Shown here piece after piece: positions 1-44,609 of a stretch of DNA of 44,609 bases. Made by a program: the position numbers and the translations under genes. The notes beneath the pieces are model-generated. The model had not been told where the DNA came from and ran no database searches. It saw only the letters and a list, made by a program, of their open reading frames with translations. Source of the stretch: Balneolales bacterium (GTDB lineage Bacteria > Bacteroidota > Rhodothermia > Balneolales > Cyclonatronaceae). Every line of letters starts with the position of its first letter. Position 1 is the first letter of the stretch. The stretch is from positions 1-44,609 of the forward strand of contig JAIULZ010000016.1 of assembly GCA_022565805.1 (NCBI GenBank). The letters run 5' to 3'.

Positions 1-1047
1 CACAATAACACCACCATAACAACTCAAATTACTATCACACAATTACTTATAAATAATAACTTCTTTTCCGCATTAGGAAACTGCTATTGTTTACATTAAC
101 CAGAAACATGTTTAATTGAACAGAAAACCCCTTCTTCCATATTACTGCTTTATCATTCGACATTTATTTTTAGACTCAAAAAGGCACCAAAACTAATATT
201 ATTGATTCCTAATTTCCTAGCGCATCTTATTATCAATTGAAATTTATCTTAGAAACTTTTGCTTCAAATAAAACCTATGCAACCTCAAAGTTTCAATAGA
301 ATGCATTAGTAACATAAAGAAGCAGGCTCAGCTCTATCTTTATCTCATCTTCTTTTATTTAAACGCAGATTTATAGTAAGCTTGAAAAAACCTTCTTCAT
401 AGTTCGTATTTGATGCATGGGCAAAAATAAAGCCAGAGCTTAGTTGCCCCTTTTGATATTTTTATTTTTGATCAAGTAAAGAAGACTAGTAAAAGAGTGG
501 TTTTGCAAAGCCTTCTTAGGTTTTCTCTATCTAACTAATGCTTCTCTTTCTATAAAATGATTCGAATAGCACGTCTTTTAATGTTAAGTGTTCATTTTAG
601 CTAGCAAGCAGAATGGTTTCCAGTTTGGCTTAATAGCTCATGATGCAAGTTTACTTTCCAATGACCTCCTGCTTGTTTAAGGCTGGGCATTATAGCTGGC
701 TCATCATTGTTATTTGGAATAGTTTTATCTTTCCCAAATTCTGAATATGAAGCTATACAGAGTTAACTTAATAAATTGATTAAGGTTATTGGCACCTTTT
801 TCCTTTAAGAGCGATCAATAGTTTTTTCGACTCATAAAACTGATTTCAAAACGCCCGGACCTTTGAAATGGCAAAAAGCTTATTTTCATCAGTGTATCGA
901 TAAGATGTAAAAAGGGTATAATTCGAAAGCAAGGTTATTACTCTGTACATCGTTTTGGCTTTTTCTGCGTTATTTAGCTGTATTTAGATAATTGCCCTTT
1001 ACAACTCTTTAATTAAAGAATCTTCTAACAAACAGTCTATTTTTCAA
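1..1047. other. AT-rich stretch without a supported gene
   Basis: About 1 kb of AT-rich sequence before the YjbQ gene. I see no long open frame, tRNA or clear terminator. A TATAAT hexamer lies at 917-922, but I see no good -35 element 16-18 bp upstream, so I do not call a promoter. The left part may continue a non-coding region from outside the window. Confidence 0.5.
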
Positions 1048-1485
1048 ATGAATATTATTCAAAAAGAATTTCAGCTTATTAGAAAACAACGAGGCTTTCA
1101 CATAATTACAGACGAGATACTTAACCATTTGCCTGAAGTGCAAAACGTGAGACTGGGCACGTTGCATGTTTTTGTGAAGCATACGAGTGCCTCTTTAACA
1201 ATCAATGAAAACGCTGATCCCACCGTTAGAGAAGATTTTGAGTCTTTTTTTAAACGAACTGTTCCCGAAGACTTTAAGCTTTATAAACATACTTTAGAGG
1301 GGCCCGATGACATGACATCTCACATTAAAAGTTCGCTTTTGGGCAGTTCAGTTACTGTTCCTGTTACAAGTGGACGACTTAACCTTGGTACATGGCAAGG
1401 AATTTATTTTTGCGAACATCGTAATCAGGCAGGACCCAGAACTATTATTTGTACCCTTCAAGGCATTATGAAGGCTATTATTTAG
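1048..1485 (+). CDS. YjbQ/UPF0047 family protein
   Basis: A 145-residue single-domain protein of the YjbQ (UPF0047) family, the usual length for the family. The hallmark segments are visible: HTSASLTINENADP at residues 45-58 and LNLGTWQGIYFCEHR at about 111-125, whose His, Asn and Glu residues line the family's conserved pocket. Members were described as secondary thiamine-phosphate synthases from weak complementation activity, but the physiological role is unsettled. The gene stands alone, with about 1 kb of non-coding DNA upstream and 340 bp downstream. The family call is secure, the function is not. Confidence 0.9.
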   Translation: MNIIQKEFQLIRKQRGFHIITDEILNHLPEVQNVRLGTLHVFVKHTSASLTINENADPTVREDFESFFKRTVPEDFKLYKHTLEGPDDMTSHIKSSLLGSSVTVPVTSGRLNLGTWQGIYFCEHRNQAGPRTIICTLQGIMKAII

Positions 1486-1825
1486 TTGATCAGAGTCATT
1501 TGACAACAAAAAATGAAGAAAAGCTACAGCGATATACTATCTTCATTAAACGCAGGAACAAAAGGATACACAAGCTTAGCTTATATATTCGAAGATATTT
1601 TACTTATCTGGCATAAGTGAGCTAAATAGTGAGATTCTGTTTTTCTATATGACGGAGTCTCTATTTACCCTAATTATTCACCCCTCTGAACAATTGTTTT
1701 ATTTAAAGCAGAAGAGTCGTATTTTTATTTAGACTTATTCTATTATCTAAATGCATAACACTACAGTCATGTGTTAAAAAAGCACTGCAACATATTTAAG
1801 TATTCTTTTCTTACAATAGTATTTT
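1486..1825. other. Intergenic region before the iron importer
   Basis: A 340-bp AT-rich spacer. It holds an imperfect hairpin at 1624-1666 (arms AAATA..GAGATTC and GAGTCTC..TATTT, with a 2-nt bulge and a G-T wobble). No U-tract follows, so it is at best a weak terminator for the YjbQ gene. It also holds the inverted repeat at 1727-1752, listed separately. The leader of the ABC transporter genes must start here. Confidence 0.4.
1727..1752. promoter_or_regulatory. Inverted repeat upstream of the iron importer (candidate operator)
   Basis: Perfect 7-bp inverted repeat ATTTAGA-N12-TCTAAAT, 73 bp upstream of the start of the ferric-iron binding protein gene. Iron-transport genes are usually controlled by Fur- or DtxR-type metalloregulators that bind dyads. 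The arms do not match a textbook Fur box, so a regulatory role is inference from symmetry and position only. Confidence 0.3.
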
Positions 1826-2818
1826 ATGCCCTCTTATTTCAAAAAAGTATTATTGCTTTTCACCTTTACCCTATTTTTTACCGAAATATTAAGCGCACAG
1901 CTCACCATTTATTCAGGCAGAAATCGTGCGCTTGTCGAACCTATTGTTACCCGGTTCGAGCAAGAGACGGGTATAAATGTTCGTATACGCTATGGCGGAA
2001 CCACACAGCTCGCTGTTGCAATAATTGAGGAAGGCCGAAGAAGTCCGGCAGATCTTTTTTGGTCTCAGGATGCTGGCGCACTCGGGGCACTTCAAAATGC
2101 TGCCATGCTTAGAAGCTTGCCCGACGAAATTATTGCAAAAACCCCTCCACAATTGAGAAACAGCGAATCTACATGGATTGCTACTAGCGGAAGGGCGAGA
2201 GTTCTTGCATACCAGCATAATAAGATAAGTGAAGCTGAGTTACCGTCTTCCGTATTTGATCTCACTGATGCCCGATTTCGTGGCAGGGTAGGTTGGTCGC
2301 CCGCTAATGCATCGTTCCAATCTTTTGTTACAGCAATGAGAAGCGTTAAAGGAGACGATGCAACGCGTTTATGGCTTAGAGAAATGGTTCAAAACGGAGC
2401 GGTTGCCTATAATAACAATAACTCTATTCTACAGGCTATAGAAGCCGGTGAAGTTGATTTTGGATTAACCAACCACTATTACATTGATCGCGCAACAGCT
2501 TCTAATCCGGATTACCCCATTTCATCTCATTATTTTGAGGAAGGGGATCCTGGAAATTTACTTAATATTGCCGGAGTTGGAATTGTACAAAGTTCACGAA
2601 ACCAGGAAAATGCGCTTAGATTTGTTGAGTTTTTACTTAACGAGTCTTCTCAGCAGTTTTTTATGAATGATGTCTTTGAGTTTGCCTCAACTACAGGTCT
2701 GGGAGATTCGGATCGTATGCTCGAGTTTGTTCTCTCTATATCACCAGAAATAAATCTGGACAATCTGAGAGATCTGGACGGAACACTTCGCTTATTGAGA
2801 CAGGTTGGACTATTATAA
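1826..2818 (+). CDS. Ferric-iron ABC transporter, periplasmic binding protein (FbpA/FutA-like)
   Basis: A 330-residue extracytoplasmic solute-binding protein, probably for Fe(III). A signal peptide covers about residues 1-24 (positive SYFKK, hydrophobic LLLFTFTLFF, then LSA before QLTIYSGRN). The mature start, LTIYSGRN, is typical of iron-binding proteins of the FbpA/FutA type. The adjacent pair Tyr218-Tyr219 (NHYYID) matches the double-tyrosine iron ligands of that group. The next two genes encode the permease and the ATPase, and the stop codon overlaps the permease start, so all three are probably one operon. The symbol is withheld because fbp, fut, afu and idi systems cannot be told apart by sequence alone. 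Confidence 0.88.
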   Translation: MPSYFKKVLLLFTFTLFFTEILSAQLTIYSGRNRALVEPIVTRFEQETGINVRIRYGGTTQLAVAIIEEGRRSPADLFWSQDAGALGALQNAAMLRSLPDEIIAKTPPQLRNSESTWIATSGRARVLAYQHNKISEAELPSSVFDLTDARFRGRVGWSPANASFQSFVTAMRSVKGDDATRLWLREMVQNGAVAYNNNNSILQAIEAGEVDFGLTNHYYIDRATASNPDYPISSHYFEEGDPGNLLNIAGVGIVQSSRNQENALRFVEFLLNESSQQFFMNDVFEFASTTGLGDSDRMLEFVLSISPEINLDNLRDLDGTLRLLRQVGLL

Positions 2819-4397
2819 GTTGAAAACTTCCGATTATATACGAAAACTCCCACCCTGGTATTTCTTCGCTCCTGCTATTTTTGTAGGAATTGCAGTTACC
2901 CTGCCTCTCGTCTATCTGCTTGTAAGGGCATTAGACGGCAATTTGGGCCAAAGTGCCGAACTTTTATTTCGTGAAAGAAACCTTACGCTTCTGCTTAACA
3001 CCCTTAAACTTACAGCCGGAGTTCTTGTTGTTACTACTTTTCTGGGTTTCCCTTTTGCCTGGCTCACAAGCCGGACCGATATTGCCGGTAAGAGAGTAAT
3101 TACTCTCCTTGGCGTTCTGCCCTTAGCCATACCAGGCTATGTACTTGCCTATGCTTTGCTGGGCATCGGTGGCGAAAATGGTACACTCTCTCAGGTTTTT
3201 GGGCTTACTGTAGCCCGCCCAAGCGGATATTGGGGCGCACTAACAGCAATTAGCCTATACACTTTCCCTTACCTTTTTCTAAATCTGCGAACAGGTCTTA
3301 TGGGGCTGGATCCATCTACGGAGGAAGCTGCAAGATCACTTGGCCTTAGTTCGTTTCAGGTACTATACAAAGTAGTTTTACCACAGCTCAAGCCCGCTTT
3401 TTATTCTGGCGTTCTTATCATTTCTCTTTATGTAATTGGTGATTTTGGAGCTGTCTCTTTACTCCGTTACGAAACCTTAAGTTATGCCCTCTTTATTCAA
3501 TACGAATCGGCTTTCGACAGAGTTTATGCAGCATGGATTGCGCTTATTCTGCTTACGCTAACCTGCACTATATTAGTTGCTGAATATAAACTTTTAAAAG
3601 GACTCTTATTTTATAGAGCAGGCACAGGTGTTTCCCGAAAAACAAGATTTGTAGCTCTGGGACACTGGAAGTGGATAGCATATTCTTTTGTAGGTCTGGT
3701 TACTTTTTGCGCAATTATACTACCACTAATAACGATTCTATTTTGGATGGCACAGGGGGTAGACCCGCTGGTTTGGGAAATTTTAGGGCGTTCAATTACT
3801 TCATCTGTTGTCGCATCTGCACCTGCAGCTCTTTTAGCTGCTTTCTTTGCGCTGCCTTTAGCATACATTTCTGTTCGTTATCCCTCAAGGACTTCCAATA
3901 TACTTCAACGATTTGCTTATCTCGGCTATGCGACTCCTCCTTTAGCCCTCGCACTAGCCTTTATTTTTTTCAGCCTAAATATTATTCCTTTTATTTATCA
4001 GACTATCGGGTTGCTGGTATTTGCCTACTCACTGCATTTTTTAGCCGAAGCTATGGGTCCTGTAAGGAGCGCACTATACCAAACACCTCCACGCATAGAA
4101 GAGGCAGCTCAATCGCTTGGTGTTAGCAAGTTTATGGCTTTCGTTAAGACTACTTTACCACTTTTGAGGGGTGGAATTATAGCCGGGATTTCGTTTGTTT
4201 TCCTTTCTGCTATGAAAGAGCTTCCCATTACGTTTATCTTAGCTCCAATCGGTTTTGAAACACTTGCTCTAAATGTATGGAGTTTTTCGGGTGAAGCAAT
4301 GTTTGCAGAGGCCGCTCCTTTTGCCATTTCAATATTATTTTTCTCAGTAATTTTTGTATTACTTTTATTTAGCAGAGAATGGAAAAAATATGAATGA
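2805..4397 (+). CDS. Ferric-iron ABC transporter, fused permease (FbpB-like)
   Basis: A 530-residue inner-membrane permease built of two homologous halves, about 12 membrane segments in all. Each half carries the EAA loop that contacts the ATPase: EEAARSLGLSSFQVLYKVVLP in the first half (near residue 172) and EEAAQSLGVSKFMAFVKTTLP in the second. Fused permeases of this size are normal for FbpB-type iron importers. No ATG lies near the start. The frame opens with TTG at 2805, inside the end of the binding-protein gene, with a second TTG at 2820; the true start is one of these. The 3' end overlaps the ATPase start by 8 bp. Confidence 0.9.
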   Translation: MDYYKLKTSDYIRKLPPWYFFAPAIFVGIAVTLPLVYLLVRALDGNLGQSAELLFRERNLTLLLNTLKLTAGVLVVTTFLGFPFAWLTSRTDIAGKRVITLLGVLPLAIPGYVLAYALLGIGGENGTLSQVFGLTVARPSGYWGALTAISLYTFPYLFLNLRTGLMGLDPSTEEAARSLGLSSFQVLYKVVLPQLKPAFYSGVLIISLYVIGDFGAVSLLRYETLSYALFIQYESAFDRVYAAWIALILLTLTCTILVAEYKLLKGLLFYRAGTGVSRKTRFVALGHWKWIAYSFVGLVTFCAIILPLITILFWMAQGVDPLVWEILGRSITSSVVASAPAALLAAFFALPLAYISVRYPSRTSNILQRFAYLGYATPPLALALAFIFFSLNIIPFIYQTIGLLVFAYSLHFLAEAMGPVRSALYQTPPRIEEAAQSLGVSKFMAFVKTTLPLLRGGIIAGISFVFLSAMKELPITFILAPIGFETLALNVWSFSGEAMFAEAAPFAISILFFSVIFVLLLFSREWKKYE

Positions 4398-5439
4398 ACT
4401 ATTAACCGCAACCAATTTAACCAAACGCTTTAAGCCGGAAGAGCATCCGGTTGTAGATAAGGTATGCTTTGGGGTAAAAGAGCAGGAAATCTTTGCAATT
4501 CTGGGTCCAAGCGGTTGTGGTAAAACGACCACTTTACGCATTATTGCCGGTTTCGAACGAACCGATGATGGCTCTATACAGCTTAACAGCAAAACACTAG
4601 AATGCCCCTACACTCATATTCCTCCGGAAAAACGTGGCATTGGGTTTGTATTTCAGGATTACGCATTGTTCCCACATTTAAGCGTACTCGAAAATGTTAA
4701 ATTCGGGATACGAAATGCTGGTGGTTCAGAAAGAGAGTTCCGGGCCCTCAAAATGCTGGATCTTATAGGCATGAAAAGTTTAAGAAGCCGTAAACCGCAC
4801 GAATTATCCGGGGGACAGCAGCAGCGGGTTGCGCTGGCAAGAGCTCTTGCGCCCAAGCCTTCTCTTTTGCTTATGGATGAACCTTTTTCGAATCTGGATG
4901 CTGTACTTAGAAACAGCACCCGAAATGAAGTTCGCAAGATTTTGAAGGATGCAAAAATGAGCGCTATTCTTGTTACACACGATCAGGAGGAGGCCTTGTC
5001 TGTTGCAGATCGCATAGGAGTTATGAATAATGGGAAAATTGTTCAGATTGGAACTCCCGAAGATGTTTATTACAGACCCAAAACACGGTTTGTTGCCCAG
5101 TTTCTTGGCAAAACTAATTTCTTTGCAGCTCAGGCAACCGGACTCGAAGCACGCTCCGAAATTGGCTACCTCATGCTCGATAAGCCAGCAAGAGGAGACG
5201 TTATGATTTCCATAAGACCCGAACATCTTACTTTGGAAAGAGCCACACCTGCTAATTGCAGCGGCACCTGTGGAATTATTTCGTCTAAGGAATTTAAAGG
5301 CCATGATATTACATACCACATAAAACTTCCTACTGGCGAGTGTATCGTTCATACAGATAACAGAATGCCGTTTGGTATAGGCGAGAATGTAGTGGTTAGA
5401 CCCCTAGAACCTGCCGTAGTACTTAAGCAGGACAGCTAG
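4390..5439 (+). CDS. Ferric-iron ABC transporter, ATPase (FbpC-like)
   Basis: A 349-residue ABC ATPase energising the importer. Walker A is GPSGCGKT at residues 39-46, the Q-loop FQDYALFPHL, the signature LSGGQQQRVALARA, Walker B LLLMDEP, and the H-loop LVTHDQEEA. The C-terminal ~110 residues form a TOBE-type regulatory domain (SIRPEHLTLE is its typical entry). I chose ATG 4390, which overlaps the permease stop by 8 bp; an open frame back to a TTG at 4354 adds 12 residues that resemble permease sequence in another frame rather than an ATPase N terminus. Substrate is inferred from the binding protein. Confidence 0.92.
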   Translation: MNELLTATNLTKRFKPEEHPVVDKVCFGVKEQEIFAILGPSGCGKTTTLRIIAGFERTDDGSIQLNSKTLECPYTHIPPEKRGIGFVFQDYALFPHLSVLENVKFGIRNAGGSEREFRALKMLDLIGMKSLRSRKPHELSGGQQQRVALARALAPKPSLLLMDEPFSNLDAVLRNSTRNEVRKILKDAKMSAILVTHDQEEALSVADRIGVMNNGKIVQIGTPEDVYYRPKTRFVAQFLGKTNFFAAQATGLEARSEIGYLMLDKPARGDVMISIRPEHLTLERATPANCSGTCGIISSKEFKGHDITYHIKLPTGECIVHTDNRMPFGIGENVVVRPLEPAVVLKQDS

Positions 5440-5482
5440 TGAACATCTATTTTGCTATTTAATAACCGTTATTAACGTATTT

Positions 5483-6403
5483 ATGATGTCTATTAAGACT
5501 GCGCCTGATCCTCAAAGATGCCCACTAAGCGGTGATACAGATATCATAAAAAAACTAACCACCTCAGATTATGCCCATTCGAACGAAAGTTTCGATATTT
5601 GGGCAAACGAAAGGCTGAACTACCGCTTTACATGGCCGCAGCCTTCACCAGCTGAAATAGGTTTCTACTACCAGTTCGACAGCTATTTGTCGCATCAAAC
5701 AGAGCAGACTACCGCTCTTTTCGGTCTTTACAAGCAGCTTAGAGATTTACAGCTCAAATGGAAGCTGTTTCTTTGCAAAAAGTATGGTTCAGGTAAAACT
5801 CCCGAATCTTTACTCGATTTTGGCTGCGGAACCGGCGAGTTTGCTGCTTACTGCCAGAATAGGGGTACTTCTTTTGTAGCAGGAATAGAGCCACAACGCG
5901 ATGCTTTGGAGTATTGTAACAAAACACAGTCTGTAAAAGCCTGGAGCACCTTGGAAGAGCTTGAACCGGATTTAAAGTTTAGTGCCATCACGGCCTGGCA
6001 TGTAATAGAACACCTGCATGAACCCGTATCTACTGTTGCAACTCTTGCCGGTAAACTTTGCAAAAATGGAGTATTGATAGTTGCTGTACCTAATTTCACG
6101 AGTACCGACGCTATAGACTATGATTCATTTTGGGCCGGGTGGGATGTGCCACGGCATTTACATCACTTCTCTCCTCAGGCAATACAGTACTTAGCAGATA
6201 AAACCGATATGGAAATTTGTGGTATGCACCGAATGTTACTGGATGCTTTTTATGTTTCCTTACTTAGTGAAGCATATAAAGGAAATGAAGGCCTCCCAAA
6301 AGTGATCAAATCGATACTTAGTGGCTTGAAGTCGGGAATTATCTCGCTCTATCACTTAAATAAGAGTAGTTCGATAACGTATGTTCTAAAAAAACGATCA
6401 TAA
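5483..6403 (+). CDS. Class I SAM-dependent methyltransferase
   Basis: A 306-residue methyltransferase of the broad Methyltransf_11/23 type. Motif I is DFGCGTGEF at residues 112-120. Later motifs are AWHVIEHLHEP and, in the C-terminal half, PRHLHHFSPQAI, which is common in enzymes that modify small molecules or polysaccharide precursors. The N terminus has only one Cys (RCPLSGD), where relatives often carry a small zinc ribbon, so that module looks degenerate. It starts 43 bp after the ABC ATPase and could be read with it, but nothing ties it to iron transport. Substrate unknown. ATG 5483 and ATG 5486 are adjacent alternatives. Confidence 0.85.
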   Translation: MMSIKTAPDPQRCPLSGDTDIIKKLTTSDYAHSNESFDIWANERLNYRFTWPQPSPAEIGFYYQFDSYLSHQTEQTTALFGLYKQLRDLQLKWKLFLCKKYGSGKTPESLLDFGCGTGEFAAYCQNRGTSFVAGIEPQRDALEYCNKTQSVKAWSTLEELEPDLKFSAITAWHVIEHLHEPVSTVATLAGKLCKNGVLIVAVPNFTSTDAIDYDSFWAGWDVPRHLHHFSPQAIQYLADKTDMEICGMHRMLLDAFYVSLLSEAYKGNEGLPKVIKSILSGLKSGIISLYHLNKSSSITYVLKKRS

Positions 6404-6510
6404 ATGTTCATTTTTACCTATTCAGTAGCTAAAAAGTTATATAAGTAATTCGATAACATATCGTTAAGAATTTATTGGTACACCTCATATCGTTCAGCAA
6501 ACTAAGAAAT

Positions 6511-6906
6511 ATGTACAGCATACAAACTTATACAGAAATTACCCATGATATCCGTATCGTGGTGCAGCCGGTTTATATGGAAAGCGAATCGGATATTATC
6601 AACAGCAAATATGTTTTCGTCTACTTTATTTCAATTGAAAACATTGGCGATGAGCCCGTGCAGCTATTAAGCAGACATTGGGAAATTAATGACTCTGCCG
6701 GCGAATGTTTCTCAATTAGCGGGGAAGGCGTTATTGGCAGACAGCCGGAAATTAATCCAGGAAAAGCTCATAAGTATAATAGTTATTGCGTATTAAAATC
6801 GATGAAAGGCAGCATGGAAGGACATTATGTAATGAAAAAAAATAACGGGGAGTCTATTAACGTAAAAATACCGAAGTTCTCCCTGATATCGCATTTACTT
6901 AATTAG
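6511..6906 (+). CDS. apaG: ApaG family protein
   Basis: A 131-residue ApaG (DUF525) protein, a small beta-sandwich fold. The family pattern is clear: YVFVYFISIENIGDEPVQLL, then SRHWEINDSAGE, VIGRQPEINPGKAHKYNSYC and SMKGSMEGHYVM. ApaG has been linked to cobalt/magnesium resistance in enterobacteria, but its molecular function is uncertain. I chose ATG 6511, which gives the normal family length; the frame is open from a TTG at 6475, but those 12 residues have no counterpart in the family. It sits alone, 107 bp after the methyltransferase, and ends before the terminator at 7022-7053. Confidence 0.92.
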   Translation: MYSIQTYTEITHDIRIVVQPVYMESESDIINSKYVFVYFISIENIGDEPVQLLSRHWEINDSAGECFSISGEGVIGRQPEINPGKAHKYNSYCVLKSMKGSMEGHYVMKKNNGESINVKIPKFSLISHLLN

Positions 6907-7021
6907 AAATGAAACTAAATCTTATATATTAGTTTCTTATTTACCTTACTCTAATCACTGGGAAAGATTAAGTTTGTGTATCTAATCACTTTATATTTTT
7001 AAAGCCTTTTGTTACCCAAAA

Positions 7022-7053
7022 CAAAACAGGCTTCCTTAAAGAAGCCTGTTTTG
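7022..7053. terminator. Bidirectional terminator between apaG and the peroxidase gene
   Basis: A perfect 13-bp inverted repeat (CAAAACAGGCTTC / GAAGCCTGTTTTG) with a 6-nt loop, lying between two convergent genes. The A/T-rich ends of the stem give short U-runs in both directions. Confidence 0.85.
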
Positions 7054-7112
7054 CAATACCGATCATAGCTGAATATCGATTTTAAAAAGCATAGATTTGT
7101 TTTAAACCGATC

Positions 7113-7667
7113 TCAAGATTCAATCAAAGCTTCAATACTTGAAGTCATCTCTGTGCTTAAAGGTGTTGTTCTGGAACGAAATCTTCTAATCAAGTTTCCT
7201 TCCTTATCCAGCAGAAATTTCTCAAAATTCCAATTAATATCTCCGCTGTAATCAGGATTTTCTGCTGAAGTAAGCATTTCGAAAAGCGGGTGTTGATTTT
7301 CGCCCTTTACCGATATCTTGCTGAACATTGGAAAACTAACCCCGTAATTACGCTCACAGAATTCTGCAATTTCTTCATCTGTACCAAATTCCTGACCGCC
7401 AAAGTCTGCGCTTGGGAAACCTAATACTACAAACCCTTTTTCCGAATATCTTTCGTAAAGCTCCTGTAATTCTGCATATTGTCTTGTAAAACCACATTTT
7501 GAGGCTGTATTAACTATTAGCACAACATTACCTTTAAATTCAGAAAGTTGCTTCTGCTCTCCATTTAAAGTATTGAACGAATAATCGAAAACGCTGTTGC
7601 TGGTTGTTTCAGAATTGTTAATTTCTGCAGCCATAAAAAAACTTATTAGTGTAATGAGTTGAATCAT
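7113..7667 (-). CDS. Glutathione peroxidase family protein (thiol peroxidase)
   Basis: A 184-residue peroxidase of the GPx family. The thioredoxin-like fold opens with FDYSFNTLNGEQKQLSEFKG. The catalytic tetrad is present: peroxidatic Cys58 (NTASKCGFT), Gln92 (FGGQE), and Trp146-Asn147 (INWNFEKF). The usual FPCNQFGGQE segment reads FPSADFGGQE, so the second cysteine found there in many relatives is missing. Bacterial members mostly use thioredoxin rather than glutathione. I chose ATG 7667, which gives a short hydrophobic leader (MIQLITLISFFMA); ATG 7634 would remove it. The much longer frame to 8108 is antisense to the neighbouring gene and is not credible. It is divergent from the barrel protein, 64 bp away. 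Confidence 0.9.
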   Translation of the reverse strand: MIQLITLISFFMAAEINNSETTSNSVFDYSFNTLNGEQKQLSEFKGNVVLIVNTASKCGFTRQYAELQELYERYSEKGFVVLGFPSADFGGQEFGTDEEIAEFCERNYGVSFPMFSKISVKGENQHPLFEMLTSAENPDYSGDINWNFEKFLLDKEGNLIRRFRSRTTPLSTEMTSSIEALIES

Positions 7668-7731
7668 AATTGTCGGGCTTTGGTTAAACAAAGATATTTT
7701 AACTGAATTTAGTCGTTCTAACGTTCCTCCT

Positions 7732-8490
7732 ATGAAAGTAGTGTTTTCAACTTGTTTTCGCCAAATATTGCTACTCTTGGGCATTATTTCTTTTTTGCCG
7801 GCTACCGCTGCCGCACAAATGTTCTCGGTGTCCAGTTCTGTTGCACAGAACAGGCCATTCGAAATGCCTGCTGTCGCAGGCCCTGCTCTTGAATTTACCG
7901 ATCTTTCTTTTTTTGGTCCGAATAGTTTTGAAGGAGACAATCTTATACGGTATAATTTTAACGGTCCTTTATACCGTGCTGTAATTGAAACACCCGGCTT
8001 TATGTTTAGTATTTCAGATGGCACTTCTTTGGGCGAGGATAAAGATATACGTGCAACAAGGCTGGGCATTGCCATCAAATCTCCGGCATTAATTGCCGCA
8101 GGAAACAATTATCGTTTAACCATACCCTTTTCTCTCAGCACAGACTATACGCTTGTTCGTACCTCAGAAACAGCTAACTCAAACCGTGAATTAGCCCAAA
8201 ATTCGGGGTATATTGGTGCAGGGTTAGGTTTTCTATATCGCTTTACAGATTCGTTTTATCTTAATAGTATTAGCGCACCACACTTTGGTTTTACCGTTGG
8301 TTCTTATGGAGCAACGGGGGGTATTTCCTACAAACTTAACCAAGATATCAGGTTTGCGTTAATAGATATTTGGAGAGGATACGGTCTTGTAACCGGATAT
8401 TCGCTTCAATTCATCCGTTTTAATAACTCAGATCCGAATTTTAAATACGACTGGCTTTCCCACACCTTTTTAATAGGAGTTAGTTTTTAA
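7732..8490 (+). CDS. Predicted outer-membrane beta-barrel protein, unknown function
   Basis: A 252-residue exported protein that I cannot assign to a named family. The signal peptide spans about residues 1-29 (basic start, LLLLGIISFLPA, cleavage near TAAAQ). The rest alternates short hydrophobic and polar stretches with many Tyr, Phe, Gly and Asn residues, and ends in FLIGVSF. A C-terminal Phe is typical of outer-membrane barrel proteins that the BAM complex inserts. It shares a 64-bp divergent promoter region with the peroxidase gene, which may or may not mean joint control. Confidence 0.65.
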   Translation: MKVVFSTCFRQILLLLGIISFLPATAAAQMFSVSSSVAQNRPFEMPAVAGPALEFTDLSFFGPNSFEGDNLIRYNFNGPLYRAVIETPGFMFSISDGTSLGEDKDIRATRLGIAIKSPALIAAGNNYRLTIPFSLSTDYTLVRTSETANSNRELAQNSGYIGAGLGFLYRFTDSFYLNSISAPHFGFTVGSYGATGGISYKLNQDIRFALIDIWRGYGLVTGYSLQFIRFNNSDPNFKYDWLSHTFLIGVSF

Positions 8491-8587
8491 AAAGAGCAAA
8501 TTAATTCTATTTATTGATCGCTTATCTCCCAAATCATAATTTACAGTTAAAAGCTGGACTGAGCCTAAAGGTAGATTATTCAATATC

Positions 8588-8914
8588 ATGAAATCAGAAA
8601 AACTTCTGCTTGAGCTTGAGCAAATTTTAGAGCAACTTGGTTTTGTTGTACGAAAAGAAAGAGGAAACTTTCGCGGTGGCTATTGCCTTCTCGAGGGAGA
8701 TAAAATTATTATGCTTAACAAAAATCAGCCCGCAGACTATCTTGTTGGTCAGATCATTCGTTTTTTTGATGATTATGATCTTCGATCCAAGCTGGATGAC
8801 ATGTTCTTGAAACCCGCTGTTCGTAAACAGATTGTACAGAGAATTAAAGCGACTGATGAAATTATAATGAGTAAAGCTAATCCTAATAGCAGTTTGAAGA
8901 AACAGGAAATATAA
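8588..8914 (+). CDS. Small conserved-looking protein coupled to the MBL hydrolase
   Basis: A 108-residue soluble protein, mostly helical, with no motif I can name. The N-terminal part reads LLELEQILEQLGFVVRKERG, followed by GGYCLLEGDKIIMLNK, which looks like a small alpha/beta domain, and by a charged helical tail. Its TAA stop shares an A with the ATG of the next gene (TAATG), so the two are almost certainly translationally coupled and the protein may work with the hydrolase. Function unknown. Confidence 0.75.
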   Translation: MKSEKLLLELEQILEQLGFVVRKERGNFRGGYCLLEGDKIIMLNKNQPADYLVGQIIRFFDDYDLRSKLDDMFLKPAVRKQIVQRIKATDEIIMSKANPNSSLKKQEI

Positions 8915-9672
8915 TGAAACTTACCTTTCTGGGTACAGGTACATCTATGGGGGTGCCCGTTGCAGGCGGTTTTGGGCGAGAAAAGAATACAGGCGACTAC
9001 AGGGACGAGCGCTACAGAACTTCTGCCTGGGTAGAAACCGATAAAACATCTATTGTTATTGATACCGGGCCTGAATTCCGCCTGCAGACTCTTCGTGCCG
9101 GCATCCGCAAAATAGACCTTCTTCTTTTAACCCACGAACACACAGACCATATTGCCGGTCTTGATGATCTGAGACCATATAATTATGTTCAAAAAAAGTC
9201 TATTCCAACCTATACCACAGAAGAATGCATCGCTTCAATCAAGAAGAGATTCAGCTACATGTTCGGACCAGATAAAACTCCTGGATCTGTAGATATAGAT
9301 TTCAAGACTGCATCTAAGCCATTTATTTTTAACGATTGCAAAATTACTCCATTACCTGTTGATCACGGTGTGATGAATGTTCTTGGCTTTCGTATAAACG
9401 ACCTTGTTTATATTACTGATGCCAAGAGAATACCCGATGAGACCAAGGAACTCGTTAAAGGCGCAAAAGTTATGGTATTAAACGGTTTACAATGGGCACC
9501 GAAACACAAGACTCACTTCACCATTCCAGAAGCTGTAGATGTAGCCAATGAGCTGCAAATTCCAATAACTTACCTGGTACACATTTCATCATACGTAATA
9601 CATAAAGAAATTTCTGCGAAGCTCCCTGCGCATGTTAAGCTTGCTTACGACCAACTAACTATCCAAATTTAG
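8914..9672 (+). CDS. MBL-fold metallo-hydrolase, PhnP-like
   Basis: A 252-residue metallo-beta-lactamase-fold hydrolase. It begins with the PhnP-type signature LTFLGTGTSMGVPV and has the metal motif HEHTDH at residues 74-79, then further His/Asp ligands at PVDHG and YITDAKR, and a C-terminal LVHIS segment. Relatives act as phosphodiesterases; PhnP itself cleaves phosphoribosyl 1,2-cyclic phosphate, but there are no phosphonate genes here, so the substrate is open. The gene is coupled to the small upstream protein by a TAATG overlap and converges on the minus-strand gene that ends at 9699. Confidence 0.85.
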   Translation: MKLTFLGTGTSMGVPVAGGFGREKNTGDYRDERYRTSAWVETDKTSIVIDTGPEFRLQTLRAGIRKIDLLLLTHEHTDHIAGLDDLRPYNYVQKKSIPTYTTEECIASIKKRFSYMFGPDKTPGSVDIDFKTASKPFIFNDCKITPLPVDHGVMNVLGFRINDLVYITDAKRIPDETKELVKGAKVMVLNGLQWAPKHKTHFTIPEAVDVANELQIPITYLVHISSYVIHKEISAKLPAHVKLAYDQLTIQI

Positions 9673-9698
9673 GCAGCGGAGGGTAGAGATTAACTTTT

Positions 9699-10412
9699 TT
9701 AGCGCAATCTTGTCTCAGGAAATACTTCTTCGAAACCATGAGGCGGATTGTCAAGAGTCCATGTTTCGAAGTAAAAAAGACGTTCACTTTTTGCCCTTTT
9801 CCCGTTAATGCTGAAAAACCGGAAGTCGCTATAGGTCGTAAGCGGTTGAAATACCCCAAAAAATAACTCGTAGATATTTTCTTTGCTGAATAGATGAAAA
9901 TCAATCCCGTGATGTGCCTTTTCGATAAATAATATCCATACTCCGGCATCCAGTACAGGTTTCATAAATCCTATTTTTTCACGAACAGATGCACCGCTAT
10001 TAAATAAACTTTCGCTGGTTTCGGCAAGTACCTCATGCACTATTTTTACCAGAGAGCCAGGCATATTTCCAGGTATTAAAACAAATGTATCTGATTCGAA
10101 TTCGGGAGTTATTTCAGAAATACGTTTAACCGGTGATGTTTTTCCGCACAAGATCTCTGCCGGATCAAGTGTTTGCTGCAAAAAATCGCAAATCTCTTTG
10201 TACTTATTTAAAGCCGAGAGTCCAAACTTGAAGTCGATCCAACTATCTGATACAGTCGAGCCTGTGAAATAAAACTTTGAATAAGTAGGTACAGGTCGCA
10301 AAAATTCTTCAAGAGTAGAAGATCGTTTTAGATCTTTGCGGGCATCATATTCATCAGACAGCTGCTCTAAACGGATATCATGTTCAAAAAAAAGTTTTAG
10401 AATGTCAGTCAT
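9699..10412 (-). CDS. Protein of unknown function downstream of pth
   Basis: A 237-residue protein that I do not recognise. It has no signal peptide and no clear membrane segment. It is rich in aromatic residues (KFYFTGS, WILFIEKAHHG, YELFFGVFQP, FYFETWTLDNPPHGFEEV). The spacing of acidic and aromatic residues suggests a compact soluble alpha/beta protein. It starts 16 bp after pth and is probably co-transcribed with it. Codon use looks like that of its neighbours, so it is likely a real lineage-specific gene. Confidence 0.7.
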   Translation of the reverse strand: MTDILKLFFEHDIRLEQLSDEYDARKDLKRSSTLEEFLRPVPTYSKFYFTGSTVSDSWIDFKFGLSALNKYKEICDFLQQTLDPAEILCGKTSPVKRISEITPEFESDTFVLIPGNMPGSLVKIVHEVLAETSESLFNSGASVREKIGFMKPVLDAGVWILFIEKAHHGIDFHLFSKENIYELFFGVFQPLTTYSDFRFFSINGKRAKSERLFYFETWTLDNPPHGFEEVFPETRLR

Positions 10413-10428
10413 TTTTTTGGGGTCTCAC

Positions 10429-10986
10429 TCAATTATATAGATTCATAGTTTTAACCATTCCGTTTCTAATATAGAACAAAACTCCTTCTACAGCTTTATC
10501 AATTCCTGTTTGCACCTCAGCTTCTTCTGCCGGATCAAATGGAGACAAAACGTAGTCGCTTTGCTGACCACGTCCAAAATTATCTCCAATACCAAACCTC
10601 AATCGGTTAAATTGCTGGGTATTGGTTTCTGCTATTATATCTTTTATACCATTGTGTCCGGCGGCAGAGCCAGATGGTTTAAAGCGTATTTTGCCGGAAG
10701 GTAAGTGTAAGTCGTCGTAGCAAACAAGTATTTCCGACGGAAGCTTTTTATATAAGCCCAGAATTTTCTTTACAGCAGATCCGCTACGGTTCATATAGGT
10801 CTGTGGCTTTACCAGACATACTCTCCTGCCAATTACAGATGTTTCGGCATGTTTGTACAAGCTGCTCTTCGATTCAAAAGAAGCCCCTGCTTTGTCAGCG
10901 ATAGCATCCACAATTTTAAAGCCAATATTATGCCTGGTATCTGTGTATTCTTTGCCCGGATTTCCAAGGCCGACAATAATTATCAT
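10429..10986 (-). CDS. pth: Peptidyl-tRNA hydrolase
   Basis: A 185-residue Pth that releases tRNA from peptidyl-tRNAs that drop off the ribosome. It begins IIIVGLGNPGKEYTDTRHNIGF; catalytic His19 and the nearby Asn20 are present. Other family blocks are LVKPQTYMNRSG, VCYDDLHLPSGKIRFKPSGS and AGHNGIKDI. The length is normal. It follows rplY, as in many bacteria, but the terminator at 11012-11045 lies between them. The unknown gene ending at 9699 follows after 16 bp. Confidence 0.97.
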   Translation of the reverse strand: MIIIVGLGNPGKEYTDTRHNIGFKIVDAIADKAGASFESKSSLYKHAETSVIGRRVCLVKPQTYMNRSGSAVKKILGLYKKLPSEILVCYDDLHLPSGKIRFKPSGSAAGHNGIKDIIAETNTQQFNRLRFGIGDNFGRGQQSDYVLSPFDPAEEAEVQTGIDKAVEGVLFYIRNGMVKTMNLYN

Positions 10987-11011
10987 AAAAATATTTTCAC
11001 GAAAATAAAAA

Positions 11012-11045
11012 AAGCGCTGTTACCGGAAAACAGGCAACAGCGCTT
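11012..11045 (-). terminator. Terminator after rplY
   Basis: Stem AAGCGCTGTT / AACAGCGCTT, extended inward past one mismatch by CC/GG. On the minus strand it is followed by a U-rich run (complement of AAAATAAAAAAA). It lies between rplY and pth. Confidence 0.8.
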
Positions 11046-11122
11046 CTAAATAAATTTTACAGGCCTATCTTTAAAAAAGGCTCTGTTTGCTACTTGCTAT
11101 AAAAAGCTGTGTTAACCTACGC

Positions 11123-11749
11123 TTAAGCCTCGGCAGCAACTTCTTCCGTTTCTTCGTCCTCATCATCCTCAAGTTCTGTAATTGCAACAGATGCACCTTT
11201 AGGCGGTCTGATAACAACAATAGTTCTTTGACCAGATGTGAGTATTTCAAGGTCTTTAGATTTAATTCTTCTAACTTTCAGAGAATTTCCAATCTGTAGT
11301 TTAGAAATATTTACCGCAAATTCAGCCGGTACATTTTCAGGAAGACACTTGATCTGTAATTCACGAAGCGGCTGATAAAGTCTTCCACCTTCGGCTACGC
11401 CAGGCGACTTTCCGTCTAAGCGAATAGGAACGGTAATAATAACTGGTTTATCGGGGTTGGTTGCATACAGATCTACGTGTATAGGACGATCTGTTACTGG
11501 ATGAAACTCAACGTCCTGGATAATACAGTTGAAAACTTTTCCGTCTACTTTAATATGAAGAAACTCTTTTTCAACAACACTGAGGCGTTTTTCCAGCTCA
11601 ATTTCAGGAAGTGCAACAGTCATATTTTCTTCAACGCCCGGGCCGTAAATTATGGCGGGCACAAGTAATTCGTCGCGAAGTTTTTTTGAAGAAGTTGTTC
11701 CAACAGTTCTGTGGCTAACTTCAATTTCTACAATAGCTGGTTTTTTCAT
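11123..11749 (-). CDS. rplY: 50S ribosomal protein L25 (bL25, Ctc type)
   Basis: A 208-residue bL25 protein, which binds 5S rRNA. This is the long CTC form: an N-terminal L25 domain (ISHRTVGTTSSKKLRDELLVPAI onward in pieces, then IQDVEFHPVTDRPIHVD) and a C-terminal beta domain (VPIRLDGKSPGVAEGGRLYQP). It ends in a very acidic tail, about 15 residues of Asp, Glu, Val and Ala. It lies 23 bp after prs, a gene pair common in many bacteria, and is followed by a strong terminator. Confidence 0.95.
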   Translation of the reverse strand: MKKPAIVEIEVSHRTVGTTSSKKLRDELLVPAIIYGPGVEENMTVALPEIELEKRLSVVEKEFLHIKVDGKVFNCIIQDVEFHPVTDRPIHVDLYATNPDKPVIITVPIRLDGKSPGVAEGGRLYQPLRELQIKCLPENVPAEFAVNISKLQIGNSLKVRRIKSKDLEILTSGQRTIVVIRPPKGASVAITELEDDEDEETEEVAAEA

Positions 11750-11772
11750 GGTTTTATAGTGTTCCTTACTGT

Positions 11773-12702
11773 TTAGTCATCAAAAAGAGTACTGATCGAA
11801 TCATCCGTGTAAATTCGTCTGATTGCATCAGCAAAAATACCCGCTACACTTAGTACTTTAATTTTTTCGGAGTGTTTTTGAAGCGGAATTGAATCCGATA
11901 CGAGCAATAAATCAATCGGCGAATTCTCTATCCGCTGATAGGCCGGTCCCGACAAAATCGGATGTGTACCGGCAGCCACAATTTTATTGGCCCCGCGTTC
12001 TTTTAAAGCAACTGCAGCATTTGTGAGGGTTCCCGCTGTATCGATCATATCATCGATCATAAGGATGTTCTTACCCTTCACTTCGCCTATTATATTCATA
12101 ACCTCGGCTACATTCTGCTGTGGCCGCCTTTTATCAACAAATGCTAAACCCGCACCAAGTCGTTTCGAATAAGACCTGGCCATTTTAAGGCTTCCCACAT
12201 CGGGTGCCACAACTACCAGATCATCGATTGGGTTTTTGCTAAAGTAATTAACAAAAACACTGCCTGCATAAAGATGATCTAAGGGTATATCGAAGAACCC
12301 CTGTATTTGAGGAGCGTGTAAATCCATTGTAAGAACACGATCTGCACCGGCAGTTGTTAACAAATTAGCCATTAACTTAGCCGCTATAGATACCCTTGGC
12401 TGATCCTTACGATCTTGCCTTGCGTATCCGAAATAAGGTACTACAGCAGTTACACGATGTGCCGACGCTCGTTTAGCTGCATCAATCATCAGCAAAAGTT
12501 CCAAAATACTATCAGCCGAAGGCGTAGATTGCACGATGTAGGTATCTACACCACGAATACTTTCCTTAAACTTAACGTACAGTTCACCATCAGAAAAATT
12601 CTTAATAGTTACCTCGCCAAGTGTACTGCCATACTCTTCAGCAATGGCTCTTGAAAGGGCTAAGTTACTGCGTCCGGCAAATATGGCAAGTGGCTTATCC
12701 AA
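11773..12702 (-). CDS. prs: Ribose-phosphate pyrophosphokinase
   Basis: A 309-residue PRPP synthase that makes PRPP from ribose 5-phosphate and ATP for purine, pyrimidine, His, Trp and NAD synthesis. Class I features are present: the flexible-loop segment YARQDRK, the Mg-binding region MDLHAPQIQGFFDIPLDHL, VVAPDVGSLKMA, and the PRPP-binding loop LMIDDMIDTAGT. The length is normal. It lies downstream of tRNA-Gln with only about 75 bp between, including a hairpin, so read-through from the tRNA promoter may contribute to its expression. Confidence 0.97.
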   Translation of the reverse strand: MDKPLAIFAGRSNLALSRAIAEEYGSTLGEVTIKNFSDGELYVKFKESIRGVDTYIVQSTPSADSILELLLMIDAAKRASAHRVTAVVPYFGYARQDRKDQPRVSIAAKLMANLLTTAGADRVLTMDLHAPQIQGFFDIPLDHLYAGSVFVNYFSKNPIDDLVVVAPDVGSLKMARSYSKRLGAGLAFVDKRRPQQNVAEVMNIIGEVKGKNILMIDDMIDTAGTLTNAAVALKERGANKIVAAGTHPILSGPAYQRIENSPIDLLLVSDSIPLQKHSEKIKVLSVAGIFADAIRRIYTDDSISTLFDD

Positions 12703-12733
12703 AACAGGCTTGCAGAAATTGGAGCTTAATAAA

Positions 12734-12762
12734 AAAGGATGTACACAGCATGCGCATCCTTT
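12734..12762 (-). terminator. Hairpin after tRNA-Gln, likely terminator or attenuator
   Basis: Arms AAAGGATG and CATCCTTT with a 13-nt loop; on the minus strand the right arm runs into TTTTTTATTA. It sits between tRNA-Gln and prs. Confidence 0.7.
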
Positions 12763-12779
12763 ATTAATTTAAAAAAAAT

Positions 12780-12853
12780 TGGTTGCCCGGGGAGGATTCG
12801 AACCCCCACATACTGGACCAAAACCAGCTGTCCTGCCTTTAGACGACCGGGCA
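12780..12853 (-). tRNA. tRNA-Gln (anticodon TTG)
   Basis: Read on the minus strand, a full cloverleaf folds: acceptor TGCCCGG/CCGGGCA, a D arm closed by GTC/GAC, anticodon stem GCTGG/CCAGT with loop TTTTGGT (anticodon TTG, reading CAA), and T arm GGGGG-TTCGAAT-CCTCC. The discriminator A and the CCA end are encoded. The body is 70 nt plus ACCA. Confidence 0.97.
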
Positions 12854-12877
12854 TCTCTTAATTCAAATGAGACTTAA

Positions 12878-12906
12878 AATTTAGCACTATTTTTTTTTGA
12901 TGTCAA
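12878..12906 (-). promoter_or_regulatory. Sigma-70-type promoter for tRNA-Gln
   Basis: Minus strand: perfect -35 TTGACA (12901-12906), 17-bp spacer, -10 TAAATT (12878-12883). The expected start is near 12871, about 18 nt before the mature tRNA 5' end. Confidence 0.7.
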
Positions 12907-12954
12907 CCTTTGATCAAAATTTTATCAACATCCATAATCGCGCCCTATTGTACC

Positions 12955-14187
12955 TCAACCCACCTTATTCTCAACTTGCCCAAAAAAGTATTCCTTTCGA
13001 AGCGTTTTCCAGATGCTGCAGCCATCACACTTTCCGGCATCGCAATAGTTTTTCTTTTGATAAACCACTCCTAAATGATCAGCGCTTTCTGAATAATTAA
13101 ATACATTACCCGCGCGTACATGTTCTACACCCGCGCCATATTGATGCATCAGCCATTCTTTCCAACTATAATCATTTAATTTTTTTGAAGCGGTAACTGA
13201 ACCGAGCAAATAAAGGGCAGGCAGCCAAACAATGAGCCTTGCTAATTCGAACCTACCGCCCTTCACTTCCTCTAATCGCCTCCAGACCTCATCAGGACTG
13301 TTCAATAGTGCTTTACTCCCGCAATATTGATGTACCCACATAATTACATGCGCAAGCTGTCTTATGCGTTGTGGTGGTTGGTTTACTGGTCTAGAACCAC
13401 TAAAATCCCAGTCTTTACGAATCATCCCTGCAACAGGTAATGGTTCCACTGCTGTGGAATTTGTATTTGTGTTTACTTTTACATCGAGGCCCGATAAATT
13501 AAGAAGCAGTTGCTCTACATGCTTTTTATCCTGCACGATTGCTGTGGGGTTTTTTATGCCCAAATAAAGCTCTGCAAGACGAACCATTGCTCTGCGGTTT
13601 TTATTTATTCCCAGAACATCTGCCATTGCAAGTATAAGAAGCCTCTTCCAGGCTTCACTGATCGTTAAATGAGGCTCCCAGTATTGCATAAGCGCATTTG
13701 TACGCTGCGCAAAATATTCTTTACGCGCCTTTTCCAGCTGCATTTTTACCACATTACTGCTTATTGCAGTTATACTGCCCCGGCATGGTATAGCATCTAC
13801 TCCAGAAGATTTTCTGCCGGCAAGCTCCCGAAGCTGCTCTGCGTTCATATAGGGTAGCAAAGAAAGCCTTGGAGGCTCTACATTTTCCGCAAGCTTTACA
13901 GGTTTTTTGGCAGGATATAAAAATACATGAAGTATTACAGAATTGTAGCGCGGGTCGGTATGATGATGGTGCGCATACCAGTCGTTTTCGCTTATATGGA
14001 GCTCAATTTCACCGTTTTGAAAACCCTTTTGATCGCTCAATATTTCAGCATCCAAAAAATCCGGACCATCCCCGGTATTATACAATCCCGGGTTCAGAAT
14101 GGTTACTTGCTGCCCGCACAGACATTGCAGACTTTTGCCCGTAAAGCTACCACTTTTCCATAATTCATGTATGAGCTGTTCTTTCAT
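12955..14187 (-). CDS. DUF2851 family protein
   Basis: A 410-residue soluble protein of the DUF2851 family, found widely in Bacteroidota and relatives and without a known function. The typical N terminus is visible: an LIHELWKSGSF start, then NPGLYNTGDGPDFLDAEI and GEIELHISENDWYAH, followed by HTDPRYNSVILHVFL. The C terminus ends in a Cys-rich stretch, CDAGKCDGCSIW, a possible metal site, which is also usual in the family. It stands apart from its neighbours, with tRNA-Gln transcribed from its own promoter downstream. Confidence 0.85.
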   Translation of the reverse strand: MKEQLIHELWKSGSFTGKSLQCLCGQQVTILNPGLYNTGDGPDFLDAEILSDQKGFQNGEIELHISENDWYAHHHHTDPRYNSVILHVFLYPAKKPVKLAENVEPPRLSLLPYMNAEQLRELAGRKSSGVDAIPCRGSITAISSNVVKMQLEKARKEYFAQRTNALMQYWEPHLTISEAWKRLLILAMADVLGINKNRRAMVRLAELYLGIKNPTAIVQDKKHVEQLLLNLSGLDVKVNTNTNSTAVEPLPVAGMIRKDWDFSGSRPVNQPPQRIRQLAHVIMWVHQYCGSKALLNSPDEVWRRLEEVKGGRFELARLIVWLPALYLLGSVTASKKLNDYSWKEWLMHQYGAGVEHVRAGNVFNYSESADHLGVVYQKKNYCDAGKCDGCSIWKTLRKEYFFGQVENKVG

Positions 14188-14454
14188 AACCCCGCCAACT
14201 TAGGTTAAAACTTCTTAGCCATGTCGATTTATAGATGGATTACTAATGATTTGCACAAAGCCCAACATAGCTTTTGCTATCCCACTTTAGTCTTTTCTGC
14301 CTATTTAACGGCATATCGCAATCCTTTGCACTTAATTGGCCAGACAGATATATGCAAAAAAGCTTTTATTCAAAATTTATATACACGACCTCTCAAAGCC
14401 TTGATCTAGCCGTTACTAAAATCAAATAAAACGGGATTAGCTATACAATCTGCA

Positions 14455-14700
14455 TTAGTTCATCAGATCGTCGTCTGTAAGACCGATGTGCTCTGTTGCT
14501 TCATACAAATCCGGAAAGTTTTTATTTCTAAGCTCTTTTCCGGATTCTTTAACTTTACTTTTTAGATCGGATGTGGACCTGGATATCCACTCCCTGTTTT
14601 GAGTACCAGATGAAGGACTCGATAGCAGCGAAACAATTACGCCAGCAGCAAATGAGCTTATGGCAACGGCCAGGATTTGAGATGTGGAAAACTTTTTCAT
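14455..14700 (-). CDS. Small YtxH-like membrane-anchored protein
   Basis: An 81-residue protein with one N-terminal membrane segment (about residues 8-27, ILAVAISSFAAGVIVSLL) followed by a charged helical tail (SRSTSDLKSKVKESGKELR), the layout of YtxH-type proteins. I chose ATG 14700 because GGAGGAA lies at the correct distance upstream, whereas the frame from 14730 begins without such a site. Function unknown; YtxH proteins are often linked to stress in Firmicutes, which need not apply here. Confidence 0.7.
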   Translation of the reverse strand: MKKFSTSQILAVAISSFAAGVIVSLLSSPSSGTQNREWISRSTSDLKSKVKESGKELRNKNFPDLYEATEHIGLTDDDLMN

Positions 14701-14806
14701 TTTCTTATTCCTCCATAGAGAGTTTATCACTTTATATTACAGAATTATCAATATGATAATATACCTAAATTAATCATTTGATTAACACAAAATCAAGTGT
14801 TCGGGT

Positions 14807-15889
14807 TCACTTAAAATCAAGAAGTTCGTTTTCTTTTGTTAATCGGCCCGTTATATGCTTAACATCCTGACAACGATCCATTTTGCAAACCATTATTACT
14901 TTATCGGTTTCCACTACACCTACGCCATGTAGGCCAACGAGCGCTATCATTTTGCCAGAACTTAAGGAAACGTAGCAGTTTTGGCTGTCCTCGACTGCAG
15001 AATTTTCCGCATGTATTACGTTTCCATCATCGTCTTTTGGATCAAGCTCGTATATAGCCAGCCAGCTTCCTACATCACTCCACCCAAATTCGGCAGGCAC
15101 CACATATACAGTCGCGGCCTTTTCCATGATTCCATAATCTATTGACACAGACTCTACAGCCTCATAAAAGCTATTGATCGAGGCTTCTCTGCTTGTATCA
15201 TAATTTTTTGCGAGCCTTTCCGCGAGGTGATACATATCTGGCAGAAACTTACGAAACGCATCCATGATAACGCGCGATTGCCATATAAACATACCCGAAT
15301 TCCATAGAAAATCGCCAGATTCAAGAAATTGTATAGCGGTTTCAAGTACTGGCTTTTCGGCAAATGTTTTAACCTTAACAACCTTGTTGCTGCCAACAGT
15401 TTCTTGTTGGTCGCTCATCATCTGTATGTATCCAAAGCCGGTCTCAGGACGATGTGGCCGTATTCCTATTGTTACAAGATGTTCGCCCGATTCCGCCTTC
15501 AGGAATGCATCGTTAACGATTTTAAGGTATGTTTCCTCATCCCTTATATAATGGTCTGATGGCAATACAATCATACTGGCTTGCGAATCTCGGGCTGCTG
15601 TAATTGCAGCAGCGGCAGCTACCACTGGCGCGGTATTCTTGCCCATGGGCTCACCAATAATATTTTCGGATGGAATTTCAGGCACCTGCGAAGCTACTAA
15701 CCCGGTATAGCTTGCGTTTGTAATCACCAAAATGCGTTCGAAGGGAATCATTTTCGAAATTCGGTCAACCGTCGTTCTTAACATCGTACGGTCGCCAATA
15801 AGCTTTAAAAATTGCTTTGGTTTACTGGATGTACTTTTTGGCCAGAACCTTGTTCCGGAACCTCCGGCCATTATTACTGCATATCTCAT
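14807..15889 (-). CDS. manC: Mannose-1-phosphate guanylyltransferase
   Basis: A 360-residue nucleotidyltransferase that makes GDP-mannose from mannose 1-phosphate and GTP for surface polysaccharides. The pyrophosphorylase signature AGGSGTRFWPKSTSSKPKQF begins at residue 8. Other family blocks are NIIGEPMGKNTAPV, VLPSDHYI, PETGFGYIQM, FAEKP, LWNSGMFIW and the VPAEFGWSDVGSW segment. It lacks the C-terminal isomerase domain of bifunctional ManC/AlgA enzymes, so it is the monofunctional type. It stands alone, with about 450 bp upstream before the kinase gene. Confidence 0.93.
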   Translation of the reverse strand: MRYAVIMAGGSGTRFWPKSTSSKPKQFLKLIGDRTMLRTTVDRISKMIPFERILVITNASYTGLVASQVPEIPSENIIGEPMGKNTAPVVAAAAAITAARDSQASMIVLPSDHYIRDEETYLKIVNDAFLKAESGEHLVTIGIRPHRPETGFGYIQMMSDQQETVGSNKVVKVKTFAEKPVLETAIQFLESGDFLWNSGMFIWQSRVIMDAFRKFLPDMYHLAERLAKNYDTSREASINSFYEAVESVSIDYGIMEKAATVYVVPAEFGWSDVGSWLAIYELDPKDDDGNVIHAENSAVEDSQNCYVSLSSGKMIALVGLHGVGVVETDKVIMVCKMDRCQDVKHITGRLTKENELLDFK

Positions 15890-16336
15890 TAATCTACCCT
15901 TGGATTTATAAATTTTATTTTTAGAGCTACCGCTTTTGTGCGTTATTTACGGTTTAGCCTTTGTATGCCGGATTTACCCCAAATTTTATAAAAAAACCGG
16001 AACCTTAATTTTTGTTCAAAATAACAGCACTTTTATTTCTCACAGCTGAATTTTGAAAGAAAACTGATGTCACCCCGTTTTCTTGAGCCAAGAATCAATT
16101 TTAAGTGTAGCATGTATGTATAATAGAGCATAAATATATCTCTATTGCACGCTTTAATACGTCTTTATAGCCCAATTTAGCCTGTTTTTTGCGAATAATT
16201 CGGTTTAAATGTATTTCTATTTTAAAAGATACGCACAATTAAAACAAATAATGATTCACTTTACAATCTCTGGCAGACATTCATCATTAACCGCACAGCC
16301 AGCTAAATACCCATGCCTCAAAATTTCTGGCAGAAA
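15890..16336. other. Spacer between the histidine kinase gene and manC
   Basis: 447 bp, AT-rich, no gene seen. It must hold the manC promoter, but no clear -35/-10 pair stands out. Two related 15-bp dyads centred on TCTGGCAGA lie at 16266-16280 and 16323-16337, the latter overlapping the kinase stop codon. Confidence 0.5.
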
Positions 16337-17380
16337 TCAGGCTTTTTTGAGACAGAAGCTAAACTCAGAGCCTTCATTTAGGCGACTTTTTACTTTTAAT
16401 GAGCTGCCATGAGATTCCAGAATATGTTTTACAATTGCAAGCCCTAAACCAGTACCCCCTTTATCTCTCGACCTTGATTTGTCTACACGGAAAAAACGTT
16501 CGGTAACCCTTCCAAGATGATCTTCTGAAATTCCAATTCCAGTATCCTTTACTTTTACCTGCACTTTTCCTGGACTTGCCTTGCTGTCTGTTATACTCAG
16601 GGTAACCTTTCCTCCCGGTTTGTTGTACTTGATGCCGTTTTCGATCAAGTTTACCAATACCTGCCGCATTTGATTGCGGTCGGACATCACCCTTATTTTT
16701 TCGTCGCTTATTCTAAAATCCAGCTCCACCCTTTCCTCGGCAGCTCTGTGTGCAAGCATATCCTGCAACTCATGCACCATATCCGACAAATACACCGGCT
16801 GAATGTACGATTTAAGCTCGCCGGTTTCCAGTTTGGCAATTTCCATTAAATCGTTGGTTAGAATGGTTAGCCTGTTCACGTTTTTCATGGTTTTACGCAA
16901 AAAATGCCGATTCACTTTTTCATCTTCCAGCGCGCCATCGAGCAGGGTTTCTACAAATCCCTGAATGGCAAAAATCGGCGTTTTGAGCTCATGTGAAATA
17001 TCACCAATGAAATCTTTACGATAGTTTTCAAGACGAAATAAACGCGCAAACTCCTGTTCAACCGCCTCTGAAGCTTCACCGGCTTTATTTAGCAATACTC
17101 CAACTTCATCGCCGCCACTATGCTTAGGAACAGACACTGAGTCGAACTCTTTGGCTATAAGAGCATCAAGAAGTTCTTCTACTGGCTTAATCTTTCTCCA
17201 TAGATAAAATGCAGTGTAGGCATAGATACTCGCAGCTGTAATAATCGCTGCTATGCCCGAGAAAAGCCATACAGATGCCTCATCAACAGCTGTAAAACCG
17301 GCCATAACCGATATGCTTAAATGAACTGCAAATACCATGGAACCTCCGGCAATAGCCGCTTTCATGGCTGTTTTATGCAT
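16337..17380 (-). CDS. Sensor histidine kinase, PhoR-like
   Basis: A 347-residue membrane histidine kinase. Two membrane segments (about residues 8-29 and 38-60) are joined by a loop of only about 8 residues, so there is no periplasmic sensor domain. The HisKA box is DFIGDISHELKTP with phospho-acceptor His130. The catalytic domain has N box NLIENGIKYNKPGG, G1 DTGIGI, F box RFFRVDKSRS and G2 GTGLGLAI. I chose ATG 17380; a TTG at 17431 would add 17 residues. It follows its response regulator. The architecture resembles PhoR, but no phosphate genes are adjacent, so the signal is unknown. Confidence 0.9.
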   Translation of the reverse strand: MHKTAMKAAIAGGSMVFAVHLSISVMAGFTAVDEASVWLFSGIAAIITAASIYAYTAFYLWRKIKPVEELLDALIAKEFDSVSVPKHSGGDEVGVLLNKAGEASEAVEQEFARLFRLENYRKDFIGDISHELKTPIFAIQGFVETLLDGALEDEKVNRHFLRKTMKNVNRLTILTNDLMEIAKLETGELKSYIQPVYLSDMVHELQDMLAHRAAEERVELDFRISDEKIRVMSDRNQMRQVLVNLIENGIKYNKPGGKVTLSITDSKASPGKVQVKVKDTGIGISEDHLGRVTERFFRVDKSRSRDKGGTGLGLAIVKHILESHGSSLKVKSRLNEGSEFSFCLKKA

Positions 17381-17449
17381 TATACCTAGACTAAAGTGGG
17401 TTCGGTTTGAGGAGAGAAAACTATAAATCAATTATTAAAGCAAGGTGTT

Positions 17450-18127
17450 TTATTGCCTGAAACGGTATCCAACCCCTTTTACTGTCTCAATATAGTCTTC
17501 ACCAATTTTTTCCCGAATTTTACGGATATGCACATCTACGGTTCTGTCGATTACATAAATATTATTACCCCAAACCTCATTCAGCAAGGTTTGGCGATCG
17601 AGTACCTTCCCTTTTCTGCTGGCCAGGTAGTAAAGCAACTCAAATTCTTTCTTCGGCAGATTGTATTCTTTAGATCCATCGCTCACAATGTAGCGGTCAC
17701 GGTCTATCATCAGCTCGTGAACATGTAGTACCGCTTCGGGCTTATCTGCGTTTCTATAGCGTCTTAGCACGGCCTTTATCCGGCTTTTTAGCTTACTTGT
17801 GCTTATGGGTTTCGATAAATAATCGTCTGCACCAAGATCTAAACCCTGTACCTCAAACTTCTCGTCGACTTTAGCAGTAAGAAATATTACGGGCGTATCT
17901 TTGAGTTCACTGTCTTGTTTCAGATGCCTGCAAACCTCAATGCCGGTAATATCGGGCATCATAATATCGAGTAAAATAAGATCGGGTTTATGTTCTCTGG
18001 CCAGCTTCAGCCCTTCTCTGCCGTTCTCTGAGGTAAGCACGCTGTAACCCTCTTTGGACAAATTATAGGAGATAAACTCTAAAAGATCTTCTTCATCGTC
18101 TACAACAAGTATAGTTTCTTTAGACAC
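17450..18127 (-). CDS. Response regulator, OmpR/PhoB family
   Basis: A 225-residue DNA-binding response regulator. The receiver domain has the acidic pocket Asp10-Asp11 (VVDDEED), phospho-acceptor Asp54 (LILLDIMMPD), Thr in FLTAK and Lys in LSKPIS. The C-terminal winged-helix domain shows KEFELLYYLASRKGKVLDRQ, DRTVDVHIRKIREKIG and TVKGVGYRF, as in PhoB/OmpR. The kinase gene follows after about 70 bp, making a cognate pair. A PhoB identity is plausible from the whole-length similarity but is not shown by context. Confidence 0.93.
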   Translation of the reverse strand: MSKETILVVDDEEDLLEFISYNLSKEGYSVLTSENGREGLKLAREHKPDLILLDIMMPDITGIEVCRHLKQDSELKDTPVIFLTAKVDEKFEVQGLDLGADDYLSKPISTSKLKSRIKAVLRRYRNADKPEAVLHVHELMIDRDRYIVSDGSKEYNLPKKEFELLYYLASRKGKVLDRQTLLNEVWGNNIYVIDRTVDVHIRKIREKIGEDYIETVKGVGYRFRQ

Positions 18128-18266
18128 AATCGGCAGATTAAGTGAACATTAAATAAATACCTGACACCCGCTGGATACCAGAATTGATTTCATCACCGGA
18201 AAATATAAACTCTGCGTTAATTAATTGTTACCAGACGGCGTTTGAGAGCATCGCTTGCATTAAAGT

Positions 18267-18869
18267 TTATTGCAACAATTGCAGAGCAGAGCGAATAAGG
18301 CTTTGAACATCTGCTTTCCCTGAACCGCTTTCTCTGGCAATTTGCTGAACTGCCCGTTCGGCCTCTGATTTACGGTAGCCAAGTGCCTCAAGGGCCGAAA
18401 CAGCCTCCCGAACTGCAGGAGCCGGTCTCGAAGACTCGCCAGACTCTCCTGCCGCCTGTACATCCATATCCTTTAGCTTATCGCCAAGCTCCAGTGTTAT
18501 TCGCTCTGCTGTTTTACGCCCTATACCGGGGGCTAATGCAAGGGTTCGTGCATCACCATTAACAATTGCCTGTATAATCTGATCTGCAGTAAGCCCCGAC
18601 ATAGCGCCAAGCCCGACCTTAGGACCGATGCCTTTTACTGTGATGAGTTTCTCAAAAATTTCTTTATCCCTTAGTCCCGAAAACCCGTAGAGTTTTTCAT
18701 CGGCTTCGGTTCTGTGATGATAAATTTCCAGCTCGGTTATGCTTCCTACCTCGGGTAGTTGCTCTACTGTCTGAGAACTCAGCCCCACGCTATACCCCAC
18801 ACCGGCAGTTTCGATAACCGCCGAAGAAGCCGATTTTCTTATTAGTCTCCCTTTCAGGTATGCAATCAT
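18267..18869 (-). CDS. ruvA: Holliday junction branch migration protein RuvA
   Basis: A 200-residue RuvA that binds four-way DNA junctions and loads the RuvB motor. Domain I begins MIAYLKGRLIRKS and contains VGYSVGLS and YHHRTEADEKLYGF. Domain II carries the paired helix-hairpin-helix motifs (LITVKGIGPKVGLGAMSG, LALAPGIGRKTAERITLEL). Domain III (AVSALEALGYRKSEAERAV) is the RuvB-binding part. ruvC lies upstream on the same strand, 51 bp away; ruvB is not in the window. Confidence 0.97.
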   Translation of the reverse strand: MIAYLKGRLIRKSASSAVIETAGVGYSVGLSSQTVEQLPEVGSITELEIYHHRTEADEKLYGFSGLRDKEIFEKLITVKGIGPKVGLGAMSGLTADQIIQAIVNGDARTLALAPGIGRKTAERITLELGDKLKDMDVQAAGESGESSRPAPAVREAVSALEALGYRKSEAERAVQQIARESGSGKADVQSLIRSALQLLQ

Positions 18870-18920
18870 ATACGTATTGATTTAGCGATCTATTAGACGA
18901 TGTGCGCGCAATTTTAGAAT

Positions 18921-19505
18921 TTACTTGCCGCCTTTTACGCGGTCGGGGTTATCCTGTATAAATGAACCCCATGCCGTTCGGCCCCGCCCCTGCCTCTTTA
19001 ACGGGTTTTGGGCAGATACATCATCCTTGCGCATAGAATGGCACCAAGCAACCGCCAGAGCATCAGTAGCATCATTCGAAATGTTAACAGCTTCTATCCC
19101 GAGAAGTTTTTCAAGCATATAGGCAACCTGCTCTTTGGATGCGTTACCATTGCCTGTAATCGATTTTTTTACCGCCTTAGGGTAATATTCGGCAACAGGC
19201 AAACCAGCCAGGCTAATGGCCAGAATGCAGGCAGCCTGCGCGCGGCCTAATTTAAGCATTGCCAGCGGATCTTTACCATAAACAGGCGTTTCGATGGCGC
19301 ATAAGCTCGGTTTATGACGCTTTATAAGCTCACCGATTTCGCTGTAAATAAGATGCAGGCGAGCCGAATGGTCTTCGAGATGCCCCGCACGAATAACACC
19401 GAGTTCGGCCACGCTGTAGCGAACTTCTTGCCTAATTAAAATGGCAAAGCCGGTTTTACGCGAGCCCGGGTCTACCCCAAGAATAATATCGCTGTCTTTA
19501 TGCAT
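18921..19505 (-). CDS. ruvC: Holliday junction resolvase RuvC
   Basis: A 194-residue RuvC endonuclease that resolves Holliday junctions. The four acidic active-site positions can be placed: Asp in GVDPGSRKTGFA, Glu in AIETPVYG, and two Asp in ISNDATDALAVAW. The C-terminal ~30 residues (RQGRGRTAWGSF) extend beyond the core of E. coli RuvC. It sits just upstream of ruvA, a standard arrangement. Confidence 0.96.
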   Translation of the reverse strand: MHKDSDIILGVDPGSRKTGFAILIRQEVRYSVAELGVIRAGHLEDHSARLHLIYSEIGELIKRHKPSLCAIETPVYGKDPLAMLKLGRAQAACILAISLAGLPVAEYYPKAVKKSITGNGNASKEQVAYMLEKLLGIEAVNISNDATDALAVAWCHSMRKDDVSAQNPLKRQGRGRTAWGSFIQDNPDRVKGGK

Positions 19506-19551
19506 AATGCTTTAAGTTGGGATAAAGCTCTGGCTTGCAGCCTGCAGGTAT

Positions 19552-19585
19552 TGCGCCATATCGGTAGCAATACCGATACGGCGCA
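19552..19585. repeat. Strong hairpin between fabI and ruvC
   Basis: A 15-bp stem with a single A-C mismatch (arms TGCGCCATATCGGTA and TACCGATACGGCGCA) closed by a GCAA tetraloop on the plus strand. No U-tract follows on either side, so it is not a standard terminator. Confidence 0.7.
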
Positions 19586-19599
19586 TATTATCCCTAAAG

Positions 19600-20445
19600 T
19601 TACTTATCATCTTCCCGGTTTTGATACATGTCGAATAAATCCTGCATCATTTCCTCGCTAATTCCGTTGGTGCTAAAACCACCATCGTGGAAAAGGTTTT
19701 GCATGGTAACCTTGCGGGAAAGATCCGAGAAAAGGGTAATGCAATAATCGGCACACTCATCTGCCGACGGATTACCCATCGGCGCCATTTTATCTGCAAA
19801 AGTGAACATGCCATCAAACCCTTTAATACCCGAGCCGGCCGAAGTAATAGTCGGCGCCTGAGACACCGTATTTACGCGAATTCCGCGACTGCCTAGTCTG
19901 GAGCCATAGTTTCTTGCTATGCTCTCGAGCAGTGCTTTTGCATCGTTCATGTCGCTGTATTTCGAAAAGATTCTTTGTGCGCCAATATAGGAGAGCGCTA
20001 CCACGCTTGCACCATCATGAAGAGCGCCCGTTTCATGCGCAAAATGCAAAACTCTGTGCAAGGATATAGCAGAAATATCGAGCGTTTGGTGGTAAAATTT
20101 ATAATCCAGGCCTTCGTAAGGCTTAGACTTCCGTACGTTTGGAGACATCCCAACAGCATGTAAAATAAAATCAATACCCCCCTGATGCGCCTTCACTTTC
20201 TCCATAAGATCCTGCACTTCCTCATCTTTAGATACATCGCAGGGTATTACTGGTGCGCCGGTTTCTTCAGAAAGAGCGTTCAGACTCCCAAGCCTTAGTG
20301 CAACAGGCGCGTTGGTAAGCACAAATTCTGCCCCTTCTCTTTTACAAGCCAGCGCCACCCGCCAGGCTATGCTGCGATCGTCAAGGGCGCCAAATATGAG
20401 CCCTTTTTTACCTTTTAATAAACCGTATCCTTGGGATGTACTCAT
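19600..20445 (-). CDS. fabI: Enoyl-[acyl-carrier-protein] reductase FabI
   Basis: A 281-residue NADH-dependent enoyl-ACP reductase, the last step of each fatty-acid elongation cycle. The Rossmann start is LLKGKKGLIFGALDDRSIAW, the FabI variant of the nucleotide-binding loop. The catalytic Tyr-x6-Lys pair is in KYSDMNDAKALLES, with a further Tyr in SYIGAQR, and the conserved RGIRVNTVS block follows. It is divergent from ffh, with 328 bp between. The C-terminal tail DLFDMYQNREDDK is slightly longer than in E. coli FabI. Confidence 0.94.
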   Translation of the reverse strand: MSTSQGYGLLKGKKGLIFGALDDRSIAWRVALACKREGAEFVLTNAPVALRLGSLNALSEETGAPVIPCDVSKDEEVQDLMEKVKAHQGGIDFILHAVGMSPNVRKSKPYEGLDYKFYHQTLDISAISLHRVLHFAHETGALHDGASVVALSYIGAQRIFSKYSDMNDAKALLESIARNYGSRLGSRGIRVNTVSQAPTITSAGSGIKGFDGMFTFADKMAPMGNPSADECADYCITLFSDLSRKVTMQNLFHDGGFSTNGISEEMMQDLFDMYQNREDDK

Positions 20446-20773
20446 GAAAATCAGATTAATTTAAGTTCGTAATGTTAGATAGTAAGTCTCCGGCAAAACA
20501 GGCTGAAACGCTTTTTAAATTTATAGTTCATGCAACACAAGCCGGTATTATTTATAGCAGAATATACAAGAATTACTCTTTTTCTTTTATGCTTTCCAAA
20601 AAAAGGTACAGCATTTGTCTGTTATACGCCTTGCTAAGCAATTAAACAGCAGGGAATTTCAGGATGATGCTTTCTGCTGTAGATTTATATTAAGTATTGA
20701 GAACCTCGTTTTTTTTCACTAATTTTCGTGACTTTGCAAAAAACTAAACCTCTATACGCAGTCGATTTTTATT
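20446..20773. other. Divergent promoter region between fabI and ffh
   Basis: 328 bp, AT-rich, no gene seen. It holds the candidate ffh promoter at 20697-20725; a fabI promoter must lie in the left part but is not obvious. Confidence 0.5.
20697..20725 (+). promoter_or_regulatory. Candidate sigma-70-type promoter of the ffh-rplS cluster
   Basis: TTGAGA (20697-20702), 17-bp spacer, TAATTT (20720-20725), about 48 bp before the ffh start. The -35 is 5/6 to consensus, the -10 weaker. Confidence 0.45.
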
Positions 20774-22108
20774 ATGTTTGATGATCTATCGTCAAAATTT
20801 CAGAATACATTTAAGTCTTTAAGCGGTCAATCTAAGATAACCGAGCTTAATATTGCGGAAGCAGTACGGGAAATCAGACGAGCATTGCTAGACGCAGATG
20901 TGAATTATGAGGTCGCGCGCAGTTTCACCAGAAAAGTGAAAGACGAGGCCGTAAATGCCGATGTACTCAACAGCGTATCGCCCGGCCAGCAGTTTACTAA
21001 AATTGTTTATGATCAGCTAACGGCTATTCTTGGTCAGCAAAAAGAGGAAATCCGGTTTGCATCTACGCCTCCAACAGTTATTCTTATTGCCGGTCTGCAG
21101 GGGTCTGGAAAGACAACCTTTGCCGGTAAACTTGCAAAGTACCTCAAGTCTCAGAAAAAAAATCCTTTACTTGCCGCCGCAGACGTTTATCGTCCGGCAG
21201 CCATCGAACAGCTAAAAACACTTGCCGGTCAGATTGATGTGCCGGTTTACAGCATTACAGAACAAGATGCTGTTCGCACCGCTAAAGAAGCGCTACAACA
21301 CGCTAAAGCAAATGCGCACGATGTTCTCATCATAGACACGGCAGGTCGTCTGCACGTAGACGAAAAAATGATGAAAGAAGTGGCCGAGATCAAGGATGTG
21401 GTCAAGCCTAATGAAATTCTTTTTGTAGTAGACTCCATGACGGGGCAAGATGCCGTAAATACGGCTCGCGAGTTCGACTCTGCCATAGATTTCGATGGCG
21501 TTGTTCTCACCAAGCTGGATGGAGACACCCGCGGTGGCGCCGCGCTTTCCATTCGTACCGTTGTCGAGAAACCGATTAAGTTTATAAGCATGGGAGAAAA
21601 GCTGGACTCCCTCAATCCGTTTTACCCCGAGAGAATGGCCCAGCGTATTCTTGGCATGGGTGATGTGGTATCTCTGGTAGAAAAAGCCCAGCAGGAATTT
21701 GACGAAACTGAAGCCAAAAAACTTCAGCAAAAAATAACTTCAGACAAATTTGATTTAGAAGATTTCTACAATCAGATTCAGCAGATCAAAAAGATGGGAT
21801 CGCTTCAGGATTTAGCGAGCATGATCCCCGGTGTTAGCCAAAAACTACAGGGTGTGGAAGTGAGCGACGATGCGCTTGTACCAATTGAAGCGATGATCAG
21901 CTCCATGACTCCCGAAGAGCGCGCTAATCCCGATCTTTTGAATGCCGGCCGCAAGCGCAGAATCGCTAAAGGCTCCGGCACAACTGTTCGTGCTGTAAAC
22001 GACTTGCTCAAACAGTTCTCGCAGATGAAGAAGATGATGAAGACCATGACCAAAATGAGCAAAATGGGTCGGGCAATGCAAGGTCTAAAGAATCTTACGG
22101 GACGCTAG
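20774..22108 (+). CDS. ffh: Signal recognition particle protein Ffh
   Basis: A 444-residue Ffh, the GTPase of the signal recognition particle, which brings ribosomes making membrane proteins to the translocon. An N-terminal helical domain is followed by the G domain: G1 GLQGSGKTT at residues 107-115, ADVYRPAAIEQL, G3 DTAGRL, G4 TKLDGDTRGGAA. The Met-rich M domain at the C terminus (QMKKMMKTMTKMSKMGRAM) binds SRP RNA and signal peptides. It is the first gene of the ffh-rpsP-rimM-trmD-rplS cluster. Confidence 0.98.
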   Translation: MFDDLSSKFQNTFKSLSGQSKITELNIAEAVREIRRALLDADVNYEVARSFTRKVKDEAVNADVLNSVSPGQQFTKIVYDQLTAILGQQKEEIRFASTPPTVILIAGLQGSGKTTFAGKLAKYLKSQKKNPLLAAADVYRPAAIEQLKTLAGQIDVPVYSITEQDAVRTAKEALQHAKANAHDVLIIDTAGRLHVDEKMMKEVAEIKDVVKPNEILFVVDSMTGQDAVNTAREFDSAIDFDGVVLTKLDGDTRGGAALSIRTVVEKPIKFISMGEKLDSLNPFYPERMAQRILGMGDVVSLVEKAQQEFDETEAKKLQQKITSDKFDLEDFYNQIQQIKKMGSLQDLASMIPGVSQKLQGVEVSDDALVPIEAMISSMTPEERANPDLLNAGRKRRIAKGSGTTVRAVNDLLKQFSQMKKMMKTMTKMSKMGRAMQGLKNLTGR

Positions 22109-22208
22109 AACATCCGAATCCAACTCGTTGGGCGACGGACTGCGAACTCATTTCACTGTAAGACACGATACAATCATATATAAAATTTAGTTTAAAGGAG
22201 AATGTAAC

Positions 22209-22805
22209 TTGGTAAGAATAAGACTACAGCGCCATGGCCGGAAAAAGTCGCCCTACTATCATATAGTAGCTGCAGACAGCCGGAAAAAGCGTGACGGACG
22301 TATTATTGAAGATCTGGGTCGTTATAACCCGGTATCGAACCCTGTACTCGTACAGGTGAACACCGAAAGAGTTATTTACTGGCTCAAAACCGGAGCTAAG
22401 CCATCCGAAACTGTTGAACGGATTTTGCGCAAAGAAGGCGTTTACTACCGCTTGCATCTCGAGCGCTGGAAAAAAACTCCGGAAGAAATTGAGGCTACCA
22501 TCTCTGCCTGGAAACAGGATCGTAACGACAGTACAGATAAAGTGCTTACCGCTGTAGAAGCTAAAAAAGCGGCCCTGAAAGCAGAAGAAGAAGCCTTCAA
22601 AAAAGAAGAGCAGAAACGTGCCGAAGAAGCTGCCAAAAAAGCCGAAGCCGAAAAAGCCGCTAAAGAAAAAGCTGCTGCAGAAGCTAAGGCCGCTGCCGAA
22701 GCTAAAGCAGAGGCAGAAGCTGCTACCGAAGCAGAGGCACCAGCCGAAGAAAAAGCTGAAGAAGCCAACAGCGCAACAGAAACTGCTGAAGAGAAGAAAG
22801 ACTAA
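22209..22805 (+). CDS. rpsP: 30S ribosomal protein S16 with long charged tail
   Basis: The first ~85 residues are a normal bS16: VRIRLQRHGRKKSPYYHIV, then DGRIIEDLGRYNP and GAKPSETVERILRKEGVY. The protein is 198 residues, more than twice the usual 80-90. Residues about 115-198 form an Ala/Glu/Lys-rich tail that is probably a long charged helix or disordered. The start is TTG at 22209, supported by an AAAGGAG ribosome-binding site 8 nt upstream. ffh ends 100 bp before. Confidence 0.95.
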   Translation: MVRIRLQRHGRKKSPYYHIVAADSRKKRDGRIIEDLGRYNPVSNPVLVQVNTERVIYWLKTGAKPSETVERILRKEGVYYRLHLERWKKTPEEIEATISAWKQDRNDSTDKVLTAVEAKKAALKAEEEAFKKEEQKRAEEAAKKAEAEKAAKEKAAAEAKAAAEAKAEAEAATEAEAPAEEKAEEANSATETAEEKKD

Positions 22806-22875
22806 AGCACTGCTTTTTTACAGCAATGCTAACCGTTTCCAGCGAAATCTTTTTGCCGCTTGACAACCATTTCAT

Positions 22876-23445
22876 ATGAAAGAAGTTGCCTTTATATCAA
22901 AAGTCCACGGCCTGAAGGGAGAGGTTTATGTTTCTCTTTCGAACGAGGCTTACGAGCCGCTTATGTCGGCTAACCAACTTTTGTATATCCGTCAACTTTC
23001 CGGTGATTTCACTCCGGTCAGGATTGGGTCAGTCAGGCCAGACAGAAAGCCTGGAGCGGAGCAGTTTTTTGTTTTATTTCGCGGTGTTTCCGGCAGAACT
23101 GATGCTGAACTTCTCAAGAATCTATCAGTATTTACGGAAGCAAGTATTGCAGAATCTCTTGAATCTGAGTTTGAAGAGCTTGTAAACCAAGAAATCGATG
23201 AGGCCGAAGCAGTAATTTTTGGTTGCATTGGTTTTCTGATTACAGACCCGGAATCAGCTCTGGAAGGCAAAGTCATAGAAGTTACAGATAACCCGGCGCA
23301 TCCGATTATTCGGGCGCTAATTAACGAGGTTGAAGTACTTATACCTGCTGTTGATGCCTACATTTCCCATATTGATGCGGAGCTAAAATGTGTGCATGCA
23401 ACAAATCTGAATATTCTTTACGACTTTGCCATACAGGAAGACTGA
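22876..23445 (+). CDS. rimM: Ribosome maturation factor RimM
   Basis: A 189-residue RimM, needed for assembly of the 30S head, where it works with S19. The N-terminal domain starts EVAFISKVHGLKGEVYVSLS, and the C-terminal PRC-barrel domain contains VIEVTDNPAHPIIRALI and EVLIPAVDAYI. Sequence conservation is moderate, but its position between rpsP and trmD is diagnostic. Confidence 0.94.
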   Translation: MKEVAFISKVHGLKGEVYVSLSNEAYEPLMSANQLLYIRQLSGDFTPVRIGSVRPDRKPGAEQFFVLFRGVSGRTDAELLKNLSVFTEASIAESLESEFEELVNQEIDEAEAVIFGCIGFLITDPESALEGKVIEVTDNPAHPIIRALINEVEVLIPAVDAYISHIDAELKCVHATNLNILYDFAIQED

Positions 23446-23501
23446 TTTTCTTTACCTGTAGACTCAGGCTCAGCTAAACGTTACACATTCGGTGCAATTT
23501 T

Positions 23502-24194
23502 ATGCGTATTGATATAATTTCTGCTGTTCCAGAGTTGCTTAGCAGCCCGTTAGAGCACAGCATTATAAAAAATGCGCGAAATAAGCAGCATGTAGAAGTC
23601 TGTATCCATAATCTCAGGGATTATTCCCAGGATAAACATCGAAAAGTAGATGATTACCCTTTCGGTGGTGGTGCAGGAATGCTGCTTACTCCGCAACCGG
23701 TGTTCGATTGCATAAACAAACTGAAGGGAGAACGGAAGTACGACGAGGTGATTTTTATGACACCCGACGCTCCGGTCTTCGCCCAGCAAGATGCAAATCG
23801 ATTGTCTCTTACCGAAAACCTGATCATACTATGCGGACATTATAAAGGCATAGATCAGCGTATTCGGGAAGAACTTATCACCGCAGAATTCAGTATCGGA
23901 GATTATGTTTTATCTGGTGGCGAACTTGCAGCATTGGTTCTCACCGACGCAATTGTACGATTAATACCGGGTGTACTTGGAGATTCTGAAAGCGCGCTTA
24001 CAGATTCTTTTATGGATGGCCTGCTTGATGCCCCACATTACACCAGACCTGCAAATTTCAGAGGTTTGGAAGTTCCGGAAGTATTGCGCTCGGGCGATCA
24101 CAGCAAAGTTGCGAAGTGGAAAACACAGCAAAGCGAAGAAAAGACCAAGAAACTGCGTCCTGATCTTTACGACATTTATTTGAATAAACAATAA
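23502..24194 (+). CDS. trmD: tRNA (guanine-N1)-methyltransferase TrmD
   Basis: A 230-residue TrmD, which methylates G37 in tRNAs to prevent frameshifting. It has the SPOUT knot with family blocks RIDIISAVPEL, HRKVDDYPFGGGAGMLLTPQP, LCGHYKGIDQRI, IGDYVLSGGELAAL and PHYTRPANFRGLEVPEVLRSGDH split over the C-terminal half. The length is typical. The gene lies between rimM and rplS. Confidence 0.98.
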   Translation: MRIDIISAVPELLSSPLEHSIIKNARNKQHVEVCIHNLRDYSQDKHRKVDDYPFGGGAGMLLTPQPVFDCINKLKGERKYDEVIFMTPDAPVFAQQDANRLSLTENLIILCGHYKGIDQRIREELITAEFSIGDYVLSGGELAALVLTDAIVRLIPGVLGDSESALTDSFMDGLLDAPHYTRPANFRGLEVPEVLRSGDHSKVAKWKTQQSEEKTKKLRPDLYDIYLNKQ

Positions 24195-24212
24195 GCACTA
24201 ACAGGCAATAAA

Positions 24213-24560
24213 ATGGAAAAGCTTAAACTCGTAGAACAAACCCAGGTACGTGAAGTACCATCTTTCAAACCCGGCGATACCGTTAATATTCACTACCGGG
24301 TTCGCGAGGGTGAAAAAGAGCGTATTCAGCAGTATGAAGGGGTTGTAATTAACATGCGCGGCAGTTCGGCCAATAAAACCTTTACAGTTCGCAAAATCTC
24401 AAGCAATGTTGGTGTAGAGCGTATATTCCCGCTTTATTCACCCTTCATCCAGAAAATTGAGATCAAGAAACGTGGTAAAGTAAGAAGAGCTAAATTGTTC
24501 TATCTGCGTGCATTGCGCGGTAAGGCTGCACGTATTAAGGAAAAGTCTTTGAACAGATAA
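24213..24560 (+). CDS. rplS: 50S ribosomal protein L19
   Basis: A 115-residue bL19 at the 30S-50S interface. Family segments are [53 protein letters not shown] and a basic end, [16 protein letters not shown]. It is the last gene of the cluster, 18 bp after trmD, and is followed by a terminator. Confidence 0.98.
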
Positions 24561-24634
24561 AAGCCTTCTTTATGGAGCCTTTATTTATCAGCTAAATTCT
24601 TTCGATTTTTAAGAATCCGGCTGAATATCATATT

Positions 24635-24674
24635 AAAAAAGCCCGCATGACGTTTTGTCGAGCGGGCTTTTTTT
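24635..24674 (+). terminator. Terminator of the ffh-rplS cluster
   Basis: GC-rich stem GCCCGC/GCGGGC with an inner GAC/GTC stem, preceded by six A and followed by a run of seven T. It sits 75 bp after the rplS stop and before the convergent small membrane gene. Confidence 0.9.
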
Positions 24675-24717
24675 GTTACACAATAAATCTTTGTTGAAAA
24701 TATTTCAACAAGCAAAC

Positions 24718-25068
24718 TTAGGTTATAGAGGTTTTTTCCAAAGCCCTAGATGCCAGAAACCGACCTACCTTCCGGAGTCTTAGATAATACCTGAGCCCAT
24801 ATATAATAAATAGGACAGACGTTAGCATCCATACGATAACTCCGGTAATTGCAGAAGACTCGAAAGTTTCTGCATACTCAAACAACCGTATCAAACCGTT
24901 CAGAAAGAAAAGCAGTGAAGACACTACCATAACTGCTAAAAACAGTATTGAACGTAGCTGTATTGCCGATGAAGCTTCGCTATACTGCTTATTCTTTACT
25001 CGCTCGAAGTCTTTATCCAGCACAAAAGGACGCGCATAGCTTAGCGCTTTACTTTCTTCCTGTGTCAT
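24718..25068 (-). CDS. Small two-helix membrane protein, unknown
   Basis: A 116-residue protein with two membrane segments, at about residues 40-62 (SILFLAVMVVSSLLFFLNGL) and 75-97 (GVIVWMLTSVLFIIYGL), and basic ends. I recognise no family. It lies downstream of mrp on the same strand, with a possible weak terminator between them. Confidence 0.65.
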   Translation of the reverse strand: MTQEESKALSYARPFVLDKDFERVKNKQYSEASSAIQLRSILFLAVMVVSSLLFFLNGLIRLFEYAETFESSAITGVIVWMLTSVLFIIYGLRYYLRLRKVGRFLASRALEKTSIT

Positions 25069-25151
25069 TAATTAAATTATGAAAATTAAGGGCTAAGTTT
25101 AAATTAATGCTGCTTTATTCAAGAAAATTTAAGCAAACATAGATAAAAGGC

Positions 25152-25189
25152 CCTTGCTACTCTTACTCAGATACCGCAAGAAAGCAAGG
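25152..25189 (-). terminator. Possible weak terminator after mrp
   Basis: A 7-bp stem CCTTGCT/AGCAAGG with a long loop; on the minus strand it is followed by GGCCTTTTATC. It lies just after the mrp stop. Confidence 0.35.
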
Positions 25190-25203
25190 AACCGGAATTA
25201 TCT

Positions 25204-26301
25204 TTACTTAAATTTTATTTCAATTTTATCTGTAGGGGCCTGTTTTGCGTTACGTATGGAAATTTGTTGCGCAACAATCTGAGAAATATTCGTAAACGCC
25301 CTCGTTGCCTCAGACTGACCATCACCCCAGGCCACCGGTACACCACTGTCGGCTCCTTCCCGAACAATTTGTTCGAGCGGTATTTCTCCTAAAAACGGTA
25401 CATCCAGCTTTGTAGCCAGATTTCTTGCCCCATCTTTACCAAAGATATGGTACTTTTTATCGGGAGCATCAGGTGGAGTAAAGTATGCCATGTTTTCAAT
25501 TATTCCCAGAACCGGTACATTCACTTTTTGGAACATAGCAACTCCTTTACGCGCATCATCAAGAGCTACATCCTGAGGAGTTGAAACAATAACCGCACCG
25601 GTTAAGGGAACCGTCTGAACGATCGTAAGCTGAATATCTCCTGTTCCCGGAGGAAGGTCCATAATCAGATAATCAAGTTCTCCCCATTCTGCCTCACTTA
25701 AAAACTGCTTCACGGCACTGGAAACCATCGGGCCACGCCAAACTACGGCCTGATCCTGATCTACCAGGAGCCCCATCGAAAGCAGCTTTACGCCGTACTT
25801 TTCGAGAGGAATCAGCTTTCTTCTGGTATTGATATTAGGTCGCTCCCTCACGTTAAACATCGTAGGAATGCTAGGTCCGTAAATATCGGTATCTACCAGG
25901 CCAACAGAAGCTCCGGACTTAGCCAAGGCAACCGCCAGGTTTACAGATACTGTTGACTTCCCAACACCCCCTTTACCCGAGGCAACTGCAATAATATTTT
26001 TAACACCCGCGAGAGTATCCGTTTCTGTCTCCTCAATTTTTTTACTCTGCTGTACCTTAGAACTCATGATGGCTTCAACTTCAGCACTTTCATCAACGAG
26101 ATGATGTACTGCATTAATACAAGCCCTGTGTATTTCTTCTTTCATTGGGCAGGCGGGCGTTGTAAGATTAACAGTAAACGTTACTTTTTTTCCATCAATG
26201 CGTAAATCCTCAATCATATTGAGGGTAACAAGATCTTGACCTAAATCGGGATCTATTACGTTGCTGAGCGCATCCATCACCTTATCTTCTGTAATCGCCA
26301 T
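25204..26301 (-). CDS. mrp: Mrp/NBP35-type iron-sulfur cluster carrier ATPase
   Basis: A 365-residue P-loop protein of the Mrp/ApbC family that carries and delivers Fe-S clusters. The N-terminal ~85 residues are a MIP18-like domain (VIDPDLGQDLVTLNMI, TLTTPACPMK-type segment). The deviant Walker A is GKGGVGKST at residues 109-117, with DTDIYGPSIPTMF, MDLPPGTGDIQLT and ENMAYFTPP later. Where many Mrp proteins have CxxC after ENM, this one reads FTPPDAPDKKYHIFG, without cysteines. It is a single gene divergent from the epimerase-like gene. Confidence 0.93.
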   Translation of the reverse strand: MAITEDKVMDALSNVIDPDLGQDLVTLNMIEDLRIDGKKVTFTVNLTTPACPMKEEIHRACINAVHHLVDESAEVEAIMSSKVQQSKKIEETETDTLAGVKNIIAVASGKGGVGKSTVSVNLAVALAKSGASVGLVDTDIYGPSIPTMFNVRERPNINTRRKLIPLEKYGVKLLSMGLLVDQDQAVVWRGPMVSSAVKQFLSEAEWGELDYLIMDLPPGTGDIQLTIVQTVPLTGAVIVSTPQDVALDDARKGVAMFQKVNVPVLGIIENMAYFTPPDAPDKKYHIFGKDGARNLATKLDVPFLGEIPLEQIVREGADSGVPVAWGDGQSEATRAFTNISQIVAQQISIRNAKQAPTDKIEIKFK

Positions 26302-26499
26302 AATATTTTTCTGTTATAAAGGAATAATTTTTTCGAACTCTACCAGCTGAAAACGCAGGATTGGTCAGCACATTTTTGGCTTTGCCAGAAGCCTTTCTCT
26401 AATAATTGCAAAGAATAAGGAACCCTGGTTTCAGATAGTCTCTTACTATTGTATCTTCTGCTCTATACTAACAAAATTTTATGAAATATAGTTGAACTC

Positions 26500-27348
26500 A
26501 TGAGTGACCAACGAATTAAAACAGTTTCAGTTTTAGGATGCGGCTGGTTTGGCTTACCGCTTGCTGCGAGGCTTGTTCGCTCAGGTTTTTGGGTGAACGG
26601 ATCTACCACAACGCCCGAAAAAAGAGAAAAAATGAAGGCCACCGGGATTAACGACTACCTTATTCGCCTATCTCCCGGCGTGCGCGGCGAGCAGGATATT
26701 CATTCCTTTTTCGATACCGATTCGGTGATCATTAATATACCGCCAGGGCGAAACAGAGGTTCGGCTGCATCGGCCTACCGGCTAATGATCGATAACTTGC
26801 TTCCCTACCTAAAATCCTCGCCCGCTTCGCAGGTAATTTTTATTAGTTCAACATCGGTTTATCCCGATTTAAACCGGGTTGTTTACGAGCAGGATGCAGG
26901 GTGTGGCCAAATTTCGGAATCAGGGCAAATTATGCTGGATAGCGAAAATAAGCTACGCGACTGCCAAGAGTTTTCTACTACTATACTCCGCTTTGGCGGC
27001 CTATACGGAGACGAAAGACACCCGGCTAAATACCTAGCCGGACGCACCGGCCTGCCCAACCCGGATGCTCCTGTAAATCTTGTGCATTTGGAAGACTGTA
27101 TCCGCATTACAGAACGCATTCTAAGAATGAACCTGGGAGACGAAGTATTTAATGTTGTTTGTGATGAGCATCCCAACCGCAAAACCTATTATACCGAAAG
27201 CACCCGAAGATTAGGATTGGAAAAGCCCCAATTTGTAAATGATGAAGACAACACAGCATCTGTTTCCTGGAAGCAGGTTAGCAACAGAAACCTGAAAGAG
27301 AAAACAGGCTATCAGTTTAAGTTTAAATCGCCTTATGAGGGTTATTAA
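26500..27348 (+). CDS. NAD(P)-dependent epimerase/dehydratase-like protein
   Basis: A 282-residue Rossmann-fold protein. The nucleotide-binding start, VSVLGCGWFGLPLAARLV, is at about residues 10-27. FISSTSVYPD is the SDR-like Ser segment, and LRFGGLYGDERHP and LVHLEDCIRI are typical of extended SDR proteins of the YeeZ type. The usual catalytic Tyr-x3-Lys is not clear, so it may be an atypical member that binds a cofactor without standard epimerase chemistry. It stands alone, divergent from mrp; substrate unknown. Confidence 0.75.
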   Translation: MSDQRIKTVSVLGCGWFGLPLAARLVRSGFWVNGSTTTPEKREKMKATGINDYLIRLSPGVRGEQDIHSFFDTDSVIINIPPGRNRGSAASAYRLMIDNLLPYLKSSPASQVIFISSTSVYPDLNRVVYEQDAGCGQISESGQIMLDSENKLRDCQEFSTTILRFGGLYGDERHPAKYLAGRTGLPNPDAPVNLVHLEDCIRITERILRMNLGDEVFNVVCDEHPNRKTYYTESTRRLGLEKPQFVNDEDNTASVSWKQVSNRNLKEKTGYQFKFKSPYEGY

Positions 27349-27672
27349 TAATCCCTGCAATCTTATTCGATTTCTAAAGTCTAAGGGGTAATAGATACTT
27401 AACTTTCACAGTAGGAAATTGGTATGAACCAATAGCATAATTATTATTAAAATTAAGCTTCACATCCTTTTGTGAGACCAAAGGGTATCCAAAGACCGCG
27501 AGGCTGGAGAAAAGATACTGAAGGGGTATCGAATTAAGAACTACCCAAACTCAAGGAACAGGCAGAGACCAAATTATCAACCTAAAGAATAATTCGCCAA
27601 ATACTTCGAATAGTCGAATCGTGGCGCGGCAATTAACTGGACAATAACGACCAAAGCCGAAGACGCAGTATA
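27349..27672. other. Intergenic region between convergent genes
   Basis: 324 bp between two convergent genes. I see no strong terminator and no intact gene. Both strands have short open stretches broken by stops, which could be chance or a degraded gene. Confidence 0.5.
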
Positions 27673-28140
27673 CTACATTAAGCCTATAATGATAACATAG
27701 CGCGCTATCCGTAGAAACCAGACAATTGCTAAAAATGGCAGCAGTTTAAGACGGAATAAACCCGCCACTATGGTTAATGGATCACCGATCAGCGGTGCCC
27801 ACGACAATAGCATGCTCCACATCCCGTATTTATGAAACCAGAGCAAAGATTTGCGGCCCCACTTGGATGATCTTAGCTTTTCAGACATTTTGCCCGAAAA
27901 AAACCACCCCATACCATAGTTTAACAAACAGGCCAAACAGTTCCCGGCTGATGCCCATAGCAACACGGCCCAAGGATCCATCCCGGCCAGAATTGAAGCG
28001 ATAACGGCTGCTTCGGAGCTGAATGGCAGAATAGTGGCTGCAGCAAAAGCAGTAAGGAAAAGCGCAATATATGGCAATAAACCAAAGGCAAGCTCTTGCG
28101 CATCGATAACTTCACCCAAAATAAAGATAAAATCTGTCAT
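27673..28140 (-). CDS. YqaA/DedA-type membrane protein
   Basis: A 155-residue integral membrane protein of the YqaA subgroup of the DedA/SNARE-associated family. It has about four to five membrane segments, with the family blocks PFSSEAAVIASIL, WASAGNCLACLLNYGMGW, KYGMWSMLLSWAPLIGDPLT and VAGLFRLKLLPFL. DedA proteins are linked to phospholipid flipping and envelope homeostasis. Its ATG overlaps the MFS stop by 4 bp (ATGA), so the two are translationally coupled at the end of the haem gene train. Confidence 0.85.
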   Translation of the reverse strand: MTDFIFILGEVIDAQELAFGLLPYIALFLTAFAAATILPFSSEAAVIASILAGMDPWAVLLWASAGNCLACLLNYGMGWFFSGKMSEKLRSSKWGRKSLLWFHKYGMWSMLLSWAPLIGDPLTIVAGLFRLKLLPFLAIVWFLRIARYVIIIGLM

Positions 28141-29411
28141 GATGCTGATACTGCGGCCGCGCTTCGCGCATATACCAGCTTAATGCCAATCCAGATTGTA
28201 ATGCCGATTATCAGTGAGGTGAAAATGAACGGGATTTGTGCCGAAAATGTGAACAGAAAGCCGCCCCATGAAGGACCAATGGTTCTGCCAAGACCCGACA
28301 AGCCCTGTGCCGTGCCCATTACGGTTCCCATTCGGGCCGGGTCTGCTTCTTTGGATATAAGGCTGTTCATAGTTGGCAGGTTTAAACTGTGACCAACTGC
28401 CATTAATCCCAGAAAAAGGCTGAGCATGGTGATGCTCGTCGCAAAGCCAATCAACAGCATTCCGAGAGCCATCAAAATGTTGCCCGCAAGGAAAATCTTT
28501 TCTTCGCTGAACCATTTAGTGAGCGGCCTGATAAGCCCGCCCTGAATAATTACAGCAATTATGCCTATATAAAAGAACTGCATACTAACCTGCTGCACGT
28601 TCATATCAAGAACAGCTTCGCTAAACAGCGGAAAAGCGCTGTATAAATTAGACTGCCCAAAGGAAAGAATGAAGGCCGAAAATACCAGCAGGCCGAAAAA
28701 TGCAGTTCCCCCTTTTTTCTGATCCGATAGTTTTTTCCAGAATGCAGGGGTAAAAACACCGCCGGGCTTTAGTCTCCTGTCCATAGACTTGGCTTTTTCT
28801 TTATCTACGGTTTCTTCCAGCTTAAACCATACCATTAAAAAGCTGCAAAACGACAAGAATGCCGCAAAAAAGCCTGGAAGCGCAAACTTGTTTAACTCAA
28901 GCCAGTTTCCGAATGTCACAAATCCTGCTGATCGGAAAAACTCGCTAAAAGACGGATGAATGAGTCCTGCGGCTAAAACGGGCCCGAGTACGAATCCAAT
29001 CCCGAAGGCTGCACCGATAAGCCCCATACCTTTAGCGCGGTCTTCTTCTGTAGTTACATCTGCGATATAGGCCTGGGCGGTTGATATACTTCCCCCCATC
29101 ACTCCTGCAAGCAATCTTGAGAACAGTAGTACGGCCAAAGACCCGGCTAATCCAAATATGATGTAGGCCAGCATGCTTCCGATGGTACTCATCAGCATTA
29201 TAGGCCGGCGGCCAATCCGATCCGACAAGCTTCCCCAAATCGGGGAAAATATGAGCTGTGCAAACGAAAATATGCTGTAAAGTAAGCCGATAACTACGGC
29301 CGAAGCGCCAAATTCACTGCCATAAAATGGCAATAAAGGCAGCACGATACCGAAACCAATCAGGTCGATAAGTACAACAAAGAAAACCGTAAATAATCGC
29401 CCCTTTTTCAA
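28137..29411 (-). CDS. MFS transporter, TetA/Bcr-like
   Basis: A 424-residue major facilitator transporter with 12 predicted membrane segments. The DHA1-type motif A is in loop 2-3 (GSLSDRIGRRPIML), and the N terminus has VVLIDLIGFGIVLPLLPFY, as in TetA-like proteins. Motif C-like glycines occur in GAAFGIGFVLGPVLAAGL. It starts 12 bp after hemL and overlaps the YqaA-type gene by 4 bp, so it is probably part of the haem transcript. A porphyrin or drug substrate is possible, but the sequence does not show which. Confidence 0.9.
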   Translation of the reverse strand: MKKGRLFTVFFVVLIDLIGFGIVLPLLPFYGSEFGASAVVIGLLYSIFSFAQLIFSPIWGSLSDRIGRRPIMLMSTIGSMLAYIIFGLAGSLAVLLFSRLLAGVMGGSISTAQAYIADVTTEEDRAKGMGLIGAAFGIGFVLGPVLAAGLIHPSFSEFFRSAGFVTFGNWLELNKFALPGFFAAFLSFCSFLMVWFKLEETVDKEKAKSMDRRLKPGGVFTPAFWKKLSDQKKGGTAFFGLLVFSAFILSFGQSNLYSAFPLFSEAVLDMNVQQVSMQFFYIGIIAVIIQGGLIRPLTKWFSEEKIFLAGNILMALGMLLIGFATSITMLSLFLGLMAVGHSLNLPTMNSLISKEADPARMGTVMGTAQGLSGLGRTIGPSWGGFLFTFSAQIPFIFTSLIIGITIWIGIKLVYARSAAAVSAS

Positions 29412-29423
29412 ATGAAGGTCCGC

Positions 29424-30731
29424 CTATCCTACGTGTTCAAGTTTAGCTGCCATTTCCTCGGCCGTATCATCGGCTGCAGCTACGGTGGCGTCGAGATCTT
29501 CCTGCGATAAAGCATTTGAAAGAAAAAGGCTTTCATACGCAGAAGGCGGCAGATAGACTCCCCTTTTTAGCAAACCGTGGAAAAATGTACCAAAGAGTTC
29601 CGTATTTGTTCGGGCGCAGCTTTCAAAATTGTTTACTTCATTTTCACAAAAGAAAATACCGAGCATAGAGCCTACCCGGTTCATGGTATGAGGAATGGTG
29701 TGATGCTTAAACACCCGATGCAGCCACTCTTCGAGATGAGCAGTTTTAAGCTCGAGTTCTTTGTAAACAGATGGATTTTCGTTAAGATAACCAAGCAGTG
29801 CCAGACCGGCGTTCATGGCCAGCGGATTTCCCGATAGCGTACCAGCCTGATATACAGGACCTACCGGCGAAACCATATCCATAATTTCCTGCTTTCCACC
29901 ATAAGCGCCAACCGGAAGTCCGGCTCCGATAATTTTACCGAAGGTAACGAGATCGGCCTGCACGCCATAGAGTTCCTGCGCACCACCCCGGGCAACCCGG
30001 AAACCGCACATCACTTCATCAAAAATAAGCACGATGTTGTGCTTGTCGCACAGCTGTCTTAATCCGGCCAGAAAGCCATCATCCGGTGGAATGCAACCCA
30101 TATTCCCGGCAATTGGCTCTAAAATGATGGCCGCTATTTCTCCTTCGTTTTCTTCTGCGAGTCTGCGCACATCTTGAAGATCATTGAAGTTGGCAGTTAG
30201 CGTATCTTGTGCGGTACCTTTGGTAACACCTGGGCTGCTTGGAGTGCCGAAGGTCATGGCTCCGCTTCCAGCCTTAATGAGAAAGGAATCGCCGTGACCG
30301 TGATAATTTCCCTCGAATTTTATGATTTTATCTTTACCGGTATAACCACGGGCAACGCGAATGGCGCTCATGCATGCTTCTGTACCCGAATTAACCATCC
30401 GGATTTTTTCCAGACCCGGTACCATTTCAATAATTAGCTCTGCAAGCTCAATTTCTGCTTCGGTAGGCGCTCCAAAAGAGGTAGATTTCTCGGCTGCTTT
30501 TTTAACGGCTTCAATTACAGGTTCAAAAGCGTGCCCCATTATCATCGGGCCCCACGAGCCAACGTAATCTATGTACTTATTACCGTCTGCGTCGTATAAA
30601 TACGCACCCTTTGCTTTTTCAAAAAATATGGGGGTTCCACCTACGGCCTTAAACGCCCTTACCGGGCTATTGACCCCACCGGGAATAAATTTCTGGGCTC
30701 TGGCAAAAAGTTCACTGCTTTTATTAAACAT
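29424..30731 (-). CDS. hemL: Glutamate-1-semialdehyde 2,1-aminomutase
   Basis: A 435-residue PLP enzyme that makes 5-aminolevulinate from glutamate 1-semialdehyde, the second step of the C5 pathway. It starts [19 protein letters not shown]. The PLP lysine is Lys266 in [13 protein letters not shown], and [16 protein letters not shown] and FDEVMCGFR are further cofactor-site blocks. The length is standard. It follows hemB by 51 bp and precedes the MFS gene by 12 bp; its partner GluTR is encoded by hemA at 35788-37041. Confidence 0.98.
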
Positions 30732-30782
30732 ATTACTTGATCTGGTTAAAATACTTTTTCAGCTATTTATGATAGTTTGGCA

Positions 30783-31796
30783 TTAGCTGCCTGAAATAAT
30801 TCTGGCTGCATCTTTAGCAAAATAGGTCGCTATTAAGTCTGCACCGGCTCTTTTAAATGCGGTTAAGGTTTCAATTATTGCGGTATTCTCGTCTAAAAAA
30901 CCTTTCTCTGCCGCGGCTTTTATCATGGCATATTCTCCTGATACGTGATAAACAGATACCGGAACACTTACCGAATCCCGAACAGCGCGAACTACGTCTA
31001 AATAGGGTAAACCGGGCTTCACCATTATAATATCTGCGCCCTCCTGCTCATCCTGCTGACCTTCCCGGGTAGCTTCGCGAACGTTTGCCGGGTTCATTTG
31101 GTAGGTTTTCTTATCTCCAAAACCGGGGGCAGAATCCAACGCATCACGAAACGGACCATAAAAGCATGAGGCATATTTTGCGCTGTATGCCATTATCCCC
31201 ACGTGATAAAAACTCTCCACCTCCAGCGCTTTGCGAATCGCTCCAATACGGCCGTCCATCATATCGGATGGCGCAACCATATCGGCACCGGCTTTGGCGT
31301 GGGATACCGCCATTTTCTCGAGTACAGATACGGTTTCGTCATTTAGTATTTGTCCATCTTCCACAATACCATCGTGGCCATAGCTCGAATAGGGATCAAG
31401 CGCGATATCTGTCATCACATACATTTCGGGCAAGGCATTTTTGAGCTCTCTAATGGCGCGCTGCATTAAACCGTCGGGATTTATGGCCTCTGTTCCCTCG
31501 TTATCTTTAAGCTCGTCTTCTGCCTTAACAAAAAGAAGTACAGAACGAATGCCCGCTTCATATAACTCCTTCGCCTCACGAATCATCAGGTCGATACTCA
31601 TTCTCGCATAGCCAGGCATAGATGGTATTGGCTCATGCGTACTGTTTCCCCCGATTACAAAAAGAGGGGCAATAAACATGGATGGATGCAGGCGGTTTTC
31701 GGTAACCATTTCGCGGATTCCCTCCGTAACGCGTAGCCTTCTGCCTCTTACGTTTGGGAAAGAACCCGGTATGGCCGAAGATAGTCGAATACTCAT
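30783..31796 (-). CDS. hemB: Delta-aminolevulinic acid dehydratase (porphobilinogen synthase)
   Basis: A 337-residue enzyme that condenses two 5-aminolevulinates into porphobilinogen. The two active-site lysines are in AYSAKYASCFYGPFRDA and IIMVKPGLPYLD. At the metal site the sequence reads DIALDPYSSYGHDG rather than the cysteine-rich zinc site, which places it in the Mg-dependent, zinc-independent group. It heads the hemB-hemL part of the cluster. A 314-bp gap separates it from hemF, so it probably has its own promoter; a dyad at 31847-31862 lies 50 bp upstream of the start. Confidence 0.98.
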   Translation of the reverse strand: MSIRLSSAIPGSFPNVRGRRLRVTEGIREMVTENRLHPSMFIAPLFVIGGNSTHEPIPSMPGYARMSIDLMIREAKELYEAGIRSVLLFVKAEDELKDNEGTEAINPDGLMQRAIRELKNALPEMYVMTDIALDPYSSYGHDGIVEDGQILNDETVSVLEKMAVSHAKAGADMVAPSDMMDGRIGAIRKALEVESFYHVGIMAYSAKYASCFYGPFRDALDSAPGFGDKKTYQMNPANVREATREGQQDEQEGADIIMVKPGLPYLDVVRAVRDSVSVPVSVYHVSGEYAMIKAAAEKGFLDENTAIIETLTAFKRAGADLIATYFAKDAARIISGS

Positions 31797-32110
31797 AACG
31801 ATTAAATTTTATTGAACAGCTTAACTAAACAAGATAAAGACTAAAAGCTCACATGTGTGAGCATTTACCTAAACCGCTCCGATTCAAGATAATTTTAAGA
31901 AGCTTACACACAGCCAACACAAACTTTATCGAAACCGATTTAGGGTGATAAGTCTGCACAGATATAACTCTATAACTTCAATTTTCCAAAATACAACTTT
32001 GCTGTAAAGATGATGTGAATCCCCTTATAAAACAAGCTTATTGAGGCTCGCTTTATCATTCGGTATCAAACAGACGCAGATATAGAGTTCAAAGCTAAAT
32101 TAATGCGTGT
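31797..32110. other. Gap between hemF and hemB
   Basis: 314 bp without a gene, splitting the haem cluster into two probable transcription units. It holds the dyad at 31847-31862. No clear terminator for the hemF end is seen. Confidence 0.5.
31847..31862. promoter_or_regulatory. Dyad upstream of hemB (candidate operator)
   Basis: Perfect inverted repeat GCTCACA-TG-TGTGAGC, with an inner CACATGTG palindrome, 50 bp before the hemB start. It contains the TCACA/TGTGA half-sites of CRP-type boxes but in inside-out order. A regulatory role is inference. Confidence 0.4.
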
Positions 32111-33031
32111 TTAAACCCAGTTTACGGGGTTTTGCAATACCTTTACCAAGTTTTCTTCTCTGCTACCGGGCTTGGGATGGAAATCATAGTCCCATCGAGT
32201 AACCGGGGGCAAACTCATTAGTATAGATTCGATTCGCCCGTTGGTTTTTAAACCAAACAGAGTTCCTCTGTCGTGCACCAGGTTAAACTCTACATATCGA
32301 CCTCTTCTAATTTCCTGCCAGTATTTTTGATCTTTCGTGAAGGAAAGATTTTGCCTTTTATCTACTATTGGCAAATAGGCAGAGATAAATGAATTCCCGC
32401 AATTTTGGACCATTTCAAACCAATTCTCCAGCGTTTTGCCATCGTTTTCTTCTCTCAGATAATCAAAGAAAATGCCTCCAATTCCCCTTGCTTCGTTGCG
32501 ATGAGCATTATGAAAATAGCGATCGCAGGCCTCTTTATATTCAGGATAAAGCCGGCGGTCGGTTGTATCCAGCGCATCTTTGTGAACTCTGTGAAAATGT
32601 CTTGCGTCTTCTTCAAATAAGTAATACGGCGTAAGGTCTGCGCCTCCCCCAAACCAGCTGTCTGTAGCGGATTCGCCCGGCTCATCGTAGAGTTCGAACA
32701 TTCTGTAATTGGCGTGTACCGTTGGAACCATCGGACTATATGGATGAAGAACCAGCGAAATACCCGCGGCAAAGAAATGTCCCTGATCAACCTTAAAACG
32801 CTGCTTGATTAAATCCGGAAGCTCGCCATGCACCACCGAGCAGTTCACCCCGCCTTTTTCGAACACTTTACCCTTTTCAATTACACGAGTTCGCCCACCA
32901 CCGCCGCCTTCACGCTCCCAGAGATCTTCACGGAACTCAGACTTACCATCCATTCGGGATACAGCTTCACATATTTCATCCTGAAGGGCGTAGATAAACC
33001 GGCAAAACCGATCTTTTAAAAGTTCTGACAT
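32111..33031 (-). CDS. hemF: Coproporphyrinogen III oxidase, oxygen-dependent
   Basis: A 306-residue HemF that converts coproporphyrinogen III to protoporphyrinogen IX with O2. Family blocks are GGGGRTRVIEKGKVFEKGGVN in part, MVPTVHANYRMFEL, WFGGGADLTPYYLFEEDARHFH in part, RNEARGIGGIFFDYL and GRYVEFNLVHDRGTLFGL. The length is typical. It lies 15 bp after hemE, the last gene of the hemH-hemF run. Choice of HemF implies haem synthesis with oxygen present. Confidence 0.98.
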   Translation of the reverse strand: MSELLKDRFCRFIYALQDEICEAVSRMDGKSEFREDLWEREGGGGGRTRVIEKGKVFEKGGVNCSVVHGELPDLIKQRFKVDQGHFFAAGISLVLHPYSPMVPTVHANYRMFELYDEPGESATDSWFGGGADLTPYYLFEEDARHFHRVHKDALDTTDRRLYPEYKEACDRYFHNAHRNEARGIGGIFFDYLREENDGKTLENWFEMVQNCGNSFISAYLPIVDKRQNLSFTKDQKYWQEIRRGRYVEFNLVHDRGTLFGLKTNGRIESILMSLPPVTRWDYDFHPKPGSREENLVKVLQNPVNWV

Positions 33032-33046
33032 AAAAGTTTTAATAGT

Positions 33047-34102
33047 TTATTTATTTTCTGAGGGCTCCCAGAATTTTACCGCATCAAAGAATGCCCGCGC
33101 ATGATCTACCGGCACAAATGGTAAAATACCGTGACCCAAATTGGCAATATACTTTTTTGATCCAAACCGATCTATCATCCGATGTACACTTTTGGTGATT
33201 ACATCGGGTGATGCAAGCAGCTTCGACGGATCAAAATTTCCCTGTAGCGTAATATCGTTGCGCGTGGCCACTCTTGCATATTCCGGCGTAATGCACCAGT
33301 CTACCCCCAATGCGGCGGCTTTTGTGCGATAACTTATCGCTTCGAGCGCGTACCAGCTGCCTTTTGGATACAGAATAACCGGCGCTTCGGTTATCGCGTT
33401 ACAGATCTCTATCAAGTAGGGAAACGCTATTTCGTTGAAATCTTCGGGCGAGAGCAGACCGCTCCAAGAGTCAAATACCTGCACGATTTGCGCACCGGCC
33501 GCAATCTGAGCCTTAAGATATGCGATTGTTGTCTGCGTTATCACCGATAGTATATGCTTGCTTGCTTCGGGATGCTGCCAGTAAAAGGCCTTTGCTCTTG
33601 AAAAGTCTTTCGATCCTTTCCCTTCAATCAGGTAGCAAAACAGCGTCCACGGAGCGCCGGCAAAGCCGATCAAAGCAGCTTCGCCCTGCAGCGCGTGTCG
33701 TGTTAGGGTAAGAGCTTCCATCACATAGTGAAGCCGGTCGTGTACATCGGGAACGCGCAAAGCAAATGCCTGTTCGGGCGTAGAAACAGGGTTCGGAATA
33801 CGCGGACCTTCACCCGGGTTTAGCGTAACCTCAATTCCTATTGCCTGCAGTACCACAAGAATATCGGAGAAAATAATGGCCGCATCCGGGCTGAATCTCC
33901 TTATGGGCTGCATCGTAATTTCACAGGCAAGATCAGGCGTTTCTACCCGCTCAAAAAATGTATACTTGCCCCGAAGCTCCATGTACTCGGGTAAATAGCG
34001 CCCGGCCTGCCTCATCATCCAAACCGGTGGTCTTGGCACATCTTCACCCTTAAGGGCTTTAAGCATCAGGTCATTTTTCAGGATGGGGAAATTTGTACTC
34101 AT
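33047..34102 (-). CDS. hemE: Uroporphyrinogen decarboxylase
   Basis: A 351-residue HemE that removes four carboxyl groups from uroporphyrinogen III. The N-terminal signature PPVWMMRQAGRYLPEY contains the substrate-binding Arg residues. Others are FSDILVVLQAIGIEV, GFAGAPWTLFCYLIEG and FDSWSGLLSPEDF, and GHGILPFVP lies near the C terminus. The length is standard. It lies between hemD and hemF, with 21- and 15-bp spacers. Confidence 0.98.
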   Translation of the reverse strand: MSTNFPILKNDLMLKALKGEDVPRPPVWMMRQAGRYLPEYMELRGKYTFFERVETPDLACEITMQPIRRFSPDAAIIFSDILVVLQAIGIEVTLNPGEGPRIPNPVSTPEQAFALRVPDVHDRLHYVMEALTLTRHALQGEAALIGFAGAPWTLFCYLIEGKGSKDFSRAKAFYWQHPEASKHILSVITQTTIAYLKAQIAAGAQIVQVFDSWSGLLSPEDFNEIAFPYLIEICNAITEAPVILYPKGSWYALEAISYRTKAAALGVDWCITPEYARVATRNDITLQGNFDPSKLLASPDVITKSVHRMIDRFGSKKYIANLGHGILPFVPVDHARAFFDAVKFWEPSENK

Positions 34103-34123
34103 ATTATGATCTCAATTCGTGAT

Positions 34124-34855
34124 TTAATGATAACCGGCTATACTTTCTAATAATTCTATTACACCCTCCAAAGATGCTTGTTCGCAAATCAACGGGTTTT
34201 CGTAGCCCGCATCGCGCAGGGCTGAAGCCGTTGTTTCGCCTATGGCGCAAATTTTGGCGCTTTCCGGTATTTTCATTCCGGAATAATTGAGTGCCGATAC
34301 AGCGCTCGGGCTAAAAAAAACAGCGGCTGCAAATTGCTCTCGGGGTATGGTGGCTTTTTTATTTATGATGGTTTCATAAGCCGTAACGGGTACATAGATA
34401 TGGCCATAGCTTCGGAGAATTTCACCCGTTTCATTTCTTTTAATTGATGAGCAAAGATGCAATATACGGGCTGGAGTCTTAAGCTTTTCTGCGATGAGCT
34501 CAGCAACGGATGCTCCATTTTCCGCTTTTCCGGGCCATTCGCTCATTATTTTATTTTCTTCAAGACGTAATGCCGTTTGGTGGCCAACTGAAAATACAGG
34601 AATATTTTCGAAAAGATTGGGCTGCTTTACTTTGCAGGCAAGATAGGCGTCTACAGCGTTTTTACTTGTAAAGAGAAGTGCTTGCGGAGCTTCGGCCTTA
34701 CTAAGCTCCTGAAGCAGATCTCCGGCTAACCGTATTGTAACTTCAATTAGCGGATGTACTATAGGTTCGACACCCCGGCTACGACAATACGAAATCTCAT
34801 CATCCTTTAGCTGCTTTGTAAACCAAACCGAAATAGTACCTTTTTCCCGGAGCAC
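34124..34855 (-). CDS. hemD: Uroporphyrinogen-III synthase
   Basis: A 243-residue HemD that closes and inverts ring D of hydroxymethylbilane to give uroporphyrinogen III. The family is poorly conserved. The visible marks are LLFTSKNAVDAYL in the first domain, FSVGHQTALRLEE, and AAVFFSPSAVSALN with AKICAIGETTASALRDAGY in the second. It starts 6 bp after hemC, the usual neighbour, which makes the call firm. Confidence 0.93.
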   Translation of the reverse strand: MLREKGTISVWFTKQLKDDEISYCRSRGVEPIVHPLIEVTIRLAGDLLQELSKAEAPQALLFTSKNAVDAYLACKVKQPNLFENIPVFSVGHQTALRLEENKIMSEWPGKAENGASVAELIAEKLKTPARILHLCSSIKRNETGEILRSYGHIYVPVTAYETIINKKATIPREQFAAAVFFSPSAVSALNYSGMKIPESAKICAIGETTASALRDAGYENPLICEQASLEGVIELLESIAGYH

Positions 34856-34861
34856 AAGCTT

Positions 34862-35782
34862 TTACTGCTCCCTTCTTATTTCTGAAAGAATGTCCATTAC
34901 AGCTTCTCTTTCCATCATAGCCTCTGCGGCGCGGTCTCCAAGAGCTGCGCTCTGCTCTACGGGAATAAACATTTTAATCTCTTCTCTAATGCTTCCATCC
35001 AAAGAGGTCATCAAGCCGTGAAAATGTATTGAATCGCCTTCTATGCGCGCGAAAGCACCAAGCGGTGCCGAACAGCCTCCTTCAAGAACCTGCAGGAAAC
35101 GCCGCTCGGTTTTAGTGCAAAGAGCAGTTTCTGAGTGATGCAAAAGTTGAAGCACCCGTATAATTGCTTTGTCGGCAGAGCGGCACATTACGGCAACGGC
35201 TCCCTGCGCAGGAGCTGGCACCATCCAGTCTAAATAAGCGCTTATTTCTCCCTCGAGCCCGACTCTTTTAAGCCCGGCAGCGGCAAAAATAGCGCCGTGC
35301 CAGTTGTTTTCACGAATTTTGCGAAGCCTTGTTTGCACATTGCCTCTTATATCGGTGAGGCGATGACCGGGAAAACGATTAAGCCACTGTCCACCACGTC
35401 TGTGGCTGCTTGTAGCGATTACGCAGTCTTCGCCCTCAGGGATTCCGCTACCTGATTTAGCTACAAAAACATCACGGGGATCTTCACGCTCCAGAATCGA
35501 GCAAACCTCAAGACCTTCGGGCAGCCTGGTAGGAATATCTTTAAAAGAATGGACGGCAATATCTATTTCACCAGCAAGAAGGGCATCATCCAGCGCTTTT
35601 GTGAAAACACCTTTGCCTCCCATTAGCGGAAGCGGCGTATCCAGAACACGGTCGCCCTCTGTTTTTATGAACACAAGCTCGGTTATAAAGCCGTTGCTCT
35701 TTAGTTTAGCGGCTACGTGTTCTGCCTGCCAGGTTGCGAGTACGCTGTCTCTCGTACCTATTTTAATTATTTTAAATGCCAT
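34862..35782 (-). CDS. hemC: Porphobilinogen deaminase (hydroxymethylbilane synthase)
   Basis: A 306-residue HemC that links four porphobilinogens. It starts IKIGTRDSVLATWQAEHV. The dipyrromethane cofactor is carried by Cys237 in LEGGCSAPLGAFA. The catalytic Asp region is AVHSFKDIPT, with ATSSHRRGGQWL after it. The gap to hemA is only 5 bp and to hemD 6 bp, so all three are one operon. Confidence 0.98.
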   Translation of the reverse strand: MAFKIIKIGTRDSVLATWQAEHVAAKLKSNGFITELVFIKTEGDRVLDTPLPLMGGKGVFTKALDDALLAGEIDIAVHSFKDIPTRLPEGLEVCSILEREDPRDVFVAKSGSGIPEGEDCVIATSSHRRGGQWLNRFPGHRLTDIRGNVQTRLRKIRENNWHGAIFAAAGLKRVGLEGEISAYLDWMVPAPAQGAVAVMCRSADKAIIRVLQLLHHSETALCTKTERRFLQVLEGGCSAPLGAFARIEGDSIHFHGLMTSLDGSIREEIKMFIPVEQSAALGDRAAEAMMEREAVMDILSEIRREQ

Positions 35783-35787
35783 TGCAG

Positions 35788-37041
35788 CTATTCACCGCTA
35801 ATCTTGTACATCTCCTGAAGTATTCGGGTAACTTCCTCGGTATTGTCGCGGTTTTCTCTAAGGTGCTCGATTGAGTGCGCGATAATTTTATTTACAATGC
35901 GCTGAGTAAGATGATCTACATCGGCAATTGTATCTTCATTTATTTTATGCCTGAAACGCGCTAGTTCTTGCTTGCGTATAGAGTCGAATTTATTGTTCAG
36001 CGCCTTAATTGTAGGCACTACTTTAAGCTCTTTCATCCAGGTACAGAATGCGGTAAACTCTTCATCCAGAATATTTTCGACCAGCGGGATATTAGCTTTA
36101 CGTTCACGGAAAGTCTCATCCAGAGTATCTGAAAGCATGTCCATATTGATAAGATGAACAAAATCAAGATCAGAAACTTCAGAAGAAATATTTCTGGGAA
36201 CCGACAGATCAATCATTAGCTTAGGCGAACCATCGGGATCACAAAGATCCATGTGGCCGGTGTTAATAACAGCATGAAGCGCGCCGGTTGCCACGATAAC
36301 AAGATCTGCTTTCGCAATTTCGATATCGATATTCTTCATTAGGGCTACATTCACTGCGAAGCGACTGCCAAGCCTTTCTGCTTTACCAAAATTGCGGTTA
36401 ATAATGGTAACTTTACTTGCACCCGAGGAAACCAGATTTTTACATGTTACTTTACCGATCTTACCTGCACCTACCAGTAAAATATTCTTACCACTAAGAC
36501 TACCAAAATACTGTTTTGCCATTTGCACAGCAGCATATGCTGTAGAGGCTGCACCAACCCCGAGGGTAGTTTCATTTCTGGAGCGTTTATGCGCTCTTGA
36601 AACACTTTGCATAAGACGATGCAGCACGGCATCGCACATGTTTGCATCAATAGATGCGCGGTATGCTTCTTTAACCTGCTTAATTATTTGCAGGTCGCCC
36701 AGAATCTGAGCTTCTAGCCCGACCGCAACTCTGTAAACATGGCGGATAGCATGCTCGCCGTGCTTAATGAAACCAAATTCCTGAAACTCAGCCAATGAGC
36801 CAGAGGCGTGTTTAACAAATAAAATAGAAAGCAGTTCTGCATCGGATGTGGTTGCAAATAGCTCAGTACGGTTACACGTAGATATAACCATCGCTCCTTT
36901 AATACCATGGCCACGAACATCTTCAAGCAAAGATCGCTGCTGACCAGCCACCATACTAAAGCGTTCGCGCGTGGCTAAATCCGCCAGATGATGGTTAATG
37001 CCTATTACCGTAAATTTTTCAAGAAGAATACTATTATCCAT
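35788..37041 (-). CDS. hemA: Glutamyl-tRNA reductase
   Basis: A 417-residue GluTR, the first committed step of C5 tetrapyrrole synthesis, reducing Glu-tRNA to glutamate 1-semialdehyde with NADPH. Catalytic Cys56 is in VISTCNRTELFA. GINHHLADLATRERFS precedes it, and the NADPH-binding loop is ILLVGAGKIGKVTCKNL. The C-terminal dimerisation helix follows. It lies 18 bp after hemH. This enzyme is usually the control point of the pathway, often through haem-dependent proteolysis. Confidence 0.98.
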   Translation of the reverse strand: MDNSILLEKFTVIGINHHLADLATRERFSMVAGQQRSLLEDVRGHGIKGAMVISTCNRTELFATTSDAELLSILFVKHASGSLAEFQEFGFIKHGEHAIRHVYRVAVGLEAQILGDLQIIKQVKEAYRASIDANMCDAVLHRLMQSVSRAHKRSRNETTLGVGAASTAYAAVQMAKQYFGSLSGKNILLVGAGKIGKVTCKNLVSSGASKVTIINRNFGKAERLGSRFAVNVALMKNIDIEIAKADLVIVATGALHAVINTGHMDLCDPDGSPKLMIDLSVPRNISSEVSDLDFVHLINMDMLSDTLDETFRERKANIPLVENILDEEFTAFCTWMKELKVVPTIKALNNKFDSIRKQELARFRHKINEDTIADVDHLTQRIVNKIIAHSIEHLRENRDNTEEVTRILQEMYKISGE

Positions 37042-37059
37042 GATACAATTTAAATTCGC

Positions 37060-38211
37060 TTAAGAAGCAACCATTTGCTTTGATGCAGGCTTCTCTTCAG
37101 CGAGCACATTTTCATTTTCCTGACGTTCTTCGAATACGTGAGATACGATTTTTCTTGTTTCATCGGCAAGAGCTTTCATAAATAGCGGGTGATCATTAAT
37201 TCCCGGCATTACCTCGAGCTGATCGATATGAAGGCCTTCTTCTTCGATAGCTTCCCTAAGCTCTACATCCAGCTCCATCGAAGTTTCAATATGATCTGTT
37301 ACGAATGCTACTGGAATCATTACAAGATGCTTGATGCCATATTTAATCAGGCGAAATACCAGTTCTTCCGTATTTGGCTGTGTCCATTTTTGAGGGCCAA
37401 CCCTGGATTGGTACCCAAGCCAATACTGACGATCCCGATTCCTCAGGGTCATAACCGCTTCTACAGTCGCCTCTATTTGTTTTGTATATGGATCGCCACT
37501 CCTAACCTCGGCAAGCGGTGTACCGTGCGCTGTAAACAGAAAATGAACTTTATCCCGAACTTCCGGCGAAAATCTTTCTAAAGCTTCATTAATTCTGTCG
37601 TTCATGGCGTGCAGATAATCCGGGTTCAGGTAATAATCTTTTACGATATATTCCTGCCATTCCGTTTTTTTGCCTTCTTTAAGCTGGTCTTTTCGCACGT
37701 TTTCCCATTCCCTGAAGCTGCTTCCACTTGTTGTCCATGAAAACTGCGGGTACAACGGCATAAGAACAACATGATCCATACCATCTTCGCGTATTTCATC
37801 CATAATCTGTTCTGTAAAGGGCAACCAATATCGCATTGCTGTATATACCTTTACATTATGCTCAGGATATTCTGATTTAAAATACTTTTCCAGCGACCTT
37901 CTTTGAGACTCTGTTAAGCCGTTGATAGGTGAGCAGCAGCTTGAAATCACCTTATTTTGTCTGTTAAAACAGTACTTGCTGCCTGTGCAACCTTTAGTGC
38001 AATAATTTATTTCCTGATAATTTTCTACAATTTTCTTTGCCCGGATACCGGAAATAAGTTTAGCAAGCTGATTTTGCCAAAAACCACCTCCCAATCGAAT
38101 GATATCCTCATCGCGGAATAAATTATACAGAAACGTTTTAATGTTATCTTCTGATGTTGGTCCGCCCAAATTCAGTAAAACTATACCAATATTTTTTTTG
38201 GTCTGGCTCAT
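37060..38211 (-). CDS. hemH: Ferrochelatase with internal Cys-rich insertion
   Basis: A 383-residue HemH that inserts Fe(II) into protoporphyrin IX. It starts GIVLLNLGGPTSEDNI; active-site His229 (LFTAHGTPLAEV) and Glu309 (DHIETSMEL) are present. The segment that usually reads roughly Y-x2-IGGGSP is expanded here and has five cysteines at 71, 75, 81, 92 and 93 before SPINGLTE. This fits the described class of ferrochelatases whose [2Fe-2S] cluster is held by four cysteines in an internal stretch of about 20 residues. The C-terminal tail has no cysteines. It is the first gene of the hemHACDEF run, with a good candidate promoter just upstream. Confidence 0.97.
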   Translation of the reverse strand: MSQTKKNIGIVLLNLGGPTSEDNIKTFLYNLFRDEDIIRLGGGFWQNQLAKLISGIRAKKIVENYQEINYCTKGCTGSKYCFNRQNKVISSCCSPINGLTESQRRSLEKYFKSEYPEHNVKVYTAMRYWLPFTEQIMDEIREDGMDHVVLMPLYPQFSWTTSGSSFREWENVRKDQLKEGKKTEWQEYIVKDYYLNPDYLHAMNDRINEALERFSPEVRDKVHFLFTAHGTPLAEVRSGDPYTKQIEATVEAVMTLRNRDRQYWLGYQSRVGPQKWTQPNTEELVFRLIKYGIKHLVMIPVAFVTDHIETSMELDVELREAIEEEGLHIDQLEVMPGINDHPLFMKALADETRKIVSHVFEERQENENVLAEEKPASKQMVAS

Positions 38212-38584
38212 TGCAAATACTTCGGTTTACTATTAAAAAACAAAAAAGATTATCTGTTACCTATTTTGATCATGTAAAATGCCTTTAATCGCACTATTCA
38301 AGCAGTTTCGCTACACAAGTTGAGTAATGTCGTTAAGGCATTTTGCAGGTCATCTAAAATGTATATTTATTGTGAATCCTGAATGAAGAATTGGTGTTCA
38401 GTCAATATTTATTAATCACATATTCGGATTAGAATATAAGATTAATCATGCAGTCTACAAAAGAAGTCTTTTTTATTTATAATCGGTTTAAATACACAAC
38501 AATAAGACTTTAAAAAGCGACTGGTCGTGTGTAAATAAACACACTGCAGCTAAACAAGTTACGACTTTAACGCAAATATGCTGC
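38212..38584. other. Gap between hemH and the lycopene cyclase gene
   Basis: 373 bp without a gene. It holds the candidate hem promoter at 38249-38278. Near the cyclase stop, two adjacent short dyads (CGAC-TG-GTCG at about 38518-38527 and GTGTGT-N6-ACACAC at 38527-38544) are followed on the minus strand by CTTTTTAAAG and may act as a weak terminator. Confidence 0.4.
38249..38278 (-). promoter_or_regulatory. Candidate promoter of the hemHACDEF operon
   Basis: Minus strand: TTTACA (38273-38278, 5/6 to the -35 consensus), 18-bp spacer, GATAAT (38249-38254, 5/6 to the -10). It would give a leader of about 30 nt before hemH. Confidence 0.5.
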
Positions 38585-39757
38585 TTAAACTCCCCTTAGT
38601 ATTGTTGATATGTTTTTAGCACCGGCCATGAGAAATGGCAACCTTGGTACCGAAAGCATAACCTGTATTTCTTCACCAAAAGTAGTTTGTTCATCAATGA
38701 ACCGCAGCACACGCCTCACATCATTATTTTTAAAGAGAGATTCGAATACGGGTACTATTTCCGATTTGTGCGACTTAAGAATGTGAAGCAACATCAGATC
38801 ATAAATTCGAAACCGCACTGCAGACAATGGGTTTATACGAATCTTGTTTCCTTTAGCCATTAGTTTTGCAATGGCACTACACTGCCTGTGGATGCGGCTA
38901 AAAGCGTAACCGGTTGATGCTTTGGGTATGCCAGATGCAGTACCTATATAATGCCAACACGGGTGTTCCGGCTGAGCCGACATTTGGTCGGCCATTGGTA
39001 TAACTCCTATTTCAGTTCGGGTTACGCTGTATTCACCGGCCTTCACACCATACTTTTCAAGAAGATACCGCTCGATCTCATTGTCATAGAAAGATTCATC
39101 ACATACGGCTTCATTAAATAGCGTACACTCGATTAAAGCTTTATTTTTTGAAAATGGTAACACGTACATAAAGGTTGCACCAAGCGATTGATCCAAACGA
39201 AAATCCATCATACGGGCTACCCCGGGGTCGAATACTGGCTCTGAGGTTTCAATTTCAATTCCCTTAAAATGCTGCAGAAGCGGAAATACAGACCGACTCA
39301 AATCAGGTTTTCCGAACGATTGAAAAAAATTAACTGCGCTATAAACTCCCTTTTCGGTTTTTACACGTATTTGTCGTGGATTATCGGTGTTAACCTCAAG
39401 AACTTTTGCTTGAATCCGGTCAATATTCTGGTACTGTTCAAGCGCACGACCGATCTGCGCAGTATACGTATCACTCTTAATGCAGCTGTATTTTAGCGGG
39501 GCTAAAGGTTTTTTTAAATGCGTTTTGCCGGCAAAAATTTCGATGCTGTCCCATGAATAATCAGGTTTAAGTGGTGTGGGAAGACCATCTTCTAACCAAT
39601 AGCACCATGTCTTATCGGGGTCTTTTTGAGAATCTTCAATTAGTAGTATGTTGAGCTCCTCCAGACCTTTACTACTTCCAAGATTCCATGCCAGTGACAG
39701 GCCAGATGCGCCGGCACCACCAATGATTACATCATAATTTCGCTGTAAGATGGGCAT
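38585..39757 (-). CDS. Lycopene cyclase family FAD/NAD-binding protein
   Basis: A 390-residue flavoprotein-like lycopene cyclase of the CrtY/CrtL type. The dinucleotide-binding start YDVIIGGAGASGLSLAWNL lies at residues 8-26. DKTWCYWLEDG, FDPGVARMMDFRLDQ, TFMYVLPFSKNKALIECTLF and GTASGIPKASTGYAFSRI are the family's typical blocks. The reaction would be ring closure of lycopene or a related carotene at the membrane. No other carotenoid gene is nearby, so the pathway must be completed elsewhere. The gene is bounded by a terminator upstream (39847-39890) and is monocistronic here. Confidence 0.88.
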   Translation of the reverse strand: MPILQRNYDVIIGGAGASGLSLAWNLGSSKGLEELNILLIEDSQKDPDKTWCYWLEDGLPTPLKPDYSWDSIEIFAGKTHLKKPLAPLKYSCIKSDTYTAQIGRALEQYQNIDRIQAKVLEVNTDNPRQIRVKTEKGVYSAVNFFQSFGKPDLSRSVFPLLQHFKGIEIETSEPVFDPGVARMMDFRLDQSLGATFMYVLPFSKNKALIECTLFNEAVCDESFYDNEIERYLLEKYGVKAGEYSVTRTEIGVIPMADQMSAQPEHPCWHYIGTASGIPKASTGYAFSRIHRQCSAIAKLMAKGNKIRINPLSAVRFRIYDLMLLHILKSHKSEIVPVFESLFKNNDVRRVLRFIDEQTTFGEEIQVMLSVPRLPFLMAGAKNISTILRGV

Positions 39758-39846
39758 TAAAAAACCAAGCTGTGAATAAAAAAAAACTTTCTAATTATAA
39801 GGTGAAATTAAGATTTAATTTACCAACAATACCAGTTAAATATAAA

Positions 39847-39890
39847 AAGCCTTGTTTTTCACCGGTAGATAGAGGTGAAGAACAAGGCTT
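39847..39890 (-). terminator. Terminator after the anti-sigma-like gene
   Basis: A 17-bp stem with one G-T wobble (AAGCCTTGTTTTTCACC / GGTGAAGAACAAGGCTT), 10-nt loop. On the minus strand it is followed by TTTTTATA. It separates the anti-sigma-like gene from the cyclase gene. Confidence 0.85.
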
Positions 39891-39937
39891 AGATTCAAAT
39901 CAGATAAGAATCGGTATATCGAAGAAAGAGATTTTAC

Positions 39938-40789
39938 TCAATGAGGCAACATGGCTGCAATGATATCTCCTTCGTGGTCAGAAACTGCCGTATACCAAAC
40001 ATCATCCCATTTCCAGGAAACTACATCGCGCTTGTTGTTGATTTTGGAAATAAACACGTCGTTGTGATTCACAATATTTCTACGTGCTTTGTGGTCTGCA
40101 TCTAAGTTTGAAACATTTTTCAGTTTATCCTCTTCGAAGGCGAAAATGTATACATAATCGTCATCAGCAACTCGGTAGCGCAGCATGGGGATTTTATAAT
40201 CATCATAGAATTGTGCGTAAACTGCGCCGGCGAATGTAGCGCCTTTGAGTTCAGGAACGACTATTCTGCAGCCATAATAGTTATAGAGATATGATTGAGC
40301 ATCAGCTTCGCTAACGCCATAAGCTACGGGAAAGACTGATTCTTGCCGAAAGTTATAAAAGTGCTCGAAGCTTACGCTTTCTACAGTTGCGAAGCTTTTT
40401 TCGGTTTGAGGTATTTCACTGTTCTGATATAGATAGAGAAATAAGCCCACCACAAGTATAGCTGCAAATGAAAACAAAAATCTGTTCCTGCTGGCAGAAG
40501 GCCGGTCTTCCTGGATATTTTGACGCCTGGATGCATTTCGGCTATCTGCTGATGAACCCGAGGCTACATTGGAGGATAACAATTCATTAATCCTCGACTT
40601 TAGATGTGCCGGAGTTTCAGTACGATGCATCCTACTGCGTACCAATTGTTTTAATCGAGTCTCTGATTGAATAGCTTTTCTAACAGAAATATCTCGTTTG
40701 GCTATATCTTCGATATAGACTTTTTCTTCTTCCGAGAGCTCATTATCTACATATGCAGATATTAGCTCTTGTAAATTTTTCCCTTCCAT
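39938..40789 (-). CDS. Anti-sigma-factor-like membrane protein
   Basis: A 283-residue protein with the layout of an anti-sigma factor. Residues 1-45 (LQELISAYVDNELSEEEKVY) resemble the anti-sigma N-terminal domain, but the zinc-binding His-x3-Cys-x2-Cys set is absent. A linker rich in Ser and Arg leads to one membrane helix (about residues 103-121, LFSFAAILVVGLFLYLY). The C-terminal ~155 residues would be periplasmic and are rich in Tyr, Asp and Phe (AVYAQFYDDYKIPMLRYRV). No ECF sigma gene is adjacent, though these are normally neighbours, so the target is unknown. Confidence 0.7.
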   Translation of the reverse strand: MEGKNLQELISAYVDNELSEEEKVYIEDIAKRDISVRKAIQSETRLKQLVRSRMHRTETPAHLKSRINELLSSNVASGSSADSRNASRRQNIQEDRPSASRNRFLFSFAAILVVGLFLYLYQNSEIPQTEKSFATVESVSFEHFYNFRQESVFPVAYGVSEADAQSYLYNYYGCRIVVPELKGATFAGAVYAQFYDDYKIPMLRYRVADDDYVYIFAFEEDKLKNVSNLDADHKARRNIVNHNDVFISKINNKRDVVSWKWDDVWYTAVSDHEGDIIAAMLPH

Positions 40790-41440
40790 TGGTCTTTATA
40801 CATCGTGTTTTGTTGCATAGCATAGGCTAATTATTCTTCGAAACACCGATTAAGTTTATTATGTTCCCCAAATTTTATTTTTAATTACAGAGGTTTTTAT
40901 TTGATTATTCGCCTCAGCTATAAGACCTACAAAGACTACTTTATACAAAAAGTTACGCAAGATGAGCTTTAAACGCCGGCTAATCTATAAATAAAATTTG
41001 TCCCCCCCTACTTCTGTTTAAAAACTCTTCCGCAAATAAGTACCGTTTTTAAAAAAATATTTAAAAAAATTGGCGCTCTTATTATTACATAGCAGACATC
41101 CCTCTTTCTTTAAGTAAAAGATGTATAGGATGTTCTTTCCTGCGTTATTCAACAAGAAATCAGGTTTGGGATAAGGTAAACTGCACTTCGCAAAATCGAA
41201 CTTTATCCTTCATGTGATCTATCTAAATGAAGCACAGAACGATACCCTCAATTATCCACTATTTATGAATTATGTTGGGTAATAAGCAATAAAGGCGGTT
41301 TAAGCAGCGCACAAAAAAAATGTTTCTCTGCACATCTTTGATAAAAAGAGCCGCCCGAAAACAGATTTACGCTATTTTCGGACGGCTGAAAGTTCAATGA
41401 AAAAAATCGTAGCTGTACAGGTAATTACAAACCTGAAACC
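40790..41440. other. Gap between the TPR gene and the anti-sigma-like gene
   Basis: 651 bp, AT-rich, with several A-runs (around 41050-41072 and 41312-41320). Apart from the TPR gene terminator at 41349-41387 I see no gene, tRNA or dyad. Confidence 0.5.
41349..41387 (-). terminator. Terminator after the TPR gene
   Basis: A 13-bp stem with one mismatch (AGCCGCCCGAAAA / TTTTCGGACGGCT) and 13-nt loop, followed on the minus strand by CTTTTTAT. It lies 53 bp after the TPR gene stop. Confidence 0.85.
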
Positions 41441-42367
41441 TTAGCTTGCGGAGGCTTTTTTTGCTACTGCCGCGTCTTTGGCTTCACTCAAACGCCTGCT
41501 TAGCAAGTCGAAAAGTTCCCTGGTGTAAAAATTCTCTTCTTTTCGCTCATCCAGATTTTTAAGAATCTCATCCAGGCGGCCAAGCAGTCGCGAAGACTCG
41601 AACTCCTCCGACATCTCCACATAGCGTACCAGTACTTTTCTATCTTTTTTGAAAGCTTTTTCAAAGTGGCGATACGCCTGTTTCGAATGCTCTGGCAAAG
41701 CGCTCATCACTAATCCCATATTAAATTCCGACACAGTGCTACCACCTTCAAGTGTTCTGGCCTTTCTTATATCCGCAAGTGCTTCTTCACTTTTACCTTC
41801 AAAAAAGAGTGACAAGCCTCTTGAAGCCAATGCTTCTACATTCGCTGTATTTTCATCTAAAACCATTGAATATACCTCGGCTGCCAAACCGTAATTGCCG
41901 CTGTCGTAATGGGTTTTCGCTTTAAGCATTAGAGCTTCTTCATGTTCCGGGTCTAACTCAACAGCCTTATCCAGATCTGCGAGGGCTTTTTCCCAATTGC
42001 CCGAATGGCGAAAAATTGCCGCTCTCTCCACATAGGCATCGGTATAGCTAGGATCAAGTTCAATCGCCTTTTCGATGTCGTTTGCCGCTTGCTCCCAATC
42101 ATTTAGCAAGCCATGTGTGGTTGCTCTAAATTTCCATGCCGCTTCGAAAGTTCCGTTTGCCTCAATTGCAAACGTAAACGCATCTAAAGCTTCTTCATGA
42201 TGCTCGTTACGCTGCTCCACTGCACCAAGAATAAACCAGTCTTCCGCATCCCTTTCTTTGTTACTTTTGGAAGCAATTTCTTTAAAAAGCTTATCTAATG
42301 CTTTTTCCTGTTTTTTATTCAGCTCTCTGCTGTCCAGTAAATATGGGAGGAGGGTTTCTTTATTCAT
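41441..42367 (-). CDS. Tetratricopeptide repeat protein
   Basis: A 308-residue soluble protein of helical repeats. Five or more TPR units can be followed, for example AAWKFRATTHGLLNDWEQAANDIEKAIELDP split over one unit, then SYTDAYVERAAIFRHSGNWEKALADLDKAVELDP in the next, each ending with the typical Leu/Asp-Pro. TPR arrays hold protein partners; no enzyme domain is present. I chose ATG 42367 (MNKETLLPYLL); ATG 42421 would add 18 residues that look unrelated to the repeats. It ends in an Ala/Lys tail, then a terminator. The partner is unknown. Confidence 0.85.
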   Translation of the reverse strand: MNKETLLPYLLDSRELNKKQEKALDKLFKEIASKSNKERDAEDWFILGAVEQRNEHHEEALDAFTFAIEANGTFEAAWKFRATTHGLLNDWEQAANDIEKAIELDPSYTDAYVERAAIFRHSGNWEKALADLDKAVELDPEHEEALMLKAKTHYDSGNYGLAAEVYSMVLDENTANVEALASRGLSLFFEGKSEEALADIRKARTLEGGSTVSEFNMGLVMSALPEHSKQAYRHFEKAFKKDRKVLVRYVEMSEEFESSRLLGRLDEILKNLDERKEENFYTRELFDLLSRRLSEAKDAAVAKKASAS

Positions 42368-42421
42368 GAATACCAAAAAATTTATGTTTGTTGAAAGATG
42401 TCGTACCGAAAGGCTTTTCAT

Positions 42422-43484
42422 AGCCTAATGATAACTTAAACGCAGATAATTTTTAAAAGTATGATATAAGGCTCTGCCTGTACTAAAACGAAGCTAAAGA
42501 CTTTACTCACAGACTTTTTTCATACCATCATTACTAAGTAATCGAATTTTATAATCTACTTGCTGTATTGGTTTATATTGGAAAGGCTTTACTAATAACT
42601 TAGTCTGCCTTTTCACGAATACGATACGTAAAAAATGGCCCCCTAGGCGGCTTCCATTTCCATACCAGTGTAACCAAATACTTTTTCTTAGTCGTAAAGC
42701 TTTTAAGCTTCAACCAAATAAAGGCCTAAAAGGTACTAAGAAAAATTACATTTTCTCAGAATAACAAGTAAGCTTTTACCGGTGTCGCCCTATTTAGTAC
42801 TTATATACGGTAAAACAGACTGATTCGTATTCAACACTGTAGCAAAGACAACATGAAGAGTAATAACTCGTATCTATTTATGGGTTAGAATTATCCTTCA
42901 TTAAAGAAAGTGAGCAAAGAATCCTTCATGGAGGACTTTTAATTGGCGTTTTCTTGTGCTTATTAGTCTTTATTCGTTCTGGGAAAATTCACCATTCAAA
43001 ATTCACCCTTCACCATTGAGAGCGAAGCGACACTTCGGTTTTTGGCTACCTTTTGTCCGTAAAAAAGGTAGGAAAGCTTCTTTTCAGTAAGAAGTCTGTC
43101 CATGGTTTTAACTAATAAACATGAAAACTTTATCAGGCTTTCTGATGGCTGAATTTGAACAGCTACAGTTGAGATACATAATGCCTTTTTCCAAAAAAAA
43201 TTATGTTTGATACAATTTTTGGCAAGATTATTATCTTTAATTGGCCGTTTATCCTCTATTTGCTCTTGACGATTAATCCGGCATAAGTTAGGTTTTAAAG
43301 AGGCTTTCAAAATTTCATCTTGACTAACGGCCGGGTTAAATTTATAACCGCTGCATAGGATAAGCTATCTTTTTGTTTGCGGTTTAGAAAAGCCTTCTTT
43401 TTAAATGGTAAGTATACCTTAATCTAACACCCAGTTTAAAGGCAAGCCTGTACCTTACTCAATCAACTTGAACCACTATTTTAA
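42422..43484. other. 1-kb gap without a gene
   Basis: 1063 bp between divergent genes. I see no convincing coding frame. The right half holds a cluster of tandem and inverted repeats at 42984-43094, listed separately. Promoters for the TPR gene and the DUF481-like gene must lie at the two ends but are not obvious. Confidence 0.5.
42984..43094. repeat. Cluster of small tandem and inverted repeats (REP/MITE-like)
   Basis: Two tandem 14-nt units AAAATTCACC[A/C]TTC (42984-42997 and 42998-43011) are followed by three hairpins: CGAAG-N5-CTTCG (43023-43037), CTACCTTTT-N8-AAAAGGTAG (43046-43071) and CTTCTT-N6-AAGAAG (43077-43094). Such compact hairpin sets are typical of interspersed non-coding repeats, but only one copy is in this window. 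Confidence 0.5.
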
Positions 43485-44291
43485 ATGCACCCTAAAATTA
43501 TTAGAAAGCAATCATACTTTCCGATCTTCTCGGCAGCTATAACTTTTATATTTCTACTTTTTCCGACCATTTCGGCAGACGTACAGGCGCAGGTTCTCAA
43601 TATCGAATCGTATAGAAAAGCATCCGATACAACAAAGAGCTGGGCTGGAGCACTCACCTTTGGTTTTACCGCAAGTAAGCAAAAAACGCAAAGCTTACAA
43701 CTTAACAACCGAACAAATGCGGCCTATTTCGGGGAGTCTCATCTGTATATGCTAATCACAAACCTGAGCGTTTTACAAGTGGATGACAATTTAGAAAGTA
43801 ATGGCTATGTGCATCTCAGAAATATGCTTTTCTATAATAATACGCTTTCACCCGAGTTATTTACGCAGCTACAATACAGCCAAAACTGGGGCCTTAAGCG
43901 CAGATTCTTAGTCGGCGCCGCCCTTCGCTATAATTTTATTTCAACCGATAGCTTTACTTCTGCCGTAACAAGCGGATTTATGTATGAAAACGAACTCTGG
44001 CAGGGTGAGGAGGCTCCGAGGCAGCTTTTCAACCAGATTAAATCCACAACATCTTTGCTTATGCGCGGCAATATTACCGAAACCACTTCGCTTGTGCTTG
44101 CCGGCTATTACCAAACTCTGCCCGGAGATATCCTGAATCCACGACTTACCGGAGACATTGAATTACGCTTTCGAATTAGTGAAAACATACAGTTTGGCGC
44201 TCAGTTTGTAACCACCTACGACTATGCTCCTCCAATCGATGTCGTAAGCTGGATTTACAGTTTCAGGAACAATATTACGATTTCGTTGTAG
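43485..44291 (+). CDS. DUF481-like secreted/outer-membrane protein
   Basis: A 268-residue exported protein. The signal peptide covers about residues 1-36 (basic KIIRKQ, hydrophobic AAITFIFLLFPTIS, cleavage near VQAQ). The mature part looks like a DUF481 (YdiY-type) beta barrel: WAGALTFGFTASKQKTQSLQ, RRFLVGAALRYNF, LVLAGYYQTLP and the final IDVVSWIYSFRNNITISL alternate polar and non-polar residues. Function unknown. Confidence 0.7.
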   Translation: MHPKIIRKQSYFPIFSAAITFIFLLFPTISADVQAQVLNIESYRKASDTTKSWAGALTFGFTASKQKTQSLQLNNRTNAAYFGESHLYMLITNLSVLQVDDNLESNGYVHLRNMLFYNNTLSPELFTQLQYSQNWGLKRRFLVGAALRYNFISTDSFTSAVTSGFMYENELWQGEEAPRQLFNQIKSTTSLLMRGNITETTSLVLAGYYQTLPGDILNPRLTGDIELRFRISENIQFGAQFVTTYDYAPPIDVVSWIYSFRNNITISL

Positions 44292-44398
44292 AATACTTCT
44301 TATTATACAATATTATTAGAAACAACCATTCTCCACGAAATAAATTAGAAAAACAGACTCTTGATCTCTGGTCTCAGTAACGGGCAGAACCTATACAC

Positions 44399-44572
44399 AT
44401 GCTATTGAATTATTTTCGGCTTCAGCATTTTATTACGCTTCGATTTGTGCTTGCAGTATTGCTTGTGGGCATGTTTTGCCCCGGAGATACAAAGTCTGAT
44501 TGCTCCGGAAATGCTAAAGAAACTGCCCAAATAAGTTCTATTAGTTATACAATACCAGTAGTGTCCGGTTAA
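44399..44572 (+). pseudogene. Short signal-peptide ORF, possibly truncated by an IS
   Basis: A 57-residue frame with a basic/hydrophobic N terminus (LRFVLAVLLVGMFC), looking like a signal peptide or lipoprotein signal, and then SDCSGNAKETAQISS. It stops in TAA within the IS-like sequence starting near 44560, so it may be the 5' stub of a disrupted secreted-protein gene. It could also be a chance frame. Confidence 0.35.
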
Positions 44573-44609
44573 AAGTCGAAGAGCCCCAATTGGTTACGGG
44601 AATGGAGGT
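44559..44609. mobile_element. Possible insertion-sequence left end at the window edge
   Basis: The sequence AGTGTCCGGTTAAAAGTCG resembles terminal inverted repeats of transposase-bearing elements that I recall from several bacterial genomes. No transposase is in the window, so this rests on resemblance and on its position at the end of a short secreted ORF. Confidence 0.3.

Follow-up and report, generated by a model that had tools for sequence, protein, structure and literature searches.

Ferrochelatases have been described with a [2Fe-2S] cluster motif in two placements, one on a C-terminal tail and the other within an internal insertion (Weerth et al. 2021, PMC8529089). A haem gene locus in the window analysed here (the whole 44,609-nucleotide stretch of contig JAIULZ010000016.1) raises the question of whether a further placement exists. 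Its hemH product carries at least four cysteines in a short internal segment (five within residues 71–93), as do enzymes of the internal-insertion class, and an earlier note made from the sequence had matched it to that class. The source organism is a member of the order Balneolales (NCBI phylum Balneolota), and the nearest named records are those of Balneolia and Balneolaceae bacteria, Fodinibius, and Rhodohalobacter. A literature search on Balneolales ferrochelatase found nothing.

The gene encodes a genuine ferrochelatase, as had been claimed. Its reading frame runs from ATG to stop on the minus strand, with the plus strand full of stops, and the translation scores far above threshold against Pfam PF00762 (E 2.4e-92, 309.8 bits, cut-off 27) and NCBIfam TIGR00109 (275.4 bits, cut-off 124.6). 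His229 and Glu309, which the earlier note described as intact, align with human His263 and Glu343 and are invariant across Balneolales HemH. An AF2 model has a mean pLDDT of 91, falling to 75–87 in the insert blocks, and adopts the chelatase fold, superimposing on human ferrochelatase over 326 residues at 1.9 Å (Z 41.6). The gene is the first of a same-strand haem run that continues with hemA, hemC, hemD, hemE, hemF, hemB, and a probable hemL (Table 1), and hemA follows it in 49 of 49 Balneolales loci with enough flank. Because the same genome (99% complete) encodes a protoporphyrinogen oxidase (TIGR00562, 294.5 bits, over the cut-off) and lacks the coproheme decarboxylase PF06778 in a search whose controls were positive, the substrate of this HemH should be protoporphyrin IX. 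Elsewhere in the window, a P-loop NTPase of Mrp/NBP35 type with an iron-sulfur assembly domain (PF10609, PF01883; 25204–26301, minus strand) lies about 11 kb from hemH, and a binding-protein-dependent ABC transporter (solute-binding protein, permease, and ATPase) occupies 1826–5439 on the plus strand.

Table 1 Features of the hemH gene and the adjoining haem genes, in window coordinates.
Feature	Position	Strand	Basis
hemH, protoporphyrin ferrochelatase, 383 aa	37060..38211	-	PF00762 and TIGR00109 above cut-off; AF2 model on human fold
Tyr65 codon (human Tyr123, propionate 6)	38017..38019	-	Alignment; role from PMC9133952
Cys-rich insert, residues 69-93, C-x3-C-x5-C-x10-CC	37933..38007	-	Alignment with insert-free enzymes and human
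Ser94 codon (human Ser130, propionate 6, mouth closing)	37930..37932	-	Alignment; role from PMC9133952
His229 codon, catalytic (human His263)	37525..37527	-	Motif TAHGTP, alignment
Glu309 codon (human Glu343)	37285..37287	-	Motif DHIET, alignment
hemA, glutamyl-tRNA reductase	35788..37041	-	TIGR01035
hemC	34862..35782	-	TIGR00212
hemD	34124..34855	-	PF02602
hemE	33047..34102	-	TIGR01464
hemF, oxygen-dependent coproporphyrinogen oxidase	32111..33031	-	PF01218, NF003727
hemB	30783..31796	-	PF00490, NF006762
probable hemL, class-III aminotransferase	29424..30731	-	PF00202 and operon position; name inferred

Alignment agrees with the earlier placing of the cysteines. The insert makes the protein about 22 residues longer than insert-free enzymes, and stands where the human enzyme reads I-G-G-G-S-P and insert-free bacterial enzymes read I-G-x-S-P. 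All five cysteines of the protein (71, 75, 81, 92, and 93) fall within it. It lies between Ile68 and Ser94, in the loop that joins helices 3 and 4 in the human alignment, and the model has a helix at 43–68, the insert, and then a helix at 95–114. In human ferrochelatase Tyr123 and Ser130 hydrogen-bond porphyrin propionate 6, residues 129–131 belong to the helix 3–helix 4 loop, and Ser130 may act in closing the active-site mouth (review, PMC9133952). The equivalents Tyr65 and Ser94 are both invariant in a 72-sequence alignment, and Cys93 immediately precedes Ser94.

The cysteines are strikingly constant within the order. Each of the five is invariant in all 65 full-length Balneolales HemH sequences, a set that reaches down to ~56% identity to the window protein, while invariance holds at 109 of 320 core positions and at 4 of the 19 other insert positions. 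The difference is significant against the core (p ~0.005) and against the rest of the insert (p ~0.003; Fisher test, with neither columns nor sequences independent), and eight additional Balneolales enzymes read directly have the same five cysteines. By this alignment, conservation of the five cysteines is above chance. The earlier note had left the ligand set open on account of a fifth cysteine, and conservation supports this, the fifth being as conserved as the other four.

From these sequence patterns we favour the reading that the loop insert binds an iron-sulfur cluster, probably of the [2Fe-2S] type and ligated by four of the five cysteines, and we hold it with moderate confidence. Ferrochelatases of related lineages hold [2Fe-2S] by comparable cysteine groups at two other sites (PMC8529089). 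The neighbours in the core tree, Rhodothermia enzymes with a C-terminal motif, carry a cysteine motif of cluster type, and the five cysteines stay fixed while most other residues of the insert drift. Against a cluster stand the lower confidence of the model in this region, a count of five cysteines where four are needed, and the spacing of the insert, which matched nothing among Pfam and PDB profiles, zinc-ribbon families included.

The same invariance would be expected if the cysteines bound zinc or another single metal and merely stabilised a longer loop, since structural zinc sites, too, typically have four or five cysteines close together within a short loop. We consider this unlikely, given that no zinc-ribbon family matches and that related cysteine groups in ferrochelatases hold [2Fe-2S] (PMC8529089). 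A metal-free thiol/disulfide switch, in which redox state opens or closes the propionate loop, would suit the adjacent CC pair with further cysteines close by, all beside Ser94, and a count of five instead of four. Five invariant cysteines are nonetheless more than a switch needs, and such groups in this family hold clusters, so that we regard a switch as improbable.

If a cluster is present, it could be that of the described internal-insertion class. Enzymes of that class, among them M. xanthus HemH and 43 of 46 Bacteroidetes sequences, carry insertions of 22–34 residues; both members of a CC pair are reported as ligands, and all motif-holding insertion enzymes fall in one clade (PMC8529089). 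The window insert resembles it in being internal and Cys-rich, in its similar length (~22 residues), in its CC pair, and in having about five conserved cysteines. The earlier note had proposed aligning the protein with this class and with the human enzyme, and the alignment sets the insert apart. In the Bacteroidota sequences that we read, all Cys-rich internal insertions other than the Balneolales type follow the catalytic HGxP, at the site that matches residue 241. Their cysteines lie ~12 residues past the catalytic histidine, with the pattern C-x5-CC-x9-C-x4-C or close variants, and the betaproteobacterium Caballeronia sp. SBC1 has its insertion at the same place. The window protein reads HGTPLAEVRSGDPYTKQ (GDPYTKQ) at this site, without an insertion, and is 26–31% identical to the class; none of the sequences read carries both insertions. 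Five site-241 enzymes (L145, L146, L149, L150, and L151) lack the CC pair and have four cysteines only, in the pattern C-x4-C-x10-C-x4-C, which suggests from sequence that those four are the ligands in the site-241 class.

A maximum-likelihood tree built from the cores of 59 sequences (307 columns), from which the insert and tails had been taken out, separates the site-241 enzymes and the Balneolales-type enzymes into two clades, each with a bootstrap of 100. Insertion site and clade thus rule out plain membership of the site-241 class. The text of PMC8529089 gives no residue numbers for the insertion site, and we infer from its clade, phyla, and motif that the M. xanthus enzyme is of the site-241 kind. 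Since that source puts all motif-bearing insertion enzymes in one clade, we give little credence to the window protein being of the M. xanthus type. What survives of the earlier assignment is a conserved Cys-rich insert and a plausible cluster; the fit to the described class does not, as both site and clade differ.

The Balneolales-type enzymes are instead placed among insert-free enzymes and Rhodothermia enzymes with the C-terminal motif. Because of this grouping, the core tree shows, as far as sequence can, that the Balneolales insert arose independently. Outside the order, the closest cores (up to 48% identity) are those of insert-free enzymes of the Bacteroidota group (e.g., L082 and L086), which have a short I-G-x-S-P loop with no cysteine insert. 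The C-terminal-motif Rhodothermia enzymes are nearer in the core tree than the site-241 class, with about 40–44% identity to the window protein. In the C-terminal-motif class (human, Caulobacter) the ligands come from three cysteines of the C-terminal tail and an internal cysteine, whereas the window protein has no cysteine after residue 93. The window protein is therefore probably a third placement of the cluster motif in ferrochelatase. The published survey set aside 18 sequences with the motif elsewhere (PMC8529089), and some of these could match the Balneolales kind.

Other features of the Rhodothermia enzymes came to light in these comparisons. Seven with the C-terminal motif (L107, L110, L122, L126, L128, L134, and L135) show a pair of neighbouring cysteines at the positions matching 243/244, near the position of the site-241 insertion in other enzymes. 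Two second copies (L124 and L127) have Arg or Gln in the catalytic histidine column of the alignment but retain both the CC pair at 243/244 and the cysteines near the C-terminus; judged by sequence, they are possibly non-catalytic paralogues.

A regulatory Cys-Pro motif that binds haem or porphyrin in feedback, prompted by Cys71-Pro72 in most Balneolales, is very improbable and was dropped, as the window protein and its genus have Cys71-Thr72 and the other cysteines are equally conserved.

The insert appears confined to the order. Within the class its profile matched 80 of 245 genomes, every one a member of Balneolales and drawn from five families, and in 394 genomes sampled across the phylum (GTDB sense) it matched Balneolales only, apart from one chance hit. 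That hit, in G108 (E 1.3e-4), fell in a 48-residue frame that does not share the register of a longer reading frame, and we take it as chance. Outside Bacteroidota and Balneolota, the distribution rests on plasmids and on close whole-protein relatives in genome contigs: the close relatives in contigs are all Balneolales-like, and plasmids yielded neither a close relative nor a DNA-level match to a site-241 enzyme.

Not every member of the order has the window kind. Genera g8, g12, g17, and g23 (L111–L119 and L239–L244) carry the site-241 kind instead, a kind present in some genera of one Balneolales family. Because these enzymes nest inside the general Bacteroidota site-241 clade, gene replacement by transfer is likely. 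In two such genomes the ferrochelatase gene lies near hemA-hemC, not directly before hemA. In the phylum sample, 34 Balneolales genomes have a ferrochelatase, and in every case it is a Cys-insert type, 19 of the window kind and 15 of the site-241 kind; none of the 34, each read from sequence, has a Cys-free enzyme. Such like-for-like replacement suggests that the cysteine group has a function under selection. Eight Balneolales genomes, 98–99% complete (G022, G030, G034, G049, G051, G053, G059, and G220), gave no match to the ferrochelatase profile and are either haem auxotrophs or encode an unrecognised enzyme.

The helix 3–helix 4 loop has thus gained about 22 residues, with five invariant cysteines among them, between the residues that bind propionate 6. 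We envisage that four of the five would hold a [2Fe-2S] cluster, and that the cluster may pin, stiffen, or tune the propionate-gripping loop, which helps the active-site mouth to close. Cys-to-Ser variants of bacterial ferrochelatases, from enzymes of the two known placements, lose the cluster and keep activity (PMC8529089). Because these stripped enzymes stay active, a modulating role appears more likely than an essential one, with a precedent that covers the two known placements only, and a gating role is not what that precedent leads one to expect. A cluster in this loop could also make haem synthesis sensitive to iron-sulfur status or oxidative stress, as the earlier note had supposed.

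The purpose of the ferrochelatase [2Fe-2S] cluster has been open since 1994 (PMC8529089). We advance only tentatively the broader proposal that an iron-sulfur cluster was gained yet again at a third place, the propionate 6 loop, where its state tunes the grip on substrate, giving three arrangements within one class. If true, one bacterial class met the same cluster need by three different arrangements. The whole order Balneolales would be overlooked or wrongly classed in motif surveys that consider the two known sites alone. A third placement, evolved independently and beside a residue assigned to substrate binding, would point to selection for the cluster as such, and enzymes of the window type offer a direct test of the cluster's effect on porphyrin binding.
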